Assembly (NCBI RefSeq): GCF_024707485.1 | Contig: NZ_CP102602.1 | Location: 248,001 to 312,000, forward strand | DNA from: Thermococcus thermotolerans | Lineage (GTDB): Archaea; Methanobacteriota_B; Thermococci; Thermococcales; Thermococcaceae | Direction of reading: 5' to 3' | DNA length: 64,000 nucleotides | In this document: positions 1 through 64,000 of the stretch, one piece after another | How positions within the stretch are numbered: the stretch's first letter is position 1 | Layout: each line of letters opens with the position of its first letter | Translations under genes and position numbers: made by a program | Notes under the pieces: generated by a model | The model's database searches: none | Seen by the model: the letters and a program-made list of their open reading frames with translations, nothing else | What the model was told of the DNA's origin: nothing

Positions 1-7
1 CTTTCAA

Positions 8-57
8 AAAAACTTTTTTAATAAGATCATTGTTAGAAACGTAAACAGGTGGGTGGA
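8..57 (+). promoter_or_regulatory. Promoter and ribosome binding site of the MCM-like gene
   Basis: A T-rich TATA-like element (CTTTTTTAATA, about 12-22) lies about 35 bases before the ATG at 58. A strong purine-rich binding site (GGTGGGTGGA) directly precedes that ATG. An intact promoter and RBS in front of a frame-disrupted gene suggest the disruption is recent, tolerated, or a sequence error. Confidence 0.5.
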
Positions 58-1760
58 ATGGATTGGGTCAAGATTCAAGAGAAGTTACGAGTCCTGTTCT
101 CTAGCGAAGATACGGTTGATAAGATAGTTCAGAACCCCTGTTTTCCAAATGAAAAATGCCTAAAGTACCGGATTGAAATAGACTGGCTTGCCCATCAATC
201 CCCTCACTAGTAAAGGCTTTATTCACTGATCCAGTCCGCTTTGAAGAAGCAGTCTTCTCAGCACTATCATCTAATGATTATCGAACCGACATTCCATTCG
301 AGTTTTACCTATATAACGGCCCCACTTACATTGGCCCTGAAGATATACTCCACCCTTCAGACCTGCGCAAGCTAAAAACACCAAATGTGGTGAGATTATT
401 CGCTAGAATCTCAGCCGTAAGATACTCAGGAGACGCTTTAATCTACGTCGCCGGATTTAAATGCTATGACTGTGGAAACGTAATGTTCAGGTACTACACT
501 CCCGGAAGTCCATTGCCGGAACCGAAACAATGCGATGCTTGTGGAGGCAGGCATAATATTAAGTTAGAACCATCCATATCCCAAATATTTGATTTCCACG
601 AGTTTGAAGTTACCATAAAAGATCCAATAACAGGTGAACAGGTTCAACTCCCCGTGATATTCATATTTGACGACGAGACTCCAAGCAAAAATTTGCCTCA
701 TCTTGGGGAGGATGTCCAGATTATTGGGATCCTGCGGTACAGTCATTACACCAAAGAGAAGGCAGTACCACTAATTGAAGCATTTAATGTGGAGAAATTA
801 TCTCCTAAACCCATTCGCCTTCAAGATGAAGTTAAAAAAAGTGAAGGAGAATGGAATACCCTCAGAAAATCTCTACAAGATGTCTCCTATGATGTGCTCG
901 CTAATTACCTGCTTCCTGGTAAGATCCCAACTGAGGAGAAATTACTCCTTCTTGGATTGATGCTAGCACCTTTTAAAGAGGAATATGGACTGAGTGAGTC
1001 CCCAAGTGCATTGTTCGTAAGATGTGGAGAAGTCCCCCATGCATCTCGCTTGTTCCAGTCTGCATGGAACTACGAAAAGCTGGCCCCTTGGCTTGTGGGA
1101 TACTACAATGCACTCGTTAGAGATGGGCCATTGTTATTAACCAAGGGTAAAGAATTCTCCCCAATTTTCGGGGACAACAAGCCCACTTTAAGAGCTGAGG
1201 AGATGCTTCTTTACAAGTGGGGAACTTTGTTGATTGACCATGGGGAGACCCTTTCCAAGAGGGAATTAAGCAGAATTGCACATTGGATTAGTGAGGGAGA
1301 GATTTATGAAGAACTTGGGAGATGGGTAAGATATCGGATTTCAGGTGGGACAAGGGTTGCGATGAGTATTAAGTTGAAGAATAGTGTTAAAGATCCAAGA
1401 AAAGCTTTGAACCGGGTCTTTGGTTATCCTGATCACGCGAAGTTCTGGTTTGTTTATTTCGAGAATAATGATCCTCTAAGAGAAGAATATAATATTCATC
1501 TCCCAATCCTTCCAGATCAATATGAGATTATGTACTTTGCCGCTTTACATTCGTTGGAGGTAGATGTGGATAGAGAGCGTTTCAGAGAGTTCATGAGTTG
1601 GTTTGTGGATAATCGTGAGAGTGCTACTCAATGGGGTGGTTTTAGATTGATGAATGGACTGTATCAGTTGGCTAAAGGCCTTGCAGCGTTAAAGTTCAAG
1701 AGAGTTGCCGATGAAGAAGTATTTGAAGTTCTAAGACGTATTAGTATGCACTTAGTTTGA
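58..1760 (+). pseudogene. MCM-like replicative helicase homologue, frameshifted, with degenerate ATPase motifs
   Basis: Reading from ATG 58 gives about 50 residues and then a stop at 208-210. The adjacent frame is open from about 177 to 1760, with its first usual start codon only at GTG 387. Adding one C to the C-run at 200-203 would join the frames into a protein of about 567 residues (inference). The joined product resembles archaeal MCM along its whole length. It has an N-terminal domain ending near the frameshift and a zinc ribbon with two CxxC pairs (FKCYDCG and QCDACGG, about 470-545). An OB-fold region and an AAA+-like region reaching a C-terminal lid follow. The ATPase is not intact: the Walker A position reads GEVPHAS (about 1026-1046) and Walker B reads IDHGET (about 1233-1250), against the family GDPGxxKS and IDEFDK. 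It is either a decaying gene or an inactive paralogue. The N-terminal break argues for pseudogene unless it is a sequencing error. The first 57 bases hold its promoter. Confidence 0.7.
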
Positions 1761-1938
1761 GCAAGCAACTCTCATCTTGGAATCTAAGCCCTGCAAGAAG
1801 CCTTTGGCAGGACTTCACCTGAGTGCTCGCTTGGTTAATTATGTCTCAACTCTAAAGCTGACTGACATTATATTGAGTACTGAAGAGCAGACTCGGGAAA
1901 TTAGAGTGTTTCATAAGGAGAAGTTGTTGGAAAAGGAC

Positions 1939-3009
1939 TCACTCTTTCCTAAACAACCTCTTCAAATTCCTCTCGAAGGGCGGGTAAATAACGCCCATGT
2001 CGGTTATTATGCCCGTTAAGTACTTGTGGGGCGTGACGTCGAACGCTGGATTGTAGACGTCCACATCGGGAGCAATCCTACAGCCGCCGCAGGTGAGGAC
2101 TTCCTCCGGCTTTCTCTCCTCTATGGGTATCTCCTTTCCGCTCTTGAGGCTCATGTCAATCGTTGACAGCGGCGCGACGGTGAAGAATGGAATCCCGTGC
2201 TCCTTGGCGAGGATAGCCAGGGTATATGTACCAATCTTGTTGGCAAAGTCGCCGTTGGCCACTATCCTGTCGGCACCTACAATTATAGCGTCAACTTTCC
2301 CCTGTTGCATCACAAAGCCGGCCATGTTGTCGGATATAAGCTTGAGCGGAATGCCGTCGTAGTGATACTCCCAGGCGCTGAGGCGGGCACCCTGAAGGAC
2401 CGGCCTCGTCTCGTCCACCCAAAGGAGTTTGAGGTTCCCATCGCGGTGCATCACCCTCAGAACTGCCCCGACCGTTCCGAGCTGGACGGTTGCCAAGCTT
2501 CCGGCGTTGCAGTGCGTTAGAACGTTGCCCTCAGGCAAAGCCTCTGCTCCGTAGTGTCCCATCCTGAGGTTGGCCTCAACGTCCTCGTCCGCTATCCTTT
2601 GGGCTTCATCAACTATGAGCTTCTTTATCTCGCCGAGCGGGCTTTCAAGGTTCTCCTCAACGAGCCTCTTAATCCTGTTAAGAGCCCAGAAGAGGTTTAC
2701 AGCCGTCGGCCTCGTGTTCTTCAGCCTGTCATAGGCACGATAAAAGCCGTCCATAAACTCGTCTTTGGTTTTGGCCTTCGTTGTGTCCGCGTAGAGGGCT
2801 AAACCGAAGGCAGCAGCCGCTCCTATCGCCGGTGCACCGCGGACTTTCATCGTGACTATCGCTTCCGCGACTTGGTCAACGGTCGTCAGCTCTATCGTCT
2901 TGAACTCCCCCGGCAAAAGGGTCTGGTCTATCATGATGACCTTTCCACCCTCATAACTCACGCTTCTCGGAAGCCTCGTTAGCTCCTCTGGCCTGTATCT
3001 TACCTCCAC
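1939..3009 (-). CDS. mtnA: S-methyl-5-thioribose-1-phosphate isomerase
   Basis: This 356-residue enzyme is of the MtnA/eIF2B-like family. It interconverts methylthioribose-1-phosphate and methylthioribulose-1-phosphate for methionine salvage. The family's catalytic Cys (THCNAGS) and Asp (VGADRI) motifs are both present, as is the RGAPAIG loop near residue 55. The GTG at 3009 was chosen because the frame further upstream runs into the divergent NTPase gene and because a GGTGG site precedes it. The product then begins VEVRYRPEEL, matching the usual family length. Related archaeal ribose-1,5-bisphosphate isomerases are the main alternative, but the motifs and C-terminus fit MtnA better. It stands divergent from the THEP1 gene. 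Confidence 0.88.
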   Translation of the reverse strand: MEVRYRPEELTRLPRSVSYEGGKVIMIDQTLLPGEFKTIELTTVDQVAEAIVTMKVRGAPAIGAAAAFGLALYADTTKAKTKDEFMDGFYRAYDRLKNTRPTAVNLFWALNRIKRLVEENLESPLGEIKKLIVDEAQRIADEDVEANLRMGHYGAEALPEGNVLTHCNAGSLATVQLGTVGAVLRVMHRDGNLKLLWVDETRPVLQGARLSAWEYHYDGIPLKLISDNMAGFVMQQGKVDAIIVGADRIVANGDFANKIGTYTLAILAKEHGIPFFTVAPLSTIDMSLKSGKEIPIEERKPEEVLTCGGCRIAPDVDVYNPAFDVTPHKYLTGIITDMGVIYPPFERNLKRLFRKE

Positions 3010-3064
3010 AGACACCACCCCAAAGGGTTTAAGGGAGGAGCTTAAATCTCCTTCGGTGGTTGAA

Positions 3065-3607
3065 ATGACGCTGAGAATATTCGTGACCGGTCCTGCCGGT
3101 GTTGGAAAGACAACACTCGTAGAGAGGGTTGCCAAAGAAGCCGACCGCTGGGGCTATCTTGTCGGCGGAATGATAACCAGAGAGGTGCGCAGAAACGGCA
3201 GGAGGATTGGATTCAAGATCACCGCACTCGACACGGGGGAAGAGGGAACCCTCGCCAGCATCAGGGGGACTTCCCATTTGCCAGGGGTCCCCTTCGGGAA
3301 GTACGTTGTCCACGTCGATGAGATAAACCGCGTCGGCGTTTCAGCGATAAAACGCGCCCTGGTTGAAGCTGATTTAATAGTTATAGACGAAATCGGCCCG
3401 ATGGAGTACAAGAGCGATGAGTTCGTAAAGGTTATGGGGGAAGTCCTGAAATCCGAAAAGCCCCTTCTAGCTGTTGTGCACAGAAAAATGGCCGATAAGT
3501 TCCGCCCCCTTGGAAAACTTCATACACTGAGCGTCGGGAACAGAAACAGGGCCTTCGCTGAGGTGCTCGATGAAGTTATGAAAGAACTGAAGGGAGTCAG
3601 AGGTTGA
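3065..3607 (+). CDS. THEP1-family nucleoside-triphosphatase
   Basis: This is a 180-residue P-loop NTPase of the THEP1 family, cytoplasmic enzymes that hydrolyse ATP, GTP and other NTPs. Walker A is GPAGVGKTT close to the N-terminus and Walker B is VIDEIGPME near residue 100. The length is typical. The ATG at 3065 was preferred over the GTG at 3056 because GGTGGT (3055-3060) sits four bases before it. The 3' end overlaps the convergent CBS gene by 11 bases. Its biological role is not settled; the family has been linked to nucleotide or thiamine metabolism. Confidence 0.88.
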   Translation: MTLRIFVTGPAGVGKTTLVERVAKEADRWGYLVGGMITREVRRNGRRIGFKITALDTGEEGTLASIRGTSHLPGVPFGKYVVHVDEINRVGVSAIKRALVEADLIVIDEIGPMEYKSDEFVKVMGEVLKSEKPLLAVVHRKMADKFRPLGKLHTLSVGNRNRAFAEVLDEVMKELKGVRG

Positions 3608-4127
3608 GGCTGTCCTTGCAGCTCTCGCATATCCACTTCTCGCCGCCCTCGATGTAGACCTTGTAGAGCGGCCCGTACTGACCGCAGAGCTCGCAGATTC
3701 CGTAGACCTCGGTCTCCTCACTTACCTCTTCCTCTTCACTGCTGTAGGTGTTGAGTGCAGCGAGAAGATCAGCGGCGGTAACAAAGCCTATCGGCTTTCC
3801 GAGCCTCGTAACGAGGAGCCTCCTGATGCCCTTCTCCATCATCCTGTCAATGGCATCGCTTATATCGTAGTCGTCCTCGATTGTTATTGGCTTCTTGGTC
3901 ATGACTTCTTCGACTTTCACTTCCTTGGGGTCACGTCCCCTTGCCACGACCTTGTCGAGTATGTCGCGGTCGGTTATTATCCCAACGATCTCGTCGCCCT
4001 TAACCACAACGGCACTTCCTACTTTGTTCTTTGAGAGGATTCTGGCGACTCTGTGGACGGTGTCGTCCGGCTTGACGATGACTGCCTTCCTCTTAACCAC
4101 TTGCCCCACGGCTATCCTAGGTGCCAT
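3597..4127 (-). CDS. CBS-domain pair protein with C-terminal zinc ribbon
   Basis: The 176-residue protein carries two CBS motifs (about residues 10-65 and 75-130), which form a Bateman module that usually binds adenine nucleotides. A C-terminal CxxC...CxxC zinc ribbon follows (CELCGQYG and CESC, about residues 143-172), separated by a Glu-rich linker. It is probably a cytoplasmic energy or nucleotide sensor; the partner cannot be told from sequence. GAGGTGA lies just before the ATG. A TATA-like run is present in the gap to the next gene. Confidence 0.8.
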   Translation of the reverse strand: MAPRIAVGQVVKRKAVIVKPDDTVHRVARILSKNKVGSAVVVKGDEIVGIITDRDILDKVVARGRDPKEVKVEEVMTKKPITIEDDYDISDAIDRMMEKGIRRLLVTRLGKPIGFVTAADLLAALNTYSSEEEEVSEETEVYGICELCGQYGPLYKVYIEGGEKWICESCKDSLNL

Positions 4128-4176
4128 TTTATCACCTCGCCAACGGGGGTTAGGAGAGAAACTTAAAAAGCTTTCT

Positions 4177-4827
4177 TCAAAGACGGCGCCTCAGGAAGTG
4201 TGAGGCCAGGAGAAACGTTAAGACGAACGCCGCAACGGCGAGAATTATTGGGACGTTTGAGCCTGCACTTTCCACTGCATGGATTGGTGACGTCGTTGCC
4301 TGGGGGATTGCAGACGTGCTCGTGTTAACTGCCATCGGAACTATCGACTTCTCGGGCGTCGACATTACGGTCATATTGCCTGCCTCGTACGTGGCGTTAG
4401 CTCCCAATGTTGTCATTGGAGCCAGCAGTTCCTTTGAAGCAGCGTACACTCCAGCGGAAATGAGGCCGGCTATCGAAAGGCTGATGACATGGAGCCTCTC
4501 AAAACCGAGAACTGTCTTCTTCTTTACCTTGGCGACGCTTTTTCTCGGGACGAGAAGAATCGGCCTGTTGGAGGCCCTGTAGAGCTTGACCTCCTGGAGC
4601 CTCTTCCCATACTTCTTTCCCGCGACCTCGATGAGGCCGACCTTGAGCATCTTGTCTATGTGGTACGAGACGGTGGAAATTGGAAGTTCCAGTTCGCGAG
4701 ATATCTCACTCATCGAAAGGACCCGATCCTCTAGAATATGGAGGATGGCTATCGCTTTTTCGTTTATCAGTATCTGTGCGAGTTCTTTCGCCCTTTCGTC
4801 GTGGATATCTATGGTCTCATAGTCCAA
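4177..4827 (-). CDS. ArsR-like winged-helix protein with membrane anchor
   Basis: The 216-residue protein begins with a winged-helix domain (about residues 10-90; motif SMSEISRELELPISTVSYHI), typical of ArsR-type DNA-binding proteins. Two hydrophobic segments follow, around residues 108-125 and 190-210, with a Ser/Thr-rich stretch between them and a final RRR. This makes a membrane-tethered regulator with a DNA-binding domain on the cytoplasmic side plausible. The start is TTG behind GGTGGCG. Target genes are unknown. Confidence 0.65.
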   Translation of the reverse strand: MDYETIDIHDERAKELAQILINEKAIAILHILEDRVLSMSEISRELELPISTVSYHIDKMLKVGLIEVAGKKYGKRLQEVKLYRASNRPILLVPRKSVAKVKKKTVLGFERLHVISLSIAGLISAGVYAASKELLAPMTTLGANATYEAGNMTVMSTPEKSIVPMAVNTSTSAIPQATTSPIHAVESAGSNVPIILAVAAFVLTFLLASHFLRRRL

Positions 4828-4938
4828 GCGGCGCCACCCGGGAAGAATACGGCGGGAATGTATTAAAGGTTTTCACAGCTTCAAGTTCACTTGAAGTCAA
4901 CAGAATGGCGTGAGAGTAAAAGGAAAGGAAGCTTAAAT

Positions 4939-5214
4939 TCACGGCTTCTCAAGGATGATCTCGATGGTCGAGGTGTTGGCGGTCCTGCCGTCGGCAGTCG
5001 GGAGCTCCTCGGTGCCGATCTTGATCTCCTTGACCCTGACCTCTGGGAGGAACCTGTTCCTGACGATCTCAGCGACGTCAACGGCCCTGCTGATGGCCCT
5101 ACCGCGAGCCTTGACGCTGACCTCCTTAGCGCCCTCGTTGAACTGGGTTATCACGGCGAGGACGTAGTTCATAACCGGCTTCTTTCCGATGTAGACGACA
5201 TGCTCCTCTGCCAT
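4939..5214 (-). CDS. albA: Alba chromatin protein
   Basis: A 91-residue DNA/RNA-binding chromosomal protein of the Alba family. It carries the N-terminal [13 protein letters not shown] loop with the conserved Lys residues, the [10 protein letters not shown] helix and the [10 protein letters not shown] region. It compacts DNA and binds RNA as a dimer. ATG 5214 is chosen over GTG 5223 because GGAGGTG ends six bases before it and the product then starts [10 protein letters not shown], as is usual for the family. It is a single gene with an upstream region of about 190 bases. Confidence 0.95.
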
Positions 5215-5406
5215 CTTTGGCACCTCCGGGAATTTTGTCGTTAACCTGTCGTGGGATTTTGGTTAAATACTTTTCGGTATTTTCCCTGCTTTATTGGACA
5301 ATCCTGTGGCTTTAATGGATTAATCGAATGTTCATCCATGCTCCTGCAAATTCATGTTAAGCGAAAGGTTTTAAGGCCCAAAAATTGCCATAGGAGTGGT
5401 GATAAT

Positions 5407-6762
5407 ATGACAGTTCATCCCATAGACTACCGCTACGGGAGCGAGGATATGAGGCGCATCTGGGATGAGGAGAATAAACTCCAAAAGCTTCTCGATGTTG
5501 AGGCCGCTCTGGCTAGGGCCCATGCAAAGCTTGGCAACATCCCCGAAGAGAGTGCAAGGGTAATCTCCGAGAGGGCAAACACGAAGTGGGTAAGGCTTGA
5601 GAGAGTTAAAGAGATTGAGGCCGAGATACACCACGACATCATGGCCGTCGTTAAGGCCCTTAGCGAGGTCTGCGGCGAGCATGGAAAATACGTTCACCTC
5701 GGCGCTACCTCCAATGATATAATAGACACTGCCAATGCCCTCCTAATAAAGGAGAGCCTGGAGATTGTGAAGAGCGACCTCAGGGAGATACGCTCAATCC
5801 TCAAGAACCTCGCTATGGAACACAAGTACACCGTCTGCATAGGAAGGACCCACGGTCAGCACGCGGTTCCAACGACCTACGGCATGAAGTTTGCGATATG
5901 GCTTGACGAGATACAAAGGCACCTGGACAGAATAGATGAGCTGGAGGAAAGAATTTTGGTCGGCCAGATGAGCGGCGCCGTCGGGACGATGGCGAGCTTT
6001 GGGGATAAGGGACCCGAGATACAGCGCCTCGTCATGGAGGATCTCGGGCTAAAACCTGCCAGGATAAGTAACCAGATAATCCAGCGCGACGTCTATGCGG
6101 AGCTTATGATGGTTTTGGCCCTCATTGCCTCGACCCTTGATAAGATTGCCCTGGAGGTAAGGAACCTTCAGAGGACGGAGATACTAGAGATCAGCGAACC
6201 CTTTGGGAAGAGGCAGGTGGGCTCTTCAACAATGCCTCACAAGAGGAACCCCATACGGAGCGAGAAGGTGAGCGGGCTGGCGAGGGTTCTCTACTCCAAC
6301 GTCATTCCTGCACTGCTTAACAACCCCCTATGGCACGAGAGGGATCTGACGAACTCCTCTGTCGAGCGCGTTATCCTCCCTGAGAGCTTTGTTCTACTTG
6401 ACGAGATGCTCAAGAGCATGAAGAAGGTTCTCTCAGGGCTAGAGTTCTTCCCGGAGAACATTAAGAGGAACCTCTACATGACTAACAACTTGATCATGGC
6501 CGAACCGCTGATGCTGAAGCTAACAGAGAAAGGAATGGGAAGGCAGGAGGCGCATGAATTGGTGCGAAGACTGGCAATGAGGGCGTTCAGAGAGAACAGA
6601 GACCTGATAGCCGTTGCCAGAGAAAACGAAGATGTGAGAAAGTTTTTAACTGAGGACGACTTCGAGAGCCTGAAGCCGGAGAACTACATAGGCATGGCAC
6701 CGCTGATAGTCGATAACGTAATTGCCTATATAACGGAGAAAGAACGAAAAGAAGGACTTTAA
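5407..6762 (+). CDS. purB: Adenylosuccinate lyase
   Basis: This 451-residue fumarase/aspartase-superfamily enzyme catalyses two purine steps: SAICAR to AICAR, and adenylosuccinate to AMP. The superfamily signature GSSTMPHKRNP is near residue 278. The catalytic His regions TSND and GRTHGQHA lie near residues 100 and 150. ATG 5407 follows AGGAGTGGTGAT. The in-frame extension back to 5251 has no family-like sequence. PurA, which makes the substrate of the second step, is encoded at 23.2 kb. Confidence 0.95.
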   Translation: MTVHPIDYRYGSEDMRRIWDEENKLQKLLDVEAALARAHAKLGNIPEESARVISERANTKWVRLERVKEIEAEIHHDIMAVVKALSEVCGEHGKYVHLGATSNDIIDTANALLIKESLEIVKSDLREIRSILKNLAMEHKYTVCIGRTHGQHAVPTTYGMKFAIWLDEIQRHLDRIDELEERILVGQMSGAVGTMASFGDKGPEIQRLVMEDLGLKPARISNQIIQRDVYAELMMVLALIASTLDKIALEVRNLQRTEILEISEPFGKRQVGSSTMPHKRNPIRSEKVSGLARVLYSNVIPALLNNPLWHERDLTNSSVERVILPESFVLLDEMLKSMKKVLSGLEFFPENIKRNLYMTNNLIMAEPLMLKLTEKGMGRQEAHELVRRLAMRAFRENRDLIAVARENEDVRKFLTEDDFESLKPENYIGMAPLIVDNVIAYITEKERKEGL

Positions 6763-6800
6763 TCCCTTTTTCTTTGATTTAACGCCACAACATCCTTTTT
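6763..6800 (+). terminator. Probable T-rich terminator after purB
   Basis: Runs of T (CCCTTTTTCTTTG and CATCCTTTTTTGG) follow directly after the purB stop codon. Archaeal termination commonly uses such T-tracts without a hairpin. Position is approximate. Confidence 0.45.
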
Positions 6801-8280
6801 TGGATTTTTGGCCTAATGATGCCAAATGACTCTCAAATTTTTTGCTAAATTTTTACTTTTTAATTCAATTATATTTATGTCTCATTTTTATAGGTTTATT
6901 TTTAATATCTTAAATATTTGTCCTTTATTCTTATTATAATTGTCTATAACTTACAATTCAAAAAATTAAATTTTGATGATTTTTGACCACTTTATGTAGT
7001 ATAAATGGGAATGGATGTACATAAATGATCATGCTAATGGGATGGCACTTCTCGATGAAAGACGCCACCCTACTATCAGGCAGTACATTCTCTCCCATGA
7101 ACCCTTAAGGGGCATTGTTAATTAAGCTTCCCAGAGTGCCAAAAGTTTATTCTGAGATCGGGCTTCCATGGAACAAAATTTGGTTACAATTAAAGGTGGT
7201 ATATATGGGGTGCCGAAACCCTGGCATAGGCCCACTTGTTTCATCAAGGGGCACCCATAAAGCAGTAGTGGGTCCAATAAGGCAGAATCTTATAGTTATG
7301 TCTTAGGTTACCCTCACTACGATGGTTATGTTTATCCGCTGTTAGTGCGGATTTAGGAATGTGCTGGGGGATAGAATCCAAGCCCCTGGAACTGGCAGAA
7401 TGTCTGCATCCGTTGTCCTTTCTATGAACATGGTTGTACTTTTGTTTTGGATATAAGGTACATTATATCCAATTTTGAAGTACAGGGTTGGTCATTTTAA
7501 GGGGCATTCCACAGGACTATGACTCCCAAAAGTAAGGCAACAGACATTTAAGTGGGTAAAAGACCCCCTGCGGTTGTTAGGGCCTTTTTGTATAGGGGGC
7601 ATAAACTCCCGCGGATCGGCTCCGTTATATGCAATTCGGGACAGGTAGCGTGGCAGACTCATATCCGTCATACCTCTCATTTAAGTGGTGCCAATCTGGC
7701 CTCCTCCCTGCCGTGAGGGCGAGACTTTCAAAAGAAAAATGTAAATGTCCCCAGTTGGTGTCTGCCATGTGCCCCTTTATTTCCTGGCTTCCTGGCACTA
7801 TTCATAGTGCCTGTAGCGCTCTCACGCCTATCCGAGGTGACTACCTTTATTCGTAACCAAATTTTGTTTTTGTGTTGTCTGTGGGACTCATGGTGATTAT
7901 CTTAGATTTTAGTGGTGTCCCTTAATAGGGATCTAACCGCTTGGCTTGGTGTCTGGATGTATACTTCTTTCGCAGGGTTTATTATATTGAGTGGTAGATT
8001 TTCGGAATTTTTTAGTATATTAAGCAGTGTTAAAATTACTTATTATTTTTTAATAAAATTTAATCTATTTAACTCCGTTTATCTAAACCTCTTGCTAATA
8101 TTATTTTTCTTATTTTTATATATTTCATGTAAATAACTTTTTTAAGTAGTTACAATTCACTCGAAAATTTGAGAGATAAAATCTGACACAGAAATTAGGA
8201 AAGCCTAAAAACAATAGAGCATTGAGTAGGACTCTAATCGCCAAGAAATCCAATAAAAGAGTTTAATCGGACCAGTAGGT
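6801..8280. other. 1.5-kb AT-rich region without a credible gene
   Basis: No open frame here looks like a protein. The short ORFs on both strands have poor composition and no recognisable motifs. The first 200 bases and the part from about 7985 to 8150 are very AT-rich, while 7020-7860 is closer to average. I see a repeated 12-mer TTAAGGGGCATT (7105-7116 and 7497-7508) and a repeated CATTTAAGTGG (about 7547 and 7679). There are hairpins ATCCGC/GCGGAT (about 7336-7354) and GGCACTA/TAGTGCC (about 7793-7811). This could be a decayed mobile element or gene, or carry a non-coding RNA; the sequence alone does not decide. Confidence 0.4.
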
Positions 8281-8284
8281 CTTC

Positions 8285-8641
8285 TCACGGCTTTTCTTCG
8301 GTCATTCCTTTAGGAATCTCGTTGCCCTGTGGCAGGATGATAAGCTCCCTTCCCTCAACCAGCATCTGAGCAACCTTTTTTCTGGCCGAGCTCAGTGCCC
8401 TCCACACCGTACCTCTGGAGACGCCCATCCTCTTTCCGGCCTCTTCCTGCGTTAAGCCTTCATGGTCGACCAGTCTGAGCGCTTCGAACTCCTCGTAAGT
8501 CATGAAAATCGGTGGTTTGGGCTGTCCAACAGGCGGCAACGCGGGATAGAAATATCTAACCTCTGGCACGAACCCGATCATCCTCATTTTCCTTCTCCTT
8601 CCCCTTCCGCGGCCCCTGCCCGGCCCCATTCCCATCGGCAT
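8285..8641 (-). CDS. DUF134 family helix-turn-helix regulator
   Basis: The 118-residue predicted DNA-binding protein has a sigma-like HTH in its centre (LTQEEAGKRMGVSRGTVWRAL, about residues 63-83, which includes one residue of helix context). The N-terminus is very Gly/Arg-rich (GPGRGRGRGRRRK). DUF134 proteins often occur near NifX/NifB-type cofactor-binding genes, and such genes occur at 15.5-17.2 kb here. It could regulate them, which is inference. No clear RBS precedes ATG 8641, but TATA-like CCTATAAAG lies about 30-40 bases upstream, so the transcript may be nearly leaderless. Confidence 0.75.
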   Translation of the reverse strand: MPMGMGPGRGRGRGRRRKMRMIGFVPEVRYFYPALPPVGQPKPPIFMTYEEFEALRLVDHEGLTQEEAGKRMGVSRGTVWRALSSARKKVAQMLVEGRELIILPQGNEIPKGMTEEKP

Positions 8642-8736
8642 AGTTATCGGATATCCTAACGACGGTTCACTTTATAGGCTTTCCGCCTCCAGTAACTGTT
8701 ATAATCCCTCAATCCCAAGTTAACCTGGTGGGAGAC

Positions 8737-9195
8737 ATGGCGTTTAGACTTTCCGAGAGAAAGATAGGCTGGCACAAGGACTTTGACAGCTCACACTTCC
8801 TTGCACTCCCCTACGAGAGCAAGTGCCTCAGAATTCACGGCCACACGTACAACGTTGACGTCGAGATATGGGGCGACGTTAATGAGAACGGCATGATATT
8901 TGACTTCAACCACCTCAGCAGGCTCATAAAGCTCCTCGACCATAGGATTCTGGTGAGCGGGAACTGGGTCGTTGAGAGGGGGGACGGCAAGCTCATCATT
9001 GAAAAGAACGGAAAGAGGCTCGAACTTCCCGAGGACGAGGCGGTAATCTTGGACAAGCCCAACGTTACGGCGGAGTACATAGCGGAGTGGTTCGCGGAGA
9101 GAATAGCCGAAAAAGCCGGAGAAAACGTGAGAAAAATCCTGGTCAGGATATGGGAGGATCCGAGGAGCTACGCGGAGGTAATCCTTGAGAGATAA
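8737..9195 (+). CDS. queD: 6-pyruvoyl-tetrahydropterin synthase family protein, QueD-like
   Basis: The 152-residue protein has the zinc-binding His residues of the family (SSHF and HGHTY). It also has the CxxxHGH arrangement (CLRIHGH) that separates QueD-type carboxy-tetrahydropterin synthases from classical PTPS. In archaea this enzyme supplies the 7-deazaguanine precursor of archaeosine in tRNA. ATG 8737 is preferred over GTG 8728 because GGTGGGAG sits directly before it. It is divergent from the DUF134 gene; no other archaeosine gene is adjacent. Confidence 0.8.
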   Translation: MAFRLSERKIGWHKDFDSSHFLALPYESKCLRIHGHTYNVDVEIWGDVNENGMIFDFNHLSRLIKLLDHRILVSGNWVVERGDGKLIIEKNGKRLELPEDEAVILDKPNVTAEYIAEWFAERIAEKAGENVRKILVRIWEDPRSYAEVILER

Positions 9196-9210
9196 GTTTT
9201 GTTGGCTTAT

Positions 9211-9774
9211 CTAACAGCCCTTCCAGTTTGCTGTTTCCCCTTTAATACCGCACTCTTCCCGCAGGTTTCTGAGATTTGAGGAGGCTTTTTCTTCGAGCTC
9301 CGTGTAGTATTCCTCCGTGAACGTATCCTTCGCTTCAATGGTCATGCTGTGGATCAGGGTCAGGTACGCGTTGGCAACATCACATTCTTCATGCTCCGCT
9401 ATGACGGGCATCATATCCACCAGGTATCCTATGAAGCTGTGGAGTATTTTGAGCCAGTCTCCCTCATAGCCGTTTTCGTTTAGCCAGCCCTTGAGTGTAA
9501 TGAATATCTTGACGGCAGGCTTCACTGTGGAGTACTCGCCATAGCGGCGGTATCTGATGAGCAGGTACTGGAGGATCGAGATTAAAAGCCTGCCGACGAG
9601 CGCTCCCTCGCCGTTCTCCTCAACGAATCTCTGGAACTCAACGAGCCCCCTCCTGCCGCTCCTCTCAAACTCCGCAAGAACACTCCAGTAGGGAGTAGAG
9701 TACTTTGAGAAGTCAACTTCCTCAAGCTCGGGGATTTCCGGGAGTACTGCCATTACGGCTTTCTTAATATCCAT
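9211..9774 (-). CDS. Uncharacterised protein
   Basis: I do not recognise this 187-residue protein. It is predicted mostly helical, acidic overall, with no signal peptide and no convincing membrane segment. Cys residues at the C-terminus (EECG and the final GC) and one at about residue 128 (EECDVA) are the only striking residues. A good RBS (GGGTGGA) precedes ATG 9774. It is convergent with the QueD-like gene, with 15 bases between the stops. Confidence 0.6.
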   Translation of the reverse strand: MDIKKAVMAVLPEIPELEEVDFSKYSTPYWSVLAEFERSGRRGLVEFQRFVEENGEGALVGRLLISILQYLLIRYRRYGEYSTVKPAVKIFITLKGWLNENGYEGDWLKILHSFIGYLVDMMPVIAEHEECDVANAYLTLIHSMTIEAKDTFTEEYYTELEEKASSNLRNLREECGIKGETANWKGC

Positions 9775-9831
9775 CGCCTTCCACCCAAACGGTTAAATCG
9801 AGGTGCGCTTATTAGCTTTGAGGTGAGTGCC

Positions 9832-10251
9832 GTGAGGTTTTCAAGGGGACGGAATTTCCTCTTCCGGATTCCAGAGGGGGAAGAGTTCCTTGAATTTATC
9901 AACAGGTTTGCAAAGAAAAACAACATCCTCATCGGGACGGTTAGTGCCATCGGTACCCTGAGGAATCCAAAGATAGGTTACTTTGATGAAGAAGCCGGGG
10001 AGTACAAGGTCATTGCGCTCAGGGGAACCTATGAGCTGGTCTCCCTTTTGGGCAACATAAGCGTAAAGGACGGTGAGCCGTTCGCACATATCCATGTTGC
10101 CCTTGGGGACTCCGACGGCATGCTTTACGGAGGCCACCTCATTGAAGGGGAGGTCTTTGTTGCTGAGGTCTTTATACAGGAGCTCCTCGGGGAACTCCTT
10201 GAGAGAAAACCGCAGGAGAACGGGCTGGCACTGTGGGACGTGGAAGTCTGA
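9832..10251 (+). CDS. PPC/DUF296 domain protein
   Basis: The 139-residue protein matches the plant-and-prokaryote-conserved (PPC, DUF296) fold. It opens with RFSRGRNFLFRIPEGEEF and contains the typical central segment HIHVALGDSDGMLYGGHL (about residues 85-102). Family members form trimers; in bacteria and archaea the function is unclear, although a DNA-binding role is proposed. GTG 9832 follows GAGGTGA with a six-base spacer. The stop codon lies exactly at the edge of the TnpB element, so the insertion spared the gene. Confidence 0.82.
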   Translation: MRFSRGRNFLFRIPEGEEFLEFINRFAKKNNILIGTVSAIGTLRNPKIGYFDEEAGEYKVIALRGTYELVSLLGNISVKDGEPFAHIHVALGDSDGMLYGGHLIEGEVFVAEVFIQELLGELLERKPQENGLALWDVEV

Positions 10252-10400
10252 CCTCCTCCCCGCCTTGGTTGAGGGTTCCAACGAGTTAACCTCTCGCCAT
10301 TGGCAGGGAGGTTTGAAGGGTCTCCATTAGGAACCCTTTCAAGGGTTCCCTGAACCCCTCTGGCCGGACCTCCGGCCAATTACCCCTACCTGCCGTTAAA
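10252..10400 (-). ncRNA. Candidate omega RNA (reRNA) at the tnpB 3' end
   Basis: TnpB nucleases use a guide RNA transcribed from the 3' part of tnpB through the right end of the element. The last 115 bases of tnpB and the GC-rich right end occupy that position here. The location is inferred from the family; no structure was computed. Confidence 0.4.
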
Positions 10401-11593
10401 CCCGACAGGCTCGAGGTTATGGTTTTTACCACCTTCTTCAAAATGTTGAAAGCACCAACAAGGTCGGCGTTAAAGATAAGCCCCGTTGCGGGACACTTAA
10501 ATAACCCGCGAACAAAACGAGCCCCTTCATGGGACTTCCCGCAAACAGGGCAAGTCTTAGAAGTGAAAGCCTCACCAACAACCAAAACCTGAATACCATA
10601 CTCCTCCGCAACTTCTTTAAGACGCTTAATAACTGTATTGAACCGCCACACGTGAGAGAGGAGGAAATTCTGCTTTTTACCCTTCTCAGAATTCCTCGCT
10701 ATGCATTTGGGATAACCGACAATAATCTCAGAAACTCCAAACTCGTAGAGTTTCCTAACCGTTTGTCTAACGGCGGTGTTGATGTAATGTTTGGCTTGGA
10801 GTTTCGCTTTCTCATGCATTCTCCTGAGTTTCCTACTTGTTTTAGCCCCACTCTTGTTGAGTTTTGACTGGTAATCAGCAATCTTCCTCCTCCAGTAAAA
10901 GTCAATACTCTTTAACGGTCTCCCATTCACGAGGAAGCTTTCGCCATTCTCAACATAAACGGCCATCAAGTTGTTTACACCCAAGTCAATTCCCGCGGAA
11001 AGGCTCCCCTTTGGAGTTCTTGAGAGTTTAACCCACTCGTCTTTTTCGAGTTTCTCACTGACTGTAAGGCTCATGTGAGCGTACCATTTCTGCCTTACGG
11101 AGTCGTAAGTGATTTCTAAGCGCCCTTGCTTGCCTTTCAATTGTATTCTGCCTTTAAATTGGATTTCAAAGCGTCTGAACTTGCCGAGACCTTTAAGGAT
11201 TAGTTTGTTTCCTTCAATCTTGTACTGGTCGTTTATGAGAACGATTAAGGGTTTTCTCTTCCCGTCTTCTTTGAGGTAGTTTGGTGGTTTTGGTTTGAGC
11301 CAAGAGGGAAGTTCACCATTCCTCTTCTTTCGAAGGAGTGAGAAGAATGAACGCCAAGCTTCCGCGTTTTTGCGACATATTTGCTGAACTGTTGCTGAAC
11401 CGATTTCTTTTTTAAACTCTTCATAAACGGTTTTTTCAGTTAAATTGAAGTCCACGATTTGCCCTTGGAAGTATTGCTGTCGTCTGAGATAGTTTGCTCT
11501 GTTCCAGACTTTTGCTCCAATGTCGGCTAACTGGAAGAGTGTTTTTTCTTGCTCTTTCGAGGGCTGGAGTTTTACCCTTACTGTTCGCTTCAT
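10286..11593 (-). CDS. tnpB: TnpB RNA-guided endonuclease
   Basis: This 435-residue TnpB has an N-terminal HTH-like region (residues 1-90), a wedge-like middle domain and a RuvC fold. The catalytic acids are recognisable as Asp203 (GIDLGVNN), Glu341 (VVGEAFTSKT) and Asp377 (NADLVGAFNIL). The C-terminal zinc knuckle has CPVC (348-351) and one further Cys at 367, but the fourth position reads KCPATG instead of CxxC. TnpB cuts DNA guided by RNA derived from its own element end and helps the element persist. Mobility would need a TnpA in trans; none is in the window. Confidence 0.93.
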   Translation of the reverse strand: MKRTVRVKLQPSKEQEKTLFQLADIGAKVWNRANYLRRQQYFQGQIVDFNLTEKTVYEEFKKEIGSATVQQICRKNAEAWRSFFSLLRKKRNGELPSWLKPKPPNYLKEDGKRKPLIVLINDQYKIEGNKLILKGLGKFRRFEIQFKGRIQLKGKQGRLEITYDSVRQKWYAHMSLTVSEKLEKDEWVKLSRTPKGSLSAGIDLGVNNLMAVYVENGESFLVNGRPLKSIDFYWRRKIADYQSKLNKSGAKTSRKLRRMHEKAKLQAKHYINTAVRQTVRKLYEFGVSEIIVGYPKCIARNSEKGKKQNFLLSHVWRFNTVIKRLKEVAEEYGIQVLVVGEAFTSKTCPVCGKSHEGARFVRGLFKCPATGLIFNADLVGAFNILKKVVKTITSSLSGLTAGRGNWPEVRPEGFREPLKGFLMETLQTSLPMARG

Positions 11594-11689
11594 TTCGAAG
11601 TATTGTATGGATTTTAGGCTTTAAAAGAGTGTCGCTTTCCCGCTTAAAGGCCAGCTGGGTGGTAACTTCATGGAGAAGACGGCATGCCC

Positions 11690-12703
11690 CTAACGTTTCT
11701 TTTTGATTATCCTGAGCACCTCGGAATAGAAAACCACGATCCCAAATCCAACTCCGGGTACCCAGGCCATTACCACTAGAGGCACCGATTTGGGCAACAG
11801 ATATGCAATGAATGCTACAAAGATTCCCAGGGGGGCGAAAATTTTCCATGGAACCTTGGCCGGCAAAGGGGAGACTTCGGCAACGTCGGAGCTCACGTCG
11901 AGGTACAGGAGTGTTCCCAAAAGGACGTATGCTATCCATACTCCAAACTGGTCTCTTATTGGGGGTATCCCTTCGGGGAAAAGTTTTAGGGCTATGAGGA
12001 TGTACATGAGGCCCCACAGGGGAAGAAGGAAAAGCAGTTCTCTCTTGGTTGGCAGGAGGGCTCTGAAGCCGGTTTGGGGCCCCTTCCTTCTCCAGAGCCA
12101 CATGCCAGAAACGACCACCACCCACGAAAGGGACGGGGAAAGGAGTGATACGAGTTTTGACGGGGAGTTGACTGCTTGGTTTATTCCGCAGAAGAGGATA
12201 AAGAGGATCAAAAGAAGGGTGGTGGCTGTTTTATCTCTGAGACGGTTTGAAAGCCATTCGGGCAGACCCGATATGGTTTCCCGCGATGTCGTCAGGTACG
12301 TTTCGGAGATCATTATCGGGAGGGCGAAAGACATAATGGGATGCCATAGGAAGATTAGGAGGAGGAACGGTACAACCGATATGCCGAGGAACCTGGGTTC
12401 GGCACCCCACCCGGGATTCCAGAGCATTTTTGTCCCATACGCCTCAAAGAGTCCAAAAACTTGTCCCGCAAGAAACAGTGTGTACAGATCCACTCTCTTT
12501 TTTTGAAACGCCACATAGGAAAAGACCAGGATATTCAGGGTGTAGAACGGGTACGTCACAATAAGCCCCGAGGGCGTGAAGAATGGAAACGGCGTGGATG
12601 ATGTAACAACCTCTGCGAAATACGTGGATAATCCGCCGAGGATCAGCCAGAAAGCGTATTTATGGTACCACTCCGGCGATTTTGATGTGGGTTCTTTCCC
12701 CAT
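11690..12703 (-). CDS. Polytopic membrane protein, paralogue of the gene at 14528-15505
   Basis: A 337-residue integral membrane protein with about eight to nine hydrophobic segments. It shares a recognisable pattern with the gene at 14528: an FAEV motif in the first segment, EAY..K..WNP.WG in the third, and LWHP.MSF in the fourth. I do not recognise the family. ATG 12703 is preferred because the frame upstream overlaps the SDR gene and an AGGTGG site precedes it. Its stop codon abuts the left end of the TnpB element. Confidence 0.65.
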   Translation of the reverse strand: MGKEPTSKSPEWYHKYAFWLILGGLSTYFAEVVTSSTPFPFFTPSGLIVTYPFYTLNILVFSYVAFQKKRVDLYTLFLAGQVFGLFEAYGTKMLWNPGWGAEPRFLGISVVPFLLLIFLWHPIMSFALPIMISETYLTTSRETISGLPEWLSNRLRDKTATTLLLILFILFCGINQAVNSPSKLVSLLSPSLSWVVVVSGMWLWRRKGPQTGFRALLPTKRELLFLLPLWGLMYILIALKLFPEGIPPIRDQFGVWIAYVLLGTLLYLDVSSDVAEVSPLPAKVPWKIFAPLGIFVAFIAYLLPKSVPLVVMAWVPGVGFGIVVFYSEVLRIIKKKR

Positions 12704-12764
12704 GCTGTTCCCGCCACCTGCACTTTGAACCAATTCAGTGGGTAGTATAAAAAGAGACACCATC

Positions 12765-13556
12765 TCAGAAAACGGAATTAAGCCTTCCACCGTCTATGGG
12801 AATCATCGCTCCGTTGATGTAGTTTCCAAGCTCGCTTGCAAGGAAGGCGACGAGGTAGCCTATCTCTTCCGGCTCGCCGAGCCTGCCGAGGGGTATCGGC
12901 TTCGCGTAGTCTTGAAGGGCCTCTTCGACGCTTTTTCCTTCCCTTTCCGCCCTGTCCTTTGCAAGCTGTATCATCCTGTCGGTTCTTATTATTCCGGGCA
13001 TTATGCCGTTGACGGTTATGCCCTTCGGTCCGAGTTCCTTGGCGAGCGTTCTCACGAGGCCTGCCATTGAGATCCTCACAACGTTGCTGAGGGCTATGTT
13101 CGGTATCGGCTCCCTTATGGCGACACTGGTCGAGTAGATTATTCTTCCAAAGCCCTTTCTCTCCATCGCGGGGACGAGGGCTCTGGTGAGATAAACCGCA
13201 GGATAAAGGAGCAGCTCAACGGCCTTCTCCCAGTCCTCCATGGTCATCTCCATGAAGTAGCCCGGCTTCGGCCCGCCCGTGGAGAAGAAGAATATATCAG
13301 GCTCCCCGATGTCTCTGAGTTCTTTAACGGTTCTCTCAAGGTCCTCCCTCTTGGTCAAGTCCGCGGCGATGTAGTGAACTTCAACGTCGCTTTCGGTTCT
13401 GATCTTTTTCATGGCCTTTTTCAGGTTTTCCTCGCTTCTTGATAGTAGTATCACGTCCGCGCCGGCCTTTGCCAGAACCCTCGCGACGCCGAAGCCGATG
13501 CCCTTGCTGGAGGCTGTTGTAAAGGCGAGTCTTCCGGAGAGCTCTATTCCGAGCAT
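12765..13556 (-). CDS. Short-chain dehydrogenase/reductase-like protein with altered catalytic residues
   Basis: The 263-residue protein has the Rossmann dinucleotide motif (TTASSKGIGFGVA) and the C-terminal substrate region (GITVNGIMPG). The classical YxxxK dyad is replaced: the aligned stretch reads LSNVVRISMAGL, so Tyr and Lys become Ser and Arg, while the catalytic-type Ser (IIYSTS) is kept. A subgroup of beta-ketoacyl-reductase-like SDRs is known to lack the tetrad. The reaction is therefore uncertain. ATG 13556 follows GGTGGT. Confidence 0.75.
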   Translation of the reverse strand: MLGIELSGRLAFTTASSKGIGFGVARVLAKAGADVILLSRSEENLKKAMKKIRTESDVEVHYIAADLTKREDLERTVKELRDIGEPDIFFFSTGGPKPGYFMEMTMEDWEKAVELLLYPAVYLTRALVPAMERKGFGRIIYSTSVAIREPIPNIALSNVVRISMAGLVRTLAKELGPKGITVNGIMPGIIRTDRMIQLAKDRAEREGKSVEEALQDYAKPIPLGRLGEPEEIGYLVAFLASELGNYINGAMIPIDGGRLNSVF

Positions 13557-13574
13557 ACCGACCACCACTATGGG

Positions 13575-14156
13575 TTAATCTGTAATCCCTAAAAACTCTG
13601 CCCTCAGAAGTGTTCCCATTAAGGAATAGTGCCAAATTATCATAGCAAAAATTCCAATGAACTCGGCGATGGCAACGCCCGTGAAGGTCTCGAAAGCCCA
13701 TCTCGCAAGGAGAACCTCAGCGGTGAAGAGCAGGGCCGTGAAGGCTCCAAACTTCCGCATGCCTTCGAGCCATAGGCCGGCCCCGGCTATCAGGAATCCT
13801 AGGCTTCCCGCCAGGAAGAACCCCCAGCTGACGTGGTAGTGGGGCCCAGTCCCCTCTGGAAAAATCGCCACCCCTGCTAAGAAGGCCAGCCCAATTATGA
13901 AAACAGCAATTCCAAGCCTGAAAACTGTGTTTTTAACTTCACCAAACAGGCCTACCGCATAATAAATGGCGAGAATTGCGGAAATGAATAGCGGAACGTT
14001 CATCACCCAGTTGTAAGGGAGGCCAACCTTCCCCAGGTCGCTTATCGCGTTGTCTGTGAGCCTCCACCAGGGGCGGTTTATCATGATTGCAGCACCTATC
14101 CCACCTAGGCTAATCAGGGGTGAGAGAATACCGGCCCAGAGCTGGCTCCTCTTCAT
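13575..14156 (-). CDS. DUF998-like membrane protein
   Basis: A 193-residue protein with about six transmembrane segments spread over its length. The family-type segment N.ISDLG (NAISDLGKVG) is present after the first helix. DUF998 proteins are small membrane proteins of unknown function. It begins six bases after the upstream gene with GGTGATGAGGG before its ATG, so the two are almost surely co-transcribed. Confidence 0.7.
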   Translation of the reverse strand: MKRSQLWAGILSPLISLGGIGAAIMINRPWWRLTDNAISDLGKVGLPYNWVMNVPLFISAILAIYYAVGLFGEVKNTVFRLGIAVFIIGLAFLAGVAIFPEGTGPHYHVSWGFFLAGSLGFLIAGAGLWLEGMRKFGAFTALLFTAEVLLARWAFETFTGVAIAEFIGIFAMIIWHYSLMGTLLRAEFLGITD

Positions 14157-14162
14157 CCCTCA

Positions 14163-14471
14163 TCACCCTTTGTAGGAAATCATGTAGTGCTGCATGTACT
14201 TCTCCTTTTCCAGCAGGAAGTCGTCGTCCTCGGGATAGTACTTCGTCAGCCCAAGGTTTTCCCCGGCGAACTTTTTGATGGACTCCATTGAGTCCCATAT
14301 CGTGACGGGGAGGAAGTAAGCAGCGTCTCCCTCATCTTTCCGCGTGAAGTAGGTTTTCAAACGGCCTTTAACGGAGCCGTGGTTCAGAACCGCTCGCTCG
14401 ATGAGGGACTTTTCGTATTCGTCCGCCTTTTCGGTTGGTACTCTCCCATGCCAGAGCCTCATGACGGCCAT
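14163..14471 (-). CDS. Small antibiotic-biosynthesis-monooxygenase-like protein
   Basis: The 102-residue protein looks like the dimeric alpha+beta barrel (ABM) fold. It starts with a beta strand (MRLWHGRVP), then a helix beginning EKADEYE, a middle strand pair, and a final helix containing SMESIKKFAGENLG. Such proteins range from quinol monooxygenases to stress-related factors, so the substrate cannot be named. It heads the pair with the DUF998 gene. The ATG is preceded by GGGGTGAG. Confidence 0.6.
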   Translation of the reverse strand: MAVMRLWHGRVPTEKADEYEKSLIERAVLNHGSVKGRLKTYFTRKDEGDAAYFLPVTIWDSMESIKKFAGENLGLTKYYPEDDDFLLEKEKYMQHYMISYKG

Positions 14472-14527
14472 GGACTCACCCCGACGGTACTTTTATCTGC
14501 ATCATATAAAAAACTGCCCGAGGGGTT

Positions 14528-15505
14528 TCACGGCGTTAATGCCCATCTAGCGCTCTTCACGAGGCTTAAGATCGCAACAATGCTTGCAAAAGCCCAGAGA
14601 ACCATGACAATTGAGACCCCAAGTGCGGGCAGTACGAACGTTTTTATTGATGTGGATGCAGTTGCGGAGATTACGAAGACTCCCGCAAGTTTAGTGAGCT
14701 TTCTAAGCTCGGGCCTGCATTCTGTGATTTCGACATCTTCATGCTCTTGGGACTTCTTCAGGGCACGGTACAGAAGGAAAAGAGTGAGGGCGTAGAGTGC
14801 CCATATTGGAACCTGGGCAGAGAAACCGGGGAGTGCTTCTCTCCTGAGCATGGAGCCGAAGATTATGTAGTACGCAACGAGCGCCAGGATCAGGGGCTTG
14901 AGCTCCCTCCTGTTGGGCAGGAGCTCCAGCATGTCATGGTTTCTGCCGTTAAAACGCTTCAGCCAGAGATATATCATGAGAATTAGAAACGCCGAGGAGG
15001 AGAACGTCGATAGAAATGAGTGGAGGGGAGACGGAGCGTTCGAGGACTCGACTATGCCCAGAAACATGGCGGTGAGATATGGGTGTTTGAGAACGAAACC
15101 CGGGAGCACCCTTCTCCTGGAGGTCAGGAGCTCCGCGATGCCGAGGGGAACCATGAAGGACATGAAGGGATGCCAGAAGAGCACTATGACGAGGACTTCG
15201 AGGACACCGATCCCCCCTACTTTGAATATTGAACCCCATTCTGGATTCCATATGACCTTAGTTATGTATGCCTCGTAGAGGCCGAAGAGAATGCCGGCTA
15301 GATAAAGGGTCTCAAACCGAGGCTTCCCGAAGCGATAAACGATTCCGGCGAGAACCAGCGTGTGAAGGCCGTACAGGGGGAGGAGGGAGATTATCCCCCA
15401 AGGTGTGAAATACGGGTAAAGGTACGATGCCACGGTTACCTCCGCGAAGAAGACGGAGAGCGAAGCCAGCAGGAACCAGAAAAAGTATCTGTAATCCAGC
15501 CGCAT
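14528..15505 (-). CDS. Polytopic membrane protein, paralogue of the gene at 11690-12703
   Basis: A 325-residue protein with about nine hydrophobic segments. It shares with its paralogue the FAEV, EAY..K..WNP.WG and LFWHPFMSF signatures, indicating a common family that I do not recognise. Charged loops are short and no extramembrane domain is visible. It lies upstream of the small ABM-like and DUF998 genes on the same strand, with a gap of 56 bases. Confidence 0.65.
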   Translation of the reverse strand: MRLDYRYFFWFLLASLSVFFAEVTVASYLYPYFTPWGIISLLPLYGLHTLVLAGIVYRFGKPRFETLYLAGILFGLYEAYITKVIWNPEWGSIFKVGGIGVLEVLVIVLFWHPFMSFMVPLGIAELLTSRRRVLPGFVLKHPYLTAMFLGIVESSNAPSPLHSFLSTFSSSAFLILMIYLWLKRFNGRNHDMLELLPNRRELKPLILALVAYYIIFGSMLRREALPGFSAQVPIWALYALTLFLLYRALKKSQEHEDVEITECRPELRKLTKLAGVFVISATASTSIKTFVLPALGVSIVMVLWAFASIVAILSLVKSARWALTP

Positions 15506-15564
15506 TGTTTGCCCCTAGAGGGGTACGTTGTGGGTGAATTTAAGGGTTGCGAAGAAAAGAAAGC

Positions 15565-15951
15565 CTACCCTCTGCCTCCGCTTCTACCGTGGCCACCGCC
15601 AGATCTGAAGACTGCAGTTGTGAGCTCTCCCCGGAGGAAGGCCTTGACGGCCTCTTCGACGGTCATCGTCGGGGATGCGGAAGTGACCTTTATCCCTGCA
15701 GCCTGAAGTACTGCCGCCGAATTTGGCCCAAAATGGCCGGATATAACGACGTCTACTCCCCTGTCGATGCAGAACTGTGCCGCCGTGACCCCGGCTCCCC
15801 TTGACTGGTTATAGCCCGGGTTTTCGACCACCTGAACTTTGGTTATGTGGCCGTCATCAACTCCCACCAGGGTAAACGTGGGGGCTCTCCCGAAGGCCGG
15901 GTTGACCCTATCGTCTAGACCTCCCCTTTCGGTTGAGACGATTATCCTCAT
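15565..15951 (-). CDS. NifX/NifB-type (dinitrogenase iron-molybdenum) cofactor-binding protein
   Basis: The 128-residue protein has the Nif11/NifX-like fold: RIIVSTERGGLDDRVNPAFG, then the PGY...GAGVTAAQ segment and ISGHFGPN, where metal clusters bind in homologues such as the Desulfovibrio orange protein. It ends in a Gly/His/Arg-rich tail. There is no nitrogenase here, so a Mo- or Fe-S-cluster carrier role is more likely than nitrogen fixation. GGAGGTGA precedes the ATG. A degenerate copy of the cluster palindrome sits upstream of its TATA box. Confidence 0.85.
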   Translation of the reverse strand: MRIIVSTERGGLDDRVNPAFGRAPTFTLVGVDDGHITKVQVVENPGYNQSRGAGVTAAQFCIDRGVDVVISGHFGPNSAAVLQAAGIKVTSASPTMTVEEAVKAFLRGELTTAVFRSGGGHGRSGGRG

Positions 15952-15994
15952 GGGTTCACCTCCTTTGGCTCAGGACTGCCGAATTTAAAAAAAG

Positions 15995-16008
15995 TTTGCA
16001 TACGCTCA
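15995..16008 (-). promoter_or_regulatory. Degenerate palindrome site upstream of the NifX-like gene
   Basis: TGAGCGTATGCAAA on the minus strand. It matches the 17175-17188 site at 12 of 14 positions. It lies just upstream of the T/A-rich TATA region of the 15951 gene, the same placement as the 17175 site has for the gene at 17233. Confidence 0.45.
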
Positions 16009-16026
16009 AAAATTAAAGAAAAGGCA

Positions 16027-16608
16027 TCACCACCGGTCGCGCCAGCGTGCCCTTCCTCTCGGCTGGCCGGTTCGGGGGCAGTATCCAAGCCTGGCGCCCC
16101 ATCCCCTGCCGTTGCCCCGTCCACGTCCAAAACCTCTGCCGCGACCTCTTCCCCAGCCGGAACCGTAGGCGTATGCCGGATAGATTGGGTAGGGGCCATG
16201 GACGGGTGCTGCGGCTGCTCCTGCTCCACCTAAGCCTGCCTCTCGTGGGGAGCCTGGAGCGGTTCCTATTCGTCCAGGGCCGCTTCCAATGGTGCTAGTT
16301 ATCGCCTCCCTTACGGGGGTTCCCGGTGCGACTTGGTAGACCCTTATGCCCGCGGCCTGGAGGGCACCAAGGGCATTGGGGCCCACCTGTGGAACTACCA
16401 CGGCATCGACGCCCTCGTTGATCAGGGTCTGAACCGCCAGCGGGCCAATCCCACCGACAGAGCTCGCGGCGGGGTTCTTGAGGACCTTGCTGCTAACTAT
16501 GGTGCCGTTTTCATCCACTTCCGCTATAAGGAACGCCGGAGCCCTCCCGAAAACGGGGGCAACGACGTCATCGATTCCTCCATCGTTCGTGGGTATTGCG
16601 ATCTTCAT
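16027..16608 (-). CDS. NifX/NifB-type cofactor-binding protein with Gly/Arg-rich tail
   Basis: Residues 1-115 are a NifX/NifB-like cofactor domain (MKIAIPTNDGGIDDVVAPVFG, then VVPQVGPNALGALQAAGI). Residues 125-193 are low-complexity, rich in Gly, Arg, Ala and Pro, with repeated GRGRG units. The tail may bind nucleic acid or a partner protein, or simply be flexible; this cannot be decided. ATG 16608 was chosen because the homology begins there and GAGGTTGTGAAG precedes it. A perfect palindrome lies between its TATA box and start. Confidence 0.82.
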   Translation of the reverse strand: MKIAIPTNDGGIDDVVAPVFGRAPAFLIAEVDENGTIVSSKVLKNPAASSVGGIGPLAVQTLINEGVDAVVVPQVGPNALGALQAAGIRVYQVAPGTPVREAITSTIGSGPGRIGTAPGSPREAGLGGAGAAAAPVHGPYPIYPAYAYGSGWGRGRGRGFGRGRGNGRGWGARLGYCPRTGQPRGRARWRDRW

Positions 16609-16637
16609 CTTCACAACCTCTCGTTCCTTTGATATTT

Positions 16638-16651
16638 TGTGCATATGCACA
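16638..16651. promoter_or_regulatory. Perfect 14-bp palindrome TGTGCATATGCACA, likely operator
   Basis: It lies directly downstream of the TATA-like ATTTAAAT (16652-16661, minus direction) of the gene starting at 16608, so a bound protein would cover the transcription start. A 13/14 copy occurs at 17175-17188. Confidence 0.65.
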
Positions 16652-16755
16652 GTATTTAAATCTTTCGGCCACCCTAATGAAGTTGTTCTTATTGTGGTAG
16701 CTGAGGGTTGCTGTGTCAGATCAAGAGGCACGTTTTTCTTTCCTTCTTCCGAGCT

Positions 16756-17160
16756 CTAGAAAAGCGGATGGTTCCGGGCCTTCTTTGCTTGAGCTTGCTC
16801 CCAGAGTTCATTGAAGTTTTTTACAATCCTCCGAAGGGCGGTGCTCAGCTCCCTTGTCCTGGTGAAGACAACCACCTTGTCCGTACCCTCTCGAATCCGG
16901 ATGAAATTGGGCCCCATCCTGAAAGCGGCCAGAACATCAACGTCTGAAAGCTGGTTGATCACGGCCTTGAACTTCTTTGGGTTCCCGTGCCCACCGTCGT
17001 GTTCCTTGAAGTCCCTCGCTTTGTTGTGCCTCTTTTCGAGGAACTTAACGCTTCCATCTTCGCAGACCCTGTAAATCGCAAAGAACTTCGAGTCGCCGTA
17101 GTGGGAATCTGTGAGGGTTTCGTCGTTTTCCATTCCGAACGCGACTCTCAGACACCTCAC
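16756..17160 (-). CDS. NifX-like cofactor-binding protein
   Basis: A 134-residue member of the same fold family, opening LRVAFGMENDETLTDSHYGDS and continuing with a His-containing loop (EHDGGHGN) and a DVDVLAAFRMGPNFIRI strand. It may carry a metal cluster. The GTG at 17160 was chosen because GGTGGTG sits just before it and because the frame farther upstream (to 17187) would cover the TATA box and operator site. It is divergent from the MinD-type ATPase operon and shares that 70-base intergenic region. Confidence 0.75.
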   Translation of the reverse strand: MRCLRVAFGMENDETLTDSHYGDSKFFAIYRVCEDGSVKFLEKRHNKARDFKEHDGGHGNPKKFKAVINQLSDVDVLAAFRMGPNFIRIREGTDKVVVFTRTRELSTALRRIVKNFNELWEQAQAKKARNHPLF

Positions 17161-17174
17161 GGGCACCACCGTTT

Positions 17175-17203
17175 TGAGCATATGCACAAACTTTAAAAGT
17201 CTT
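17175..17203. promoter_or_regulatory. Divergent promoter with near-perfect palindrome and symmetric TATA box
   Basis: The TGAGCATATGCACA site (17175-17188) adjoins CTTTAAAAG (about 17191-17200), which can serve as a TATA box in both directions. The site falls at the transcription start of the leftward gene (16756-17160) and upstream of the TATA of the rightward operon (17233), so one regulator could act oppositely on the two. Confidence 0.6.
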
Positions 17204-17232
17204 TAGGTTGCCCTAATCCTGGAGGTGAGAAC

Positions 17233-18102
17233 TTGCAGATAGCGGTGAGTGGCGGGAAGGGCGGAACCGGAAAGTCAACCGTCGCCGTTAACCTTGCGAT
17301 AGCCCTGCGCGATCACTACGACCTTGTCTTGGCTGATCTCGATGTTGAGGGGCCCAACGATCACCTCTTGCTGGGGATTAGACTGGCCAACGAGGAGCCT
17401 GTTGAGATGTTCATGCCGCAGTTCGACTATGGAAAGTGCATCCGTTGCAGGAAGTGCGCGGAAGTCTGCGAGGAGCACGCGATAATAACCATGCGCGACG
17501 GGACACCCTTTCTGATGCCGAACCTCTGCTCCGGCTGTGGGGCGTGTGATATAGTTTGTCCGGTTTCGGGGGCCATTCTGCCGGGCAAGAAGCTGATGGG
17601 GCACACCTACCTTACCGAGACGCCCTACGGCTTCCCGCTCGTTACAGGGAGGCTCCTTGAGGGCGAGGAGAGGGCAATGCCGATAGTTTCGAGAGCCAAG
17701 AAGCGCGCCAAAGGGCTTGGGAAGGAGCTTTTGATGGTTGACACCGCCGCGGGGACAAGCAACACCGTTTCAAAAGCACTTGAGGACTCAAGGCTCATCA
17801 TAGCCGTCACCGAGCCGACGCCCCTGGGGGTTCACGACGGTGAGCTGATACTCAGACTGGCAAAGATGATGGGCATCCCTGCGGCTGTCGTCGTGAACCG
17901 CTCGGACATCGGCGACGTGGCCAAGGTGTGCGAGATTGCCGGGAAGTACGGTGCGGAGGTAATAGCGGAGATTCCCTACAGCGAGAACGTCATAAGGAGC
18001 TACGTCGCGGGGAGGCCTGTAGTCCTGACGGACTATCCAGAGGCGGAAATCTTCCGGGAGATGGCAGAGAGGGTAGTTGAGCTTCTTGGGGGTGGTGAGT
18101 GA
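17233..18102 (+). CDS. MinD/Mrp-type P-loop ATPase with inserted ferredoxin domain
   Basis: The 289-residue protein has a deviant Walker A motif (SGGKGGTGKST) at its N-terminus. An inserted 2[4Fe-4S] ferredoxin domain (CIRCRKCAEVC and CSGCGACDIVCP, about residues 72-118) follows, then the rest of the ATPase fold (DTAAGT). This architecture is known from the ATPases encoded with the orange protein (ORP) in Desulfovibrio, where they work with a NifX-type Mo/Cu cluster protein. Its start is TTG after GGAGGTGAG. It overlaps the next ATPase gene by four bases, so the two probably form a heterodimer. Confidence 0.88.
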   Translation: MQIAVSGGKGGTGKSTVAVNLAIALRDHYDLVLADLDVEGPNDHLLLGIRLANEEPVEMFMPQFDYGKCIRCRKCAEVCEEHAIITMRDGTPFLMPNLCSGCGACDIVCPVSGAILPGKKLMGHTYLTETPYGFPLVTGRLLEGEERAMPIVSRAKKRAKGLGKELLMVDTAAGTSNTVSKALEDSRLIIAVTEPTPLGVHDGELILRLAKMMGIPAAVVVNRSDIGDVAKVCEIAGKYGAEVIAEIPYSENVIRSYVAGRPVVLTDYPEAEIFREMAERVVELLGGGE

Positions 18103-18989
18103 TGCAGCTTGTCATAGCGAGCGGTAAGGGGGGAGTCGGAAAAAGCACCGTCACGGCATCTCTCCTCTACCTGCTGAAGGACGAGTACAGGTTCGTTGCC
18201 GTCGATGCCGATGCAGACGCGCCTAACCTCGACCTGCTCCTTGGGGTTGAGAGCTGGGAGGAGGAGATGGAACTTGTAGGGGCGAAGGTGGCCCGCATAA
18301 ACACCGGGAGCTGCATAAGGTGCGGCATCTGCCAGGAGCGCTGTCCATACGACTGCATCAAAGTGGTAGACGGCGACTACGTTGTCAGCGAGCTGACCTG
18401 TGAGGGTTGCAACGTCTGCGGCCTCGTCTGTCCGGTTCCGGGGACGATAACGCTGGAAGAAGTCCGCTCCGGCGTGGTTAGGAAAGCGACCACCCGCTAC
18501 GGTTTCCCGCTGATTTCCGCCCAGCTCGACGTCGGAAGACCCAACAGCGGAAAGCTGGTCACCGAGGAGAAGGAGTGGGCGAAGAGGCTCATGGGGGAGC
18601 TCGGCATTGACCACATGATAGTGGACAGTGCCGCGGGCATAGGCTGTCAGGTCATAGCGAGCATTGGCGGAGCGGATCTGGCAATACTCGTGGCGGAGCC
18701 TACCCCCGCTTCCCTCAGCGACGTTCAGAGGGTTTACAGGGTCGTCCAGCACTTCAGACAGCCGGCTTACCTCATCATCAACAAGGCCGACTTCAATCCT
18801 GGCTTTACTGCCCTCAAGGAGTGGGCCGAGGCCGAGGGAATCCCGATACTCGGGGAGATACCCTACGACAGAGCAATTCCGAGGAGCATGAGCATGCTGA
18901 GACCCTTCGTCGAGGCGTTCCCCCACTCGAAGGCGGCTGATGCCATGAGGGAGGTAGTGGGGCGGGTAAAAGACGAAATCCTGAAATAA
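18099..18989 (+). CDS. MinD/Mrp-type P-loop ATPase with inserted ferredoxin domain (second copy)
   Basis: A 296-residue paralogue of the preceding gene. Walker A is SGKGGVGKST. Two ferredoxin Cys clusters follow (CIRCGICQERCPYDC and CEGCNVCGLVCP, about residues 68-113), and DSAAGIG lies near residue 172. It starts at an ATGA-type overlap behind GGTGGTGAG, so translation is coupled. It presumably loads or transfers Fe-S or Mo-containing clusters together with the NifX-like proteins encoded next door. Confidence 0.88.
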   Translation: MMQLVIASGKGGVGKSTVTASLLYLLKDEYRFVAVDADADAPNLDLLLGVESWEEEMELVGAKVARINTGSCIRCGICQERCPYDCIKVVDGDYVVSELTCEGCNVCGLVCPVPGTITLEEVRSGVVRKATTRYGFPLISAQLDVGRPNSGKLVTEEKEWAKRLMGELGIDHMIVDSAAGIGCQVIASIGGADLAILVAEPTPASLSDVQRVYRVVQHFRQPAYLIINKADFNPGFTALKEWAEAEGIPILGEIPYDRAIPRSMSMLRPFVEAFPHSKAADAMREVVGRVKDEILK

Positions 18990-18992
18990 CCG

Positions 18993-19820
18993 CTACGGAT
19001 TTCCAAGGGGAAGGTTCACCCCTCTCCCGTTTACCACTACTGCAACCCTCATGGAGATGGGGAGGCTTTCGCGGTTTTTCACAGTTCCGTTGAAAACAAT
19101 CACGAAGGAACCGTACGGCCCTTTTGCCCAGATTCCAACGGAGTTTTTGTCGTCGATTCCCATTGGTATGAACGTCTCCGTTCCATCTCCTTCACAGGAG
19201 CTTACCTCCTCCCCGTTTTCGGTGTGGTGCCAGCACCTCCAGGCTACTTCCCTGGTAATCTCGACTATGCTGAGGTTCTTGGGATAGAAGAGTGAGATCC
19301 CTTCAACCCACTCCACCGTTGCAGGGTTTGAGAGGTAATAAAGGAATACTACGGCCTTTCCGTCTATCTCCGTGTAAATCATTCCATAAAGAAGGTCGAA
19401 GTCCTTGGAGTCTGGAGTGATTTCTCTGATCGGGGGGACGGAGAGGTAGGGTTTTTCCACATGCCATCCCGAAGAACCGCTGACCGTCTTGGAGCCGTTG
19501 GCAAAGGAATAGGCGTACCTCTGATAGACCCTCCCTACCTTTCCATCCTCTGCCAGTTCCCCCAGAACTGCGAGCGGGTAGTTGGGGTCGAGTGAGGAGT
19601 TAAAAGAGTCTCTAAGAACACTTACGAGGTTCTCAGCCCCGTTAACTCTTTCCGTCCACTTCTCAACGTTTATCTGGTTGACATAGGGGCATATCGTGTA
19701 CGGGATGGGATTGGGTCGTTGGACGTTTTCACTGGGATTCCTGAAGTCTGAGAAGGATACGATGAGCCCTGCTGCGATAACGAGGAGCATTCCCGCAGTA
19801 AGTAGCTTCCCGAAACTCAT
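18993..19820 (-). CDS. Membrane-anchored extracellular protein, function unknown
   Basis: The 275-residue protein starts with a hydrophobic segment (about residues 7-24) that could be a signal anchor. A soluble domain follows with several N-glycosylation sequons and two Cys pairs, typical of a thermococcal surface protein. I do not recognise the family. A TATA-like element (TTTACTTTATGC) lies about 25-35 bases before ATG 19820, so the transcript may be leaderless. In-frame GTGs at 19826 and 19829 are alternatives. Confidence 0.55.
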   Translation of the reverse strand: MSFGKLLTAGMLLVIAAGLIVSFSDFRNPSENVQRPNPIPYTICPYVNQINVEKWTERVNGAENLVSVLRDSFNSSLDPNYPLAVLGELAEDGKVGRVYQRYAYSFANGSKTVSGSSGWHVEKPYLSVPPIREITPDSKDFDLLYGMIYTEIDGKAVVFLYYLSNPATVEWVEGISLFYPKNLSIVEITREVAWRCWHHTENGEEVSSCEGDGTETFIPMGIDDKNSVGIWAKGPYGSFVIVFNGTVKNRESLPISMRVAVVVNGRGVNLPLGNP

Positions 19821-19930
19821 GTCCACCACATAATTTCATTTTGCATAAAGTAAATAAGGCTTTCGTTTTCATGGTAATCTCCGACCCAAACCTTAAAAGC
19901 CCAGCCGCCTAGTCCCACCGGTGGTGTAAA

Positions 19931-20371
19931 ATGGCCGAGACCAACGAGATGGAGAAACTCGCTTACGAGTATCAGCTCCTCCAGGCCCAGGCCCAGCTTC
20001 TGGCCCAGAACCTCGAACTGCTCACCCTTGGAAGGAACGAGTTTCAGGCGGTAAAAGAAACGCTGGAGGAGCTCAGGAAGGTCGAGGAGGAGAAACCGGA
20101 GATTCTGGTGCCCATTGGGGCAGGCTCATTCCTGAAGGCGAGGATAGAGGACAAGGAAAACGCGATAGTCAGCGTTGGCGCCGGCTACGCCATAGAGAAA
20201 AACCTCGACGATGCCGTAGCGTACCTCGACGCTCGTATAAAAGAATACGAGGAGGCAATAGCCAAGACTCAGGAGGCCCTGAGGAAGCTCGAAGCCCAGC
20301 TTGGAGACCTGGCCAAGAGGGCCCAGGAGATACAGCAGAGGCAGGCTATGGGCTTTAGTGTTAAGAGATGA
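19931..20371 (+). CDS. pfdA: Prefoldin alpha subunit
   Basis: The 146-residue protein has two long coiled-coil helices (about residues 5-50 and 95-140) flanking a beta hairpin ([12 protein letters not shown], then [12 protein letters not shown]), the hallmark of prefoldin alpha. The alpha2-beta4 hexamer holds unfolded proteins and passes them to the thermosome. The beta subunit is not in the window. GGTGGTG precedes the ATG. Confidence 0.94.
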
Positions 20372-20453
20372 CGTTTATCCAAAATTTTTCGGCTCCGAAC
20401 ATCAAAATCTTGGGATAATATTTTAAACTTTTTATCCCAGAGTACGTTTTAGT

Positions 20454-22184
20454 ATGCGGAGGAAACTCAGGATAACTTCAATCATGCTGGTTTTAACCCT
20501 GCTTCTTGGAACCTTTGGGCTAGCTGTGCCCACGATTACTGTTAACGTTCAGGAGATTGGAACCGGTGCCAACAGGCTTGTGAGCCCGGTTTGGGAGGGG
20601 AGATACACACTGTGGCAGTCGGGTACCGATGTCGTTGCCGTGGAGCTGATATTGACCGCTGATATGCCGGCGGGCACGGTTGTATACGTCATGCTGAAAA
20701 ACTCTTCGGGTGTTGTTGTCTCGAACGGCACCCTTGTTGTAGGGTCCGGGGGCATCCCTGCGGGGACACCCTTCAATGTTACGGTTACTCCCGTTAATTC
20801 CGCATGGGTGGATCCGACACAGACGGAAGTTATCATTCTGTCCTCTGACTACAATACCGATTTGTCGGGCCCGATATTCGTGAATACTCAAAAGCTCGGC
20901 CTGGGTACTTATGATGGCAGTTATTCCCGTCCCATAACCGTCTATGGGACTTCTGTTTTTCTTGATTACTATCCGATACGGATGCTGTTCATATCGTCCA
21001 ATCCATCGTTCCCGTGGGACTCGCTGTATTTCACGAATACAACGGGGAGCTGCCTGTATTATTGGAAGGAGTTCAATGGGACGTTTGTCAATTCCGATGG
21101 GAGAACCTACTCCTGGGCGGTATTTTGGGTAAACGTCACGAACATCCCCGCCAATTCCAATGAGACAATTTTTGTGAACTACCTGGGAACCGGAAATCCG
21201 TGTTCTGCTTATGTGAATCCCAACAAGGTGTTTTTATTCTATGATAATTTCAGCAGTCTCGCCAACTGGCAGACGGGAGGTACCCCAACCATCTCCGGAG
21301 GGGAGCTCCAGCTGGATAGGGGCGACTGGATACTGAGCACGAGGAGCTTTCCGGTGCCCTATTCTGTCGAGGTCTTTACGAACCTTGCCTATGACGACGG
21401 AACCCCCTACGACACAAGGGGAGGGGGGTTTTTCTCCTGGGTCTATTCACTCGGGCCGTTTATCCTTCCCTACGTGGATTCCGCGGGTTCTGGAGTGGGA
21501 GAGGGAATAGGGACGGAATACCTGAACTGGGCGGGCACGCTGATTCCCTGGGGTCAGCAGGACGGGCTGGTTCAGGCAGACGCTAGTTCCCCGATCACAA
21601 CGCTGAACTGGAACTACGGAGACAGCAATCCTCCGTACATCATGGGGCAGTGGGAGATCCTCAATGCGACGGTAACCTCCACATCCGTTGATTTCTCGCA
21701 GGTACTGTTTCTGACATGGAATGGTGCCAGATGGGCCCTGTCCACAACGCCTTCCACGGGTATACCTGCGTACACCCAGAGCACGAGTTCATACACCATA
21801 ACGGTGACGTCCGACGGCAGGATACTGCTCGGCCAGTGGAGCGGCGGGCCCACCCGCGTGGACTTTGTCTTTGTGAGGAAGTACGTTTCCCCCGAACCCA
21901 CGTACACCCTCGGGAACGTGTATTACCACCTCACCTTCGTTCCGGAGCCGCCTGCGACGTCAATAACCGGAGCCTCGGTTGCCTCAACGGGTATTCCCAC
22001 AATAGCAGTTATCGGAAAGTCTGCCCCGGTGGCACTCCCGATCGGGGGTCAGACCTCCGGCGGAAAGACCATCCCACAGCTTCAGAACGAGACCGATGAG
22101 GTCAGGGGTCAGAGTAACACCACAGAGAGAATTAAAGAGCTGGCAAGGGACGCGAACCTTACCCTCCCCTCCAATGGTCCGTAG
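20454..22184 (+). CDS. Large secreted protein with DUF2341-type and lectin-like segments
   Basis: This 576-residue protein has an N-terminal signal peptide (hydrophobic residues about 8-24, cleavage likely near LAVPT). Beta-rich domains rich in Ser, Thr, Gly, Asn and Tyr follow. A stretch around residues 235-265 (VNVTNIPANSNETIFVNY, then FYDNFSS) is characteristic of DUF2341-type domains followed by a jelly-roll module. Many N-glycosylation sequons point to a cell-surface location. The C-terminal 60 residues are low-complexity and polar, without a clear membrane anchor. Its last 26 bases overlap the convergent epimerase gene. Confidence 0.7.
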   Translation: MRRKLRITSIMLVLTLLLGTFGLAVPTITVNVQEIGTGANRLVSPVWEGRYTLWQSGTDVVAVELILTADMPAGTVVYVMLKNSSGVVVSNGTLVVGSGGIPAGTPFNVTVTPVNSAWVDPTQTEVIILSSDYNTDLSGPIFVNTQKLGLGTYDGSYSRPITVYGTSVFLDYYPIRMLFISSNPSFPWDSLYFTNTTGSCLYYWKEFNGTFVNSDGRTYSWAVFWVNVTNIPANSNETIFVNYLGTGNPCSAYVNPNKVFLFYDNFSSLANWQTGGTPTISGGELQLDRGDWILSTRSFPVPYSVEVFTNLAYDDGTPYDTRGGGFFSWVYSLGPFILPYVDSAGSGVGEGIGTEYLNWAGTLIPWGQQDGLVQADASSPITTLNWNYGDSNPPYIMGQWEILNATVTSTSVDFSQVLFLTWNGARWALSTTPSTGIPAYTQSTSSYTITVTSDGRILLGQWSGGPTRVDFVFVRKYVSPEPTYTLGNVYYHLTFVPEPPATSITGASVASTGIPTIAVIGKSAPVALPIGGQTSGGKTIPQLQNETDEVRGQSNTTERIKELARDANLTLPSNGP

Positions 22185-23091
22185 CGTACCACTCCACCGT
22201 TTTCTTTAGTCCTTCCTCCAGCGAGAACTCCGGCTCGAAGCCGAGCTTTCTTATCTCTCCTATGTCGGCGAGACTGTGCCTTATGTCGCCGGGTCTCGGC
22301 TTATCGAAGAGGATTGACGTATTTGCTCCGGTTATCTCGATTATCTTGGTGGCGAGCTCCAGTATGCTTGTTCCTCTTCCGGTGGCAACGTTGAAGACCC
22401 TCCCGTTGGCGCGCCTGCTCTCAGCCACCAGCAGGTTGGCTCTCACAACGTCTTTCACGTAGATGAAGTCCCTTGTCTGCTTTCCGTCCCCAAAAATGAC
22501 CAGCGGTTCGTTCTTCAGCGCGCGGTTGATGAAGATGCTGATGACGCCGGCGTACTGATTAAAGCCCTGTCTGGGGCCGAAGACGTTGAAGTACCTCAGC
22601 GAGACGACGGGCAGGCCGTACAGTTCGTGAAAGACGCGGAGATACTCTTCAGCTGTTGCCTTGGTCAGGCCGTAGGGCGAGAGCGGTCTTGGCCTCTCTG
22701 TTTCTTTTAACGGGAGGTTCGGGTTGTCCCCGTAGACCGCCGCCGAAGATGCAAAAATTAGCTTTCCGTGCCCATCGAGCAGTGCCCTCAGGATGTTGAT
22801 CGTACCGATGACGTTCACTTCCTCCGTAAAAACCGGATCCCTTATGCTCTCCACGACGCTGACCTGTGCCGCCTCGTGGAATACGTAATCCGCGTGGCTT
22901 ATCAGCTCGGCTATGGTGGAGTAGTCCCTGATGTCGGCTTTAACGAGCTTCGCTCCCGGCGGAACGTTCTCCTCCTTTCCCGTGTAGAGGTTGTCGATTA
23001 TGACTACCTCGTTGTCCTTGACCAGCTCCCAGGCGATGTGGGAGCCTATGAATCCCGCCCCTCCGGTGACGACCACGAGCTTGTTCCTCAT
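22159..23091 (-). CDS. galE: NAD-dependent sugar-nucleotide epimerase (GalE-like)
   Basis: The 310-residue extended-SDR enzyme has the NAD motif GGAGFIGSH at the N-terminus, the catalytic Ser in FASSAAVYGD and the YGLTK (YxxxK) dyad near residue 145. Together these indicate a UDP-glucose, UDP-GlcNAc or dTDP-sugar 4-epimerase. The exact substrate cannot be called; the product would feed N-glycan or surface-polymer synthesis. The promoter region is shared with the divergent purA. Confidence 0.85.
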   Translation of the reverse strand: MRNKLVVVTGGAGFIGSHIAWELVKDNEVVIIDNLYTGKEENVPPGAKLVKADIRDYSTIAELISHADYVFHEAAQVSVVESIRDPVFTEEVNVIGTINILRALLDGHGKLIFASSAAVYGDNPNLPLKETERPRPLSPYGLTKATAEEYLRVFHELYGLPVVSLRYFNVFGPRQGFNQYAGVISIFINRALKNEPLVIFGDGKQTRDFIYVKDVVRANLLVAESRRANGRVFNVATGRGTSILELATKIIEITGANTSILFDKPRPGDIRHSLADIGEIRKLGFEPEFSLEEGLKKTVEWYATDHWRGG

Positions 23092-23223
23092 TGCTACCCC
23101 CGTTGGTAGTGTTTGCCACAGGTTTTAACCTTTTGCCGGGTCAGCGCCCAGTATTTTGACTTGTTCTTGTTAAATTCGAAACCGTTATAAGCCCCCTATT
23201 GACTTAAACCTGGGTAAGGAGCC

Positions 23224-24243
23224 ATGCCGAGCTACATCGTTGTTGGAGGCCAGTGGGGAGACGAGGGCAAGGGTTCCGTTATAGCTTACCTTGCCCTGAA
23301 GGACGAACCCGAAATCATAGCGCGCGGTGGAGTGGGGACGAACGCAGGACACAGCGTTTTTATCAGCGGTAAAAAGTACGCGGTGAGACAGCTGCCGACG
23401 GCCTTTATCCAGAGAAAAGCAAGACTTCTCGTCGGCGCCGGCGTTCTCGTTGATCCTGGAGTTTTCTTCCGCGAACTTGAGCACCTCAGGGACTTCAACG
23501 TAGCCGAAAGGGTTGGAATAGACTACCGCTGTTCCATAATCGAGGATGAACACAAGAGGCTCGACCGTTCGAATTCCCACCTTCACGAGGAGATAGGCAC
23601 AACCGGGAGCGGCTGCGGGCCGGCAAACGCCGACAGGGTCATGAGACGAGCAAGGCTTGCAAGGGACGTCCCCGAGCTTGAACCCTACCTGACGGATGTC
23701 GCCCAAGAGGTCAACGACGCCCTTGATGACGGAAAGCTCGTGCTCATTGAAGGAACGCAGGGCTTCGGGCTGAGCCTCTACTACGGAACCTACCCCTACG
23801 TGACCTCGAAGGACACGACCGCCTCCGCCATAGCGAGCGACGTTGGAATAGGTCCGACGAGGGTTGATGACGTCATAGTCGTCTTCAAGAGCTTCCCGAC
23901 GAGGGTAGGGGCGGGACCGTTTCCAACCGAGATGAGCCAAGAGGAAGCAGAAAAGCTGGGGCTCATCGAATACGGAACCGTCACCGGTAGGAGGCGCCGC
24001 GTGGGCTGGTTTGACTTCGACTTCGCCCGCTATTCGGCGAGGATAAACGGTGCAACGATGCTCGCACTGACGATGCTCGACAAGTACGACAGGGATGCCT
24101 TCGGCGTTACTGACTACGACAAACTGCCGAAGAGGGCGAAAGAGTTCGTTGAAGAAATCGAGGAGCGCGTCGGTGTTCCCGTTGGGCTCATCAAGACAGG
24201 GCCGGAGCTGGAGCACATAATAGATAGAAGGGAAGTCATCTGA
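23224..24243 (+). CDS. purA: Adenylosuccinate synthetase
   Basis: A 339-residue archaeal short-form PurA. It uses GTP and aspartate to turn IMP into adenylosuccinate. The P-loop-like signature [10 protein letters not shown] begins near residue 7 and the catalytic [10 protein letters not shown] loop follows; the [19 protein letters not shown] region binds IMP. The protein is shorter than bacterial PurA (about 430), as usual in Thermococcales. GGAG precedes the ATG. It overlaps the convergent hydrolase gene by eight bases. Confidence 0.95.
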
Positions 24244-25027
24244 TGCTTTCCCTTTTTGCCATTTCAACCAGCCATCCCACTATAGCTTTGTGGAACTCGT
24301 CCGCCCATTCCGGGTCCTCGAATATCTCGTGGTAGGTCCCTTCAAATTCCCTTATCTCCTTGTCCTCAACGGTGAGTTCACTGAGAAGTCTTCTGGAGCC
24401 CTCGGGGGGTGTTATGATGTCTCCCGTGCCGACGAGGATGAGTACGGGGACCCTTATCTTTTCAGCCTCTCTGTGTGCCAGCTCCATGTTTTCGAAGGTG
24501 CTCCTGCCAAGTCTCGCCGAAATCCTGTCGTGAACGAGTGGGTCTTCCACGTAGCGCTTCACTGCCTCAGGATTCCGGGAGAGAAGCTTTGGATCGAGAC
24601 CGTTGGAGAGCGTTACTCCCGGCGCGATTTTTCCGAGGAACTTTGCCAGGGCCACCATGAATGAGGGCGTCTTTGGACTTTTCGCTAGTGCAGGAGAGGA
24701 AGCTATCACACCCCTTATTTTGTCGGGCCTGGTTTCCGCGTACCTTATTACCGCCAGCCCTCCAAGGCTGTGGCCGAATAGGAACGGCCTCTCCCCAATT
24801 TCCTCGATGATACCGTCGACGATGTTCATTGCCTCCTCTATGCTCGTGTGTCCCCTCTTGCCGGGACTCCTCCCGTGGCCGGGCCAGTCAAAGGCATAGA
24901 CGGCGAAGCCGGCATCGGTGAGCATCGAAATTAGCCTTTCATACCTTCCGCTGTGTTCTCCGAGGCCGTGGACAAGAACGACCCAGCCGAGCTTGGGTTC
25001 GCCAAATTTGGCTTTATACACATTCAT
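24236..25027 (-). CDS. Alpha/beta hydrolase, monoacylglycerol-lipase-like
   Basis: The 263-residue hydrolase has the oxyanion-hole motif [11 protein letters not shown] near residue 20, the nucleophile elbow GHSLGG near residue 90, Asp in GTGDIITP and His in GTYHEIFED near the C-terminus, completing the catalytic triad. This pattern is that of the monoglyceride lipase/lysophospholipase group; the natural ester substrate is unknown. ATG 25027 follows GGTGATTGAG and is preferred to the upstream in-frame start. Confidence 0.88.
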
Positions 25028-25028
25028 C

Positions 25029-25433
25029 TCAATCACCGAGCCAGAGCCTTTTCAGCGGAAGAACGTCGAAGTCTTCATCCTCGCTGACCATGGCCTGAAG
25101 GCCATTGTTCTCTATGACTGCAACGTGAAGGGCATCGGAGGGACGGAGGTTGTATTTGACGATAATTTCCCGAGCAGTTAGGTAATCAAAGACTGCGAGG
25201 GGAAGAACTTCAACGTAGGGGAGAACCTTTTCATCTATGAATTCAATCGAAAGATTGTACGGGACACCATATTTCTTCTTTGCAACGTGAATGGTCTCGT
25301 CAAGAACCAGCGGACTTGTGTAAAGGCTATGGTTTTCAATCAGTTCGACGTAGAACTCGACTATTCTTCTCTCATCCTCGGGGGTCTTAGTTAGGAGGTA
25401 AACGAAGAGGTTTGTATCAATGAAGAGCTTCAT
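25029..25433 (-). CDS. vapC: VapC-like PIN-domain toxin
   Basis: The 134-residue PIN-domain ribonuclease has the acidic active-site positions: Asp6 (FIDTNLFVY), Glu in LDETIHVA, Asp in RPSDALHVA and acidic residues in SEDEDFD. It overlaps the antitoxin gene by four bases (ATGA). This is the standard VapBC arrangement, in which the toxin cleaves RNA unless bound by VapB. Its RNA target cannot be told. Confidence 0.87.
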   Translation of the reverse strand: MKLFIDTNLFVYLLTKTPEDERRIVEFYVELIENHSLYTSPLVLDETIHVAKKKYGVPYNLSIEFIDEKVLPYVEVLPLAVFDYLTAREIIVKYNLRPSDALHVAVIENNGLQAMVSEDEDFDVLPLKRLWLGD

Positions 25434-25705
25434 TCTTCAATCCCCCAAATTTCGTCGAACTCGTCTTCAAGGCTTATCCCTTTCAGCTCACCGAGTTTGG
25501 CGGGCTTACCTCTGGCTCTTTTGTGTTTCCACTCGAGGAGCTCTTCAATCAGCTCTTCTTTGCCCTTCTTGGGCATAATTATCAATCCCTTGTTAGTGGG
25601 CTCAACTACGACCTCTCCACCCTCTTTTATGCCGTAAGCTTCCCTGAAAACCTTTGGAATGACTATCTGTCCCTTCGGGCCGACCTTGAGACGGATACTA
25701 ACCAA
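25430..25705 (-). CDS. vapB: VapB-like AbrB-family antitoxin
   Basis: The 91-residue protein has an N-terminal AbrB/SpoVT swapped-hairpin DNA-binding domain (LKVGPKGQIVIPKVFREAYG, residues about 6-25). A Lys-rich helix and an acidic C-terminus, likely to wrap the toxin, follow. The TTG at 25705 is the chosen start because GGTGAT lies four bases before it. The complex probably represses its own promoter. Confidence 0.85.
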   Translation of the reverse strand: MVSIRLKVGPKGQIVIPKVFREAYGIKEGGEVVVEPTNKGLIIMPKKGKEELIEELLEWKHKRARGKPAKLGELKGISLEDEFDEIWGIEE

Positions 25706-25765
25706 GGGTATCACCGAGTATAACTATGAGTTCAACCGATAAAAAGGTTGCGAGACCAAAAAAGC

Positions 25766-26422
25766 TCAGGAGGAGAACGGACTCTCCTTTATCTTCTCGT
25801 TGGCGAAGCGGAGTATCTTTTCGACGTCTTCGCCGATCGTGTCCGGCTCGGGCTTCATGAGGAGGTAGAAGACGTTCGTCTTGGGTGTCAGGGATATGTG
25901 CTTCACGTTGTGTGGCTTCGACATGCCCTCAAGGAGGGCCCTGAGACCCTCGATGTCCCGTCTCTTCTCGTAGAGTGCTTCGTATTTCTTCCCGGCGATT
26001 TCGACTACCTCCTTCTGCAGGAGGGGCTCGTTCTCTATGTCGGGCCTCATGCGGTAGTAGCCCTTCTGGATGAGGTGGGCCTCGCGCTTTATCTGGGCGA
26101 AGGGTTTGACGACCACGTATAGCTTGTCGTGTCTGCTGGTTATGAGGGCGATCGGGAAGTATAGGAGGCTGTGTCGCGGGAGGAGGGTCAGTGTGTATTC
26201 AAATTTTCTGATGTTTTCGCGGTTGACCTTGTATGTTGCCCTGAACCCTATGTAACCTCCGAGCCATACGTATTCCTTGTCTTCCGGTTTTACAACTTCC
26301 TCGATGGATTTGAGGTAGTGGTACATCAGCTGAAGGTTGAGCTTCCTGCCCTTATAGAACTGTATCGTCGTCAGTGCCGCCAGCACCATTATGACCAGTA
26401 TCCACGTGGACGAGAACTCCAT
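25766..26422 (-). CDS. Membrane-anchored protein of the ArsA-like operon, function unknown
   Basis: The 218-residue protein has one N-terminal transmembrane helix (about residues 8-22) and a soluble mixed alpha/beta domain. Basic and acidic stretches alternate and there are no Cys residues. I do not recognise it. It starts five bases after the MIP18-like gene, whose final codons supply the RBS (GGAGGT), so it is the last gene of the operon that starts at CstA or at the gene at 28302. A peripheral membrane role coupled to the ATPase is conceivable. Confidence 0.6.
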   Translation of the reverse strand: MEFSSTWILVIMVLAALTTIQFYKGRKLNLQLMYHYLKSIEEVVKPEDKEYVWLGGYIGFRATYKVNRENIRKFEYTLTLLPRHSLLYFPIALITSRHDKLYVVVKPFAQIKREAHLIQKGYYRMRPDIENEPLLQKEVVEIAGKKYEALYEKRRDIEGLRALLEGMSKPHNVKHISLTPKTNVFYLLMKPEPDTIGEDVEKILRFANEKIKESPFSS

Positions 26423-26426
26423 TGGC

Positions 26427-26729
26427 CTATACCTCCATTTCATCTTCAAGAGGGTAGTACCTCTGCAGGGTGGTGTCGTCAACTATCTCAAAGTATCCCA
26501 GCTTTCCACCTAAAACCTTTACCATGTCCCTCACGATTCTGGCCTGAATCGGCCAGTTGACGGCCATGGCAAAGGGATGTACCGGAGTGTTCCGGGCAAA
26601 TGCGACGTATATCGTGGTCTTGTCCTCTTCCACGACCACCTTTGTGACGAGGCCCTCGCTGACTATGTCCATGCCTGTAAAGGGGTTTTCAACGCCCCTT
26701 AGGAGCTCCAGTACTTCCTCAGCCCTCAA
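26427..26729 (-). CDS. MIP18/DUF59-like small protein
   Basis: This 100-residue protein shows the DUF59 pattern: a helix, then NPFTGMDIVSEGLVTKVVV, a strand, FARNTPVHPFAMAVNWPIQARIV, and a C-terminal strand. Family members take part in Fe-S protein maturation, but the usual Cys is absent here. It overlaps the ArsA-like ATPase gene by 11 bases, an arrangement that suggests the two proteins work together. Related proteins are encoded at 56317-57030. Confidence 0.7.
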   Translation of the reverse strand: MRAEEVLELLRGVENPFTGMDIVSEGLVTKVVVEEDKTTIYVAFARNTPVHPFAMAVNWPIQARIVRDMVKVLGGKLGYFEIVDDTTLQRYYPLEDEMEV

Positions 26730-27711
26730 GAACCATGCCTCCGAGCCTTTCGAGCCATTCCAGTCCGCGGGGTTCCTCGGCGAACATGGGCACTTTGATT
26801 ATCTCAACCTTCTTGAACTTCCTTTCGATCTCTTCGAGAACCTTCTTCTGGGCGTCCAGCTTGACCTTTATTTCCGGTATTTCCCTCTCGACGGTTATCA
26901 CTTTGTTTATCACTATCATGTTGAGGGGAATCCGGAACTTCTTGAGGCTCTCGTAGGCCCTTTCGGTCTCGTACAGCGGCAGCATCTCGGGGTTCATAAC
27001 GGCCACTACGGAGGTCTTATTGGGGTCTGTTATTACCTTCTCGACGAACTCCACCTCCTTTCTGTATTCCAGAAGCTCCTTCATCACGGGGTCCTCTTCC
27101 TCCTCCTTTGGAAGAGTGAACTCCTTCCCCTCCAGCTGGAACTTACGATCACCGTGAACCTTGGCTATCATCCTCCTCCGTTCCAGTATCTTCTTCCTTA
27201 TCTCTATGAGCTTGTCGGCCCAGATCAGTGATATCCGGGGCAGGGCCAGAACACGGAGTGTTAGGCCCGTCGGGGGCGTGTCAAAGACTATCACGTCCCA
27301 TTTCTCCCCCTCAAGTAGTATGTTCCTGATGGCTTCGAGGGTGGCGTACTCCTCTATTCCCGGGGAAAAGCTGAGAACCTCAAAGTACTTCTCCAGGTTT
27401 ATCACGGTCAGATAGCGGTACATGTGCTTGAGGTTGTCCTCCAGATGCTTAAGGTAGCCCTTTATGAGCTTCTCCATGTCGAGTTCGCTCGCGTAGAGAT
27501 TTTCTCTCAGTTCCTTCGGCTTGTCCGAGAGCTTTACCATGAAAACGTCGCCGAGGTTGTGTGCCGGGTCTAGAGATACAATAAGCGTCCTGTACCCTTT
27601 CCTCGCGATGGCCGTTGCCAGAGCGGCGCTGGTTGTGGTCTTACCGACACCGCCTTTTCCTATCACAAAAACCGCCCGAAAGCCTTCCGTTGGAAGCAGG
27701 AACTCCCTCAT
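26719..27711 (-). CDS. ArsA/Get3-family ATPase
   Basis: The 330-residue P-loop ATPase has the deviant Walker A motif GKGGVGKTTTSAALA near residue 18, Switch I SLDPAHNLGDVF near residue 45 and Switch II FDTPPTGLTLRVLALP near residue 145. All three are diagnostic of the ArsA/Get3/TRC40 family. Arsenite-type Cys residues are missing, so tail-anchored-protein targeting or a Fe-S-related role is likelier than arsenite export. It is co-transcribed with the MIP18-like gene and two small paralogous genes. Confidence 0.88.
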   Translation of the reverse strand: MREFLLPTEGFRAVFVIGKGGVGKTTTSAALATAIARKGYRTLIVSLDPAHNLGDVFMVKLSDKPKELRENLYASELDMEKLIKGYLKHLEDNLKHMYRYLTVINLEKYFEVLSFSPGIEEYATLEAIRNILLEGEKWDVIVFDTPPTGLTLRVLALPRISLIWADKLIEIRKKILERRRMIAKVHGDRKFQLEGKEFTLPKEEEEDPVMKELLEYRKEVEFVEKVITDPNKTSVVAVMNPEMLPLYETERAYESLKKFRIPLNMIVINKVITVEREIPEIKVKLDAQKKVLEEIERKFKKVEIIKVPMFAEEPRGLEWLERLGGMVLEG

Positions 27712-27720
27712 GCTACCACC

Positions 27721-28002
27721 TCAGTCTATGTCGAACATTCCCGCTATCTCACCGAAGATGTCGTCCAGATTGATAGCCCTCTGTTGCATTACGTGCATCT
27801 CCTTTACCATGTGTGGCATCAGCCTGACCACCAGGGTGGTGGGAGGTGAGGGTATTCCGACGAAAGAGCCCATGAGTATGAGTGCGAACACGTTCTCAAG
27901 CTCCCTCTCCTCGAATTCGATGTATTCAGTCGACTGCTCCTTGAACGACCCCCCGAATCCCTTCAGGAAGGCCCTTATGTCCTCAAGTATTTTCCTGACC
28001 AT
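27721..28002 (-). CDS. Small protein of the ArsA-like operon, paralogue of the next gene
   Basis: A 93-residue protein sharing the core EE.ELENVFALILMG..VG.P..PT.L..RLMP....E..VM with the gene at 28015-28302. A hydrophobic central helix is likely but is not a clear membrane span. The family is not known to me. AGGAGGAATCAAC precedes the ATG. The nine-base gap to the ATPase gene indicates co-translation. Confidence 0.65.
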   Translation of the reverse strand: MVRKILEDIRAFLKGFGGSFKEQSTEYIEFEERELENVFALILMGSFVGIPSPPTTLVVRLMPHMVKEMHVMQQRAINLDDIFGEIAGMFDID

Positions 28003-28014
28003 GTTGATTCCTCC

Positions 28015-28302
28015 TTACACACCTATCCAGCCGGTCTTCATGGAGACCTCCTTGGTGCTCTTCTCCTCCATAACATACAGCTCTCTTATTACGTAGGGAA
28101 GCAGTCTGAAACTCAGCTCCGTCGGGAGATGGGGTAGCCCTATGTAGTCCCCGAACAGGATGAGCGCAAATATGTTCTCAAGCTCTTCCTCCTCCCATTT
28201 AATTCCCTGGATGTAATACAGCTCAAACCCCTTGTGGAACTCCCACAGCACCCTCAGGGGCAGTGAAATCACCGAGAATACCTTCCGGAGCATCTTTTTC
28301 AT
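28015..28302 (-). CDS. Small protein of the ArsA-like operon (second paralogue)
   Basis: A 95-residue protein with a basic N-terminus, a hydrophobic stretch (about residues 8-22) and the core EEEELENIFALILFGDYIGLPHLPTE. Homology to the preceding gene is clear over about 45 residues. ATG 28302 is preferred to ATG 28308 because GAGGG lies six bases before it. A membrane-associated or partner-binding role with the ATPase is inferred from context only. Confidence 0.65.
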   Translation of the reverse strand: MKKMLRKVFSVISLPLRVLWEFHKGFELYYIQGIKWEEEELENIFALILFGDYIGLPHLPTELSFRLLPYVIRELYVMEEKSTKEVSMKTGWIGV

Positions 28303-28337
28303 CTTCATCCCTCAAAATGTGGTAAAAAAGAAAAACA

Positions 28338-30068
28338 TCACGAGGCGGCGGCATACTCCTCCGCTGGTTTCTTCCAGGCCGCGTAGAAGTCAAAGACCAG
28401 CATGAGGTTCAGCAGTATGCCGACCAGGGTTATGAAGCCAACCGCGTACCTTGTTCCGACATCGCCGATTCCCGGGACGACGACGGCGAGGAACCATACC
28501 AGTGCGGCGCTTACAGTTATCCACAGGAACACTGCGGGTATCAGGACGGCGTAGCTCCACTTGCCGGCCTGCTGTACCTTGGTTACCCACAGTGCGCCGG
28601 TCATCATTGCTATGCTGGCCAGCATCTGGTTCATGCCGCTGAAGGCCGGCCAGAGGATGAGCCACTGGTTGCCCCACGCGAGCCACATTCCAACGAGAGC
28701 GAGAACGAAGGATGCAAGCCACTTGTTGGAAATCGTCTTCCCTATTCCCTCGCTGGTGTCCATGAGCATCCCAACAACTTCCTGCCAGGCAAAGCGGCCG
28801 AGCCTGGTCGCCGTGTCAAGGGTGGTCAGAGCGAATGCCGAGACCCAGAGGCTCGCAAAGACAGCGCCGGTCTTGAACGGTATTCCGAAGGCGTCCTGGA
28901 GGCCGTAGGCGTAGCTCTTGGCGAATATGCCGACCTTTCCAATCTCTCCCGCGACCTTGGGGGCGTAGATTGAAGCCCAGTTGGCGGCGTTTATGTCGAT
29001 TCCGGCATCGGCGAAGACCTTGATTCCATAGACGGCTATCGATGCTATGACTATGGTCGACAGGAAGCCCTCGGTGAACATTCCACCGTAGCCGACCATG
29101 AGGCCGTGAAGCTCGTTGTCAAGCTGCTTGGAGGTGGTTCCCGAACCGACGATTGAGTGGAATCCGCTGAGTGAACCGCACGCGATGACGAGCGGTATCG
29201 TAGGCCAGAACGGCGATGGTTTGCCGCCGACGACGCTTGCCGACCAGCTGGTGTAGGCAGGGGCCGTGAAGGTGCCCTTGGAGCCCAGGATCGCAAAGGC
29301 AACGCCTCCGAGGATCAGGCCGAACCATAGTATGTATGCGTTCAGGTAGTCCCTCGGCTGCAGTAGCACCCACACGGGCAGTGATGCCGCGATTATGATG
29401 TAGACAAAGAGGAATATGTTCCACTGGTGGTATGAGGCCTGTATTGGATACTTAAAGCCGAGCCAGACGGAGACCACAAGGAGTATAAGGCCGACGATGG
29501 TGGCACCTGCGAAGTGGAGGCTCGTCTTGTACATCAGATAGCCCACTATAACGGCCGAGATGAGGAACAGTATTGAAGCTGTCGCCGCCTCTGGAGTCTT
29601 GGTAAAGATTCCAGCAATAACCGACATGAATGCCGCTATAACAAGGAGCAGAGCGAACAGTATGTAGAACTCAAAGGCTATTCCAGTTCTCCTTGTCATT
29701 AGCTTTCCTGCTATCCACTGGACCGACTTGCCATCGTAGCGAACCGATGACATAAGCGCCAGGTAGTCGTGGACGGCACCAATGAAGACGTTTCCGAACC
29801 AGACCCAGATGAGTCCCGGAAGCCAGCCCCAGGCCATTGCTAGCGCCGGACCGACGATTGGACCTGCTCCCGCTATTGACGCGAAGTGGTGTCCGTAGAG
29901 AACCAGCGGGTGTGCCGGAACGTAGTCAACACCGTCGTAGAGCTTGTGGGCGGGTGTGGGCCTTCCCGAGTCGGCCCTGACGACCTTGTTCTGAAGGCTC
30001 TTGCCGTAGGTAAAATACATCCCAAGATATATTGCGGCCGCTATTAAAATAATCACAGCTGAGTTCAT
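28338..30068 (-). CDS. cstA: CstA-family carbon-starvation / peptide transporter
   Basis: The 576-residue membrane protein has about sixteen hydrophobic segments and typical CstA signatures: DGVDYVPAHPLVLYGHHFAS near residue 48, GPIVGPALA, and SGTTSKQLDNE near residue 310. Family members import peptides or pyruvate, coupled to protons. GGAGGTG precedes the ATG. It lies upstream of the ArsA-like operon with about a 35-base gap and may be co-transcribed with it. Confidence 0.93.
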   Translation of the reverse strand: MNSAVIILIAAAIYLGMYFTYGKSLQNKVVRADSGRPTPAHKLYDGVDYVPAHPLVLYGHHFASIAGAGPIVGPALAMAWGWLPGLIWVWFGNVFIGAVHDYLALMSSVRYDGKSVQWIAGKLMTRRTGIAFEFYILFALLLVIAAFMSVIAGIFTKTPEAATASILFLISAVIVGYLMYKTSLHFAGATIVGLILLVVSVWLGFKYPIQASYHQWNIFLFVYIIIAASLPVWVLLQPRDYLNAYILWFGLILGGVAFAILGSKGTFTAPAYTSWSASVVGGKPSPFWPTIPLVIACGSLSGFHSIVGSGTTSKQLDNELHGLMVGYGGMFTEGFLSTIVIASIAVYGIKVFADAGIDINAANWASIYAPKVAGEIGKVGIFAKSYAYGLQDAFGIPFKTGAVFASLWVSAFALTTLDTATRLGRFAWQEVVGMLMDTSEGIGKTISNKWLASFVLALVGMWLAWGNQWLILWPAFSGMNQMLASIAMMTGALWVTKVQQAGKWSYAVLIPAVFLWITVSAALVWFLAVVVPGIGDVGTRYAVGFITLVGILLNLMLVFDFYAAWKKPAEEYAAAS

Positions 30069-30244
30069 GGTTGCACCTCCATGTAGATTTTCGGGATAAT
30101 GTATGATTGTGTCGATTTAAATGTCTTTCGGCAAAAAGCTGAAACTTTTTCGTTTTTAAACTAAGAGTTTCAAACTTCTCCTATACGGGCGGAAAAAACC
30201 TGTTAGATGGAGAGTTATAATAAATAAGGAAGGGGAATGCTTTT
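30069..30244. promoter_or_regulatory. Promoter region of cstA
   Basis: This 176-base stretch between cstA and the 3' end of the carboxyltransferase gene is AT-rich and gene-free. On the minus strand it contains A/T-rich candidate TATA elements (around 30110-30175). T-runs here may also contribute to termination. No hairpin or clear operator was seen. Confidence 0.4.
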
Positions 30245-32041
30245 TTACTCCAGCTCCAGGAGTGCTTGTCCTGTGTCGACTGTGTCGCCTTCTTTGATTA
30301 GGATTTTCTTTACGACTCCGTCTTTTGGTGCTGGGATTTCGTTCTCCATTTTCATTGCTTCGAGGATGAGTAGTCCTTGGCCGGTTTTGACGCTCTCGCC
30401 TTCTTTGACGAGGATCTTGAGGATTTTGCCGGGCATTGGGGCTGTAACGGCACCCTCTCCGGCTGGAGCTGGAGTTGGCGCGGCGGGAGCGGCCGGAGCT
30501 GGAGCAGGAGCCACAGGAACCTGGGCGGCGGTGGCAGCTGGAGCCGCAGGAGCACTTGGGACAGAAACGTGAACCTGGCTTGCGTTAGCTATCTGGGGCA
30601 GGTACTTCAGCGCACTCAGGTCAACGCCCTCAACGCCGACCTCGAACTCGACGCCGTTGACGTAAAGCTTGAACCTCTGAACTGAAGGTGGCATCTTCGG
30701 GGCCTTCCTTCCGGCCTTTCTGGCCTCAAAGAACTCCTTTGCGATCTGCGGGAAGAGGCAGTAGGTGAGGACGTCCTCTTCCTTCCCAAGGTAGCCGAGC
30801 CCCTCAAGCTCCCGCCTGCACCGCTCAAGCGCCGGTTCAAGGAGTTCCCCTGGCCTTTCCCTTATCGGCTCCTCGTCCCCGAGAACCTTCGCCTTCAGCT
30901 CGGGATTTATCTCTCCAGGCGGCCTTCCGTAGAGCCCCCTGATGTAGTTCTTGACCTCTTCGGTTATCCTCTCGTACCTCCCAAAGAGGACGTTGAGCAC
31001 CGCCTGTGTGCCGACGATCTGGCTCGTTGGGGTGACGAGCGGCGGCCAGCCGAGGTCTTCCCTGACGCGCGGTATCTCCTCAAGTATCTCGTCGAGCTTG
31101 TCCAGGGCCCGCATCTCCTTGAGCTGGCTGATCATGTTCGAGAACATTCCCCCCGGAACCTGGTATTTGAGGATGTACGGGTTCACCATCAGGGCCTCTT
31201 TGTGGAGCATGCCCGAGTACTTCTCGTCCAGGAGCCTCTTCAGGTAGCGCGATACCTCGTGGACGAGCTCCCTGTCCAGGCGGGGGCTTTTGTCCCCTGG
31301 AAGCGCGTGCCACACCGTCTGTATCCCCGGCTGTGCCGTCCCGAAGGCGAGAGGGCTTATCGCGGTATCTATGTAGTCGGTCCCGGCTTCAACGGCCTTG
31401 AGGTACGTCGCAACAGCCATGCCCGTTGCCGAATGGGTGTGGACGTTTACGGGCACGCCGTAGGTCTCCTTTATATCCCTCACGAGGCTGTACGCCTCCT
31501 CCGGGGTCAGGAGCGCCGCCATGTCCTTGATGGTTATCACGTCAACGTCCAGCGCGAGAAGCTCCTCGACCTTCCCCATGTAGTACTCCCTGGTGAAGAT
31601 CCTGCCGGTGGTGTAGACTATCGAGCCCTGAACCTCGGCGCCGACTTCCTTGGCCTTCCTTATGGCCACCTCCATGTTCCTGACGTCGTTCAAAGCGTCG
31701 AAGACGCGGAAGATGTCTATCCCGTTCCTGTGGGCGAGCTCGACGAACTTTTCAACCACGTCGTCGGGGTAGTGTCTGTAGCCGACGACGTTCTGGCCCC
31801 TGAGCAACATCTGAAGCTTCGTCTTTTTAATGTGCTCTCTCAGGAGCCTCAGCCTTTCCCAGGGGTCTTCCCTGAGGTAGCGGATGCAGACGTCGAAGGT
31901 TGCCCCTCCCCACACCTCCATCGAGTAGAAACCTATCCTGTCCATCTTCTCCGCTATCGCCAGCATGTCCTCTGTCGTCAGCCGGGTCGCTATGAGAGAC
32001 TGGTGGGCGTCCCTAAAGGTTGTGTCTATTATTTCCACCAT
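30245..32041 (-). CDS. Pyruvate/oxaloacetate carboxyltransferase subunit with biotin carrier domain
   Basis: The 598-residue protein has an N-terminal TIM-barrel carboxyltransferase domain (VEIIDTTFRDAHQSL at the start; metal-binding HTHSATG near residue 205) and a helical PycB region. An Ala/Pro-rich linker (about residues 500-525) precedes a C-terminal biotinyl domain with the biotin-accepting Lys in EAMKMENE. It is the alpha-type subunit of oxaloacetate decarboxylase or the B subunit of a two-part pyruvate carboxylase. No biotin carboxylase or membrane subunit is adjacent. ATG 32041 is favoured because GGTGAT lies four bases before it. Confidence 0.9.
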   Translation of the reverse strand: MVEIIDTTFRDAHQSLIATRLTTEDMLAIAEKMDRIGFYSMEVWGGATFDVCIRYLREDPWERLRLLREHIKKTKLQMLLRGQNVVGYRHYPDDVVEKFVELAHRNGIDIFRVFDALNDVRNMEVAIRKAKEVGAEVQGSIVYTTGRIFTREYYMGKVEELLALDVDVITIKDMAALLTPEEAYSLVRDIKETYGVPVNVHTHSATGMAVATYLKAVEAGTDYIDTAISPLAFGTAQPGIQTVWHALPGDKSPRLDRELVHEVSRYLKRLLDEKYSGMLHKEALMVNPYILKYQVPGGMFSNMISQLKEMRALDKLDEILEEIPRVREDLGWPPLVTPTSQIVGTQAVLNVLFGRYERITEEVKNYIRGLYGRPPGEINPELKAKVLGDEEPIRERPGELLEPALERCRRELEGLGYLGKEEDVLTYCLFPQIAKEFFEARKAGRKAPKMPPSVQRFKLYVNGVEFEVGVEGVDLSALKYLPQIANASQVHVSVPSAPAAPAATAAQVPVAPAPAPAAPAAPTPAPAGEGAVTAPMPGKILKILVKEGESVKTGQGLLILEAMKMENEIPAPKDGVVKKILIKEGDTVDTGQALLELE

Positions 32042-32159
32042 GGCCATCACCCGGTTCCCTGTGTGTCACTACGTTTATGCCCACTAAAGGCCGTCAAACC
32101 TTAAAAAAGTTCCGACGCGAGAAGAAGAATAGTTCGTCAATAGACGAAAAAGATAAACT

Positions 32160-33005
32160 TCAGAGGAGGCCCTCCGCCTTCGCAGCCTCTTCGGGGTCTT
32201 CGTTCCTGTGCACGACCTTTATGAGGGCCTTTATGAACGGCTCCGGGTTCTCGCGCTGGAAGATGTTCCTGCCGACAACGGCTCCAGCGCCGCCTGCCTC
32301 GATGACCTCCCAAACGAGTTTCAGGAAATCAACTGGGTTCTCGGTCTTGGCACCGCCGCTCAGGAGAACAGGGACTCCAGCTGCGGCTTCAACCACCTTC
32401 GCAAAGGTCTCCCGTGAGCCGGTCCAATAGGTCTTTATCATGTCAGCGCCGCTCTCGACTGCTGCCCTGGCACCGTACATGACCACGCGGTAGTCCTCCT
32501 TTTTGCCGTAGCGCTCGTTGATGTACGGGCCCCTCGGGTAGGCGAACTGCACAACCGGGAAGCCGAGGTCGTGGGCGTAGCTCGCTATCTCCGCGAACTG
32601 ACGCATCATTGCGTCTTCGGCTGGACTGCCCCAGTAAACCGTTGCGGCTATAGCGTCTGCACCGAGCTTCACCGCGTCCTCAACAAAGCCCAGCTGGCTC
32701 TGGAGGAGCTGGTCGTCTTTCGGCCTGAGTTCAGTCTTGCTGGTGAGCTTTATCATGAGCCCCACGTTGGGCCTGAGCTCGTCACCGGCGATTCTGGCCA
32801 GGCCGGGGAGCATCATAACGCCATCCACACCGGCCCTGATGACCTTCCTGAGGATTATCCTCGGGTTAACGTGCTCCCAGTGCTCCTCGAAGTCGGTCGG
32901 GCCGTGCTCAAATCCGTGATCCATCGCGAAGATAAGCCCCCTCCCGTCCCTGCGGAAGAACCTGGCCATCCTACGCCTAATGCCAACGTTCTGGTACGCA
33001 TCCAT
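32160..33005 (-). CDS. fba: Archaeal class I fructose-bisphosphate aldolase (DhnA type)
   Basis: This 281-residue TIM-barrel aldolase contains [14 protein letters not shown] near residue 25 and the Schiff-base Lys region [11 protein letters not shown] near residue 175; GGAKT follows near 205. It splits fructose-1,6-bisphosphate in glycolysis and forms it in gluconeogenesis. ATG 33005 follows GGTGAT. It lies upstream of the carboxyltransferase gene with 118 bases between. Confidence 0.92.
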
Positions 33006-33095
33006 ACTAATCACCGGGGGTGATATATCCTTTAAGGATTTAAGGTTTTTGGCAAAGTTGTTTAAGGCCGGGATTGAGTTTCGGATGGTGATCGG

Positions 33096-33815
33096 ATGGT
33101 AAAAGTAGATCAGGTTGTAGGTATCAGGGTCATCACCCTCGACGAAGTGGATTCCACGAACGAATACGCCAAATCCATCGCCCGTGAGGTTCCCGAGGGT
33201 ACGGTGGTGGTTGCGAGGCGCCAGACTGCTGGGAGGGGCAGGAAGGGCCGGCGGTGGGCCTCTCCCGAGGGAGGTCTGTGGGTGAGCGTCATCCTCAAAC
33301 CTCCGAAGGTTGACCCAAGGCTGGTCTTCGTCGGTGCTCTGGCAGTCACCGATACCCTTGCGGACTTTGGAATCCCCTGTGGGATAAAGTGGCCGAACGA
33401 CGTGTGGGCGGGGGGCAAAAAGATCGCCGGCGCGCTGACCGAGGGGAAGGTTGGCGAGTACACCATCCTGGGCGTTGGTCTAAACGTCAACAATCCCATC
33501 CCTGAAGAGCTGAGGGAAACCGCAACGGCCATGGTGAACTTCACAGGCGTAAGGATGCCTCTGGAACGGGTTCTTGAGAGGCTCCTCTTCCATCTGGACG
33601 GCTGGTACCGCGTCTTTAAGGAGAGGCCGGAGATAATGATGGCCAAAGTTCGCGAGAGAACGTTTATCCTCGGAAGAGTCGTCAGGGTCGTTGAGGACAA
33701 TGATGTCCTTATAGGACGTGCGGTAGACGTTTTAGATGACGGATCACTGCTGCTTGACATTGACGGACAGTTAAGGAGGGTCTTGTACGGCGATGTTTCG
33801 TTAAGGTTTCTCTGA
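33096..33815 (+). CDS. birA: Biotin-protein ligase
   Basis: The 239-residue protein is a BirA without a DNA-binding domain. It has a catalytic biotin-binding loop [11 protein letters not shown] near residue 48, IKWPNDVW near residue 90, [11 protein letters not shown], and a C-terminal SH3-like domain. It attaches biotin to the Lys of the carboxyltransferase carrier domain encoded 1 kb away, and the two genes are probably functionally linked. GGTGATCGG precedes the ATG. Confidence 0.94.
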
Positions 33816-33917
33816 TTTATTTGTCATTTTGCCATCATTTTGCCCAGAAGATTAATATATCATCGGATGCTTACCCCCTCTGCTGATATCCATATCCGAT
33901 TAAATGGGGGGTATCCG

Positions 33918-35192
33918 ATGGGAAAGGGTCTGCTTAAGACGTATCTGGACATACCCGTGCTTCAAAAGATTCTTGCCGGCTTGATTCTTGGTATTATTGC
34001 CGGAATACTGCTGCCGGGCTATGCGGGCACTCTCAAGCCCCTTGGCGACCTGTTCATCCGCCTGCTGAAGATGCTAGTGATGCCCATCATACTGTTCTCC
34101 CTGATAGTCGGTGCAGCCAGCATCAACCCAGCGAGACTTGGAAGGGTCGGGGTCAAGATAATCCTCTACTATCTGGCCACTTCGGCCTTTGCAGTGTTCT
34201 TCGGCCTGCTGATGGGCAACATCTTCAAGCCGGGAAGCGGAATAGAGCTGGGTACCGGTGCAGGGAAGGCAATACAGGCGGAGGCGCCTTCGCTCGTCCA
34301 AACGCTCCTCAACATAGTTCCGACCAACCCCTTTGCCGCTTTTTCAAACGGCCAGGTGCTGCCCACAATATTCTTCGCCATAGTCTTTGGAATAGCCATC
34401 AGCTACCTCATGAACAGCGAGGACGAGAGGCTCAAGACCTCCGCTGAAACCCTTTACAAGGCAGTCGACGCCGCTGCCGAGGCGATGTATAAGATAGTAG
34501 CAGGCGTCATGCAGTACGCGCCCATAGGTGTCTTTGCCCTCATCTACTACGTTGTCGGCACTTTCGGGCCCAACGTGGCCGGACCCCTGGTCAAGGTCGT
34601 GGTTGCAGTTTACCTCGGCCTCATACTCCAGATAGTCCTGGTCTACGGCCTCCTCCTGAGGGTCTTCGGCATCGACCTCATCAAGTTCCTCAAGAAAGCC
34701 AAGGACGCCATGATAACGGCCTTCGTCACGAGGAGCTCCAGCGGAACACTGCCGGTTACCATGCGCGTCGCTGAGGAGGAGATGGGCGTTGACAGGGGAA
34801 TATTCTCCTTCACACTGCCCCTCGGTGCGACGATAAACATGGACGGCACGGCGCTCTACCAGGGTGTCACGGTTCTCTTCGTGGCCTACGCCATCGGCCA
34901 GCCACTGACCCTTGGACAGCAGCTGATTGTTATACTCACCGCCGTGCTGGCATCCATAGGAACGGCCGGCGTTCCCGGTGCAGGGGCTATAATGCTCGCC
35001 ATGGTGCTCCAGAGCGTCGGCCTCGACCTGACCGAGGGAAGTCCGGTAGCGCTTGCCTACGCCATGATACTCGGCATTGATGCCATCCTGGACATGGGCA
35101 GGACGATGGTCAACGTCACAGGCGACCTTGCGGGAACGACCATCGTGGCCAAAACGGAGGGTGAGGTGGACCTCTCCAAGTGGGAGAAGTGA
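33918..35192 (+). CDS. gltP: Sodium-dependent glutamate/aspartate symporter (GltPh/GltTk family)
   Basis: The 424-residue transporter is of the length of GltPh. It shows HP1 [10 protein letters not shown] near residue 276, NMDGTALYQ in TM7 near residue 310, HP2 GTAGVPGAG near residue 355 and the [12 protein letters not shown] motif of TM8 near residue 390, which binds aspartate. The trimer works by an elevator mechanism with sodium. ATG 33918 follows GGGGGTATCCG and fits the family; the upstream extension is not conserved-looking. Confidence 0.94.
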
Positions 35193-35245
35193 TTTCTGGT
35201 TCTTTCTGCCTTTTTCTTGCCTTTTGTCAGGTTTTTCTTTCCCTA
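35193..35245 (+). terminator. Probable T-rich terminator after the symporter gene
   Basis: Several T-runs (GCCTTTTTCTTGCCTTTTG and TTTTTCTTTCC) follow directly after the stop codon and before the TATA-like AGTTAAATAC of the next gene. This is typical of archaeal intrinsic termination. Confidence 0.5.
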
Positions 35246-35316
35246 CTTCTGAGATAAAGTTAAATACTCCAACGTGGCGCTAGTTACCAGTACAGATGGA
35301 ATGGAGGTAGTGTGTA

Positions 35317-36783
35317 ATGAAGAGAGTGCTTGCGGTGCTTTTCGCCGCGATTCTGCTGACGCCTCTCATTGGCCCGAATATCGGGCTTGCGGAGGATTTT
35401 CAGCCGAAAACGTACAAGCAGGACTTCGTTTTTACCATAGTGGTTATGCCCAACGGAAACGCCAACATTACAATGAAAACCGTCTGGCTCGAACCCAAGG
35501 ACGAGATTCAGAAGCAGATAGACATGATCCTCAACGAGACCCAGAACGGCAGTATGACTGTGGAGGAGGCCATAGCAAAGTTCGAGCAGGAACAGCTCAG
35601 AAGGTACGTTGAGAGCCTTACACAGTCGGGGATGAACCTCACCAACGAGAGCATAAAGTCCTACGGCATCGCCGAGGGCAACAACGTGACAATCGTTTTC
35701 AACGCCATAGCCCTCAACTTTTCGAGGTATTACTCCTACGGCGACTACTGGGAGGTCCGCATAGACCCCACCAGGGGCTACGCGACGATAAACATTCCGG
35801 ACACGGGTCTTCCCTTTGCCATAGACATCAACAGCACCTTCATCATAAAGCTCCCAGAGAACGCTACCTTGATCAGCTATCCGAAGGCCTTTGCAAAGCA
35901 ATACAACACGAGCAAGTTCTTTGTGACTTCGGAGGCTAAAGGGGACACCGTCATCGTGAACTCGTATATCTATATTGAGCCGTTCCTTCCGCCCGACGGA
36001 TACAAGGCCCTCTTCGGTGACTACAAGGACTACTACATCCGCTATAGGGCCCCGTACAAAGGGAAGGAGCACTACCAGAGCAGTGTAATGAACGAGTATG
36101 TCACACTGGACATCTACGCCAACGGCAACGTCAGGCTCCACATGAGGGACGAGTACATCGAACCCAAGTCCGAGGTCGAGGCCAGGAAGAAGGAGATAAT
36201 CTCCTACGGCGTTGAGAACGCTACGGAGTACATTCTGAGGACGTACTCGATAGCCCTCGGCTACCGGGGAGCTCTTGTTGACAACGGCAAGGTTAAGATA
36301 CTCGGCCTCAACGAGACCGATGCCCCGCTGGTGATAGACGCCGAGTACATGTTGCGGAACTTCACGACCTTTGAGAACGGCTCCTACGTTTACCAGTTCG
36401 ACCCGACCCTTGGCCTCACGAGTGGCCTCACGGACAGGATGGAGTACGAGGTCAACCACACCCTCTACCTCACCATAAACCTCCCCGACGGCGGAAAGTT
36501 CCTTGAGGTGCCGGACAACATAAGCGAGAGCCTCAACGGCAACAGGTTCACCATGACCGTTGTGAGGGATGGAACCAGCCTCAAGATAGTCTCAAACGTC
36601 TTTATACGCTACGGCGCAACAGCGGAGGACATAACCAAGATGCTCTCCAACCACACCACGGCAAAGATAAGGTACACCGTTCCGGAGGAGAAGAGCAGTC
36701 TGAGCGAGACCCAGCAGGTAATAGCAATAGCGGTGGCACTCCTGCTGGTGGTCGGTGCCATAGTCTTCTGGAAGAGGCGCTGA
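35317..36783 (+). CDS. Secreted surface protein with C-terminal membrane anchor, function unknown
   Basis: The 488-residue protein has a signal peptide (hydrophobic residues about 5-20), a long beta-rich region with many N-glycosylation sequons, and a single C-terminal transmembrane helix (about residues 464-482) followed by WKRR. It is therefore exposed outside the cell and anchored at the C-terminus. A repeated pattern of about 250 residues (FVFTIVVMPNGNANITMK and VTLDIYANGNVRLHMRDEY) indicates an internal duplication. The family is not recognised. GGAGGTAGTGTGTA precedes the ATG. Confidence 0.7.
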   Translation: MKRVLAVLFAAILLTPLIGPNIGLAEDFQPKTYKQDFVFTIVVMPNGNANITMKTVWLEPKDEIQKQIDMILNETQNGSMTVEEAIAKFEQEQLRRYVESLTQSGMNLTNESIKSYGIAEGNNVTIVFNAIALNFSRYYSYGDYWEVRIDPTRGYATINIPDTGLPFAIDINSTFIIKLPENATLISYPKAFAKQYNTSKFFVTSEAKGDTVIVNSYIYIEPFLPPDGYKALFGDYKDYYIRYRAPYKGKEHYQSSVMNEYVTLDIYANGNVRLHMRDEYIEPKSEVEARKKEIISYGVENATEYILRTYSIALGYRGALVDNGKVKILGLNETDAPLVIDAEYMLRNFTTFENGSYVYQFDPTLGLTSGLTDRMEYEVNHTLYLTINLPDGGKFLEVPDNISESLNGNRFTMTVVRDGTSLKIVSNVFIRYGATAEDITKMLSNHTTAKIRYTVPEEKSSLSETQQVIAIAVALLLVVGAIVFWKRR

Positions 36784-36843
36784 GCCTTTTCCTTTTCGAT
36801 ATTCATTTAAATGCTGAAGCCAAACTCTTCTGGGGTGATAAAG

Positions 36844-37485
36844 GTGACCCGCAAGCTCTACTACGAGGATGCCTACATGAGGGAAGCGAAGGCGAGGGTT
36901 CTTGAGGTGAAGGAGGGTGCCCTTCTTCTCGACCAGACAATTTTCTACCCGACCGGCGGCGGCCAGCCCCACGACAGGGGGACGATAAACGGTGTTGAAG
37001 TCCTCGACGTCTACAAGGACGAGGAAGGAAACGTCTGGCATGCAGTTGCCGAGCCCGAGAAGTTCAAGCCCGGCGATGAGGTCGAGCTCAGGCTCGACTG
37101 GGACTACAGGTACAAGCTCATGAGGATACACACGGCAATGCACCTCATGGAGCACGTCCTCAACGTCGTCCTGCCCGGCGAGTGGCAGCTCTACGGCAGC
37201 GGTATGAGCGTCGAGAAGGGCCGCTACGACATACTCTACCCGGAGAACGTGAACCAGTGGAGGGCTGAGATAATCGAGACATTCAACCGGCTCGTTGACG
37301 AGGGCGGCGAGATGAAGACATGGTGGGAAGGGGAAACCAGATACACGCAGATAAGGGACTTTGAGGTCATACCCTGCGGCGGGACGCACGTGAGGGACAT
37401 AAAGGAGATAGGCCACCTGAAGAAGTTCAAGCGCTCCAGCCTCGGAAAAGGAAAGCAGAGGCTGGAGATTTGGCTTGAGGACTGA
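36844..37485 (+). CDS. alaX: AlaX-type alanyl-tRNA editing protein
   Basis: The 213-residue free-standing editing protein hydrolyses mischarged Ser- or Gly-tRNA(Ala). It carries the zinc-binding HxxxH (HTAMHLMEH, about residue 100) and CxxxH (CGGTH, about residue 180), plus the YPTGGGQPHD motif near residue 37. The length fits the AlaX-M group. GTG 36844 follows GGTGAT with four bases between, in preference to ATG 36811. Confidence 0.9.
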   Translation: MTRKLYYEDAYMREAKARVLEVKEGALLLDQTIFYPTGGGQPHDRGTINGVEVLDVYKDEEGNVWHAVAEPEKFKPGDEVELRLDWDYRYKLMRIHTAMHLMEHVLNVVLPGEWQLYGSGMSVEKGRYDILYPENVNQWRAEIIETFNRLVDEGGEMKTWWEGETRYTQIRDFEVIPCGGTHVRDIKEIGHLKKFKRSSLGKGKQRLEIWLED

Positions 37486-37488
37486 GGG

Positions 37489-38151
37489 CTAGCTGTTTTT
37501 GACCCTTATCTCTATCCTTTTCCCGTATTCCGAGAGGTAGGGGGACTTTATGATTTTAAGTCTGAGCACGTCTTCCTCGAACCTCACCTTTAGAACCCTG
37601 CTGGCGTGCTCCCTGAACTCCTTGCGGGTTCTCTCGCTGAAAAGTTCTGTGTTCATGAAGTAGAACGTTGTTCTCCTCTCGTCGCCGAGGTGGGGCCGAA
37701 CCATATATCCAAACAGTGCCTCCAGTTCACGCCTATCCTCCTCATGCATCGCCAGAACCTTGTCAAAGCCGGGCACGATCCTGACGGTATGGTCTGCATC
37801 TGCCTTCCGCAGGGCCTCCTCGTAGTACTTTTTCCTGATTGGAAACTCCTTGCTGAGGTCAACTTTGCCGAGGACGTTCCCGGTCTTAATCAAACCGCCG
37901 ATTTTTATGACGTTGGCACCGTCAATAAGCCCTGTGTCGATCCCCGCCAGTTTCATGTGGGTTCTAAACACATGGAGCTGGTCAAGCTCGTCCACTATAA
38001 TGACGGGAAGCCCGTTCCTTCGCAGGCACCTCAGAATGAGGTGCAGGAGTATATGAACCGGCTCCCTGGAGGTGTATTCGATTATAACGTCCTCTCCTGG
38101 ACTGAGATTTTTGAGGTACTCTAACAGCACGTCTTCTCCTGTGGTCTCCAT
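37489..38151 (-). CDS. DUF257 family protein
   Basis: The 220-residue protein resembles the Thermococcales-restricted DUF257 family, with EDVIIEYTSREPVHILLH near residue 20 and VIIVDELDQLHVF near residue 50, a RecA-like arrangement of alternating strands and helices but with no intact Walker A. Function unknown, cytoplasmic. It is convergent with the AlaX gene, three bases apart. Confidence 0.72.
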   Translation of the reverse strand: METTGEDVLLEYLKNLSPGEDVIIEYTSREPVHILLHLILRCLRRNGLPVIIVDELDQLHVFRTHMKLAGIDTGLIDGANVIKIGGLIKTGNVLGKVDLSKEFPIRKKYYEEALRKADADHTVRIVPGFDKVLAMHEEDRRELEALFGYMVRPHLGDERRTTFYFMNTELFSERTRKEFREHASRVLKVRFEEDVLRLKIIKSPYLSEYGKRIEIRVKNS

Positions 38152-38225
38152 AAATCATCCCCCGTCTTTTTAGGTCGATGTTAACCGTAAAAAAGATTTT
38201 GTTAACCAAGCATGCCATTGTAACG

Positions 38226-39218
38226 TCACTTCTCAAAAACGTAGAAGTACCTCTCCAGGCTTTTGTGCACGCGCTGGTAGTACCTGCCCACCAGCTCAAA
38301 GCCGGCCCTTTCGGCCTCCGCCTTCCCGTCGAAGTCCGCCGGAAAGGCTATCGCCAGCCTCCCGCCGGGTTCAAGAACCCCGTAGATGCTCTCCAATACC
38401 TTCCTGTAGAGCTCGTCCCTCCTTCTCCCGGCGAGCGTCGCCGAGGTCCCGTAGGGCGGGTCGGTAGCAACGGCTTCGAACTTTTTGTCAAACAGCTCCT
38501 CCAGCCTCGTCGCGTCGCCGAGCTTCAGCTCGTAGTCCCTTACCCCGTAGTGCCTGAGGTTCATCTCCGCGCCTTCAACCATCTCCGGCCTTATGTCCAC
38601 CCCGTAGACCTTCAGGCCGAGAAAGCCTGCCTCCATGAGGATCCCGCCGGCGCCCATCATGGGGTCGAGGAGCTCTCTCTTGGCCTTCGTGAGGTTCACC
38701 AGCGCGCGGGAGACCCTCGGGTGGAGGGAAATCGGCCTGAAAAACGGCCTGTGGTGGGCTTTTCTGCCCTCGAAGTCCTTGGGGTCAAAATAGCGGAGCC
38801 TTATCCCGGCGTAGACCTTCTCGCCGCAGTAAACCCGGACGAGTGTGTCCGGCCTTGAGAGGTTCACGCGAAAACCCTGGGCGTGTATGACCGCCCCGAG
38901 CTTCCTCGGCAGGTCGAGGACGTTGTGCCTGCAGTTGGCCATCGTCTCTGTGTCGACCTTAAAGGTCCCCTTAATCGGCCACTCGACTCCCCTGGCTTTC
39001 TCCAGCAGCTCATCAACTGAGTCCGCCTCCACGATGAGCTCCCCGTACTCGTGGGCCAGGCCAAGGCGGTTTAGGTATGGGAACGCCTCCCCGCCCGCCT
39101 CAATCTTGAGGAAGAGATAATCCTGGCCGGCTGTCCTTCCGCCGGCCAGTTCCAGCATCGCCTTTACCTCGTCCCTCGCCATCTCCGGCAGGTTTCCGAG
39201 TATCTCAACGTAGAGCAT
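38226..39218 (-). CDS. trmG10: THUMP-domain tRNA (guanine-N2)-methyltransferase, TrmG10-like
   Basis: The 330-residue protein has an N-terminal THUMP-type RNA-binding half (about residues 1-150) and a Rossmann methyltransferase half. The latter carries the SAM-binding loop [15 protein letters not shown] near residue 188 and the catalytic [12 protein letters not shown] near residue 254. This architecture fits the archaeal enzyme that makes m2G/m2,2G at position 10 of tRNA. The neighbouring proC gene is on the same strand upstream, with 34 bases between. Confidence 0.87.
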
Positions 39219-39252
39219 GGTTGGAGCTTTCCGCGGGGGTTTTTAAGGGTTC

Positions 39253-40032
39253 TCATATCCTCCTTGAGAGTATCCTCGACTTTTTGGTCGCCGCGTCCAC
39301 GGCCTTCATGACCGCCGTCCTTATCTTCCCCTCCTCCAGCTCGAATACACCGTCTATGGTGGTTCCTCCGGGGGTGATCACCCACTCCCTCACCTCCGCC
39401 GGGTGTGCTTCTGTCTCCATCAGGAGCCTCGCGGTACCGAGCAGGGTCTGGAGCGCGGCGGCCCTTGCCGTTTCCCTCGGAAGCCCCGTCCTCAGTCCTC
39501 CGTACACCATGGCCTCAAGGAAGACCGTGACGTATGCCGGCCCGGAGCCGCTGAGCCCTGTTATTGCGTCCATGTGTTCCTCCTCCACCCTTGCACACAC
39601 GCCGAAGGCTCCGAGGAGATCCTCCACGATTTTCGTTTCCTCTTCGCTGAGGTCTTCGGTTGAATATGCGGTGAACGACTCCCCCACAAGGACAGCTATG
39701 TTGGGCATTGCCCTCACGAACTTTGCATCGGCGGTTCTTTTCAGTTCCTTCAGGGATACGCCCGCCGCTACCGATATCGCGATTTTTCCCTCGATAACGT
39801 CAGATATCTCGTCAAGAACCCTCCCCACTTTACCCGGTTTGACTGCGATAAAAACCACCTCTGCCCGCCGGGCCGCTTCCCTGTTGTCGGAGATCACCGC
39901 AACCCCGTGATCCCTCAGCCATGAGGCCCTTTCCACGTCCCTCCTGGTGGCCACTACCTCATGTCCCGACTCCCTCAGTGCCCTGGCTATTGCACCGCCT
40001 ATGGTTCCGGCGCCTATAACCGCCACCCTCAT
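39253..40032 (-). CDS. proC: Pyrroline-5-carboxylate reductase
   Basis: The 259-residue enzyme reduces pyrroline-5-carboxylate to proline with NAD(P)H. It has an N-terminal Rossmann motif (VIGAGTIGGAIA) and FIAVKP near residue 67. The C-terminal dimerisation domain has SGSGPAYV near residue 165 and the signature VITPGGTTIDG near 218. Its ATG overlaps the stop of the HAD phosphatase gene by four bases, so it is read as the last gene of the histidine operon. Confidence 0.92.
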   Translation of the reverse strand: MRVAVIGAGTIGGAIARALRESGHEVVATRRDVERASWLRDHGVAVISDNREAARRAEVVFIAVKPGKVGRVLDEISDVIEGKIAISVAAGVSLKELKRTADAKFVRAMPNIAVLVGESFTAYSTEDLSEEETKIVEDLLGAFGVCARVEEEHMDAITGLSGSGPAYVTVFLEAMVYGGLRTGLPRETARAAALQTLLGTARLLMETEAHPAEVREWVITPGGTTIDGVFELEEGKIRTAVMKAVDAATKKSRILSRRI

Positions 40033-40757
40033 ACGCCACCCTCCAGCAGTTCCACCAGGAACTCGTTAACGTCCTCCACGTCCCGCCCCACCATGACGAA
40101 GTCGAACTTCCTCCCGTACCTCTTCCGGTAGTTCTCCACGAGGAGGCCGTCGTTTATCGTATCGCCTATGTAGACCCCGGGCTCGCCCCTCGCGAGCTCC
40201 CACAGTGCCCTGGGGTCTGGTTTGAGATATATCTCCCTAGTAACGACGTGTTCGAATTTGAACCCGATTATCTTCTCCGCCAGCTCCATTTCCAGGGCGC
40301 TCCGACCGGTGACGATCCCCAGCTTGAAGCGCTCAGAGGCCCTCTCCAGGAGTTCCCTCCTGACGATGGGATGCTCCTTCCTCCACAGCCCCGGGAAGTC
40401 GAAGAGCCTCTTCGGGTACTCCCTCCCAAGGTAGAACGTGTTGAAGACCCTCTCGATGCTCCCGCCGAAGACCTGGAAGCCGAATTTCTCGCGAACCCAC
40501 TCTATGGTTCCCCCTTCTGGAAACTCTTCGATGAGCTCCTCAGCCCTTCCAGAGAGAGCGAAGAGTATCAGCGCCTCGCTGACCTTGAAATCGTCGCCGA
40601 AGGAGCCCTTCCTCCTGAGCTCCCTGACCCATTCGGGCTTTACCTTCCTTTCGATTCCAAACAGCCTGAGGAAATACTCTGCGGTAAGCTTCGTGGCAGT
40701 GTCGTAGCTCTCCCTCACGTCTATGAGCACACCGTCAACGTCGAATACTATCCACAT
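40029..40757 (-). CDS. HAD-superfamily phosphatase, candidate histidinol-phosphatase
   Basis: The 242-residue protein has HAD motif I (FDVDGVLID), motif II (IVTGRS), motif III Lys in EIYLKPDP and motif IV (YIGDTINDGLL), so the DDDD phosphatase active site is complete. It sits between hisC and proC in an otherwise complete his operon that lacks any other histidinol-phosphate phosphatase, so that activity is inferred. From memory, a monofunctional DDDD-type histidinol-phosphatase has been described in Thermococcus. ATG 40757 follows GGAGGTG, overlapping the 3' end of hisC. Confidence 0.82.
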   Translation of the reverse strand: MWIVFDVDGVLIDVRESYDTATKLTAEYFLRLFGIERKVKPEWVRELRRKGSFGDDFKVSEALILFALSGRAEELIEEFPEGGTIEWVREKFGFQVFGGSIERVFNTFYLGREYPKRLFDFPGLWRKEHPIVRRELLERASERFKLGIVTGRSALEMELAEKIIGFKFEHVVTREIYLKPDPRALWELARGEPGVYIGDTINDGLLVENYRKRYGRKFDFVMVGRDVEDVNEFLVELLEGGV

Positions 40758-41767
40758 CCTTCCACCTCCAGGTATTCCCCGAGGGCCTCTATCAGCTTCC
40801 GGTTTTCCCACTTCCTTCCAACGGTGACTCGTATGTGGCCGTCGAGCCTTCCCGAGAGCTTTCTGACGGCTATGCCCTTCCTCAGGAGGAACTTGTACGC
40901 GTTCAGCCTCATCAGGAGGAAGTTCGCGTCGCTGGGGTAGGTGAACTCCCGGAAGGCCTTTCTTATCCTCTCCCGCTCCTCGACTATCTTCGTCACGCGC
41001 CTCTCCACAAGGTCGTAGTGCCTGAGAACGACCTTTACAGCCGCCATCGTCATTATCCCGACGCTGAACGGAGACTTTACCCGATACAGGGCATCGACAA
41101 CCTCCTCGTTCGCCAGGAGGTAGCCCGCCCTTACTCCCGCCAGGCTGAATGCCTTGGAGAAAGTCCTGAGGACGATGAGGTTCGGGTACTCTTCGATCAG
41201 CCTCCAGAGGCTCTTTCCTGCGAATTCAGCGTAGGCCTCGTCGAGAACCACGGCCGTTCCCGTATCGAGAACCTTGATTATTTCCTCCTCTGGCTGGAGG
41301 TTTCCGGTTGGGTTGTTGGGAGAGGCTATGAAGATAACGCTCGCGTTTCCAGCCTTCTCCGCTATTGCTCCACCGTCTATCGTGAAGTCCTCCTTCAGGG
41401 GCACTTCAACAACCGGAACTTTTTCCAGCTTCGCGTAGAATGAATACATCCCGAAGGTCGGCGGCGTCGTGACTATGTAGTCCCCCTCGAAGAGCCGGAC
41501 AAGGTAGCTTATGAGCTCGTCCCCGCCGTTCCCGACGGCGACGTTCTCCGGAGACAGGCCGTAGAAGCTGGCTATGGCCTCCCTGGCCGGCATCGAGGTT
41601 ACTTGGGGATAGCGGTTGAAGCTCAGCTCCCTCAGCTCCTCGAATATCTCCTCCTTTATCCAGCCGGGCAGGTCGTAGGGGCTCTCGTTCTTATCGAGCC
41701 TTATGGGGTAGTTCTCCTCCACGACGCGGTACGGTTCGAACGACTTGACAAATTCCCGGATCCTCAT
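40748..41767 (-). CDS. hisC: Histidinol-phosphate aminotransferase
   Basis: This 339-residue class I/II PLP aminotransferase converts imidazole-acetol phosphate and glutamate to histidinol phosphate. The PLP-binding Lys lies in [16 protein letters not shown] near residue 203, and NPTG is near 150. Its ATG overlaps the hisIE stop (ATGA). Translation is coupled to both neighbours. Confidence 0.94.
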
Positions 41768-42393
41768 CCCCTCCGCCTCCTCAGCTCGGCCATCACCTCG
41801 CCGAGGGAAACGTCGTTGTAGGCGAGAAGGACGAGCAGGTGGTAGAGCATGTCTGCGGTTTCGTATATCAGGCGCTCCCTGTTTTCAGCGACGAGAACCT
41901 CGACGGCTTCCTCGCCGAACTTCTTGTAAATCCTCTCCCTGCCCTCCCGGAACAGCCTTGAGGTGTAGGAGCCCTCAACGGGCTTCTCCTTCCGCTTCCT
42001 TATCAGCTCCTCAAGCTCCCGCAGGATGGTCAGCGAGTAGTCCATCGGCAGAACCCTTTCCGGCTCGCCGAGCTTCCGGTAAAAGCAGGAGTAGTTCCCC
42101 GTGTGGCATGCTGCGCCCTTCTGCTCCACGATTAGGAGGAGCGCATCGTCGTCGCAGTCCACCTTTATCTCCCTAACGCGCTGAACGTTCCCGCTGACCT
42201 CGCCCTTCATCCTGACCCTCCCCTGCGAGCGGGAGTAGTAGTGGGCGTAGCCGGTCTGGAGGGTTCTCTTTAACGCTTCCCTGTCCATGTACGCTAAGGT
42301 GAGAACCTCCCCCTCGGTGTCCTGGACTACAACCGGGACGATTCCGCCGTTCTTGTCCCAGTTGACCTTCTCGATGAGTTCCTCCACGCTCAT
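41764..42393 (-). CDS. hisIE: Bifunctional phosphoribosyl-AMP cyclohydrolase / phosphoribosyl-ATP pyrophosphatase
   Basis: The 209-residue fusion protein has a HisI domain at the N-terminus (about residues 1-110; CDDDALL and [10 protein letters not shown] carry the Zn/Mg ligands) and a HisE domain at the C-terminus ([21 protein letters not shown]). It performs steps 2 and 3 of histidine synthesis. GAGGTGGTAGA precedes the ATG. Confidence 0.95.
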
Positions 42394-42402
42394 TCTACCA
42401 CC

Positions 42403-43161
42403 TCAGTAGTCGAGTCTGACCGGAATCCCCCTCTCGGCCAAATACTCCTTCAGCTCGCCGACAGTGTATTCTCCGTAGTGGAAGATTGATGCGGCCAATG
42501 CTGCCTCCGCCCCGGCTTTGAAGGCCTCGTAGAAGTGCTCGGGCTTTCCCGCCCCTCCGGAGGCTATGACGGGAATGTCCACCGCCTCTGCAACGGCCTT
42601 CGTCAGCGGTACGTCGAAGCCTTCCTTCGTCCCGTCGGTGTCCATACTCGTGAGCAGTATCTCGCCGGCGCCGAGCTCCTCAACACGCTTGGCCCACTTG
42701 ACCGCATCAAGTCCCCTCGCCTTCCTCCCGCCGTGGGTGTAGACCTCCCAGAAGGAGCCGTTCCACTTGGCGTCTATCGCCACCACGAGGTTTGCACTGC
42801 CTACGAGCTCAGCTATCTCCCTCACGAGCCCGGGCCTTTCAACTGCGGCCGTATTGATGAAGACCTTGTCGGCGCCGCGTTTGATTATCTCCCTCGCCTC
42901 TTCAACGGTCCTTATGCCCCCTCCCACCGTGAAGGGGACGTATATCTCCCCGGCTATTCTCTCGACGAGTTCCAGCAGGATCCCCCTCTTCTCATAGGAT
43001 GCAGTTATGTCGAGGAAGACTATCTCGTCTACCCCCTCGCTCTCGTAGCGCTTCGCCAGCTCGACCGGGTCGCCGGCGTCGCGTATGTTCTGAAACTTTA
43101 TCCCCTTGACGACCCGGCCGGCCTTTATGTCCAGCGCCGCGATTACCCTTTTGGCGAGCAT
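42403..43161 (-). CDS. hisF: Imidazole glycerol phosphate synthase, cyclase subunit
   Basis: The 252-residue TIM barrel closes the imidazole ring using ammonia from HisH. Catalytic Asp residues are visible in [11 protein letters not shown] near the start and [10 protein letters not shown] near residue 175; phosphate-binding loops are FTVGGGIR and ASGGAG. It overlaps the 3' end of hisA by 19 bases, which is unusually long for the operon. Confidence 0.96.
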
Positions 43162-43841
43162 TCTGCCACCTCCAGAAGCTCCTCAAGTGAGACAAGCCCT
43201 TCATACAGCGCCTTTCCAACTATGGTCCCTGAAAATCCTATTTCGGCGAGCCATCTCAGGTCTTCAGCGCTTGAAACTCCTCCGGCGTAGATGAACTCCT
43301 CGCTCTCCCAGAACCTCTCGATTTTCTCTATCCCGGTCAGCGTCCCGTCTCTCTCAACGGCCGTATAGATGAATCGGTCAACGTAAGCCCTGAGCGTTTC
43401 GTAGGCCTCTCTAACCGGCATTCCCTCCTCAAGCCATCCCTTTATTGCTATCCTCCCGCCCCTTGAGTCCAGGCTGACGGTTATCCCATCGAAGTCGTCG
43501 GTTATCCTCCTGAGGAACTCAAGGTCGAAGGCCTTCGTGCCTATTATTACATTCTCCACGCCGATTTCGTAGGCCCTCTCAATGGCCTCGTAGCTCCTTA
43601 AACCGCCGCCGAGCTGGACCCTGAGGCCCGTCTCCTCAATTATTCCCTCGACGACGTCGAGGTTCCTCGGAAAGCCCTCGAAGGCACCATCAAGGTCAAC
43701 GATGTGGATTTTGTCCACCAGCTCGGCGAAGCGCTCCGCTATCTTTACTGGATCGCCGTAGACCTTAACGTCCCCTCTCCTCCCCTTGTAGAGTCTCACG
43801 GCCTTTCCGCTCATGAGGTCTATTGCCGGATAAACCTCCAT
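43143..43841 (-). CDS. hisA: ProFAR isomerase
   Basis: The 232-residue TIM barrel, homologous to HisF, isomerises the aminoaldose ProFAR to the aminoketose PRFAR. The signature [13 protein letters not shown] is at the N-terminus, with LGGGLRSYE near residue 78 and YAGGVSS near 193. AGGAGG precedes the ATG. A two-base gap follows hisH. Confidence 0.95.
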
Positions 43842-43842
43842 C

Positions 43843-44430
43843 TTAAAGCCTCCTGAAGTTTCTCATGACCCTCAAACCGTTCCTTCCGCTCTTCTCCGGG
43901 TGGAACTGGACGGCGTAGACGTTCTCCCTGCAGACGGCGGAGGTGAAGACCACCTCTTTTCCCTTCGACTCATAGTCGGTGACGCCTGCAACGATATCCT
44001 CTTCCGGAACCGCGTAGTAGGAGTGGACGAAGTAGAAGTACGCTCCATCCCTGATTCCCTCGAAGAGCGGGCAGTCCTTCTTCTTCCACAGCTGGTTCCA
44101 GCCGATGTGCGGGGTCCTAACTCCCCGGAACCTGACCACATCTCCCCTGAAAACTCCGAGACCGGGCTTTCCGGGGCTCTCATCGCTCCCCTCGAAGAGG
44201 AGCTGGAGGCCGAGGCATATCCCGAGGAAGGGCTTTCCATCGTTTATTGCGTCGAGTATGACCCCTCTCAAGGGTTCGAGCCTGTCCACCACCGCCCCGA
44301 AGTTGCCGACGCCGGGGAGGACGAGCTTCTCTGCTTTTTCAATCTCGTAGGGGTCGCTCGTGATGACTCCCCCGAGGGCTTTTCTCACGTTGGCGAGGTT
44401 GCCTATCCCCAAGTCAACTATCGCTATCAA
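43843..44430 (-). CDS. hisH: Imidazole glycerol phosphate synthase, glutaminase subunit
   Basis: The 195-residue class I glutamine amidotransferase has its nucleophile Cys in GICLGLQLLFEGSDE near residue 77 and His-x-Glu in VQFHPEKSG near residue 181. It hydrolyses glutamine and passes ammonia to HisF. The start is TTG behind GGAGGTGTAAGC. Confidence 0.95.
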   Translation of the reverse strand: MIAIVDLGIGNLANVRKALGGVITSDPYEIEKAEKLVLPGVGNFGAVVDRLEPLRGVILDAINDGKPFLGICLGLQLLFEGSDESPGKPGLGVFRGDVVRFRGVRTPHIGWNQLWKKKDCPLFEGIRDGAYFYFVHSYYAVPEEDIVAGVTDYESKGKEVVFTSAVCRENVYAVQFHPEKSGRNGLRVMRNFRRL

Positions 44431-44432
44431 GC

Positions 44433-44969
44433 TTACACCTCCAGCAGGCCCTTCGTGCTCTCCAGCTTTCCACTCTCCTGAATTGCCTTCCCGAGGGCCA
44501 TGCCGAGCCCCTTAAAGACCGCCTCGACGACGTGGTGCGCGTTGGTCCCGCTCAGCGTTTTCACGTGGATCGTTGCCCTCAGCGAGCGAGCCAGCCCCCA
44601 GAGGAACTCCCTGACCAGGGCCTTCTCGAAGCCCTCCTCGTTCTCCCCAAAGGAGAGCTCGACGCTCACGTAGGGCCTTCCCGATACGTCCACCGCGACG
44701 AGGACTAAGGCGTCGTCCATAGGCATCACCGCGTTCCCGAAGCGGGCGAATCTCTCCGGGAGCTTGGAGCGGAGCTCCTCGCCGAGGGTTATCCCGACGT
44801 CCTCCCACAGGTGGTGCCTGAGGTCGTAGCTCGCGGTGACCTTCGCCTCCCGCCCCATGTAAAAAAATAGGGCTGTAAGGAGGTGGTCGAGGACTCTATC
44901 GCCCGTCCTTACCTCCCCAGCCACATCGAGCTCCACCGTCACATCGGTCTCCCTCGTATTCCTGTTCAT
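44433..44969 (-). CDS. hisB: Imidazoleglycerol-phosphate dehydratase
   Basis: The 178-residue monofunctional dehydratase has the di-Mn-binding motifs [12 protein letters not shown] near residue 45 and [10 protein letters not shown] near 140. It is shorter than the usual 190-200 residues, mainly in the N-terminal strand region. The phosphatase half of the bifunctional bacterial HisB is absent, consistent with a separate HAD enzyme in the operon. It overlaps hisD by four bases. Confidence 0.93.
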
Positions 44970-46099
44970 TTCCTCACCTCCATGCTCCTCCTGTGGAAGG
45001 CCATCCCCTCTATCTCGGCCAGCCTCAGTCCGAGCTCCCTCTCGGCGAGGAACTCTTCCCTGCTCACCTGGGCCAGGCTTATCGGCTTGAGGAAGTCCCT
45101 AACCGTCAGCACACCGCTGAACTTCGCCGCCCCTCCAGTTGGCAGGACGTGGTTGACACCGAGGAAGTAGTCGGCAGCTGGAACCGGTGTGTAGGGGCCA
45201 AGGTAAATTGCTCCAGCGTTCTCAATGAGGTCAACGAGCTCCATAGGTCGAGCGGTGATTATCTCAAGGTGCTCCGGCGCTATCTCGTTGGCCTTCTCGG
45301 CGCACTCCCCAAGGCTCTCGCAGAGTATAACCTCTATCCCCTCGCGCGAGCAGTATTCGGCCAGCTCCCTTGAAGTGGTGAGAAGCCAGGCCCTGCTGTC
45401 CTTCCCGTGCTCAAGCTGGCTGAGAAGGTCTGCTAAGACGTACTCCCTCTCAGCGGTTTCGTCTGCTATCACCGCTATCTCCGACGGCCCGGCCAGGCTG
45501 TCTATTCCGACGACACCAAAGACCTGCCTCTTGGCCTCGTTGACGAACCTGTTTCCAGGACCGAATATCTTATCCACCCTCTTCATGCCGATCCCGTAGG
45601 CCATGGCCCCTATCGCCTGAACGCCGCCTAGCTTGTAGACCTCATCGATGCCGAGCAGTTCCGCCACGTAGAGCACATAGGGGTTCACTTTGCCGTCTTT
45701 CGGCGGGATGGTTACGGCTATCTCCTTGACGCCCGCTATCTTCGCCGGTACTGCAACCATCATCAGCGTTGACGGGAGGGGCTTCCCTCCGGGCACGTAG
45801 ATCCCTATCCTCCTTATGGGGCGGTATATCAGGCCGTAGAGGGAGCCGTTCTTGAGGAACAGCCTCTCCCTTTCCATCTGTCTCTCGTGGTACTCCCAGA
45901 GACGCTCAACGGTGCGGACGATTATCTCCCGGTCTTTTTCCGGTATCCTCTCCACAGCTTCTCTAAACTCTTCTTCGGTTACGCGGAAGGGCCCTTCATA
46001 GCCGTCGAACTTCTTAGAGTACTCCCTGACGGCTTCGATACCCCTCTCGCGGATGTCCCTCAGTATTCCGGCGACGTAGCTCTCAAGGTCAAAATCCAT
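44966..46099 (-). CDS. hisD: Histidinol dehydrogenase
   Basis: The 377-residue Zn- and NAD-dependent enzyme oxidises histidinol to histidine in two steps. Visible motifs are the substrate loop [14 protein letters not shown] near residue 105, [16 protein letters not shown] near residue 195, [18 protein letters not shown] and the catalytic EIAPEHLEI near 290. Its ATG overlaps hisG by 11 bases with GGTGATCAGGG as RBS. Confidence 0.95.
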
Positions 46100-46730
46100 C
46101 CCTGATCACCTCCTTTATGGCAAAAACAAGCTCGTTTATCTCCTCAAACTTCGTCTTCTGGGCTATCCTGTTGACGAGGAGCAGGGCGGAGACGTCCATT
46201 ATCTTCCTGACCTCGACGAGGCCGTTGGCGCGGAGCGTGTTTCCGGTCTCGACGATGTCCACTATCGCGTCGGCTATCCCTATCTTTGGCGCCAGCTCGA
46301 TGCTCCCGTGGAGCTTCAGGATTTCCACCTCTACGTCGAGCCCCTCGAAGAAGCGCCTCGTTATCCTGGGGTACTTGGTGGCTATCCTGTAACCATCCAT
46401 CTCCTCGGGCTCCACGGCCTTATCGGCCGGCATGGCTATGCTGAGCCTGCACTTCCCGAAGGGCAGTTCGAGGGGTATGAGGACGTCGCTCCCGCGCTCC
46501 TCCACGACATCGCTCCCTGAGATTCCAACGTCTATCCCGTACTCGACGTAAACAGGAACGTCAAAGGCCCTCGCAAGGAGAACCTCGTAGCTGCCCACCC
46601 TCTCGATGAGCCTCCGCTCGGCCGGGACTCTCAGCTCGATTCCTGCCCTCCTTAGGACTTCCAGTGAGCCCTGGAGGAGCCTCCCCTTGGGGAGGACGAA
46701 CCTTATTGGAGCGCCGTTGGAGCGCTTCAT
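46089..46730 (-). CDS. hisG: ATP phosphoribosyltransferase, short form
   Basis: The 213-residue catalytic subunit performs the committed step, joining ATP and PRPP. It is the short form, lacking the C-terminal regulatory ACT-like domain, and so requires HisZ. Motifs ALPKGRL-like [14 protein letters not shown] at the start, [12 protein letters not shown] near residue 67 and [19 protein letters not shown] near residue 152 are clear. Its ATG follows the hisZ stop immediately. Confidence 0.95.
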
Positions 46731-47621
46731 TCACTCCACCTCCACCGGAATACCCATCCTCACGAGCCTCTTGGCCTCGGCAAAGACTTCCCTGGGCTCT
46801 CCGCTCAGCCTCTTCCGGTTCCTGTCTCCCTTCCTTTTGAAGAGCTTCGAGAGCGCCCCCATGTCAAAGGCAAAGCCGAAGGCGGGCCTTCCCTTGAAGG
46901 TGTACTCCCCACCTCCGCCGAGCGGCTTCCCCAGTTCGGGTGAATAGACCTCGAAGAGTATGTCACGGTAGTAGGGCAGCGGCCTGACGGTGCCAAAGTC
47001 TATGAACAACCGCTCGTCGTTAACCGCCTCGACTATTCTGTCAAGCTTCCTGTAGCCGCTCTCCTTCCCCCAGAAGTTGAAAAGCCTCCACAGCTCCTCT
47101 TTTTTCTCCTTGCCTATCGGGAGGCGCTCTATTATCTCGAAATTCCTCCTCACGAGTGCCCTGTAGATCTCTCCCCTGAACTCCCCCACGTCTTCGGTCG
47201 CCTTTTCCCAGACCTTCAGGCTCCCGATGTCTACGTAGAACTCCTCTATCCCCACCGCTTCGAGGGCGGTTATGGCCGTGAGGAGCACTTCCGCGGCCAT
47301 TTTCGTAACGTCACCACCGATGTACTCCACTCCGGCCTGCCACTGTCCTCTAACTCCCCCGTCAAGAACCTCGCTGATGTAGTAGAGCTTGAGCTTCTCG
47401 GGTGGCTCTTTGATGTTTTCCAGTATCTGCGACGTTATGTCCGGTTTTATGACGTAGAACTCGTTGTTGTAGGCGAACTTGGTTCCCTTCCTAAGGTTCC
47501 CGCTGTACTCCTCGATGGCGGGGAGGAAAATCTCGCGGTAGCCCCACAGCTCGAAGGTTCTCCTCAGGTACTTCCCAATCTCGGATAACTTCTCCGACTC
47601 GGCCAGCAAACCCTTCCTCAC
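46731..47621 (-). CDS. hisZ: ATP phosphoribosyltransferase regulatory subunit
   Basis: The 296-residue protein resembles histidyl-tRNA synthetase without the anticodon domain: LRRTFELWGYREIFLPAIE near residue 20, the motif-2-like region LKLYYISEVLDGG and the C-terminal GGGGEYTF. It binds HisG and mediates histidine feedback. The start is GTG, with GGAGGGG 7 bases upstream. It heads the operon. Confidence 0.92.
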   Translation of the reverse strand: MRKGLLAESEKLSEIGKYLRRTFELWGYREIFLPAIEEYSGNLRKGTKFAYNNEFYVIKPDITSQILENIKEPPEKLKLYYISEVLDGGVRGQWQAGVEYIGGDVTKMAAEVLLTAITALEAVGIEEFYVDIGSLKVWEKATEDVGEFRGEIYRALVRRNFEIIERLPIGKEKKEELWRLFNFWGKESGYRKLDRIVEAVNDERLFIDFGTVRPLPYYRDILFEVYSPELGKPLGGGGEYTFKGRPAFGFAFDMGALSKLFKRKGDRNRKRLSGEPREVFAEAKRLVRMGIPVEVE

Positions 47622-47696
47622 ACTAACCCCTCCTGAGTTTTATTCACAAGACAGAGGATGCCAGAACTATCCAGGTCTAACGAAGTTCCAGAAGAG

Positions 47697-47810
47697 TCAA
47701 TGATGGCGGTAGCTCACCAGAAGGGCCGGTACGCTAAGGCACCTCGCGTCTGAATACCTGAAATATCTCCCAACCGTCGCCTCTTTCCGGAACATCTCCT
47801 TTCCCTCCAT
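47697..47810 (-). CDS. Possible his operon leader peptide ending in His-His
   Basis: A 37-codon ORF with ATG at 47810 whose last three codons are Arg-His-His before TGA. It lies between the inferred transcription start (about 47812-47815, from the TATA at 47836-47848) and hisZ. It would be read from an almost leaderless mRNA. His codons at the end of a leader ORF recall attenuation peptides of bacterial his operons, but only two are present and no attenuation of this kind is established in archaea. It may be a chance ORF. Confidence 0.35.
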   Translation of the reverse strand: MEGKEMFRKEATVGRYFRYSDARCLSVPALLVSYRHH

Positions 47811-47833
47811 TGGTGCCCCCCATAGGTTGAAGG

Positions 47834-47850
47834 GGTTTAAAATATTATCC
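47834..47850 (-). promoter_or_regulatory. Histidine operon promoter (TATA box)
   Basis: On the minus strand, ATAATATTTTAAACC is a good TATA-like element for an operon whose first structural gene starts 215 bases downstream. The transcription start would fall near 47813. No regulator site was identified with confidence. Confidence 0.5.
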
Positions 47851-48002
47851 CTCGATTTATTGTCGTTTAATCAATCTCTCAAAGTATAGCTGTCATTATG
47901 ACAGGGATTGAGGATGGCCGGAGTTTCTACCCGGAGGACTTAGCTTGATATTATCCAAAAGGTTAATATCCTCCGGCGCTTATAATGTAGTGGTGATTTT
48001 TG

Positions 48003-48527
48003 ATGGAGATAACGGACAAGGAAGTTTTTGAGATTGCCATAAACGCTGAGATAAGGGCAAAAGAAGCCTATGAAAAACTCGCCTCACTGACCAAGAGCGA
48101 CATCATAAAGGATGAACTTCTGTTTCTCGCTAAGGAAGAGGACAAGCACCGCGAGATAATCGAGAAGATGGCCGAGAAGTTTGAGGGCGAGAGAACTGAG
48201 GCCAAGAAAATCGAGATTGACGTGATGGGAGAGTTCAAGGTTGTCGCCGAGAAGATGGCCGAGGCGATCAAGAAGCCCGACGTTAACGTCGACGAGGTCT
48301 ACGAAATAGCCATGAAGGCCGAGCTCGTCAGCGAGCGCCTTTATAAAGAGCTCGCCGGCTACGCCGCCACCGAGAAGACGAAGCTGGTGCTTGAGATGCT
48401 CGCAGACATGGAGAGGAACCACTACAACATCTTAAGGAAGCAGTACGACTACATAACGCGCTACCCGGAGATATACAAGGAGGAGTTCTACGACCAGCTG
48501 ATGAAAGACATAAACTTCAACTTCTGA
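48003..48527 (+). CDS. Ferritin-like di-iron protein (COG1633 type)
   Basis: A 174-residue four-helix-bundle protein with two Glu...ExxH halves: Glu in AEIRAKEAYEKL, EDKH in KEEDKHREI (about residue 45), Glu in AELVSERLYKEL and ERNH in MERNHYNIL (about 140). The set is complete, so a di-iron centre is expected. Likely roles are iron binding or peroxide/oxygen removal. ATG 48003 follows GGTGAT. It is the first of eight such proteins in 12 kb. Confidence 0.82.
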   Translation: MEITDKEVFEIAINAEIRAKEAYEKLASLTKSDIIKDELLFLAKEEDKHREIIEKMAEKFEGERTEAKKIEIDVMGEFKVVAEKMAEAIKKPDVNVDEVYEIAMKAELVSERLYKELAGYAATEKTKLVLEMLADMERNHYNILRKQYDYITRYPEIYKEEFYDQLMKDINFNF

Positions 48528-48736
48528 TGGCTCCTTTTTACTTTATCTTGTGTTCTGCTCAATTTGCATGACGAGTTTTGTCTTTGTAATTGTTTGAGTT
48601 GTCTTGTTAAAACTCCCTAACACCGAAAGGCTAATAAACGATTGAGATGTAACATTGAGTGCAAAACCCCGTTTGGGGGGGGGCGATGGGGAATAGAATC
48701 CGGTTAAACCCTTCTCGCGTCCGAGGGGGCGATTCC

Positions 48737-49813
48737 ATGAGGCGTCTGGCATTGGTGGTGATGGTACTCTTCTTGATGGCACCGCTGGCATCTGCAACCC
48801 CCTACTGGTTCAAGGAAGGGATTTATGCGAAGTACGTTTCGTACTCTCCGCTGGACGGTGAGAACGTAAAAAACCGTGGGGGAATGAACAGTATACTGGT
48901 TCCTTGGGGACAGAACGGCTCTATCACCTATTACTGTCCCTACGTCGAGCTCACGTGGCGCGTCCTCAAGGTCGCTGACGATAAGGCTCAAATGATGGCT
49001 CTGCTTCGGGGAATTAACTGCACGGTCAAAGCCTGGAAGCCACTGGATGAAGAAACCGCCAGAGAACTGCTTCGACAGTACCAAGAGAGATACAACTTCA
49101 CCAGTGGAGACTGCCTGACGGTCGAGTCCGAAACAAGAAACGTTACGGTTTGTGAAGACAGCTACAGGGAGCAGACTGAACACCACAGAATAATCTTGGG
49201 TATAGCGGAAGGGCGGGGCGACCTATACAACGAGTCATACATACCCCAGAACTTTACCCTGGAAGGAACCTTTGAGCTCGACCTGAAGACGGGCGATATC
49301 TACGTCAATGGGACTCCCGTGGGAAAGAACTTCCTCTGGGCTGAAAACCCCGCCAACATCACGGGGCTTGAGATACTGCCCGGGCTGAAAGTTGAGAAAG
49401 TGAAGATGATGAACGCCACGGCAATCACATACTACGGCGAATTCAACGCTCCCGTGTACATGGCTCAGACCAACATGGTCGCAGGTCTCGCCGGTCAAGG
49501 AATGGACGTTCTGCTCTATGATGGCTCAAGCGGGCTGACCATAAGTCTGTTCATACCTTACAGCCCCCTATGGCGTGCTGTGGGGATAACTGAGACGTCT
49601 ATACTGGACACACACCTCCAGCGTGAATACGAAGATGAAATCAAGGAAGGCGAAAAAATACCTGCGATTGGCCTCATCTTGGCCGAGACCAACATAGACT
49701 TCACTAAGCCAGCAGAGCTTCCCGACGAGGGACCCTCAAAAACGGCCATCGTTGCTGTCGTTGGAATCGTTGCAGTCTTAGGCGCTCTCGTCCTCTGGAG
49801 GTGGAGGAGGTGA
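48737..49813 (+). CDS. Exported membrane-anchored protein of an ABC transporter operon
   Basis: The 358-residue protein has a signal peptide (hydrophobic residues about 5-18, SATPYW after it), an extracellular domain with several N-glycosylation sequons and four conserved-looking Cys residues, and a C-terminal transmembrane helix (about 333-352) followed by RWRR. ATG 48737 follows GGGGGCGATTCC. It is the first gene of an operon with a permease, a small membrane protein and an ATPase, so it may be a substrate-binding or surface partner. The family is not recognised. Confidence 0.68.
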   Translation: MRRLALVVMVLFLMAPLASATPYWFKEGIYAKYVSYSPLDGENVKNRGGMNSILVPWGQNGSITYYCPYVELTWRVLKVADDKAQMMALLRGINCTVKAWKPLDEETARELLRQYQERYNFTSGDCLTVESETRNVTVCEDSYREQTEHHRIILGIAEGRGDLYNESYIPQNFTLEGTFELDLKTGDIYVNGTPVGKNFLWAENPANITGLEILPGLKVEKVKMMNATAITYYGEFNAPVYMAQTNMVAGLAGQGMDVLLYDGSSGLTISLFIPYSPLWRAVGITETSILDTHLQREYEDEIKEGEKIPAIGLILAETNIDFTKPAELPDEGPSKTAIVAVVGIVAVLGALVLWRWRR

Positions 49814-50553
49814 AGGAAGTCCTCCGCTGGGAGCTCCGCTCCCCCTTAAATTTGGCCTTGGCTTCGGCCGGGGCGGTTCTCGTTGGAATCGTGATGAAGA
49901 GGTACTACCTAACCTGGAGCGCTGGTTCCCACGGGGGACCGTACGGGGTTGAGATGCTGGGTTCCGTTTTTAGGGACGCGTTCACCGGCAACGTCTACCT
50001 CCTCCTGGCCCTCCTCGTGCCCTTCCTCGTCACGCTGGCGGTGAGGCTCGAAAGGGACGAGGGCGTTGCCCTCTCGGTGTACTCCCTCCCGGTTTCGAGG
50101 GTTAAAATCCTCCTCGCCAAGTTCTTAGCGGCTTTCCTCGCGCTCTTCCTCTTCGTCTTTTCAGTGTATCTCCTCGTCTTTGGCATGCACTTCTCGACAA
50201 CCCCCGATGCGGTACTCAGCGCTCTGAAAACCCACATCATCCCAATGGCGTTCTTCTACCTCTCGGCCCTGCTTTTCATGACCTCGGTCGCGGCCCTGAT
50301 AGCGATAGCCTCGCCCAACACCTACGTCTCCATCTTTGGAGGATTCATAGCTCTCTACCTCCCGGTGTTTCTGGGGACGACATGGTACGGGCCGGTGCCC
50401 TGGCGGAATGCCCTGATAGACTACAAATCCGCGACGATTTCGGTGTGGTCGGACCCGGTGTTCTCGTGGGCTTTCGTGAAGATGACCCTTCTTCCAGCGC
50501 TGGTGCTTGTGGCTCTTTATCTGTTCATCGGCAACTGGAGGGACGTGAGATGA
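49810..50553 (+). CDS. ABC-2-type transporter permease
   Basis: The 247-residue protein has six hydrophobic segments and the layout of ABC-2 permeases, including an early helix (LALASAGAVLVGIVM) and the central RLERDEGVALSVYSLPVSR loop characteristic of the NatB/CcmB-like group. GTG 49810 overlaps the previous stop (GTGA). The GTG at 49801 is an alternative. It works with the ATPase at 50984. Confidence 0.8.
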   Translation: MKEVLRWELRSPLNLALASAGAVLVGIVMKRYYLTWSAGSHGGPYGVEMLGSVFRDAFTGNVYLLLALLVPFLVTLAVRLERDEGVALSVYSLPVSRVKILLAKFLAAFLALFLFVFSVYLLVFGMHFSTTPDAVLSALKTHIIPMAFFYLSALLFMTSVAALIAIASPNTYVSIFGGFIALYLPVFLGTTWYGPVPWRNALIDYKSATISVWSDPVFSWAFVKMTLLPALVLVALYLFIGNWRDVR

Positions 50554-50987
50554 GGCTCTTCCGGGCGCTCCTCCTCACCCTCATGCTCGTCTCGCTGGTG
50601 GGCCTTGCCCTTCAGTCGAACCTCAAGCCGAGCGAGGTTCACTACAAAACGGCCTTCGTCTCTGAGAGGGAAGCGACTGCCATTTACATATCCTCAATGG
50701 CGTCGGTGAAGCTCCACGCCGTTGGAACCGGGGAGTTTAAGGTGAGGAACCTTCAGACGGGGAAGACGATATTCACCGGGGCGGTTAGGGGAAACGGGGC
50801 CTTCGCTCTGGTGTTTCCTCATCCTGGCTTCTACGAGTTCAGCGGGAACTCCACTCAGGGCATCACGATAACGATAACGCCCGTTGATGTTGGCTTCCCC
50901 GGAAAGCAGAAGTCGGCGCACCTCTGGGCTTCAGCAGTATTCGGCGCGCTTTTAGCGCTGAGCCTAATCGGGGGTGGCAGGAAATGA
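50550..50987 (+). CDS. Small membrane protein of the ABC operon
   Basis: The 145-residue protein has an N-terminal hydrophobic segment (about residues 5-22), a beta-rich extracytoplasmic domain and a C-terminal hydrophobic segment (about 122-140). Its ATG overlaps the permease stop (ATGA). Function unknown; the position between permease and ATPase genes suggests an accessory transporter component. The longer frame back to 50382 lies inside the permease gene and was not used. Confidence 0.65.
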   Translation: MRLFRALLLTLMLVSLVGLALQSNLKPSEVHYKTAFVSEREATAIYISSMASVKLHAVGTGEFKVRNLQTGKTIFTGAVRGNGAFALVFPHPGFYEFSGNSTQGITITITPVDVGFPGKQKSAHLWASAVFGALLALSLIGGGRK

Positions 50988-51682
50988 GCGCGATAATCGA
51001 GGCGAGGGACCTGCACAAGTACTTCGGCCCGATAAAGGCCCTCCAGGGGGTCACGGTGGAGATACCCGAAGGTCTGACGCTTATCCTCGGGCCCAACGGG
51101 GGTGGAAAGAGCACCTTCATGAAGGTCGCGCTGGGCCTCTACAAACCAACGAAAGGGATCGTGAAGCTCCTCGGGAAGGATCCCTGGAGGCACCCGGAGG
51201 TGAGGAAGGGCATCGGCGTGGCCTTCGACCCCGGAAGGTTCCCGAAGCTGACGACCGGGAGGGAGTGGCTGGAGTTCATTGCACGGACGCGGGGAGCGGA
51301 TCCGGACGATGTTGAGAAGGCTGCAAGGCTCTTCGGCATCGAGGACGCCCTCGACAGGCGGATAGACGGCTACTCCTCGGGAATGCTGAAGAGGCTGAGC
51401 CTCGCCCAGGCCTTCGTGGGAGAGCCGGAGGTGGTCTTCCTCGACGAGCCCCTCGCCAACGTGGACTTCGAGAGCGTCTCCGAAATCGTGGCCATCATCG
51501 GAAAGTGGAAAGGCAAGGGTAGGAGCTTCGTCATAATAAGCCACATCTGGGAGCCCTTTGAGCGGCTGGCCGACTACGGAGTGGTTATCAGCGGCGGGAA
51601 GGTTTATCTGGCGGGCCCGTTTGCAGATATCAGGGACGATGTGGAGGCCATGTTCCGGCCTCCGTCGGTTGCCGCCAAGTAA
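50984..51682 (+). CDS. ABC transporter ATP-binding protein
   Basis: The 232-residue ATPase carries Walker A GPNGGGKST near residue 37, the signature YSSGMLKRLSLAQ near residue 130, Walker B VVFLDEPLANVD near 152 and the switch His in VIISHIWEP near 188. The group resembles exporters of the CcmA/NatA type. The cargo is not identifiable. It begins four bases inside the previous gene. Confidence 0.9.
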   Translation: MSAIIEARDLHKYFGPIKALQGVTVEIPEGLTLILGPNGGGKSTFMKVALGLYKPTKGIVKLLGKDPWRHPEVRKGIGVAFDPGRFPKLTTGREWLEFIARTRGADPDDVEKAARLFGIEDALDRRIDGYSSGMLKRLSLAQAFVGEPEVVFLDEPLANVDFESVSEIVAIIGKWKGKGRSFVIISHIWEPFERLADYGVVISGGKVYLAGPFADIRDDVEAMFRPPSVAAK

Positions 51683-51697
51683 ATTCCTCTATTCTCT

Positions 51698-52045
51698 TTA
51701 TCCCCCGAACTCTCCGTTCACTGCTATCCAGCCCACGTAGATCAGAAACGCCAGCACGGAGTACTCCATAAGCGCCGCAAGCCTTTGATGGCCGGTCTTT
51801 TCCACCTTCTTTGCCAGAACCTCTGTTCCCGCGTAGGTGTGGACGAGCAGGAGCGAGACGAAGCCCAGCTTAACCAGCCGACTGAGGTGAATAGATTGAG
51901 AGCGTGAAAAGGTCAAAAGCCCCAGCGAAGCGTTTCTGGCTGACTCGCTCGTCAGCCCGTAGCCGCTGATGACGAGAAGCCCCGCTAAGAGGAGCAGGGG
52001 CAGTGATGTCCACTCGACAATCGCCATGGCGGTTTTTGCCTTCAT
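51698..52045 (-). CDS. Three-helix membrane protein, possible heme-bearing partner of the molybdoenzyme
   Basis: The 115-residue protein has three hydrophobic segments. His residues at the start of the second (SIHLSR) and inside it (LVHTYAG), plus one in the loop (GHQRL), could ligate heme as in small cytochrome b-type anchors; this is an inference. ATG 52045 follows AGGTGAGGAG and comes four bases after the molybdoenzyme stop, so the two are co-expressed. No family could be assigned. Confidence 0.6.
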   Translation of the reverse strand: MKAKTAMAIVEWTSLPLLLLAGLLVISGYGLTSESARNASLGLLTFSRSQSIHLSRLVKLGFVSLLLVHTYAGTEVLAKKVEKTGHQRLAALMEYSVLAFLIYVGWIAVNGEFGG

Positions 52046-52049
52046 CTCC

Positions 52050-52628
52050 TCACCTGCCCGGGGATGAGTCGGATGTGATGTAGGCATCGTCAGGGTAGCC
52101 GGCGCTCTCCCACGTGCCTTTGAAGTCGTAGCTCACGAGCTCGATTTTCGTCAGATACTTTATCCACTTATATCCCCACCTGCCAGGAGCGACTATCCTG
52201 GGGGTTATCGGCTCGCCGTTGAACTCGTAGGCTATGATGATGTCCTCGTCCCTCATCACGGTATCGAGGTAGAAGTCCGTCGTAAAACCGTCGCTGGCGT
52301 AGAGGGCCACCTTGTATGCCCCACCTGCGGGCTTTGCCAGTTCAAGGACGGTCTTTAGCGGAACACCCTTCCACGTCCCGTTCTTCCTGACCTTTCCCGG
52401 CTCACCAACGCAGTAGAGCGGTGACTCCACCTCCTTGGAAGGGAGCTTCGAGAGCTCGTCGTAGGTGAGGTTGTAGGGCCTTTCAACGAGCCCCGTGACC
52501 TGGATGACTCCTTCAATGGGAGAGTCATAATCCCCGGTTTTCGATTCCTTTCTCCCGTTTCCGGCCAGAAGGTACGTCCCGCCGACGAGGAGCATGATTA
52601 CAAAAAATGCGAAAATGCTCTTTCCCAT
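52050..52628 (-). CDS. Sulfite-oxidase/YedY-like molybdopterin protein
   Basis: The 192-residue protein has an N-terminal hydrophobic signal or anchor (about residues 4-22) and then an oxidoreductase molybdopterin domain. This includes GLVERPYNLTYDEL near 50, the metal-ligating Cys in SPLYCVGEPG near residue 78, WKGVPLKTVL and PRIVAPGRWGYKWIKYLTKIEL near 160. It is probably extracytoplasmic. It lacks a dimerisation domain. The reaction could be sulfoxide or other O-atom transfer. It is paired with a small membrane protein. Confidence 0.78.
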   Translation of the reverse strand: MGKSIFAFFVIMLLVGGTYLLAGNGRKESKTGDYDSPIEGVIQVTGLVERPYNLTYDELSKLPSKEVESPLYCVGEPGKVRKNGTWKGVPLKTVLELAKPAGGAYKVALYASDGFTTDFYLDTVMRDEDIIIAYEFNGEPITPRIVAPGRWGYKWIKYLTKIELVSYDFKGTWESAGYPDDAYITSDSSPGR

Positions 52629-52719
52629 AACATCACGACCTTGGCCCAAAATAGGGCTTTGGTTACTCTACTCATCGGCGTATAAAAGGATTCTTGGGCA
52701 GTTCTGGGTACTGGCTGGC

Positions 52720-53247
52720 TTATGCCTTCTTGAGCACCACGAACTCCTTATAGTCCATCACCTTGGTGAAGCCCTTTCTTATATAATATGAATAAGCCTC
52801 CAGCTCCGGGAAGGTTATCACGTAGGGAACTTTTCCGAGCTCCTTGAGGCGCCGGATGGCAAATTCCAGCAGCCGGAAGCCATAGCCCCTGCCCTTATAC
52901 ACCGGATCAACCATGAAGAACTCTATGAGTCCCGTCCTCTCGTCCCTGATTTCGTCCGGCACCCACCAGACGTCCTTGCCTTCGAGGTTGTAGACGAGGG
53001 CCACCGTTCCGGCTATCCTCCCTCCATCGTCCCTCAGGACGTAGAGTTCGTCGAACTCCTTCCCAAGGCGGAACTCAAGGAAAGGCTCGTAAACCTTTCT
53101 GAAGCCCTCAAAGTCGTCCGTTGATGGCTTGTCTTCCACCCACTCCAGCGCGGGATACGCCCCTCCGGTTCCCTGGTAGACCCTGAAGACGAAGTGAACC
53201 AGTTCATCCTTAAGCCCCAGCGGCTCATCCACCCTCTCAATCCGCAT
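52720..53247 (-). CDS. GNAT family N-acetyltransferase
   Basis: The 175-residue protein has the GNAT core: strand FFMVDPVYKGRGYGFRLLEFA (about residues 116-136) with the R/Q-x-x-G-x-G/A acetyl-CoA loop (YKGRGYG), then the C-terminal FTKVMDYKEFVVL. The acceptor is not known. ATG 53247 is used because the homology begins there and GGTGGACAGTT precedes it. It is divergent from the ferritin-like gene at 53303. Confidence 0.85.
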   Translation of the reverse strand: MRIERVDEPLGLKDELVHFVFRVYQGTGGAYPALEWVEDKPSTDDFEGFRKVYEPFLEFRLGKEFDELYVLRDDGGRIAGTVALVYNLEGKDVWWVPDEIRDERTGLIEFFMVDPVYKGRGYGFRLLEFAIRRLKELGKVPYVITFPELEAYSYYIRKGFTKVMDYKEFVVLKKA

Positions 53248-53302
53248 AACTGTCCACCAAAGGTTATTATGTATGGGGTTCCTAAAGTTTTTTGGTGGTA
53301 TT

Positions 53303-53782
53303 ATGAACGAGCTTGAGGCCTTAGCTCTAGCCCTTGAGGTTGAAAAGGCGGAGCTCAACTTCTACATACGCCTGGCAAGAAAGGCCAGCGATGAGAGGGC
53401 CAAGAGGATGTTCCTCTTTCTGGCAAGAGAAGAGGCGGAGCACTGGGGCATATTCGAGGAGAAGTTCGTCGAGAAGCTCATAGAGGAATGCGAACTACCC
53501 CCAGTTGACAGAACCATGCTGGAGAAGCTCCTCGTCAGCGTGGATGAGAAAGATCTCAGCGAGGTCGATGCGGTGAGGATAGGCATGGAGCAGGAAAAGC
53601 TGACCTGGGAGTTCTACGAGAAGGCCGCGAGGGAAGCGGAAAGCGGCTCGGTGAGGAGGGTCTTTGAAGAGCTGGCAAAGGTAGAGAAGAGCCACTACGA
53701 GCTGCTCAAGGCCCAGTACGACTCGGTGATGAAGACCGGCATCTGGATGGACTACCAGGACTTCAGCCTTGAGGTGGATTAA
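53303..53782 (+). CDS. Ferritin-like di-iron protein
   Basis: The 159-residue four-helix protein has Glu in VEKAELNFYIRL, EAEH in REEAEHWGIF near residue 45, Glu in EQEKLTWEFYEK near 108 and EKSH in VEKSHYELL near 133, so all metal positions are present. It resembles the gene at 48003. ATG 53303 follows GGTGGT. Its last four bases overlap the convergent Fur-type gene. Confidence 0.82.
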   Translation: MNELEALALALEVEKAELNFYIRLARKASDERAKRMFLFLAREEAEHWGIFEEKFVEKLIEECELPPVDRTMLEKLLVSVDEKDLSEVDAVRIGMEQEKLTWEFYEKAAREAESGSVRRVFEELAKVEKSHYELLKAQYDSVMKTGIWMDYQDFSLEVD

Positions 53783-54156
53783 TCGATGATAACGTTGACG
53801 AGCTTGACCCTTCTACCCGTTTTCTCCTTTATCCTTTCGATTATCGCGGGGTCGTTGAAGTCTATGACCTCTCCCCCGCTTATCAGGTTGATGTGAGGTT
53901 CCGTGTTGAGCTCAACCCTCGTTTCCCCGTCCAGGGAGAAGAGTTCGAGCAGGCCGAGCTCTTTCAAAGTCAGGACGTTGGAATACAGGGTGGAGAAGCT
54001 CACGGTCGGAAATTCCTCCCTGATTTCATCGAGAACCTCTTTGAGGGATGGATGCTTGCTCCCGATTCTGTCGAGTATCTCCACCAGTTTGAGCCTCTGG
54101 GGCGTGAGCTTGTAGTTGCGCTCTTTGAGCCGTTTGAGGGCCTTTTCTTTCCACAT
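53779..54156 (-). CDS. Fur-family metalloregulator lacking Cys residues
   Basis: This 125-residue Fur/PerR-type regulator has a winged-helix domain (YKLTPQRLKLVEIL near residue 15; FPTVSFSTLYSNVLTLKELG near 50-69) and a shortened dimerisation domain. The usual metal-binding segment HxHHLxCxxCG is reduced to EPHINLISGGEVIDF and there is no Cys in the protein, so structural zinc binding by Cys4 is not possible. The position next to ferritin genes suggests it controls iron or oxidative-stress genes. Two palindromes lie in its upstream region. Confidence 0.86.
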   Translation of the reverse strand: MWKEKALKRLKERNYKLTPQRLKLVEILDRIGSKHPSLKEVLDEIREEFPTVSFSTLYSNVLTLKELGLLELFSLDGETRVELNTEPHINLISGGEVIDFNDPAIIERIKEKTGRRVKLVNVIID

Positions 54157-54189
54157 GATTCATGGCTATGGTGATGAGTTTATAAGTCT

Positions 54190-54219
54190 TTCTAATTAGA
54201 ACTGATTTCTAGATAGAAA
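54190..54219. promoter_or_regulatory. Twin palindromes between the Fur-type and Dps-like genes
   Basis: Site A is TTCTAATTAGAA (54190-54201), a perfect palindrome. Site B is TTTCTAGATAGAAA (54206-54219), with perfect six-base arms around GA. The centres are 17 bp apart. They share the half-site TTCTA and lie near the promoters of both divergent genes, so they are probable operators for the Fur-type protein (inference). Confidence 0.55.
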
Positions 54220-54261
54220 AGTTTATTAAATAAAAATGCCAACAGTTTTCGGTGAAAACCT

Positions 54262-54813
54262 ATGTCTGAACACAACCGAAGACTTGTTGAGAAGGCCGGA
54301 ATAGACGTGGAAAAACTTCTGGATATGCTGATAAGGGCTGCAGCGGCTGAGTTTACGACCTATTACTACTACACGGTTCTGAGAAACCATGCGGCAGGTA
54401 TGGAGGGCGAGACGATAAAGGAGATAATCGAAGACGCCCGCCTTGAGGATAGGAACCACTTTGAGGCCCTCGTTCCGAGGATTTACGAGCTTGGCGGTGA
54501 GCTCCCGAGGGACATCGTTGACTTCTCCAAGATGGCCTGGTGCCGCGACGCTTACCTTCCCGAGGAGCCGACCGTTGAGAACATCCTCAAGGTTCTCCTT
54601 GAGGCGGAGCGCTGTGCGGTCGGCGTTTACACCGAGATATGCAAGTACACCTTTGGAAAAGACCCGAGGACGTACGACCTGGCTTTAGCAATACTCCATG
54701 AGGAGATCGAGCACGAGGCCTGGTTTGAAGAGCTCCTTACCGGCAAGCCAAGCGGCCACTTCAGGAGAACCAAGCCCGGGGAGAGCCCGTTCGTCTCGAA
54801 GTTCCTGAGGTGA
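54262..54813 (+). CDS. Dps-like ferritin-family protein (DPSL type)
   Basis: The 183-residue protein has metal-binding Glu and His residues in [24 protein letters not shown] near residue 58, [14 protein letters not shown] near 115 and [10 protein letters not shown] near 150. The Cys residues in the second half (CRDAY, ERC, EIC) are characteristic of the archaeal Dps-like (thioferritin) group, which forms 12-mers that use peroxide to store iron. GGTGA precedes the ATG. It is divergent from the Fur-type regulator. Confidence 0.85.
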
Positions 54814-54855
54814 AAGGGTTATTAACCTCCGGACGTATTATCTTGTGGTGATACC

Positions 54856-55158
54856 ATGCTCGCTGAAAAGCCCTACCTCCTCGGGAGGGAGAAGCCCCTC
54901 TCAAAGAGGGAAATAGCCCAGGCCCTCCGCTGGGCCATAGAGGCCGAGCTCGACGCCATAAGCTTCTACGAACAGCTGGCGGAGCTCATAGAGGACGAGA
55001 GGATAAAGCACATCTTCTACGACGTCGCCAACGAGGAGAAGGAGCACGTTGGGGAGTTCCTGGCGGCGCTCCTTGAGGTCGATGAGGAGCTCGTGAAGTA
55101 CATGAAGGAAGGCTTCGAGGAGGTTGAGGAAGAGACCGGCATAAAGGTCGAACTGTGA
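54856..55158 (+). CDS. Encapsulated-ferritin-like two-helix protein, stand-alone
   Basis: The 100-residue half-ferritin has its metal-binding Glu in AIEAELDAISFYEQ (about residue 32) and ExxH in NEEKEHVGEF (about 62), the pattern of EncFtn cargo proteins. In Pyrococcus furiosus such a domain is fused to the encapsulin shell protein, as I recall. Here it is a separate gene. No encapsulin gene follows. It would form a ring-shaped oligomer with ferroxidase sites at interfaces. GGTGATACC precedes the ATG. Confidence 0.8.
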   Translation: MLAEKPYLLGREKPLSKREIAQALRWAIEAELDAISFYEQLAELIEDERIKHIFYDVANEEKEHVGEFLAALLEVDEELVKYMKEGFEEVEEETGIKVEL

Positions 55159-55284
55159 CCCTTTCATTCCTCTTTTCCCTCGCTTCCTTTCGATTCTCGT
55201 GCACTAAGCAGTAGGTTGATGCACCCTTTTGCTCAATGAAAAACGTTATTAAGGTTCGACGTTCATATAGTTCTGGTGATGTGC

Positions 55285-55728
55285 ATGGTTGAACCACTCG
55301 TTAAGAGGGCCTACGAGACCGAAAAGAAGGCCGCCGCGAGCTACACCGATGGTCTTGGCCTCATAAGGGGACAGGGTCTGAAGTACACCAAGGTTGAGGA
55401 AGTCGTCGGCAGGATAGCCGTGGACACGATAATACACAAGCATCTGATGAAGGCCATCCTGGAGGCCCAGAAGGAGCTGGAGAAGCTCGCGGGAGAAGGC
55501 CCCATAGAGGAGGTCAAGGAGGTCGAACTTGTACCGGAGCAGAAGGCCCTGGTCAAGCGCTTTGCCGAGATGCATCTGGAGATTGAAAAGGACATGATAG
55601 AGACCTACCAGAAGATGGCCGAGAAGATGACACACCCGCTGTTTAAAGGCCTCGCCGAGGCCCTTGTCGAGAATGAGAAGGAACACCACAGAATTCTGGC
55701 GGAGCTAATAGCAAAGTACAGGGAGTGA
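55285..55728 (+). CDS. Ferritin-like protein with an altered first iron site
   Basis: The 147-residue helical bundle has Glu in AYETEKKAAASY, Glu in EMHLEIEKDMIETYQ and EKEH in NEKEHHRIL near residue 132, but the first ExxH is replaced by a stretch reading VDTIIHKHL. The metal site may therefore be partial or use other ligands. ATG 55285 follows GGTGAT with four bases between. Its role is presumably in iron or oxygen metabolism, by context. Confidence 0.68.
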   Translation: MVEPLVKRAYETEKKAAASYTDGLGLIRGQGLKYTKVEEVVGRIAVDTIIHKHLMKAILEAQKELEKLAGEGPIEEVKEVELVPEQKALVKRFAEMHLEIEKDMIETYQKMAEKMTHPLFKGLAEALVENEKEHHRILAELIAKYRE

Positions 55729-55791
55729 ATAACGGAGACGTACCCTTTTCTGGCATCTTTTTAATTTGTGGGTTGAAAAAGAAAAACTGGA

Positions 55792-56313
55792 CTACGGCCC
55801 AACGTGCATCATCTGGCTGTACATCTCCCAGTCGAGGAGGAGCTCGTATTCGGCGCGTAGGGTGTAGTAGTGACCCTTCTCCATGTCGCTGAGGTAGCGC
55901 ATGAGCCTTTTCCTGTCGTCGGTCTCCACGATTTTTTCGATTTCCTCATAGAAGTGTGCCGCTATCTCCTCGGCACGCATAGCCCAGCGGATGAGTTCTA
56001 TGATGTCTTGAGCACTATTGAGCTCCCTTGCCACAGGCTTCAGTTCGGGCCCTATGTGCTCCTTCGGGAAGAGTATCTCCTTTCCGGGGAACATGCTCTC
56101 GTACATCTTTCTCAGGAGCGCCTCGTGTTTGCCTTCCTCACTGGCGAGCCACTCAATCTTTTCCTTCAGTGATCCTATCTCTATCCTCTCGGCCAGGCTC
56201 TCATAGAACCTCCTTGCTCCCATCTCAGCCTTTATGGCCATCCCGAGGAGCTCCTCAAGGGAGAAATCCTTAACCTTTTCGAGGGGAAGCCCCTCGTCAA
56301 GTTCATGAACCAT
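55792..56313 (-). CDS. Ferritin-like di-iron protein
   Basis: A 173-residue four-helix protein with Glu in KAEMGARRFYES, EGKH in SEEGKHEALL (about residue 63), Glu in RAEEIAAHFYEE and EKGH in MEKGHYYTL (about residue 145). All iron ligands are present. It is the last gene of an operon with two MIP18-like genes (three-base gaps). Confidence 0.82.
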   Translation of the reverse strand: MVHELDEGLPLEKVKDFSLEELLGMAIKAEMGARRFYESLAERIEIGSLKEKIEWLASEEGKHEALLRKMYESMFPGKEILFPKEHIGPELKPVARELNSAQDIIELIRWAMRAEEIAAHFYEEIEKIVETDDRKRLMRYLSDMEKGHYYTLRAEYELLLDWEMYSQMMHVGP

Positions 56314-56316
56314 AAA

Positions 56317-56667
56317 TCACCCCTCCGCAAGCAACAGTCCAATTTCGTTGTAGATTCTTATTCTATTAAACCCTTCCGCCTTCAGGGCGTCCATTATCTC
56401 CCTCAGTATTCTGTTCTGGACGTTTATGGCCAGCACCTGGCAGAAGTGACACTCCGGCGTTGACCTGGCCATCAGGAGAAAAACCTCGACCTCGTCCCCT
56501 TTTACGGTCAGCCCATAGAGGAGCCCCTCTTCGACGATATTGAGTCCGGTTTCAGGGTCGTGGACTTTTTCCAGAATCCTGACTACCCTGGAAACTTCGG
56601 GGGGCAGGTCCTCCCTGGGGCCCCTTTTGGGCTTCTTCTTTGCTTTGAAAAGTTCAAAGAGTCCCAA
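56317..56667 (-). CDS. MIP18/DUF59-like protein with Cys pair
   Basis: The 116-residue protein has a basic N-terminal segment and then a DUF59 core (VHDPETGLNIVEEGLLYGLTV, about residues 35-55). ECHFC around residue 73 could bind a metal or cluster. It resembles proteins involved in Fe-S assembly. The start is TTG, one codon after the preceding gene's stop. Of the three DUF59-type proteins in the window, only this one keeps Cys residues. Confidence 0.74.
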   Translation of the reverse strand: MGLFELFKAKKKPKRGPREDLPPEVSRVVRILEKVHDPETGLNIVEEGLLYGLTVKGDEVEVFLLMARSTPECHFCQVLAINVQNRILREIMDALKAEGFNRIRIYNEIGLLLAEG

Positions 56668-56670
56668 GGC

Positions 56671-57030
56671 TCAGACCTTCTCCGTGCTTATATCCTCAAT
56701 TGTATACCCCTTCTTGTTCTCAAAAACTCCGACGGGGTTGTTCTTGAGGTCGTAGACGTAGACGTTCTGGAACTTCACCAGGGCAAAGCGCTCTATTATG
56801 TCGCCTATTATCTTGGAGTATGCTATCGCACTCGCCCCGGTTATGTTGTACTCGGCGTGGCTCTCGAAGTTGAGCCAGACCCTGAGGGTATCTTCGGAAA
56901 CCTCAAGTCCTGCAACCACTCCCGAGTCGAGTATGTCTCCCCCCGTAACGGGGTCGGTTATCTTTGCGAGCTCATCGAGGACAGCCCTGTAGTGCTGGGG
57001 CCACTCCCTGCCGGGCATGTAAACCTTCAT
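56671..57030 (-). CDS. MIP18/DUF59-like protein without Cys
   Basis: The 119-residue protein has ITDPVTGGDILDSGVVAGLEV (about residues 22-42), then a strand and a helix region ending in VKFQNVYVYDLKNN, following the DUF59 layout. No Cys is present, so a direct cluster-carrying role is unlikely. It is probably a binding partner of the next protein. ATG 57030 was chosen because GGTGAG precedes it; GTG 57039 is the alternative. Confidence 0.68.
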   Translation of the reverse strand: MKVYMPGREWPQHYRAVLDELAKITDPVTGGDILDSGVVAGLEVSEDTLRVWLNFESHAEYNITGASAIAYSKIIGDIIERFALVKFQNVYVYDLKNNPVGVFENKKGYTIEDISTEKV

Positions 57031-57062
57031 TTTTCTCACCTGAGGGGAGTTAGAGTGTCCAG

Positions 57063-57668
57063 TTATAAGCTTTCCTGGGCAGTTCTGGGGAAGCGTTCTC
57101 TAAGGACGCCGTGGAGCGCGACGAGTATTGTGACCCAGAGGGCGGTCGAAATGATGTACAGAGTCATGGCGACCGGATTTCCGGGTTCGGATGCGTTCAG
57201 GGGCACGAAGAGGGTGAACAGCCACGCTGAAAGCCTCGCCCCCCTGCTGTGGGATTTGGGGGTGTGGACGTAGAACGCCGCGGCGTCCATGAGGATCACG
57301 ACGGCTATGGCAGAAAACGATTCGATAACATACAGGGTTCTGTTTCCACTCAGCACGAGCGAGCCCACTATTACCGCCACTTGGATGAGCATCTCCGGCT
57401 TCGCCCTCACGAGGCCGCTTTCAGATAGGGCGTAGACTATCAGGGCCGGCCCGAGAATGGCAGGGAGCGCCATGACCTCGGTCCCCATACTCAGCATCAG
57501 CTCGACAAATCCGAGTGCCGTCAGGAGCCCGCCGAGGAACATGAACCGCGAGATGCTCTTTGTCCCGAGCCGGAACTTCTCTATATTCCTTGAAAGGTTC
57601 CACGTCAGAAAAATCCCGAGAAGAACCAGGATTCCACCAACGCTCATGATAACGTGGTACTGGTACAT
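57063..57668 (-). CDS. Polytopic membrane protein, function unknown
   Basis: The 201-residue protein has six predicted transmembrane segments and very short loops. There is no charge cluster or domain that suggests a function. It lies 32 bases upstream of the MIP18-like operon on the same strand and may be part of it. The family is not recognised. Confidence 0.6.
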   Translation of the reverse strand: MYQYHVIMSVGGILVLLGIFLTWNLSRNIEKFRLGTKSISRFMFLGGLLTALGFVELMLSMGTEVMALPAILGPALIVYALSESGLVRAKPEMLIQVAVIVGSLVLSGNRTLYVIESFSAIAVVILMDAAAFYVHTPKSHSRGARLSAWLFTLFVPLNASEPGNPVAMTLYIISTALWVTILVALHGVLRERFPRTAQESL

Positions 57669-57782
57669 CTTCTATCATCTCAGTCATCCATTATGAAATA
57701 CCGTTATCGGCAGTATAAATAAACCTTCCGGGCTTCAGGGGAAACATTAAAAAGAGGGGGTTGGGGCAGAAAATGAAAGGGT

Positions 57783-58130
57783 TCACTCAAGCGTAATCTC
57801 GTTCTCCCAGAGGCCGTGGATGTTGCAGTAGCTGAGGGCGTAGAGCTTGCCCTTCTTGGCAGTCCTGAAGAAGAAGACCGCCCTCGGCTCGGTGAGTGGG
57901 TCGCTGTGGTTGGTGAAGGCGACCCTTCCGACGAGTATCGGGAAGTTCTCGCCCTCAGGGTGGAAGTAGAGCTCGATCCAGGCGATGTGGTGCTCTGGCG
58001 TGTTGGGGTGAGGTATCTCCTTGCCGACTTGGACCTCCACCTTAACGAGGCCGCCTTCTTTGGTATATTCTATAACGGGGACGTGCTTCTCCCCCTTCCA
58101 GTCTCCACTCCTTATGGTTCCGCTTATCAT
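57783..58130 (-). CDS. sor: Superoxide reductase (neelaredoxin type)
   Basis: The 115-residue enzyme reduces superoxide to peroxide without oxygen release. The iron ligands are seen as Glu14 and His16 (GEKHVP), His41 and His47 (IPHPNTPEHH), and Cys102 and His105 (CNIHG), as in the 1Fe class II SOR. It lacks the desulforedoxin domain. Electrons come from rubredoxin, encoded immediately upstream. ATG 58130 follows GGTGATGAAG. Confidence 0.95.
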   Translation of the reverse strand: MISGTIRSGDWKGEKHVPVIEYTKEGGLVKVEVQVGKEIPHPNTPEHHIAWIELYFHPEGENFPILVGRVAFTNHSDPLTEPRAVFFFRTAKKGKLYALSYCNIHGLWENEITLE

Positions 58131-58140
58131 CTTCATCACC

Positions 58141-58302
58141 TCACTCTATCTTTTCAAACATTTCCTTTGGTGCACCGCAGAGCGGGCAGACCCAGTCTTC
58201 GGGGAGGTCCTCAAACTTGGTTCCGGGCTCGATTCCCGTGTCGGGATCGCCCTCGTCCTCATCGTAGATGTATCCGCATACTATACATTTCCATTTGGCC
58301 AT
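58141..58302 (-). CDS. rub: Rubredoxin
   Basis: A 53-residue rubredoxin. Cys6, Cys9, Cys39 and Cys42 (KCIVCG and VCPLCG) bind the single iron. Aromatic residues (Tyr11, Tyr13, Trp37) are as usual. The start ATG 58302 follows GGCGGTGAAAGAA. The stop is 10 bases before the SOR start, so the two form an operon. It transfers electrons from NROR (59-60 kb) to SOR and probably to rubrerythrin and the flavodiiron protein. Confidence 0.96.
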
Positions 58303-58333
58303 TTCTTTCACCGCCCAAATGTTATTAGTTCGA

Positions 58334-58358
58334 CCTTATAAGGTTTGCGCCTCAAACC
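58334..58358 (-). promoter_or_regulatory. Rubredoxin-SOR promoter with inverted repeat
   Basis: A TATA-like CCTTATAAGG (58334-58343) overlaps an inverted repeat with arms GGTTTG and CAAACC (58342-58358) on the upstream side. A regulator could bind here. The arms resemble, in reversed orientation, those found upstream of rubrerythrin. Confidence 0.45.
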
Positions 58359-58382
58359 CGAGAAATGGAAAAAGCGAAAAGT

Positions 58383-58898
58383 TCACTCAAAGACCACGAA
58401 CTTGTCTCTCGGGGCCCCGCAGATCGGGCAGTACTCTGGGGCCTCATCGACGGCGGTGTATCCACACACCGGGCAGATGTAGACCTTTTTTATCTCAATG
58501 TCCTTTCCGCTCTCTGCGAGCTCCTTGGCCTTGGCGTAAAGCTCGGCGTGTATCTTCTCGGCCTCAAGGGCGTAGTGGGTCGTCCTCACCGCGTCCTTCT
58601 CACCCTGGAACTCGGCGGCGTTCTTAAAGACCGGGTACATCTCCTCGACCTCATAGGTTTCGCCGTCTATACCTGCCTGCAGGTTCTCCGGGGTCTTGCC
58701 CAGGTGTTCAAGGGCTATGAAATGGTTTTTAGCGTGGACAAACTCAGCGTGGGCGATAGCTCTGAAGAGCTTGGCTATGTTGGGGAATCCTTCCTTCTCG
58801 GCCTGCTCGGCAAAAATCAGGTACCTCATGTGTGCCATACTTTCGCCGGCAAAGGCATCCTCCAGAAACTTTCGGGTCATTTTCCTTTTCACTGCCAT
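58383..58898 (-). CDS. rbr: Rubrerythrin
   Basis: The 171-residue peroxide reductase has an N-terminal di-iron four-helix bundle (FAGESMAHMRYLIFAEQA, AHAEFVHAKNH, ALEAEKIHAELY) and a C-terminal rubredoxin-like domain with CPVCG and CPICG (about residues 142-162). It turns hydrogen peroxide into water using electrons from rubredoxin and NROR. ATG 58898 follows GGTGGTAGGC. Confidence 0.95.
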   Translation of the reverse strand: MAVKRKMTRKFLEDAFAGESMAHMRYLIFAEQAEKEGFPNIAKLFRAIAHAEFVHAKNHFIALEHLGKTPENLQAGIDGETYEVEEMYPVFKNAAEFQGEKDAVRTTHYALEAEKIHAELYAKAKELAESGKDIEIKKVYICPVCGYTAVDEAPEYCPICGAPRDKFVVFE

Positions 58899-58943
58899 GC
58901 CTACCACCTACAAACGTTGTTGCATTAATATTTCCGCGCCAGG

Positions 58944-58975
58944 GGTATATAACGATTTTCCAAACCAAAAGTTTG
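58944..58975 (-). promoter_or_regulatory. Rubrerythrin promoter with AAC-type inverted repeat
   Basis: On the minus strand, CAAACTTTTGGTTTG (58961-58975) lies about 9 bases upstream of the TATA-like element around 58944-58953. The same AACTTTT(T)GGTT core occurs at the same place upstream of the flavodiiron gene. Confidence 0.5.
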
Positions 58976-58989
58976 ATGAGATGTGCACT

Positions 58990-60075
58990 TCAGTCAGGGG
59001 GTAGTCCTTCTCTGATAATTTTTTCGAGCCTTAAGGCTTTCCTGAGGTCACCGAGGACGACGGCACCGATGGCTTTCTCACCCTCGTAAAAGACCTTGGT
59101 GTTTCCATCGAGCCATTCACTCCGCCCTTTTGTCCGTCCGATGATGGCCACGCTGAAGTCGGCGAACTTGAAGAACGCGGATCTGAACGATAGGTCATAG
59201 CGCTCGTCGGCGCCTCTCAACACTCTGGCAAGAACCTTCGCCTGCTCGATGGCAGCCTTGGCGGTTCCTCCGATGACGCCCCCCAGTTCCGCGCAGTCCC
59301 CTATGGCGTAGACGTCCCTGGCCGATGTTCTGAGGTGGTCATCGACCAGTATTCCCCTGCCGGCGTGGATGCCGCTCTTAACTGCCAGCTCCCTGTTCGG
59401 CACTATTCCAAAGGCGCAGACCTTCAGCTTCCCCGGAATGTACCCCGTTTCGGTGTTCAGGCCGTCTTCGTCGGCGCTTATGGCCTGCGACTTCAGATGG
59501 AACTCGACCCCAGTCCCTTCAAGCTCCTCTTTGATGCGTTCGCTCAGCTCGCGGTCCAGGCCGAGAAGGGTCTCCCTCCGGTGGACTACCCTCACGGTGT
59601 ATCCGGCTTTGGCGAGGTTTCCCGCCAGTTCAAGTGCTATGAAGCCCCCACCGAGTATCGTCACCTCGCCCTCGTCCTCAAGACGCTCTTTTATCAGCTT
59701 TGCATCTTCGAGGGTCCTAAGCGTTAGGATGTGCTCCTTCCCCCTAATAGAGGGTTCTCTGGCCCTCGCTCCGGTCGCTATGACGAGGGCGTCGTAGGGT
59801 ATCTCACCCCTTTCCGTCACGAGAACCTTTCTGAGCCTGTCGATCAGCTTTGCCTTGGCTCCAAGGAGCAGGTTTATCCCATTCTTCTCGTACCACTCCA
59901 GGGAATATGGAAAGAGCTTTTTCTCCGGCAGAAAGCCCGCTATGTAGTGGCTCAGCATGGGCCTGGAGTAGTGGGGCAGGTTTTCCTTCTCGACTATGGT
60001 CACGTCGAATTCTTTGCTCAGGTCCTTGGCAAGCTCAACGCCTCCCGGCCCGTTGCCGACTATAACGACCCTCAC
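58990..60075 (-). CDS. nror: NAD(P)H:rubredoxin oxidoreductase
   Basis: The 361-residue FAD-dependent reductase has an N-terminal FAD motif [14 protein letters not shown], a mid-protein NAD(P) motif [12 protein letters not shown] near residue 143 and the FAD motif [11 protein letters not shown] near residue 255. It supplies electrons from NAD(P)H to rubredoxin. The start is GTG after GGTGAGGTGACAGC. The gene follows the ferritin-like gene at 60085 by nine bases and is likely co-transcribed with it. Confidence 0.92.
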
Positions 60076-60084
60076 GCTGTCACC

Positions 60085-60624
60085 TCACCGCCTGGTGTGC
60101 GGTCCCAGGTAGAGCTCCAGCTGGGCACCGAAGAATTCTATCGGTGCGTTCACGTACTCCTGCTGCCCCTGCGTCACGTCATCAAGATACTCTGTATGGC
60201 TCCGTATCGCCGCATAGTGCGCCCTTTCCTGAGCCGCCAGGAATTTGAATATGCCCCCGTGTTCGGGGAGAGTTTCGGCGAGGTGCGAGTATATCCTCTC
60301 CGCGTTCTTCTCGTTCTCCAGAGCAACCCTCATGGCCTCTATAAGGTTCGCGACGGTATCTACCTTCACAGACGTCTCAGCAAGGGGTATGCCTTCGGGG
60401 ATGGGGTATTCTGTGTCCCCAAAGAGTTCCTCGTACAGCTTGAGGAGTATTCTCTTGTGGTTCTCCTCTGCCTTGGCAAGGTCCTTAAAAAACTCCCCAA
60501 GGAGCGCCCCGCTCTTTGACGCGAGGTGCTCGTAGAACTCCTTTGCCTCCTGTTCAGAGGCCAGGGCGTAGCCCAGTATTTCTCTGGGCGACAGCCCGGC
60601 AAGTTTTTCAAAAATGTCCTCCAT
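60085..60624 (-). CDS. Ferritin-like di-iron protein
   Basis: The 179-residue four-helix protein has Glu in ASEQEAKEFYEH, EENH in KAEENHKRIL (about residue 52), Glu in ENEKNAERIYSH and ERAH in AQERAHYAAI (about residue 134). All metal ligands are present. ATG 60624 follows GGTGGT with four bases between. It is probably the first gene of an operon with NROR, suggesting a rubredoxin-dependent reductase activity. Confidence 0.82.
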   Translation of the reverse strand: MEDIFEKLAGLSPREILGYALASEQEAKEFYEHLASKSGALLGEFFKDLAKAEENHKRILLKLYEELFGDTEYPIPEGIPLAETSVKVDTVANLIEAMRVALENEKNAERIYSHLAETLPEHGGIFKFLAAQERAHYAAIRSHTEYLDDVTQGQQEYVNAPIEFFGAQLELYLGPHTRR

Positions 60625-60682
60625 ATATACCACCACTGTCAGTTATGTCGGTTCAGTATTTAAATATGAGGGAAGGTAAGGG

Positions 60683-61912
60683 TCAACCTGTCCATGCAAC
60701 GAGCTTCCTGATACCCTCTCTGAGTTTTTCCTCGTCCTCCGGCCTCGGCATGCCGCGGCTCTCAACTACATCCACGAGGTCAAACTTGCTGCGCGTTATG
60801 AGGGTCTCTATCTTCTTGCCAGCGACGCCGGCCCATCCAAAGGCCCCAACGATAAGCACGGGCTTCTCGTAGTTGGCCTTGTCCAGTATCTCGTAGAGGG
60901 TGTAGCGTATCCTCGGGTGTATCTCGGCCTCATAGGTGGAGGCTCCGATGATTATTGCCTCGCTGTCAGGGACTTCGCCGAGAATGTCGCTTACCGCGGG
61001 GGCTTCCTTGTCGGTGAACCTGTAGACGACGGGCTTCTTTCCGTGCTTCTTAAGTTCGTCTATGACGACCTCCATTCTCCTCTCAACGAATCCGTACATG
61101 GAGTCGTAGATTACCAGAATCTTGTCTTTCTCAGGAATTCCTGCTCCAACGCGCTCATAGTGCTCGAATATCCTCATCGGATTCTTACGCCAGATTAAGC
61201 CGTGCCCGGGGAGTATCATCCTGGCCTCTTCAACTATTCCAAGGCTTTTGAGCTTCTTGATGTTCTGGACGATGTACTTGTGGTAGTGACCTATGACCGT
61301 GACTATGTACTTGGTCACGTGGGGAAGGTATTTTTTAACGACCTCCTCGTCGCTGTCGTCTACCGCTTCCGGGATTCCGTAGCCGCCCCCGGCGTCGCAG
61401 CTGAATATGAGCTTATCCTCGACCACATAGGTTATCATCGTGTCCGGCCAGTGAAGCCAGGGGACGGTTATGAAACGGAAAGTCCTTCCGCCGATTTGAA
61501 TCTCCTCGCCGTCCGCTATCGTGTGGAAGTTCTCGACCACGTTTTCTCCAAAGAAGCCTTCCATGAAGCGCTTGGCAAAGGTGGTTCCTATGAGCTTCGC
61601 TTTATAGCCGTTGGCCTCAAGGACCGCTGGAATTGCCCCGCTGTGGTCGGGCTCCGTGTGGTGGATTATAATGTGAGTTATCTCCTTCGGATCAACGAGC
61701 TTCCTCAGGGTCTCAAGGAACTCCTCTGTGTAGTCCTTCTTCCAGGCGTCGAAGAGAACAACCGCATCGCCGGTCTTCATGAGGTAAGCGTTGTAGGTTA
61801 TCCCCTCGGGGATGTCCCACGTTGCTTCAAAGTACTTTATCCTTTCATCGTCAATCCTCAGAATGTAGAGTTCGGGTTCGTCAAGTATCTTTTCGACCCA
61901 TATCTTGGGCAT
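60683..61912 (-). CDS. fdp: Flavodiiron protein (oxygen/NO reductase)
   Basis: The 409-residue protein has an N-terminal metallo-beta-lactamase-like di-iron domain (HHTEPDHSG near residue 84; HWPD and CDAGGG; ILPGHG near residue 235) and a C-terminal flavodoxin domain (VIYDSMYGFVERR near residue 270; GASTYEAEIHP near 330). It reduces oxygen, NO or both to harmless products using electrons from rubredoxin. ATG 61912 follows GGTGGTGAAA. Confidence 0.93.
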   Translation of the reverse strand: MPKIWVEKILDEPELYILRIDDERIKYFEATWDIPEGITYNAYLMKTGDAVVLFDAWKKDYTEEFLETLRKLVDPKEITHIIIHHTEPDHSGAIPAVLEANGYKAKLIGTTFAKRFMEGFFGENVVENFHTIADGEEIQIGGRTFRFITVPWLHWPDTMITYVVEDKLIFSCDAGGGYGIPEAVDDSDEEVVKKYLPHVTKYIVTVIGHYHKYIVQNIKKLKSLGIVEEARMILPGHGLIWRKNPMRIFEHYERVGAGIPEKDKILVIYDSMYGFVERRMEVVIDELKKHGKKPVVYRFTDKEAPAVSDILGEVPDSEAIIIGASTYEAEIHPRIRYTLYEILDKANYEKPVLIVGAFGWAGVAGKKIETLITRSKFDLVDVVESRGMPRPEDEEKLREGIRKLVAWTG

Positions 61913-61941
61913 TTTCACCACCGAACCTATTTGGTGCGGGA

Positions 61942-61974
61942 GCATAAAAAGCCTTTCTTAACCAAAAAGTTAAG
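61942..61974 (-). promoter_or_regulatory. Flavodiiron protein promoter with inverted repeat
   Basis: CTTAAC/GTTAAG arms around six bases (61957-61974) lie just upstream of the TATA-like GCTTTTTATGC (61942-61952) on the minus strand. The core AACTTTTTGGTT parallels that at the rubrerythrin promoter. Confidence 0.5.
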
Positions 61975-62011
61975 GACGAAATTGGGTAGGGTTAAAATTT
62001 TGAAAGGGAAC

Positions 62012-62464
62012 TCACCCTCCCTCCAAAAGCTTGAATATCTCCTCCAGGTCGGGCACTTCCCTTATCGGATAGACCTTGAAGAACGCAACCTTTCCTTCTT
62101 CGTCTATGAGGACGTTTGCCCTCTCTGAAAAGCCCTCCTTTTCGCGGAACAGGCCGTAGAGCTTCGCAACCCCTCCGTGTGGCCAGAAATCGCTCAGAAT
62201 CCTGAGCTTTTTAAGGCCGATGTGTTCGGCCCAGGCCTTCTTGCTCGGCACTGGATCAACGCTTATCCCGGCGGGGACGACGTTCAGGCCCTCAAAGCGT
62301 TCGTGGCTCTCCTCCAGGGCCTTCATCTGCTTCTCGCATATCCCAGTCCACGCTAACGGGTGGAAGGACAGCAAAACCTTCTTCCCTCTGAAATCGCTCA
62401 GTCTGAAGTCCTCTCCATTCTGGTCTTTCAGAACGAAATCAGGGGCCCTTTCTCCAATCTTCAT
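62012..62464 (-). CDS. Peroxiredoxin, 1-Cys AhpE/Bcp-like
   Basis: The 150-residue thioredoxin-fold enzyme has the peroxidatic Cys43 in FHPLAWTGICEKQM and no second Cys, so recycling uses an external reductant. It removes peroxides. It lies 47 bases downstream of the 2-oxoacid oxidoreductase beta gene on the same strand and may be co-transcribed with it. Confidence 0.9.
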   Translation of the reverse strand: MKIGERAPDFVLKDQNGEDFRLSDFRGKKVLLSFHPLAWTGICEKQMKALEESHERFEGLNVVPAGISVDPVPSKKAWAEHIGLKKLRILSDFWPHGGVAKLYGLFREKEGFSERANVLIDEEGKVAFFKVYPIREVPDLEEIFKLLEGG

Positions 62465-62511
62465 GATGATGCACCTCCAGTGCTCTCAAACAGGAAAAAT
62501 GAAAGGTCTCC

Positions 62512-63390
62512 TCATTGCTTCTTGCCCTCGAAGAACTTCTCAACGAGGTCGAGCTTCGGCTCGCGCTTCCACAGGGGTCGTTTATCCACCCGGTAAGCCG
62601 GGACGCTTTCCTCAAAGGTCGGCTTCTCGTTGATGTAGAAGATTCCCAGCGGTAGCGGGTCCGTCTCTATCGCCCGCTTGAATGCCGCCTCCCTATCGTG
62701 CGGGTCGTGATCGTCCATCCAGTAGGTATGCTCCCTGTACCAGGCGTAGGTGTTCACCTTGTTGAAGCTGACGCACGGGTGGAGGATGTCGACTATTGCC
62801 AGGCCCCTGTGCCGGATTGCCTTCTTGATTATCTCGACGCTCTCCCTGAAGTAGCCCATGAAGGTTCTGGCGACAAAGGAGGCGTTCATGGATATGGCCA
62901 GAGCGACCGGATTGAAGGGCTCTTCAAAGACTCCCCACGGCTGGGTCGGAGTTTTCATTCCAATCATCGTCGTCGGTGACGCCTGACCCTTCGTGAGGCC
63001 GTATATCTGGTTGTCGTGGATGAGGACGGTTATGTCGGGGTTGCGCCTTATCGCGTGCAGCAGGTGGTTGCCACCTTCAGCGTACATGTCGCCGTCCCCG
63101 CCTTCAGCTATGACGGTCAGTTCCGGATTTGCCGCCTTCACGCCGGTCGCTATCGGTATCGCCCTGCCGTGAAGCGTGTGGTAGCCGTTGGCATTGATGT
63201 AGTGGGGCATCTTCGCGGCCTGGCCAATGCCGCTGATTATCGCCACTTCGCTCGGCTTCAGTCCGAGTTCGGCCAGAGCTGAGATGAGTATGTTCCTTAT
63301 ACCGAAGTTTCCACAGCCGGGGCACCAGGCGACGTCTTTGCTGGTCGGCCTCTTGGGCTCAAAGGCCTCCCTGCCGGTTGGGAGGTTCAT
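62512..63390 (-). CDS. korB: 2-oxoacid:ferredoxin oxidoreductase, beta subunit
   Basis: The 292-residue TPP-binding subunit has WCPGCGNFG (Fe-S Cys pair) near residue 22, the TPP pyrophosphate motif GDGDMYAEGGNHL near residue 98 and LIHDNQIYGLTKGQASPTT near 125. It oxidises 2-oxoacids to acyl-CoA while reducing ferredoxin. The two-subunit architecture (alpha upstream) fits the KorAB type, most likely for 2-oxoglutarate, but other substrates are possible. The ATG overlaps the alpha-subunit stop. Confidence 0.88.
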   Translation of the reverse strand: MNLPTGREAFEPKRPTSKDVAWCPGCGNFGIRNILISALAELGLKPSEVAIISGIGQAAKMPHYINANGYHTLHGRAIPIATGVKAANPELTVIAEGGDGDMYAEGGNHLLHAIRRNPDITVLIHDNQIYGLTKGQASPTTMIGMKTPTQPWGVFEEPFNPVALAISMNASFVARTFMGYFRESVEIIKKAIRHRGLAIVDILHPCVSFNKVNTYAWYREHTYWMDDHDPHDREAAFKRAIETDPLPLGIFYINEKPTFEESVPAYRVDKRPLWKREPKLDLVEKFFEGKKQ

Positions 63391-64000
63391 TCTACCACCC
63401 CCTTAAGGGCATCAAAAACTTCTTCCACCGAAAAAGGCCTCCCGTCGTACTTCAGAACCCTGTGGTGAACCTCAACGCCCAGCTCCTTCCTGAGGAGGTC
63501 TGCGAACTGGCCGGTGATGTTGTTCTCGACTACGATCACCGTCTTGTCCTCGAAGAACTTCCTAGCTTCTGGATTGAGCGGATAAACCCAGCTGAAGTGG
63601 AGCAAAGCAGCCTCGTCCCTCCCGAGCTTCTCAAGGGCCTCCTCAACGACATGGAGCGTTGAACCCCAGCTGACAACGAGGTATTTTGCGCCCTCATTCC
63701 CGACGAGCCTTGGCAGGGGTGCGTTCTTCCTTATCGTTTCGAGCTTTTTAACTGCCCTCTTCTCCTGCATCTTTCTCGTAAGCTCCGCCTCCTCCGTTAT
63801 GTCTCCCCACTCGTCGTGCTCGTTGCCGTTGGCTATGACTACTTCCTCGCCGTAACCGGGAACCGCTCTGGGAGAGATTCCGTCTTCCGTAAGCTCGTAT
63901 CTCCTGTAGCCGGGCTTTGCCTCCACGATGTGGCGCTCAAACTTTATCCTTCCCAGCTCGGGCTTCGGCAGATTGTAGTAGGTGTCGACGAAGTACTGGT
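63387..64000 (-). CDS. korA: 2-oxoacid:ferredoxin oxidoreductase, alpha subunit (partial)
   Basis: The C-terminal 203 residues of the alpha subunit are visible; the N-terminus lies beyond the window. The sequence shows domain II-III elements: VVSWGSTLHVVEEALE, then LLHFSWVYPLNPEARKFF and VIVVENNITGQFADLLR, characteristic of the alpha chain of 2-oxoacid:ferredoxin oxidoreductases. It overlaps the beta-subunit gene by four bases. An internal GTG at 63926 is not the start, since family-like sequence continues upstream to the edge. Confidence 0.88.
   Translation of the reverse strand, partial: QYFVDTYYNLPKPELGRIKFERHIVEAKPGYRRYELTEDGISPRAVPGYGEEVVIANGNEHDEWGDITEEAELTRKMQEKRAVKKLETIRKNAPLPRLVGNEGAKYLVVSWGSTLHVVEEALEKLGRDEAALLHFSWVYPLNPEARKFFEDKTVIVVENNITGQFADLLRKELGVEVHHRVLKYDGRPFSVEEVFDALKGVVE

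Follow-up and report, generated by a model that had tools for sequence, protein, structure and literature searches.

A gene at the start of the analysed window, a stretch of 64,000 bases (bases 248001–312000) of a single-contig Thermococcus genome of 2.07 Mb, is, judged by its sequence, an MCM homologue with a dead motor. We consider it fairly probable that the gene is the relic of a motor-less MCM of a mobile element, which would have been dropped into vapC after an earlier period of constraint and is now broken, and whose ancestral product would have acted as a non-catalytic partner. The gene and its upstream signals are as follows.

58–1760, + strand: MCM-like gene in two frames, joined product of about 567 codons
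58–210, + strand: frame-1 segment from ATG 58, start of the helical A-subdomain, with TAG 208–210 as its end
200–203, + strand: CCCC run at the apparent frameshift
177–1760, + strand: frame-0 open frame of 527 codons, with the rest of the A-subdomain, the zinc ribbon, the OB fold, the decayed AAA+ region and the lid
387–1760, + strand: ORF of 457 aa from GTG 387
7–24, + strand: aaaaaactttttttaata, 5′ of the gene, read from the sequence, which we take by the archaeal consensus to be a BRE/TATA-like promoter element
47–54, + strand: Shine-Dalgarno-like AGGTGGGT ahead of ATG 58, read from the sequence

The MCM family membership is carried by the N-terminal tier. The zinc-ribbon/OB part matched T. 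kodakarensis MCM3 (8x7t) with a phmmer E-value of 2.3e-10, further MCM N-terminal structures at 1e-6 and PHROG 10371 ('DNA helicase') at 8e-9, and an HMM of Thermococcales MCMs gave 47 bits for the same part; the phmmer and HMM matches bear out the family assignment made in an earlier note on this DNA. Both the zinc ribbon and the OB fold are present, with four of four zinc cysteines retained. Pfam detected no MCM domain in the protein, which shares about 20% identity with any MCM. The zinc ribbon and the motor positions read as follows.

462–542, + strand: intact zinc ribbon, CxxC...CxxC, with Cys87, 90, 110 and 113 (numbered from base 204) in invariant columns
1026–1052, + strand: degenerate Walker A position, CGEVPHASR for GDPGVAKSQ, lysine lost
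1227–1244, + strand: degenerate Walker B position, LLIDHG (LLIDHGE for ACIDEFD), D345 retained and E346 changed to H
1440–1442, + strand: arginine-finger position, Lys for Arg (AKF for SRF)
1644–1646, + strand: sensor-2 Arg481, retained

In addition, sensor 1 reads KDP in place of ANP, with loss of the asparagine. The Walker A, Walker B, sensor 1 and arginine-finger motifs of an active helicase are all changed in the alignment, in agreement with the previously claimed loss of the ATPase motifs. The C-terminal winged helix is absent, as the frame stops right after the lid; the earlier note had made no mention of this loss.

The coordinates reported before, namely a frame-1 segment from ATG 58 to TAG 208–210 and a 457-aa ORF from GTG 387, were both correct. 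The promoter-like and Shine-Dalgarno-like sequences upstream of ATG 58 appear intact on reading of the sequence. The same kind of reading revealed no ribosome-binding site upstream of GTG 387, and internal initiation at this codon was dropped as a candidate for want of a visible site. The frame-1 segment ends in KYRIEIDWLAHQS, frame 0 goes on with SLVKALFTDPVRFEEAV, and the counterpart in a cellular MCM is LAVDWTHLNSFDPELAEELLENPEESIAAAE. The frame-1 segment brings MCM similarity, with RIEIDW.. ahead of SLVKALFTDPV. The first 98 residues of the joined protein scored 25.3 against an MCM N-terminal profile, a value that was attained in 2 of 200 trials when the frame-1 part alone was shuffled; when all 98 residues were shuffled, the maximum score was 26.6. 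A frameshift at CCCC 200–203 is likely, with mutation and sequencing error both compatible with these data. The frameshift that the earlier note had placed at this run is therefore supported by the MCM similarity of the frame-1 segment and falls short of proof. Barring a sequencing error, the reading frame is interrupted in the manner of a pseudogene.

The gene lies in a foreign segment at a vapBC locus. The GC content drops from about 0.55 in the neighbourhood to 0.41–0.43 over the gene, and the insert takes the place of vapC after codon 47 and reaches mtnA; immediately ahead of the break, 20 of 20 residues of vapC are identical. At the same site, flanked by a small conserved gene and mtnA, four related genomes carry an intact vapBC.

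1–1942, no strand: window part of a low-GC insert of about 2.1 kb, left junction at about -149 (position 14851 of locus L006), right junction at about 1930–1942
1757–1771, − strand: right arm of a possible 15-bp terminal inverted repeat, 87% match, left arm at L006 14855–14869

The decayed vapBC itself (L006 14560–14851, window about -440 to -149) has a frameshift in each gene, with vapC cut by the insert; since vapB and vapC are each frameshifted, the site is decaying. In DNA, the relatives are 79–87% identical in the vapBC remnant, and the insertion is most simply regarded as lineage-specific and younger than the split from the vapBC-intact relatives. One lesion in the 1.7 kb of the MCM gene versus two in about 0.33 kb of vapBC leaves room for constraint after the insertion, the counts being too few to decide. 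The inverted repeat is suggestive only. Its left arm falls beyond the edge of the window, shortly after the vapC break, and the repeat ends eleven bases past the stop codon of the gene. Its motif has no other mismatch-free copy in the genome, and for lack of such copies we do not claim an active IS family. Examined for features of a mobile element, the insert is foreign and low in GC and has the possible inverted repeat; the MCM-like gene is its only gene, and no integrase accompanies it. Elsewhere in the window (10286–11593, − strand), a 435-aa ORF resembles by eye an IS200/IS605-type TnpB.

Protein searches of genome_contigs, viral_contigs, plasmids, phages and 94 Thermococcaceae genomes found no orthologue of the MCM-like gene, and the DNA of the insert had no match in 61 genomes of the genus except itself and none in plasmids or phages. 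The host genome retains an intact MCM of its own, which bears an intein and has every motif, so that a potential partner exists. A second PF00493 match in this genome (1395754–1396113) was ruled out as an MCM by its EGIPGVAKTT/LADEINRA Walker motifs, which belong to another AAA+ group; it has no MCM N-terminal domain. In T. kodakarensis, there are three MCMs, one of which is essential (PMC3307487).

Because the frameshift is likely and a decayed vapBC lies alongside, the present copy is most likely a pseudogene. It is conceivable, though we think it unlikely, that the gene is instead a functional, expressed inactive paralogue, domesticated or selfish, which acts on the host MCM today and whose frameshift is an assembly error. 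Such a gene would explain the long stop-free frame, the promoter- and Shine-Dalgarno-like sequences in place and the smaller number of lesions than in the neighbouring vapBC, and unbroken dead MCMs do occur elsewhere, but against it stand the lack of an orthologue in all 94 genomes of the family, the position as sole gene of an insert in a decaying toxin–antitoxin locus, and the broken continuity of the A-subdomain.

The reading frame also bears on when the motor was lost. No stop occurs in 518 codons, whereas a dinucleotide model predicts 33 and never gave fewer than 17 over 500 runs; the remaining reading frames contain 24–50 stops. As the gene is without orthologues, a neutral simulation was used in place of dN/dS. 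For an MCM gene mutated free of selection, 13% of the simulated runs were still without a stop at 90% amino-acid identity, and none was at 80% identity or less. The 518 stop-free codons and the stops that arise in every run at such identities bear out the previously suggested divergence under coding constraint. The motor was lost during a long period under coding constraint, since neutral drift so far would have yielded stop codons, and this loss must predate the insertion, since the insertion is young, relatives at 79–87% DNA identity retaining an intact vapBC. The simulation largely refutes the view that the gene is a plain pseudogene of a catalytically active element MCM whose motifs decayed after loss of function. 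We judge this view improbable: about 20% identity without any stop is incompatible with neutrality, the youth of the insertion places the motif loss earlier and unbroken dead MCMs exist, even though the frameshift, the missing winged helix and the decaying surroundings would fit it and nearly all element MCMs appear active.

Homology of the C-terminal half to the AAA+ region and lid was assessed by profile comparison, in which residues 206–518 were set against an alignment of MCM homologues built without the query. The profile score was 32.9, whereas 300 shuffles averaged 15.7 (s.d. 2.6) and reached 24.4 at most; the alignment was collinear, starting at the Walker B strand and finishing where the lid ends. 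Exceeding 300 of 300 shuffles and running collinearly through the lid, this comparison supports the AAA+-like region and lid described earlier. With a smaller profile, the score of 26.1 was above all 200 shuffles, but it was exceeded by a number of unrelated proteins encoded in the window, most of them P-loop proteins. Because of these proteins, the profile evidence for AAA+/lid homology is good yet short of overwhelming. In BLAST, residues 49 to 365, a stretch that includes both Walker positions, matched an element MCM (L106). Searched by themselves, the C-terminal 287 aa (residues 232–518) had no homologues below E 0.01, and their weak matches (E 0.017 and above) were taken as noise. Single-sequence AlphaFold2 gave no usable model (pLDDT 34.6); with nine aligned sequences, the OB/zinc part reached a pLDDT of about 60–84 and most of the rest stayed below 50. 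Foldseek with this alignment-guided model returned MCMs as top PDB matches at TM-scores of 0.28 or less, and the viral library contributed little. Since the guiding alignment was made of MCMs and the TM-scores are low, the Foldseek matches do not count as independent evidence. The AAA+ core and lid have a shuffle-beating profile score and a collinear alignment, together with no Pfam match and low AlphaFold2 confidence. That the protein joins a DNA-binding zinc-ribbon/OB part to a C-terminal domain unrelated to AAA+, as detection of the N-terminal part only by Pfam and BLAST, the C-terminal 287 aa without homologues below E 0.01 and a pLDDT below 50 for most of that half might suggest, is very improbable, because the C-terminal half alone beats 300 of 300 shuffles with a collinear alignment from the Walker B strand to the lid and the BLAST match at residues 49 to 365 spans both Walker positions.

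Dead MCMs with unbroken frames occur elsewhere. A motif survey took in MCM homologues from seven plasmid or virus records and from more than 20 Thermococcales loci, either element-borne or extra. The Walker A lysine, the Walker B DE and the arginine finger were present in all readable cases except two, L113 and L140. L113 (1906–3945, + strand, on the MAG contig WGAO01000121.1) encodes an unbroken MCM homologue of 679 aa, in which all four ATPase motifs are lost: it has FEDPTIGSQ, LVEGFEKI, ASSRLK and SYFGL at Walker A, Walker B, sensor 1 and the arginine finger, respectively. The gene is adjoined by one for a 591-aa HTH protein. The contig is labelled Thermotogaceae; it is probably mis-binned and from Thermococcales. 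Upstream of the dead MCM (558–1773, − strand), an MFS transporter extends over two overlapping ORFs and is probably frameshifted. L140 (1318–2991, + strand, the same as L169 12318–13991, + strand; G001:C18) encodes an unbroken ATPase-dead MCM homologue of 557 aa that starts at the OB fold and reads V-DEQQKASQ, IIEELDKL, AVINPR and SVFDL at the four catalytic positions. Its neighbours on an integrated element are a Cdc6-like AAA+ gene on one side and an SSV-type integrase on the other; the element also carries a PD-(D/E)XK nuclease, and in the Cdc6-like protein the Cdc6 lid was detected and a winged helix was not found. No orthologue of L140 was present in 115 genomes of the class. Both proteins have Pfam matches to MCM, MCM_OB and MCM_lid. 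They resemble the window gene in that zinc/OB, AAA+ and lid are present and the catalytic residues are lost, and differ from it in being less diverged (33–41% to cellular MCM), unbroken and in retaining the region past the lid. L113 and L140 cluster at 97/97 support, a grouping to be read with caution because both are long branches. A single clade of these two and the window gene was neither rejected (p-AU 0.28) nor established; the tree placement of the window gene itself was set aside as unusable, its branch being 8.5 changes per site long. With two unbroken examples, the inactive MCM paralogue raised as an option in the earlier note is a real class, and L113 and L140 suggest that motor-less MCMs have a job on mobile elements.

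On the preferred reading of a motor-less element MCM, the following course of events can be proposed. In another genome or element, a lineage would have lost ATP binding and hydrolysis together with the winged helix and, under selection, retained the zinc/OB N-tier. A short foreign segment of one gene would then have replaced most of vapC in an ancestor of the strain, and the present copy would have become frameshifted, so that the whole protein is most likely no longer made. The zinc/OB N-tier of MCM rings binds DNA and joins neighbouring subunits. The working protein was most probably a non-catalytic partner of an active MCM, whose N-tier may have bound DNA or the host MCM, and the helicase would have been either brought to the origin of the element or held. 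Between a recruiter of the host MCM and a stalling poison, the Cdc6-like gene beside L140 leans slightly towards recruitment. More broadly, Thermococcales elements might carry a class of motor-less MCMs that steer or block the host ring, with or without a Cdc6-like protein of the element, the window gene being a far-diverged member that is perhaps still made; we put this forward as a tentative and rather unlikely extension. Archaeal MCMs are homohexamers, and a natural subunit without ATPase therefore offers a direct test of the number of working sites that a ring requires, and of how a motor-less element could use the motor of its host. With L113 and L140, what would have been a lone curious pseudogene becomes a small class, open to expression and to mixing with host MCM in vitro.

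Several known systems invite comparison. MCMs on viruses and plasmids of Thermococcales are well described, for example T. kodakarensis TK0096 and TK1361, and pTN3, in the available portions of PMC12934983 and PMC6972569; those portions make no mention of ATPase-dead MCMs on Thermococcales elements, and the survey of Krupovic et al. 2010 falls outside this comparison. Such element MCMs are a probable kind of source for the window gene, being MCM homologues that mobile elements within the same order carry. They differ from it in that, L113 and L140 excepted, they keep Walker A, Walker B, sensor 1 and the arginine finger, and many carry an N-terminal extension that the window gene does not have. 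In haloarchaea, C-terminally truncated MCMs of 312–315 aa cannot be helicases (PMC3972481); these end after the N-terminal domain, whereas the window gene retains a decayed AAA+ region and lid. Stand-alone ORFs of the MCM N-terminal domain without AAA+ were also observed in L095 (2885–3820, − strand, G075, 312 codons) and L096 (2438–3244, − strand, G083, 269 codons), and are the Thermococcaceae counterparts of the haloarchaeal short type. The MCM2 of Methanopyrus kandleri is reported to be catalytically inactive, with a non-conserved Walker A and natural internal deletions (PMC2933578, PMC3972481, PMC4619765). No direct sequence match was found between this protein and that of the window gene, 3f8t being absent among the phmmer matches of the latter. 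MkMCM2 (PDB 3F8T) and the window gene are alike in being archaeal MCM homologues in which Walker A is lost, and unlike in that the latter sits on a foreign insert, has a frameshift and stops once the lid is complete. Inactive archaeal MCMs are thus already known as a kind through MkMCM2, and the gene described here is a variant of that kind.

What the first reader, a model, noticed from the sequence alone, without database searches (positions are those of the whole stretch)
15995..17188. Shared palindrome TGTGCATATGCACA at three promoters of the ORP-like cluster
There is a perfect 14-bp palindrome at 16638-16651, a 13/14 copy at 17175-17188 and a weaker copy at 15995-16008. At the 16608 and 17160 genes the site covers the likely transcription start. 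At the 17233 operon and the 15951 gene it lies upstream of the TATA box. A single regulator could repress one set and activate the other.
Basis: seen in the sequence. Interest (0 to 1): 0.6.

Follow-up and report, generated by a model that had tools for sequence, protein, structure and literature searches.

The report
Operator palindrome of archaeal iron-sulfur regulon
A short mirror-image DNA word sits in the promoters of iron-sulfur storage and trafficking genes across the Thermococcaceae, so it looks like the docking site of an unidentified regulator that turns on the thioferrate store when sulfur is available.

Summary
The three sites are real, at the stated coordinates. The exact 14-mer occurs twice in this 2.07 Mb genome and 148 times in 94 Thermococcaceae genomes (in 85 of them); 0.1-0.5 are expected and the reversed pattern gives 0. 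Of all 79 exact sites in 47 genomes, 78 lie just upstream of a few families, most tied to iron-sulfur or metal handling: SipA/IssA (thioferrate storage), MinD-type ATPases, a CDF exporter, NifX-like proteins, FmdE. A second box, TTAGGnnnnCCTAA, also found at feoAB, flanks the TATA box in SipA and MinD but not CDF or NifX2 promoters. In Palaeococcus pacificus four of the five most S0-induced genes lie behind 13/14 copies of the palindrome, in both architectures (PMC6981617). I conclude it is the operator of the S0-induced IssA regulon, most simply a repressor site relieved by sulfide plus iron. One regulator is supported; opposite signs for the two promoter classes are not. DUF134 is the leading, unproven regulator: found in 85 of 94 genomes, near a site in 44 of 55, with a clade-specific recognition helix and Arg/Gly tail.

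The parts
16638..16651 (.). Palindrome 1 (exact TGTGCATATGCACA), directly downstream of the TATA box of the IssA-like gene
17175..17188 (.). Palindrome 1 copy (13/14): upstream of the TATA box of the + strand MinD operon, downstream of the TATA box of the - strand SipB-like gene
15995..16008 (.). Weak palindrome 1 copy (11/14), upstream of the TATA box of the 15951 gene; better counterparts in orthologous promoters of other genera
16664..16677 (.). Second box TTCGGCCACCCTAA (one mismatch to TTAGGnnnnCCTAA), upstream of the IssA-like gene's TATA box
17203..17216 (.). Second box TTAGGTTGCCCTAA (exact), downstream of the MinD operon's TATA box; the same box type lies in front of feoAB
15970..15983 (.). 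Degenerate second box TCAGGACTGCCGAA (2 mismatches), downstream of the 15951 gene's TATA box
   Evidence: sequence printed; mismatches counted by eye
16653..16661 (-). TATA-like element of the IssA-like gene (ATTTAAATA on the - strand)
   Evidence: read from sequence; conserved in the family
17191..17199 (.). Near-palindromic TATA-like element CTTTAAAAG usable by both divergent genes
   Evidence: read from sequence
16027..16608 (-). SipA/IssA-like protein (193 aa): PF02579 domain plus Pro-rich then Gly/Arg/aromatic tail (pI 11.8) with the only Cys
   Evidence: IssA description in PMC5524996
16756..17160 (-). SipB-like/NifX-like protein (134 aa, PF02579); start inferred
15565..15951 (-). NifX-like protein (128 aa, PF02579) with a short Gly/Arg tail
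17233..18102 (+). MinD/Mrp-type ATPase with 4Fe-4S motifs (first gene of the pair)
18099..18989 (+). Second MinD/Mrp-type ATPase with 4Fe-4S motifs
8285..8641 (-). DUF134 helix-turn-helix protein (118 aa, no Cys, Arg/Gly-rich N-tail of low model confidence): leading candidate regulator, unproven

Best explanation
TGTGCATATGCACA is the operator of a dedicated regulator of the S0/sulfide-induced iron-sulfur storage and trafficking genes of Thermococcaceae (SipA/IssA, SipB-like, MinD-type ATPases, NifX-like proteins, CDF exporter and a few more). It abuts the TATA/BRE element on one side or the other, so a bound dimer should block TBP/TFB/RNA polymerase at both promoter classes. When sulfide and iron are abundant the protein leaves and the genes come on. 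At SipA, SipB-like and MinD promoters a second, iron-type box (TTAGGnnnnCCTAA) flanks the other side of the TATA box and could give the iron dependence. Shown by sequence: the sites, their conservation, gene set, positions and the second box. Shown by others: S0 induction of SipA, PAP_06515 and the MinD-type pair. Inferred: repression as the sign, the signal, and the protein; DUF134 is my leading candidate (about 0.4 on its own).
For: Rarity: 148 exact sites in 94 genomes, expected 0.08-0.55, reversed control 0. Placement: 78 of 79 exact sites (all exact sites of 47 genomes, three of which have none) within 140 nt of the inferred start of about ten families; SipA hit in 46 of 47 genomes at up to 1 mismatch. 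Position: TATA-like element 5' of the site in SipA 40 of 49, CDF 11 of 13, FmdE 5 of 5, CooC-like 5 of 5; 3' of the site in NifX2 22 of 22 and MinD1 10 of 14 (2 more have both). Second box at up to 1 mismatch: MinD1 14 of 14, SipA 39 of 49, SipB-like 9 of 10, against at most 0.4% of shuffled flanks; same box at feoAB in three genomes. Expression: four of the top five S0-induced genes of Pa. pacificus map to three promoters in G002 that carry 13/14 copies; G002's length equals the published 1,859,370 bp. SipA is induced by sulfide only with sufficient iron (PMC5524996 passage). No SurR consensus GTTnnnAAC between 14391 and 19088.
Against: No protein has been shown to bind. DUF134 was not found in 9 of 94 genomes, yet several of these keep good sites; for G068 a 100-N scaffold gap lies where the window's gene order would put the gene, but the other eight are unexplained beyond being fragmented drafts. 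DUF134 genes carry no such palindrome upstream (0 of 34 at up to 3 mismatches), so no autoregulation. DUF134 is not linked to the sites in 11 of 55 genomes (7 of 8 genus-g3 genomes and 4 others). Repression as the sign is inferred from position plus same-direction induction. No S0/iron expression data were found here for CDF, NifX2, FmdE or CooC-like genes; a T. gammatolerans CzcD (CDF) gene did not respond to cadmium (PMC3407056 passage). Suf genes, beside the site in some genomes, were slightly down in Pa. pacificus.
Confidence: 0.7

Rival explanations
1. Dual regulator: repressor where the site lies downstream of TATA (SipA, CDF), activator where it lies upstream (MinD, NifX2, 15951 gene), like TrmBL1 in Pyrococcus.
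For: Two conserved positions; TrmBL1 is reported to do this by position (PMC4706686 passage).
Against: Both classes rise together on S0 in Pa. pacificus. The palindrome touches the BRE region in the upstream class, where a bound protein could as well block TFB.
Confidence: 0.2
2. The binding protein is not DUF134 but another HTH protein, e.g. DUF2250 encoded in the SipB-like operon, the ArsR-type protein beside NifX2, or an unlinked factor.
For: No autoregulation of DUF134, 9 of 94 genomes without a detected DUF134; DUF2250 often lies in the operon behind the palindrome.
Against: DUF2250 found in only 57 of 94 genomes and not in the window's own genome. DUF134 found in 85 of 94 and within 15 kb of a site in 44 of 55. 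The ArsR-type protein's distribution was not tested.
Confidence: 0.5
3. The palindrome is a core-promoter or structural element (BRE/TSS variant, RNA hairpin) conserved with the promoter rather than a regulator site.
For: In the scored promoters it abuts the TATA box.
Against: It lies on either side of TATA, is a perfect inverted repeat, and occurs at only 0-3 exact sites per genome in a recurring gene set.
Confidence: 0.05
4. The induced expression of these genes is due to SurR or only to the second (DtxR-type) box, and palindrome 1 serves another signal.
For: SurR is the known sulfur-responsive regulator of Thermococcales (PMC12162507 abstract in the listing); the second box is shared with feoAB, which is also S0-induced in Pa. 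pacificus.
Against: No GTTnnnAAC between 14391 and 19088. CDF, NifX2, FmdE and CooC-like promoters carry palindrome 1 without the second box.
Confidence: 0.2

Closest known systems
TrmBL1/Tgr regulon (TGM motif) of Thermococcales
   Same: Single motif next to BRE/TATA, mainly downstream (21 of 28 sites) and otherwise upstream (PMC4706686 passage)
   Different: Sugar metabolism; different motif (TATCACN5GTGATA, recalled); effect reported to change sign with position, whereas here both positions respond in the same direction to S0
SurR regulon (GTTnnnAAC, recalled)
   Same: S0 response in Thermococcales
   Different: No consensus in the 4.7 kb around the cluster; SipA induction needs sulfide plus iron (PMC5524996 passage)
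Archaeal DtxR-family iron/metal regulons (FetR/MntR/ZntR, recalled; the paper was not seen)
   Same: Second box TTAGGnnnnCCTAA lies at feoAB, ZIP and Mrp promoters
   Different: Palindrome 1 is a different word and also marks promoters without that box
Desulfovibrio orp operons (sigma54-dependent)
   Same: Divergent operons of PF02579-type and MinD/Mrp-type ATPases under shared control (PMC6345978 passages)
   Different: Archaeal promoter, no sigma54; IssA-type storage protein with cationic tail; different operator

Membership tests
Transcription-factor operator/regulon (cis element) | Occurrence far above chance | tested here: met
   148 exact vs 0.08-0.55 expected; reversed control 0
Transcription-factor operator/regulon (cis element) | Conserved at the same place in orthologous promoters | tested here: met
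   78 of 79 exact sites upstream of recurring families; near-fixed spacing to TATA
Transcription-factor operator/regulon (cis element) | Target genes respond together | tested here: inconclusive
   Published S0 data cover SipA, SipB, PAP_06515 and the MinD-type pair; none found for CDF, NifX2, FmdE, CooC-like genes
Transcription-factor operator/regulon (cis element) | Specific protein binding | not testable with these tools
   needs gel shift or ChIP
IssA (SipA) | N-terminal IPR003731/PF02579 domain | tested here: met
IssA (SipA) | Pro-rich then cationic, Gly/aromatic-rich C-terminal tail holding the single Cys | tested here: met
   against PMC5524996 passages and section 12
IssA (SipA) | Thioferrate binding | not testable with these tools
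   biochemistry
SurR regulon | GTTnnnAAC in the promoter | tested here: not met
   none between 14391 and 19088
DtxR-family regulon (second box) | Box shared with iron/metal uptake promoters | tested here: met
   feoAB in G000, G026, G002; also at genes without an evident metal role
DtxR-family regulon (second box) | Binding by the DtxR homologue | not testable with these tools
   a DtxR homologue (TK0107) is named in PMC12827226; binding untested
DUF134 regulon | DUF134 present wherever the operator is used | tested here: inconclusive
   85 of 94; one miss beside a scaffold gap, the others fragmented drafts
DUF134 regulon | Operator in front of the DUF134 gene itself (common but not required) | tested here: not met
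   0 of 34 DUF134 upstreams carry the palindrome at up to 3 mismatches
DUF134 regulon | Direct binding of DUF134 to the palindrome | not testable with these tools
   needs purified protein

The most novel reading that the evidence does not exclude
DUF134 of Thermococcaceae is the repressor and senses the iron-sulfur store directly. Its Arg/Gly-rich N-tail (low model confidence, probably disordered) resembles in chemistry the IssA tail proposed to hold thioferrate, so the anionic Fe-S polymer (or nascent Fe-S species) would compete with operator DNA and switch on its own storage protein. Its relatives outside the family carry cysteines and a different recognition helix, so sensing and operator would have changed together.
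Probability: 0.1. Interest if true: 0.85.

Novelty: new member of a known kind. Interest (0 to 1): 0.62.

Why it matters
IssA is the thioferrate store of P. furiosus, and its gene was the most highly upregulated of the genes that rise during sulfide production (PMC5524996 passage). In my ten literature searches, which reach only openly licensed papers, I saw no operator or regulator described for it. A conserved operator with a defined gene set makes 'how does the cell sense iron and sulfide together' directly testable by promoter mutation and DNA-affinity capture, adds the CDF exporter and other genes to the candidate regulon, and suggests a two-box logic (palindrome 1 plus iron-type box) for the reported 'sulfide, but only with iron' behaviour.

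Tried and rejected
DUF2250 as general regulator: rejected, found in 57 of 94 genomes and not in the window's own genome. SurR: no site. Search of the other Thermococci (21 genomes): no exact palindrome and a single 1-mismatch match among the 16 genomes whose rows were listed (G094-G109, the last only in part); the rows of G110-G114 were cut off. A different palindrome (TATGAATATATATTCA-like) precedes DUF134 in three outgroup loci (L185, L186, L291); suggestive of a motif switch with the recognition helix, but too few to use. Apparent copies about 200 nt inside SipA genes (TGAGCATTTGCACA) look like coding sequence and were not counted. DUF134 structure and fold search only confirm a sigma-region-4-like HTH (best E 0.03) with a low-confidence N-tail; no close solved relative. 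The named-genome scan brought 12 loci; three gave the DUF134 alignment for the model, four were read without yielding a related site. A P. furiosus transcription-factor survey has no mention of DUF134/UPF0251 in its main text (PMC6316755, term search); two SurR papers have none of SipA/IssA. Dropped before counts: 2-mismatch sites (exact and 1-mismatch only; the 1-mismatch set is incomplete); 47 of 94 genomes are not in the family classification; the linkage count uses the 55 genomes for which I had both coordinates.

Full report
What was checked. The three copies are present as stated. In the 64 kb window alone three matches at up to 3 mismatches are unremarkable (mean 0.87 in shuffles; 6 of 100 shuffles reach 3). 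The whole genome tells otherwise: at up to 2 mismatches there are three places in 2,070,864 bp, the two strong window sites and one exact copy elsewhere, and none for the reversed pattern. The third copy lies at the 5' end of a CDF cation-efflux gene (over the cut-off for the CDF superfamily, below it for MamB, MamM, FieF and other subfamilies).

Family-wide occurrence. Over 94 Thermococcaceae genomes the exact palindrome is in 85, 148 sites in all (0-3 per genome), against 0 for the reversed pattern (sum). Expectation for about 180 Mb is 0.08 (Markov-1) to 0.55 (base composition), both taken from the window's composition. With up to 2 mismatches all 94 genomes have matches; that count includes chance matches, since the control is then mostly 0-3 per genome and up to 5.

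What the sites stand in front of. I fetched every exact site of 47 of the 94 genomes (79 of 148 sites; three of the 47 have none) plus 26 one-mismatch sites (not a complete set). Of the 79 exact sites, 78 lie within 140 nt upstream of the inferred start of a member of a short list: SipA/IssA (alone 33, with SipB-like 7), CDF 13, NifX2 next to a SLAC1-like gene (alone 10, with FmdE 5, with a CooC-like ATPase 5), MinD1 2, Mrp 2, an SBF-family permease 1. The single remaining site (G006) precedes a small Arg/Gly-rich protein. The 26 one-mismatch sites all fall on the same list, mostly MinD1 and SipA. The reference list was drawn from the neighbours themselves, so the point is not that each site has a neighbour but that so few families recur. 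SipA carries a site (exact or 1 mismatch) in 46 of 47 genomes. Pfam supports the labels PF02579, FmdE, Cation_efflux, SBF and ParA/Mrp on examples; 'CooC-like' rests on MinD/ParA/NifH-type domains and general resemblance, 'SLAC1-like' on sequence by eye.

Identity of the cluster. The 16608 gene has the anatomy published for IssA/SipA: a PF02579 (IPR003731) domain, then a proline-rich and Gly/Arg/aromatic tail with the only cysteine (193 aa, tail pI 11.8, Cys177; PMC5524996, passages and one section). The 17233/18099 genes are MinD/Mrp-type ATPases with 4Fe-4S motifs.

Architecture. Aligned on the palindrome with the gene to the right, the TATA-like element lies immediately 5' of the site for SipA (40 of 49; 9 unscored), CDF (11 of 13; 2 unscored), FmdE (5 of 5), CooC-like (5 of 5) and the SBF permease (1 of 1), and 3' of it for NifX2 (22 of 22), MinD1 (10 of 14; 2 both, 2 unscored) and the 15951 type (1 of 3 scored; the other two have a TTTTAA-type sequence by eye); Mrp (2) and SufC (1) were unscored. 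SipB-like rows (8 of 10 with TATA 3') mostly describe SipA's own site seen from the divergent gene. In the window the 17175 copy is shared: upstream of TATA for 17233, downstream for 17160.

A second box. One search showed another conserved inverted repeat, TTAGGnnnnCCTAA, on the other side of the TATA box. At up to 1 mismatch it is beside the palindrome in MinD1 14 of 14 (all exact), SipA 39 of 49, SipB-like 9 of 10 and the 15951 type 2 of 3 (and the SufC row facing one of these), but in 0 of 13 CDF, 0 of 22 NifX2, 0 of 5 FmdE, 0 of 5 CooC-like, 0 of 2 Mrp, 0 of 1 SBF; shuffled flanks give at most 0.4%. In six genomes searched whole it occurs 6-14 times (control 2-8), so single copies can be chance; at the loci read it lies in front of feoAB in G000, G026 and G002, and before ZIP, Mrp and TroA-like genes among others, including genes with no evident metal role (FeoA, Zip, Mrp by Pfam on one example each). 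I take it for a DtxR-type metal box; that attribution is from memory (Leyn and Rodionov 2015, not seen here). The window has it at 17203-17216 (exact) and 16664-16677 (1 mismatch).

Expression. Palaeococcus pacificus DY20341 has a single 1,859,370 bp chromosome (PMC6981617 passage), the length of G002:C1. Its published top S0-induced genes are PAP_06520 SipA (log2 6.23), PAP_06515 (4.29), PAP_06425 (3.74), PAP_01595 (3.43) and PAP_06430 (3.41) (passages). In G002 the SipA gene, the neighbouring NifX-like gene and the MinD-type pair stand behind sites at 1171785, 1171126 and 1159496; all three are 13/14 copies, the one exact copy of that genome being at 1557760 between FmdE and NifX2. Thus both promoter classes are induced by the same treatment. 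Gene identity was matched by family, order and spacing. In T. onnurineus SipA and SipB protein levels rose in sulfur culture (PMC4463584 passages). SipA is induced by sulfide only with sufficient iron (PMC5524996 passage citing Clarkson 2010; the original is not held). T. kodakarensis feo operons rise after 72 h with iron (PMC12827226 passages), which does not fit a simple iron-repressed box and leaves the second box's sign open. No SurR consensus lies between 14391 and 19088.

Mechanism. Best supported: a dimeric repressor at palindrome 1 next to TATA/BRE, displaced when sulfide (with iron) is abundant. Shown: sites, conservation, positions, co-induction of two promoter classes in one species. 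Inferred: repression, dimer, signal. The dual repressor/activator model stays possible but is not needed.

Who binds. DUF134: one match in 84 of 94 genomes and two in one draft (85 of 94 in all); within 15 kb of a site in 44 of 55 genomes, while 7 of 8 genus-g3 genomes and 4 others are unlinked. All 33 distinct Thermococcaceae DUF134 that my pattern caught have no cysteine and the helix SRGT[VLI]WRAL, and those printed have an Arg/Gly-rich N-terminus; 16 outgroup proteins have 1-8 cysteines and mostly SQPTFHRIL. The model shows a confident HTH core and a low-confidence N-terminal third, nearest to sigma region 4. Against: no palindrome in 34 DUF134 upstreams; 9 genomes without a detected gene, of which only G068 has a visible reason, a 100-N gap beside the PTPS gene that neighbours DUF134 in the window. 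I put DUF134 at about 0.4.

Literature. The 14-mer occurs in one held paper, on human telomeres by its title and abstract in the listing. Ten searches gave no operator for sipA/issA in what I saw (listings, and passages or sections of eleven fetched papers); subscription journals are mostly not held.

Verdict. It is a new regulon of a familiar kind rather than a new kind of system.

Noticed in passing
L046:4889-5392 (-), L113:1777-2316 (+), L231:10746-11237 (-): DUF2250 gene with an HKHHTYY stretch often lies in a SipB-like / methyltransferase-like / DUF2250 operon behind the palindrome, yet it was not found in the window's own genome.
   Followed up: partly
L185 (upstream of 1359), L186 (upstream of 1501), L291 (upstream of 4697, - strand): A different palindrome (TATGAATATATATTCA-like) sits at the start of the DUF134-Mrp operon in Thermococci outside the family, where DUF134 has another recognition helix.
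   Followed up: partly
L046:4628-4641: Exact palindrome in front of a small Arg/Gly-rich protein (MPRGWGRGRRRWFGRGR...), the one exact site with no recognised target family.
   Followed up: no
L040:16314, L140:2295, L149:2743, L155:2337: A near-copy TGAGCATTTGCACA recurs about 200 nt inside the SipA gene in several genera; probably coding sequence, but its codon-level conservation was not tested.
   Followed up: no
8195-8208: Exact TTAGGnnnnCCTAA box 3' of the window's DUF134 gene; G024 (length of the T. kodakarensis genome) has one 3' of its DUF134 gene too (L325:1501).
   Followed up: no
10286-11593 (-): TnpB-like transposon protein (by eye, not searched) between DUF134 and the IssA cluster in the window.
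   Followed up: no
L126:2590-2603: Exact palindrome between TATA and start of an SBF-family permease in one genome (G035), suggesting occasional recruitment of other transporters.
   Followed up: no
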